In this document: positions 1 through 6,401 of the stretch, in pieces
Layout: each line of letters begins with the position of its first letter
Position numbering within the stretch: position 1 is the stretch's first letter
DNA from: a candidate division KSB1 bacterium
Lineage (GTDB): Bacteria > Zhuqueibacterota > JdFR-76 > DREG01
Direction of reading: 5' to 3'
Length of the DNA: 6,401 bases
NCBI GenBank assembly: GCA_022566355.1
Contig: JADFJB010000179.1
Location: forward strand, 1 to 6,401
Made by a program: the position numbers and the translations under genes
The notes under the pieces: generated by a model
What the model saw: the letters and a program-made list of their open reading frames with translations, nothing else
Database searches by the model: none
What the model was told of the DNA's origin: nothing

Positions 1-126
1 CAATTAACTTGCATTATCATAAATTCTGCCGACAAGACAATAAGATTATATAACTTAGAAGAACTACGATTAATAGCTGAGTTTCTTTCGATTTATTTTA
101 TAAAACTTATTTTCTTTTTTTTTATA

Positions 127-150
127 CTTTGTGCCTTTGTTACTTTGTGG
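127..150. repeat. Imperfect CTTTGTG repeat units
   Basis: CTTTGTG, CCTTTGT and CTTTGTGG follow one another with short offsets. On the other strand this reads as CACAAAG-type units (ACAAAGGCACAAAG). Intergenic repeats of the general form 'CACAAAGgCACAAAG' are, from memory, common in many environmental bacterial genomes. The function is unknown, and two or three units are too few to define a family from this window. Confidence 0.4.
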
Positions 151-203
151 CTATGAATTGTTCAGGTTAATTATTGTAGAAATGAAGTTCCCTTATTTGA
201 ACA

Positions 204-223
204 TATCCGTCGGCTGACGGATA
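204..223. repeat. Perfect 8-bp stem hairpin
   Basis: TATCCGTC (204-211) and GACGGATA (216-223) are exact reverse complements around a GGCT loop. No T-run follows on either strand, so it does not look like an intrinsic terminator. The right arm overlaps a 9-bp direct repeat GGATACATA at 219-227 and 235-243. It may be a REP-like element or a protein binding site; the sequence does not decide between these. Confidence 0.55.
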
Positions 224-282
224 CATAAAAAGGTGGATACATATCATTTTGTAATATTCCTCATCCTGACATTATATTTTAC

Positions 283-302
283 GTGTTAGTCTGTGTTAGT
301 CT
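283..302. repeat. Two-copy 10-bp tandem repeat GTGTTAGTCT
   Basis: GTGTTAGTCT occurs twice head to tail (283-292 and 293-302), followed by GTGG, which begins a third partial unit. On the minus strand it reads CCACAGACTAACACAGACTAACAC. Repeats of this 'ACAGACTAACAC' style recur between genes in many environmental genomes, by general recollection. It is non-coding here. Confidence 0.6.
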
Positions 303-508
303 GTGGCAAGAATAAGCACGCATTATTAGAATGATCCATATAAAATACTTTTTCCCAAAAGCAAGAATGAAAGTTTCAATTTAATGACGCTTGGTTTTCA
401 GCTGCAATCGACCACTCACCCCACTCTCCTCCCTTCAAGTTGTCTGAGTTCCATTTATTGCCGCCTCGCTATCCCAACTGTATCCAACCTGCATGCGCGT
501 TCTTCATC

Positions 509-655
509 TCAATAGATGAATGGAATCAGCTTGCTTGTAGCTTCCCTATACTTCCGGAACGCATCTCCGAATTCTTCGATCAAAATTCTCTCCTCGATCC
601 TTATTCTGTTTTCTTGAATTTCGTTGGCTTCTTCGCTACTGGGGAAGAATGATCT
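509..655 (-). pseudogene. C-terminal remnant of an isoprenylcysteine/PEMT-family methyltransferase
   Basis: Read on the minus strand, an open frame of 48 codons runs from an in-frame TGA (656-658) to a TGA stop at 509-511. Its last 30 or so residues include RIRIEERILIEEFG, then AFRKYREAT and KLIPFIY. The pattern EE-x-x-L-x-x-x-FG-x-x-(Y/F)-x-x-Y, ending in a proline-containing hydrophobic tail, is the usual C-terminus of the membrane isoprenylcysteine carboxyl methyltransferase / phospholipid methyltransferase family, where it forms part of the AdoMet and substrate site. The membrane helices that make up most of such a protein (normally 150-220 residues) are missing: only 30 bp separate this piece from the neighbouring lipoprotein gene, and there is no start codon. 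I read it as a truncated gene. The family call rests on motif memory, not a search. Confidence 0.5.
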
Positions 656-684
656 TCATCTGGTCGCTTTTTGAACCCCCTTAA

Positions 685-1206
685 TTAAAGCACAGTTATG
701 GTGACTGATCTAGTCGTCGTGTCTTTGCCGTCACTGACACTGCAGGTCACCGCATAATCACCTCGTGCGACGTTACCTGAGAACCATGTGGCCGTAGTAG
801 GATTCAAAGAGGGTACTATCTCCCCATGCTCGGCACTCCAAGCATACGTCAGTTCGTCGCTGTCCGCATCTGTTGCCTTTACGTCGAGACCGGAAATGTC
901 AGGCGCGACAATAGTGGATGGAGTAGCTGTTAAACTTACGATTTCTGGCGAGTGGTTTATGGGCTCATTTATTGACTCAGTGGAGTTGTAATTGCATCCC
1001 GTCAAAGTAAAGACGACTAAAAGAAGGAGAAGTATTTGCCCTTTTATGTTATCGTCCGGTCTTTCAGGTGACAGAAAGTTCAGCGCGATCGTCTGTTTCA
1101 GCTTGGTGTCGTGGGCTTTGTTTACCCCGTGAGATAATGTAGATGGAGATTCATCAACATGTTGAAGTTCTCTCTTGGGTCCAATTATTTTTAAGAACTC
1201 GTGCAT
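685..1206 (-). CDS. Small lipoprotein with one Ig/PKD-like domain; start uncertain
   Basis: The frame ends at TAA 685-687. From the ATG at 1204-1206 it is 173 residues; a TTG at 1243-1245 would add 13. The supportable part is the C-terminal two thirds: a basic-hydrophobic stretch KGQILLLLLVVFTLTGC with lipobox LTGC, then a mature part of about 103 residues. That part has SPEIVSLTATPSTI, the signature DADSDELTYAWSA and a closing SVSDGKDTTTRSVTITV. This is the single PKD/Ig-like domain seen in many FCB surface lipoproteins and is probably a cell-surface structural module, with no catalytic residues. The oddity is about 53 charged residues before the signal peptide, which no lipoprotein should have. 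The codon where the start would be expected is ATA (1045-1047), so either the true start was lost by ATG-to-ATA change or the upstream part is a fusion. If so, the gene may be a pseudogene. Confidence 0.6.
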   Translation of the reverse strand: MHEFLKIIGPKRELQHVDESPSTLSHGVNKAHDTKLKQTIALNFLSPERPDDNIKGQILLLLLVVFTLTGCNYNSTESINEPINHSPEIVSLTATPSTIVAPDISGLDVKATDADSDELTYAWSAEHGEIVPSLNPTTATWFSGNVARGDYAVTCSVSDGKDTTTRSVTITVL

Positions 1207-1222
1207 TTTTATCTCACAGGGC

Positions 1223-1253
1223 AAAATATGATATGGTTTTGCCAATCATATCA
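1223..1253 (-). terminator. Possible weak terminator hairpin after the sorting-domain gene
   Basis: TGATATG (1229-1235) and CATATCA (1247-1253) form a 7-bp stem. On the minus strand the hairpin is followed by TATTTTG, a short T-rich run. It lies downstream of the 603-residue gene's stop and just upstream of the ATG of the small lipoprotein, so it could separate the two transcripts. The stem is AT-rich and the T-run short, so the call is weak. A second AT-rich dyad, AACAAA/TTTGTT, lies at 1342-1359. Confidence 0.25.
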
Positions 1254-1364
1254 CTTTCCAGTTCGGCGCCAGCCGTTTAAGTTCCACAAACCAGTTTTTG
1301 ATCAAAATCATTTATTATCTATCTTTACTCGCTTCTGCTTTAACAAAAAGAAATTTGTTGCCAA

Positions 1365-1409
1365 ATATTATTTATTTATTTCCAGCACCATCATCTTCCT
1401 GGTGATCAC
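1365..1409 (-). repeat. Copy A of a 45-bp direct repeat (3' end of the sorting-domain gene)
   Basis: This segment encodes the last residues of the sorting domain (VITRKMMVLEINK and stop) plus three bases after it. It matches 3198-3242 at 43 of 45 positions in the same orientation. The two differences are C/A at 1383 versus 3216 and C/T at 1389 versus 3222. Confidence 0.9.
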
Positions 1410-3179
1410 TAGAGCGCCTGCTGTAAGTTGATATACATAAACTCCGTTGGCAACCCGCTGTCCTGCAGCATTTCTGCCATCCCAATCATATGAATAGGAC
1501 CTGGGATTCTGAATCTCATCTACGAGGGCTATGATTTCTTGTCCTAAGAGATTATAGATTGTTAGCTTGACCTTTCGTTGAGCAGGCAGGTCATACCTGA
1601 TTTTTGTGCTCAAGGCCAAGGGATTGGGATAATTCTGATAAAGTCTATAGTCCTGTGGTGAATCATTTGAAGGTTCTTCAGTGGTCTTTTCAGCAAAACC
1701 GATGGCAAAGTTAGCAGCTCCAAATTGCTTTACCCACTTGACGTAATGTTTCATGACGGAAATACTAGCCAAGCGATCTGACCCGGATCCACCGACCATG
1801 GCGATTACCACCTCCTGGGTATCACCCAAAGCCATGGCAAAAGGTCCTGAATTCAGGGAAAAATAGCGCTCGCCGGGAAGGGGCCCTCCATATGAATATG
1901 AATGGTTGCGATCAAATACACCGTCAATCCACCCGGTTCCGGCAACCGGATCACCGGGAACGGTGAACCTGGTTGGATTCCCATATTGATCTGTCATAGG
2001 TGATGGCCATGAAAATGGCATAAGACCATTCAATAGATTATATAAACTCAAAGTATTACGATAGTTATAACGACCTGGTGGACTATTGACTCCCCCCGAA
2101 GCGTGGAGCCAAAAGGAGGTCATTTTCAAATTCATATACCCTTTTCTATGATTAAAATCAAATCTGCCTTTTTCGGATGGATCATCACTGGGAATCAACG
2201 GCCCCTGGATTAACAAATACCCAAATGCTGGCGGAGCAAGGTCAAATTCTTCGAAAGCAGCCTCAATTGGATAGCCATTATAGCCATAACCCAATTGCAG
2301 TGTCGTGTCACATCCGGCAAGATCCCTAATATCTCCAATGTCGGTATCAGCAAATAAGCCAACATACATACTGTCGATTCTTGCGCTCTTTGGAGTATCA
2401 ATTCTACCTTTGTAGATGAGCTTCACCTGTTTAAAAACCGCATGTTGCAGGGCCTCATGCAAACGGGATCCAGTTCGGTTGTAGGCCCAAATCGCAGTCT
2501 GAATTTCAAGACCAATCGGCGGGCTGCCGATGAAAGAAATAGTCCGGCTCGCATCCAGATCATTGGCCACGAACCAAACGACTTGATCTGCAGAATTCAA
2601 ACCGGGCTCCTCACCTGCATCCATGATGCCATTTCTGTTATCATCATAATAAGGTGCGCCCTTTTGCCAGGGCCATTCGTTCCAATCCCTTTGATACAAA
2701 GATCGCAGCGTATTGATCTGATCCTGGGTCACACTGTCTTGCGAAACATAGAAAAACTCTGATGCATCACGAGTTAAATCTGCGTTCTGCCAGTCTCTGC
2801 GGATGCGCCAGATACGGGTATCTGACGATGCCGTGTCCTCAGCAACGCCCTGAGAAAGTATGGCACCAAGAAGCGTCCCCTGGTACCATAGACCGCCGCC
2901 GCCGCGCAGTTCCGGCTCATGGCCGTCCTTGACAAAGCCGCCCCAGATGACGCCATCTTTGTACATTACATTAGCCGTGCCCCTCGGATAGGTTGTGCCC
3001 GCGCCGTTTGTGTGGGGATTAGGACCAATCTGATCATTCGTATGTACCCAACTGGATATCTGATTGATATTAATTAACGTCGTTGTGGGTTTGTTCAGCT
3101 CTGGTGGTAACTGGGCATAGGATGCGATGGCCGCCATAAACAGAAGCGAGAAGGCCGAAATTGATGTTCGCAAATTCAT
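1368..3179 (-). CDS. Secreted protein with C-terminal sorting (FlgD-like/T9SS type) domain
   Basis: The 603-residue product begins with a signal peptide (about residues 1-22, MNLRTSISAF then a hydrophobic core ending SYA-Q). The central region is not recognised as an enzyme; it is rich in Gly, Trp and Tyr and holds a calcium-loop-like motif, DDNRNGIMDAGEE (residues 179-191, with D179, N181, N183, D187 and E190 placed as in an EF-hand or dockerin loop). Residues about 511-603 are a classic sorting tail: YQNYPNP, then KIRYDLP, VKLTIYNLLGQEI, WDGRN, GVYVYQL and a basic TRKMMVLEINK end. In FCB bacteria this module directs proteins through type IX secretion, or is annotated as a FlgD Ig-like fold. 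The product is therefore probably exported or surface-attached. The ATG at 3179 is chosen because the signal peptide follows at once; a GAGAA stretch lies about 8-12 bases upstream. A 45-bp copy of its own 3' end sits just before the start. Confidence 0.85.
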   Translation of the reverse strand: MNLRTSISAFSLLFMAAIASYAQLPPELNKPTTTLININQISSWVHTNDQIGPNPHTNGAGTTYPRGTANVMYKDGVIWGGFVKDGHEPELRGGGGLWYQGTLLGAILSQGVAEDTASSDTRIWRIRRDWQNADLTRDASEFFYVSQDSVTQDQINTLRSLYQRDWNEWPWQKGAPYYDDNRNGIMDAGEEPGLNSADQVVWFVANDLDASRTISFIGSPPIGLEIQTAIWAYNRTGSRLHEALQHAVFKQVKLIYKGRIDTPKSARIDSMYVGLFADTDIGDIRDLAGCDTTLQLGYGYNGYPIEAAFEEFDLAPPAFGYLLIQGPLIPSDDPSEKGRFDFNHRKGYMNLKMTSFWLHASGGVNSPPGRYNYRNTLSLYNLLNGLMPFSWPSPMTDQYGNPTRFTVPGDPVAGTGWIDGVFDRNHSYSYGGPLPGERYFSLNSGPFAMALGDTQEVVIAMVGGSGSDRLASISVMKHYVKWVKQFGAANFAIGFAEKTTEEPSNDSPQDYRLYQNYPNPLALSTKIRYDLPAQRKVKLTIYNLLGQEIIALVDEIQNPRSYSYDWDGRNAAGQRVANGVYVYQLTAGALVITRKMMVLEINK

Positions 3180-3197
3180 TAAGACAAGGTTCTCAGG

Positions 3198-3242
3198 ATA
3201 TTATTTATTTATTTCAAGCACTATCATCTTCCTGGTGATCAC
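3198..3242 (-). pseudogene. Copy B: 3' tail of a lost sorting-domain paralogue
   Basis: On the minus strand this reads VITRKMIVLEINK followed by a stop, nearly identical to the end of the 603-residue gene. The homology stops at 3242; a few codons further upstream an in-frame TAG appears and no coding sequence continues. The stop codon of this remnant is about 20 bases before the start of the intact gene. The simplest reading is a former tandem array of sorting-domain genes in which the upstream member has been deleted or has decayed, leaving only its tail. An alternative is recombination between the conserved tails. Confidence 0.75.
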
Positions 3243-3265
3243 AAGTGAAGTCTACCAAATGATAA

Positions 3266-3294
3266 ATAGTACTAGTCGAGAAAGCCAAAATCAA
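3266..3294 (-). promoter_or_regulatory. Candidate housekeeping-type promoter for the sorting-domain gene
   Basis: On the minus strand TTGATT (3289-3294) and TACTAT (3266-3271) are spaced by exactly 17 bases, each matching 4 of 6 positions of the sigma-70 hexamers. The predicted transcript would start near 3259 and run through the remnant tail into the gene at 3179. In AT-rich DNA such matches arise by chance, and FCB organisms often use different promoter elements. Confidence 0.3.
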
Positions 3295-3405
3295 TAATTT
3301 TCTAGGAAATTAGTTGAAACCTTATGGGACGAAAAATTCCAGAAATATGTATTCAAAAGTGTAAGTAAAATCGTGAGTACTAAATGTCCCAATTTGTCCA
3401 CATAA

Positions 3406-3531
3406 GATTATCCGGACTGGAAGTTGACTGCCTGCATATTTGCAGATGATTTTGAATCGGGCGATCTAACTCCATTCCAAGGAAAATTATCAATCTTTAG
3501 GACTAAAGTATTTGTAGTTACGCGCCGATAA
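3406..3531 (+). pseudogene. Possible remnant of an exported 'DFESGDL' protein
   Basis: A short plus-strand frame without a start codon, bounded by TAA codons at 3403-3405 and 3529-3531, includes LTACIFADDFESGDLTPFQG. A hydrophobic stretch ending Ala, followed by DDFESGDL, resembles the signal peptide end and first residues of secreted FCB and proteobacterial proteins whose mature part starts D-(D/N)-F-E-S-G-(D/N)-L. Nothing after it is recognisable. The frame is only 41 codons and the sigma-28 promoter lies inside its end, so if it was a gene it is dead. Chance resemblance is possible. Confidence 0.3.
3504..3531 (+). promoter_or_regulatory. Sigma-28 (FliA) flagellar promoter
   Basis: The -35 element TAAAGTAT (3504-3511) and the -10 element GCCGATAA (3524-3531) match the enteric sigma-28 consensus TAAAGTTT / GCCGATAA at 7 of 8 and 8 of 8 positions. 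The distance from TAAA to GCCGATAA is 16 bases, one longer than the usual 15. Transcription would begin around 3536-3540, placing the c-di-GMP aptamer about 20 bases into the transcript and giving a leader of about 175 nt. The position fits a late flagellar gene. Whether the organism encodes FliA cannot be seen here. Confidence 0.75.
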
Positions 3532-3560
3532 TCATTATGGAATAAAAGATTATTTCCAGA

Positions 3561-3652
3561 TTGTACTGAAGGGCAAATCTTCTGAAAAGAAGGGTCGCAA
3601 AGCTTCCGGTCTAAGTCCATTGATTTGGATAAGATAGCGGGGTTGCTAGGTA
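3561..3652 (+). promoter_or_regulatory. Cyclic-di-GMP-I riboswitch (GEMM-I aptamer)
   Basis: The leader matches the GEMM-I aptamer in order: AGGGCAAA (3570-3577); a hairpin with a GAAA tetraloop at 3584-3587; CGCAAAGC (3596-3603); TTCCGGTCTAAG (3604-3615); a second hairpin closed by TCCA/TGGA; and TAGCGGGGTTGCT (3635-3647). TCTAAG (3610-3615) opposite TAAGA (3630-3634) resembles the 11-nt receptor that docks the GAAA loop. Aligned from memory to the Vibrio cholerae Vc2 aptamer, the ligand-contacting residues G20, A47 and C92 correspond to G3572, A3599 and C3646. A G at position 20 points to c-di-GMP and away from the cGAMP-selective G20A class. The outer P1 helix is short and approximate (TACT 3564-3567 with AGGTA 3648-3652), so the ends are uncertain by several bases. 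Confidence 0.93.
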
Positions 3653-3668
3653 AAAAAATAGTCAACCC
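3640..3668 (+). promoter_or_regulatory. Predicted antiterminator helix of the riboswitch
   Basis: GGGTTG (3640-3645), inside the 3' core of the aptamer, is exactly complementary to CAACCC (3663-3668), whose last five bases form most of the 5' arm of the terminator. The two pairings exclude each other. When ligand holds 3640-3646 in the aptamer, CAACCC is free to build the terminator; without ligand the six-pair antiterminator can form. This predicts an OFF switch. It is inferred from complementarity alone. Confidence 0.65.
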
Positions 3669-3692
3669 ACTGCGTTTGGAAGTGGGTTTTTT
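3664..3692 (+). terminator. Intrinsic terminator, expression platform of the riboswitch
   Basis: AACCCACT (3664-3671) and AGTGGGTT (3681-3688) form a perfect 8-bp stem with a 9-base loop, followed by an unbroken T-run at 3687-3692 and a further T-rich stretch. It lies 12 bases after the aptamer and 22 bases before the start codon of the FliD-like gene, so it must be conditional for the gene to be expressed. Confidence 0.92.
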
Positions 3693-3696
3693 ATTT

Positions 3697-3710
3697 AAAG
3701 GAAATGAGGA
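3697..3710 (+). promoter_or_regulatory. Ribosome binding site deciding the FliD-like start
   Basis: AAAGGA (3697-3702) and GAGGA (3706-3710) lie immediately after the terminator T-run; GAGG ends 5 bases before the ATG at 3715. An in-frame ATG at 3625 lies inside the aptamer and before the terminator, with no comparable site. The start at 3715 is therefore preferred. Confidence 0.8.
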
Positions 3711-3714
3711 AATC

Positions 3715-4983
3715 ATGAATATTGCTGGCTCATATTTTTACAACAATCAAATATCCAACCTTATCTCAACCATTGGAGTTAAGCCTTCGACAGGTTTTTC
3801 TGAACAAGTAATTATATCAGCTGTAGCAAGTATTCAAAATAAGATATCAAACCAAATATTCTCTGCTGAATCTGCTCAGGTTTTGGGAAATTTCTATAAT
3901 AATGTTGTAGACTTGGCTAACCAAGCTCAAAAATTAACTCTTGCTGCTTCAAACTCAGTTTTTAATGATCGCACCGCTAAGTCTTCGGATACCAACATTC
4001 TTACTGCCACAGCTTATGATGCATTGTCATCGGTTACCGGCGCTTCTGAATCTACTTATCAAATATCAATCACACAACTGGCCCTGTCCCAGGAAAATGA
4101 AGGCAATGATTTAAATGAAACTGAGACAAGTGTTGTACCAATTGGGACGAATATTTTCAATATTTCAATTGACGGGAACGACTTTGAACTTAGTATTGAT
4201 GTAACAGCAGGAGACACAAACGCAGATGTACTAGAAAAGATGACAATGGCTATTAATGATGCCAACCTTGGTATAACAGCGAATGTAACTTCTGGCAGTA
4301 GTGCGAATACTAAAAAGATCACCATTGCATCGAATAGTACAGGGGCTGTAAATGGATTTTCAATTTCTGATGTATCAGGTAGTGCTGTTACCGCAATGGG
4401 TGCAGATATTATTACAACCATCGCCCAGGATTCTGCTTATGTAGTTGATGGAATGGAATATTCATCAGAATCCAATACGGTTTATTTAGACAATAGCATG
4501 GTAACAGTAAATTTATTGGGTGTTGGCGATGTGGATTTGACTATTGCACCTGATGCGGATACAGTCGATAATGCAATTTCAAATTTCGTTTCTGAACTAA
4601 ATTCTTCTATTGATTTTTTGCAAAACAACAGTGACTACATTAATGATGATGTTCTTGAAACGATTAATTCTTTCATTTCTGACCATAAAAGTGAATTGGA
4701 ATCATTTGGTATCCAAAAAAACAGTGATGGGAAACTTGAGATTGATCAAGAAAAATTATCGGAAGCCATTGCGCAAAACTTTGGAGGTATAAAGGATACT
4801 TTCGCTGGTGTTAATGGTTTTTCTATCCAGATTGATAACTTATCGAATCGAATAAAGTCTTCACCCGTTTCAGATTATTCGAAAGAATTTGAGAGCTCGG
4901 ATTATTCGAAATTATTTTATAGCAACCTACAGAATGTGAATCAAAATTCAATACAAGGTATGTTGTTGGATATACTTATTTAA
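3715..4983 (+). CDS. Short, atypical FliD-like flagellar cap / flagellin-hook-IN protein
   Basis: This is a 422-residue product with no cysteine. FliD caps the flagellar filament and promotes flagellin folding after export through the flagellar secretion system. Residues about 85-125 match the FliD N-domain pattern (SDTNILTATAYDALSS, then TYQISITQLALSQ). Residues about 143-192 resemble a flagellin hook IN motif (IGTNIFNISIDGNDFELSID, then MAINDANLGITANV). AQDSAYVVDGMEYSSESNTV (237-256) is the usual FliD 'vdG' segment, and 326-380 match the FliD C-domain (LESFGIQKNSDGKLEIDQEK, then FAGVNGFS). The normal FliD N-terminus (a GlGSGlD-type start) is missing, and so is the long C-terminal coiled coil. 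The protein ends in about 40 residues with two SDYSK units (DNA repeat at 4873-4884 and 4900-4911) and a hydrophobic LLDILI. It may be a specialised or secondary cap. The sigma-28 promoter and c-di-GMP riboswitch upstream support a flagellar role. No other flagellar gene is in view. Confidence 0.8.
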   Translation: MNIAGSYFYNNQISNLISTIGVKPSTGFSEQVIISAVASIQNKISNQIFSAESAQVLGNFYNNVVDLANQAQKLTLAASNSVFNDRTAKSSDTNILTATAYDALSSVTGASESTYQISITQLALSQENEGNDLNETETSVVPIGTNIFNISIDGNDFELSIDVTAGDTNADVLEKMTMAINDANLGITANVTSGSSANTKKITIASNSTGAVNGFSISDVSGSAVTAMGADIITTIAQDSAYVVDGMEYSSESNTVYLDNSMVTVNLLGVGDVDLTIAPDADTVDNAISNFVSELNSSIDFLQNNSDYINDDVLETINSFISDHKSELESFGIQKNSDGKLEIDQEKLSEAIAQNFGGIKDTFAGVNGFSIQIDNLSNRIKSSPVSDYSKEFESSDYSKLFYSNLQNVNQNSIQGMLLDILI

Positions 4984-5044
4984 GTTAATTTGATTTATAT
5001 TGTAAACATCATATGGATCTAAATATGAAGAAGAAGAGAATGGT

Positions 5045-5818
5045 ATGCGATTTTTATTCAAACTTTTATTGTTACCTATTACGTTATTAGCTGGCTGTAG
5101 TGGTGACAGCTTAACATCTCCAGGTCAAACGGGCAATCTCAAAATAAGCTTAACTGATTCGCCAGCTACATATGAAGCAGTGAATATTACTTTTTCAGAA
5201 ATTAGTGCAAACATTAATGAGGATTGGATTACAGTGAATAGCGAGCCCATTACTGTAAATTTATTAGAATGGAATAATGGGAAATCAATTGTAATTGGAT
5301 CGGCTCAGGTTCCTGCCGGACAATATTCTCAAATACGGCTCATAATTGACGATGCAGAGGTTGTCGTAGATGGTCAGACACACAAAATAACTGTTCCCAG
5401 TGGCGTTAAGACTGGCTTAAAGCTAGGCCCGGAGTTTACTGTTGTTTCGGGCTCAACGTATGAATTGGTAGTTGATTTTGATGCTAATAGATCCATTGTA
5501 ACAACAGGTCCACCAAACAATCCGAACGGTTATATTTTGAAGCCCACTGTTCGAGTTGTGCCCAAAGCTATTACAGGCTCAATTTCAGGTGTTATCGCAA
5601 ATCCTCAAAATTCGGCAATCGCATATGCAATAATAGGGATGGATACTTTGACTTCATCAATAGTAGATACAACGAACGGTTCTTTTATGTTGGCCTTTTT
5701 ACCAGAGGGAGTTTTCACTGTTAGTGTCAACGATACAACAGGACTTTCATTTGTAACAGACAATGTAGAGGTAATTGCTGGGTCCAACCAGAACCTTGGT
5801 ACGATTACACTACAATAG
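5045..5818 (+). CDS. DUF4382-type lipoprotein with C-terminal carboxypeptidase-regulatory-like domain
   Basis: The product has 257 residues. MRFLFKLLLLPITLLAGC is a lipoprotein signal peptide with lipobox LAGC and acylated Cys18; Ser19 follows, so outer-membrane sorting is plausible. Residues about 30-174 match the DUF4382 pattern (GNLKISLTDSPATYEAVNIT, VPAGQYSQIRL, GLKLG, ELVVDFDANRS, YILKPTVRV), a beta-rich domain of unknown role found in envelope lipoproteins. Residues about 176-257 look like a carboxypeptidase-regulatory-like beta sandwich (GSISGVI, then NGSFMLAFLPEGVFTVSV and a final GTITLQ). No catalytic residues are apparent. The ATG at 5045 is chosen because the signal peptide begins there and a GA-rich stretch (5026-5040) precedes it; ATGs at 5025 and 5040 are out of frame. 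It starts 61 bp after the FliD-like gene with no terminator between, so it may be co-transcribed under the same riboswitch. Confidence 0.85.
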   Translation: MRFLFKLLLLPITLLAGCSGDSLTSPGQTGNLKISLTDSPATYEAVNITFSEISANINEDWITVNSEPITVNLLEWNNGKSIVIGSAQVPAGQYSQIRLIIDDAEVVVDGQTHKITVPSGVKTGLKLGPEFTVVSGSTYELVVDFDANRSIVTTGPPNNPNGYILKPTVRVVPKAITGSISGVIANPQNSAIAYAIIGMDTLTSSIVDTTNGSFMLAFLPEGVFTVSVNDTTGLSFVTDNVEVIAGSNQNLGTITLQ

Positions 5819-5967
5819 GAATTTCTAAGGGAGAAGCGGCGGAGTATCGCACCAACTAAAGAATGTGAAAAACCGAATATTTGTTCTTCTTGTTGTAAAA
5901 GAAATTTTGCTGAATTGTCTTTTCGCAACGTTCATAATTAACCCGGACTACTCATGAACACTATCAC

Positions 5968-6062
5968 TGTCATCCAGAAGGGATCTATTTTGCAACTATT
6001 TTATACTTACAATTATGCTTTTTCAATTTTATGGCAATAGATCCCTTTGCGACGGGATGACA
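5968..6062. repeat. 95-bp palindromic (REP/MITE-like) element
   Basis: The outer arms TGTCATCC (5968-5975) and GGATGACA (6055-6062) are perfect 8-bp reverse complements. The inner arms AAGGGATCTATT (5978-5989) and AATAGATCCCTT (6036-6047) are perfect over 12 bp. Two bases separate the arms on the left side and seven on the right, around an AT-rich loop of 46 bases. 'TGTCATCC..AAGGGATCT' resembles dispersed intergenic repeats with TGTCATCCTGA...GGATCT cores seen in many bacterial genomes, by recollection. No transposase is present. Confidence 0.7.
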
Positions 6063-6088
6063 ACTCTGGAAACTTCAAGCTTAAAACT

Positions 6089-6104
6089 ATAATTCATGAA
6101 TTAT
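6089..6104. repeat. Perfect 16-bp palindrome
   Basis: ATAATTCATGAATTAT is its own reverse complement. It lies between the two larger palindromic elements and could be an operator-like site, but there is no adjacent gene for it to control. AT-rich palindromes of this length also arise by chance. Confidence 0.5.
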
Positions 6105-6285
6105 CCAAGTTAATTAATCCTGAAATCTCTCTAAGAGTGTAAATATATCCAGACCTGCAATAATCCTACGAATGTATATATCCTCCTATAAAAGCAACGT
6201 TTCTCTTCGTTTATATAAGGGAAAATGCTGGACCCTTTAATTATTACCCTTTTACAAAAAAATCTTGTAACATTATTGAGTTCAT

Positions 6286-6378
6286 TCTAAAAAGGTGGGA
6301 TACCGATTCCATCGCTCTCATAAGTATTTGTTTTTATGTATCAATTTTTTTAGAAAAGCGATGGCATCGGTTTTTAGA
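6286..6378. repeat. 93-bp nested palindromic element
   Basis: The outer arms TCTAAAAA (6286-6293) and TTTTTAGA (6371-6378) are perfect. The inner arms CCGATTCCATCGCT (6303-6316) and AGCGATGGCATCGG (6357-6370) pair at 13 of 14 positions. The left side carries 9 extra bases (6294-6302). The right inner arm is itself palindromic (CGATG-G-CATCG, 6359-6369), so the element could form a branched or cruciform structure. On the plus strand the right arm ends in a run of five T, so it might also stop transcription. Confidence 0.65.
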
Positions 6379-6401
6379 GTAGACTTAATAATAGCGAGTA
6401 A

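Follow-up and report, generated by a model that had tools for sequence, protein, structure and literature searches.

Riboswitches that sense cyclic di-GMP (c-di-GMP) are already known at flagellar genes from Clostridioides difficile, where the Cd1 (Cdi-1-3) riboswitch of the flgB operon is turned OFF by c-di-GMP (PMC9262584) and sits on an early operon that encodes SigD (PMC6200980; PMC7438776), so that the second messenger acts above the flagellar sigma factor. In Bdellovibrio bacteriovorus, where the role of FliA is broad and extends beyond flagella, swimming cells contain merRNA, a c-di-GMP riboswitch RNA that is specific to the motile attack phase and has no conserved downstream gene (PMC3627812). 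The GEMM-Ib riboswitches of Geobacter have the same fold, sense cGAMP, and often precede genes for extracellular proteins or lipoproteins; no FliA link is described in the literature on these RNAs that we found.

The 6,401-nt stretch of DNA analyzed here (the window) comes from an uncultivated bacterium and contains a leader that resembles Cd1 in having a GEMM-I aptamer, an intrinsic terminator, a predicted OFF response, and a flagellar connection. Unlike Cd1, this switch lies below FliA, on a transcript that FliA would itself start, and has other genes behind it. It also differs from merRNA, which is a proposed c-di-GMP store and whose promoter is not marked as FliA-dependent in Table 2 of PMC3627812, and from GEMM-Ib, which has an A at the position that specifies the ligand where the window aptamer has a G.

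A GEMM-I aptamer lies behind a sigma-28-type promoter

The original prediction described a FliA promoter, a c-di-GMP-I riboswitch, an intrinsic terminator, and a FliD-like gene in this order on the + strand of the window, and proposed a search with the covariance model RF01051. This search gave a strong match to the c-di-GMP-I (GEMM-I) aptamer at positions 3562-3650 of the + strand (75.3 bits, E 5.6e-14, gathering score 35), which spans the model end to end and is the only RF01051 match in the 4.6-Mb genome. A TTG start at 3625 in the list of open reading frames was dropped in favor of the ATG at 3715, because 3625 falls within the aptamer.

In the ligand junction of the window aptamer, a G stands immediately 5' of CAAA, and GGGCAAA is common to this aptamer and the four relatives of its subtype described below. 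We take this ligand-contact G to be position 20 of the family. A G20A variant binds cGAMP (PMC6274999). Both the family model and the identity of this base point to c-di-GMP as the probable ligand; the G fits c-di-GMP and not cGAMP.

The sigma-28 (FliA)-type promoter occupies 3504-3531 of the + strand, with a -35 element TAAAGTAT (3504-3511), a 12-nt spacer, and a perfect -10 element GCCGATAA (3524-3531) that ends 30 nt before the aptamer; the predicted transcription start is at about 3537-3541. The spacer of sigma-28 promoters is usually 11 nt, and compared with the consensus TAAAGTTT-N11-GCCGATAA the window site has one mismatch and one additional base in the spacer. With a simple sigma-28 weighting that we set manually to follow the textbook consensus, the site scored 24, compared with a best score of 22 elsewhere in 305 kb of this and related genomes (both strands), and dinucleotide shuffles of the leader matched its score with p = 0.0002. 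No sigma-70-like site was found on the + strand in the 120 nt that precede the aptamer.

Across the genome, the shorter pattern TAAA-N13-17-GCCGATAA shows no enrichment (8 matches versus 15 for a reversed control). Four of its seven matches other than the window site lie within long open frames, and none of those outside such frames precedes a recognizable flagellar gene. The case for a FliA promoter therefore rests on the extended -35 element, the position of the site, and the comparison with relatives.

The genome encodes the sigma factor that this promoter presupposes. A true FliA is present at C4:48966-49637 (275.5 bits, cut-off 189.6), which removes the objection, raised in the original prediction, that the genome might lack fliA, and fliA is found in every genome of the class (G026, G028, and G029 lie outside this check). 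The genes for flagellin, fliD, and fliS are clustered on contig C99, cheA is also in the genome, and a FlgM-like protein gave a weak match just under the cut-off. Sigma-28-like sites also lie 111 nt upstream of the start of the flagellin gene (TAAAGTAA-N11-GACGATAA) and 86 nt upstream of that of cheA (TAAAATTT-N11-GCCGATTG). The true fliD (L027 11404-14413) is unusually long, encoding >820 aa downstream of an assembly gap (N), and its FliD_C match is split into two pieces that lie far apart.

Folding of the leader predicts an OFF switch

An intrinsic terminator was recognized from sequence and folding at 3664-3692 of the + strand, where AACCCACT (3664-3671) and AGTGGGTT (3681-3688) form a stem (-11.7 kcal/mol) that is followed by a T tract. 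It escaped a simple terminator scanner because its loop is 9 nt. Free-energy folding also predicts an antiterminator at 3640-3668 of the + strand, in which GGGTTGCTA (3640-3648), in the aptamer 3' strand, pairs with TAGTCAACCC (3659-3668). The 5' arm of the terminator overlaps this antiterminator, and since nucleotides 3664-3668 are shared the two structures are mutually exclusive.

For unliganded RNA that ends at 3668, the antiterminator is favored (-33.0 versus -27.1 kcal/mol with the aptamer enforced). When the RNA extends to the end of the T tract, the antiterminator has -47.0 kcal/mol and the combination of aptamer and terminator has -38.8 kcal/mol; the same comparison without the 5' leader gives -34.9 versus -33.5. 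The platform of a relative from another family, G029, has the same layout in different letters, with GCGGG in the aptamer facing CCCGC in the terminator arm (-47.5 versus -42.5), and the layout is thus found in two families. Competition of the terminator arm with the aptamer 3' strand in both loci is an OFF-switch topology, so whereas the original prediction gave no sign for the switch, folding predicts that it is OFF with c-di-GMP.

At equilibrium, folding of the whole leader pairs its 5' part with the 3' arm of the terminator even when the aptamer is enforced, so that ligand-bound termination would depend on the kinetic, co-transcriptional order of folding. Nucleotides 3539-3560 of the 5' leader are complementary over about 20 bp to 3676-3700, which include the terminator 3' arm and the T tract, and this complementarity could provide a second layer of antitermination. 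No terminator was recognized by eye 3' of the aptamer in three other relatives (G002, G026, and G028), so the direction of regulation there may differ.

The promoter and the aptamer recur together in other genera

Matches to RF01051 are present in 11 of the 82 genomes of the phylum. Five of these aptamers (70-78 bits) have the subtype sequence TGAAGGGCAAA; they are from G000 (the genome of the window), G002, G026, G028, and G029, which represent four genera (g1, g3, g22, g24, and g24) in two families (f1 and f12). A sigma-28-like site is present in each of these five loci, with the -10 element ending 24-46 nt upstream of the aptamer. The sites and their shuffle p-values, which are not fully independent and should not be multiplied freely because the loci are related, are TAAAGTAT-N12-GCCGATAA in G000 (0.0002), TAAAGCCT-N11-GCCGATGA in G002 (0.0006), TTAAGTTT-N12-GCCGATTC in G026 (0.0018), TAAAGTTC-N12-GTCGAAAG in G028 (0.018), and TTAAGTTT-N12-GTCGATAC in G029 (0.0038). 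The match in G028 is weak (GTCGAAAG). At every one of the five loci, equal or better sites have a genomic frequency of <=0.01 per 37-nt span.

None of the six divergent GEMM-I matches in the phylum has a sigma-28-like site upstream of the aptamer; matches with a score of 18 at two of them, G033 and G022, were discarded because they overlap the aptamer's own ACCGATAAAGG. The comparison of leaders that the original prediction called for thus finds the pairing of a FliA-type promoter with GEMM-I in other genera, and this recurrence is the main evidence that the promoter and the aptamer belong together.

The genes behind the switch appear to encode mostly surface or secreted proteins

The first gene downstream of the promoter, aptamer, and terminator (3715-4983, + strand) is, as predicted, FliD-like. 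It encodes a 422-aa protein with atypical N- and C-terminal ends and is preceded by a purine-rich ribosome-binding region, AAGGAAATGAGGAAATC, read from the sequence at 3698-3714 of the + strand. In Pfam, the protein matches FliD_C above the cut-off (48.5 bits, cut-off 25.4) and FliD_N below it (22.2 bits, cut-off 24.8), and profile searches match it to the FliD structures 5h5v, 5h5t, and 5fhy, with homology to a solved FliD over residues 97-359. In an alignment with a true FliD from G066, another genome of the phylum, the protein agrees in its central domains and differs in its first 50 residues. The canonical ends of FliD (D0 region) are not found in this protein, which is without the C-terminal coiled-coil region, and its gene lies outside the flagellar cluster, away from flagellin and fliS. 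A structure prediction from a two-sequence alignment gave a mean pLDDT of 33 and a pTM of 0.20. A 27-nt tandem duplication at 4870-4923 of the window (SDYSKEFES/SDYSKLFYS) lies close to the C terminus.

One close relative of the FliD-like gene was found in the genome contigs searched (L012, JACZTA010000260.1; 67% identical), and there is no aptamer upstream of it. Directly behind this relative, at L012 2047-3231, is a gene for a response regulator that contains a CheX-like domain scoring under the Pfam cut-off, a neighbor that hints that the FliD-like family may have a role in chemotaxis or motility.

The next gene of the window (5045-5818, + strand) encodes a DUF4382 lipoprotein (PF14321, 121.6 bits, cut-off 25) with a CarboxypepD_reg-like end and a lipoprotein-type signal, in which an LLAGC motif lies near the N terminus. 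The interval from 4983 to 5045 contains no predicted terminator. The DUF4382 gene is probably the second gene of an operon with the FliD-like gene, and the two would be co-transcribed.

In G029, a DUF4382 lipoprotein with 62% identity to that of the window over 252 residues is encoded immediately behind the promoter, aptamer, and terminator, which identifies DUF4382, and not the FliD-like gene, as the conserved target. From these gene orders, it looks as though the FliD-like gene was either inserted between the switch and the DUF4382 gene or lost in G029. In G002, the subtype aptamer precedes a gene for a lipoprotein without a Pfam match; this protein was considered as a relative of DUF4382 and dropped, as it has no convincing similarity to that of the window. 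In G026, the gene behind the aptamer encodes a DUF5666 protein that has a T9SS-like tail; in G028, the aptamer precedes a very short frame and then a gene for a pentapeptide-repeat protein. The G026 protein (L041 1314-3848), behind a FliA-type promoter and GEMM-I, has 845 aa with eight DUF5666 stretches and an FlgD_ig/T9SS-like tail. Judged from their sequences, the genes behind the switch appear to encode mostly surface or secreted (envelope) proteins and not flagellar machinery.

These results do not support, in the form given, the part of the original prediction in which the FliD-like gene is the essential flagellar target, as G029 has the switch directly before DUF4382, the sole close relative has no aptamer, the true fliD is on another contig, and the canonical C-terminal region is absent. 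The coupling therefore seems to concern surface or secreted proteins that motile cells make, more so than the late steps in assembly of the flagellum.

Other features of the window

On the - strand, positions 1368-3179 encode a secreted protein of 603 aa that carries a sorting tail for type IX secretion (TIGR04183, above the cut-off), as would fit an FCB-type bacterium. Two direct copies of a 48-nt sequence, 94% identical, lie at 1365-1412, which is the end of this gene, and at 3198-3245, between the gene and the riboswitch leader, where the copy looks like the remnant of the end of such a gene. A short inverted-repeat element, GTCATCC...GGGATCTATT ... AATAGATCCC...GGATGAC, has conserved flanks and several copies in the genome (window 5966-6062; L010 at about 390-500; L030 at about 7780 and 10081), and is MITE- or REP-like.

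Discussion

We consider it likely that the leader is a two-input device that passes a signal when FliA is active and c-di-GMP is not bound, both inputs acting on one transcript. RNA polymerase with FliA would start near 3537-3541, so that the transcript would be made only once the flagellar program has released FliA, and the nascent RNA would fold into the c-di-GMP-I aptamer. Binding of c-di-GMP would hold the 3' strand (about 3638-3648) in the aptamer, so that the hairpin of the terminator at 3664-3688 would form and stop transcription before the first gene. At low c-di-GMP, the aptamer 3' strand would pair with 3659-3668 and transcription would read through into the FliD-like gene and then DUF4382. 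The genes would thereby be made in motile cells and turned off upon commitment to sessile life. Computed support for this model comes from the aptamer, the promoter match, the terminator, the mutually exclusive pairings, the conservation of promoter with aptamer, and the presence of fliA in the genome; use of the promoter by FliA, c-di-GMP as the ligand, and the OFF direction are steps that we infer from these.

An ordinary GEMM-I riboswitch with a housekeeping or other promoter, behind a sigma-28 match that arose by chance, would account for the 12-nt spacer and for a short promoter pattern that is rarer in the genome than its reversed control. This reading is improbable, as the window site has the top score in the 305 kb compared and the right distance to the aptamer, such sites precede all five subtype aptamers and none of the other six, and a sigma-70-like site is missing from the 120 nt upstream on the + strand. 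We give about as little weight to a switch of the opposite or another kind, in which c-di-GMP stabilizes read-through or frees the ribosome-binding site: G002, G026, and G028 show no intrinsic terminator after the aptamer, and the unbound full leader can also bury the terminator in the long pairing with the 5' leader, but in the window and in G029 the terminator arm is set against the aptamer 3' strand through an antiterminator, as expected of an OFF switch like Cd1.

Termination would release short RNAs that carry the aptamer, and an RNA that acts mainly as a free c-di-GMP-binding sponge, with control of downstream genes secondary, has a precedent in the merRNA of swimming cells (PMC3627812). 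That this is the main role of the window RNA is very improbable, since downstream genes, a terminator, and an antiterminator are present and are kept between two families, whereas merRNA has neither a conserved downstream gene nor a FliA mark (PMC3627812). A further reading, compatible with the two-input leader, follows the original prediction on the target: the FliD-like protein would be a second true filament cap, and the switch would exist mainly to control it. Its FliD_C and FliD_N matches, the homology of residues 97-359 to a solved FliD, and the 67% identical relative in another MAG, which indicates that the protein is maintained, speak for a cap. We nevertheless regard this as rather unlikely, because the gene is away from a flagellar cluster that has its own FliD, the C-terminal coiled-coil region is absent, the L012 relative is found without a riboswitch and ahead of the gene for the response regulator with the CheX-like domain, and G029 carries the switch without a FliD-like gene.

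The reading that we prefer, joint control of one transcript by FliA and c-di-GMP, can be extended to the relatives as a tentative proposal that might well hold: a portable module of a FliA promoter and GEMM-I, permissive in motile cells and closed by c-di-GMP, would have been placed before different proteins across genera (DUF4382 lipoprotein, FliD-like, DUF5666/T9SS-type, unnamed lipoprotein, and pentapeptide-repeat), so that FliA and c-di-GMP would be integrated on a single transcript beyond the flagellar genes proper. In a literature search that was thin on subscription journals, we found no c-di-GMP riboswitch described as driven by FliA and followed by genes, and no link between DUF4382 and a riboswitch.

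A riboswitch on transcripts that FliA is predicted to start would act as a c-di-GMP veto on each transcript after the motility program is already on. The products of the FliD-like and DUF4382 genes would then be surface or secreted parts used by swimming cells, and the recurrence of the switch before uncharacterized envelope proteins such as DUF4382 hints at a role for these proteins as surface components of the swimming cell.
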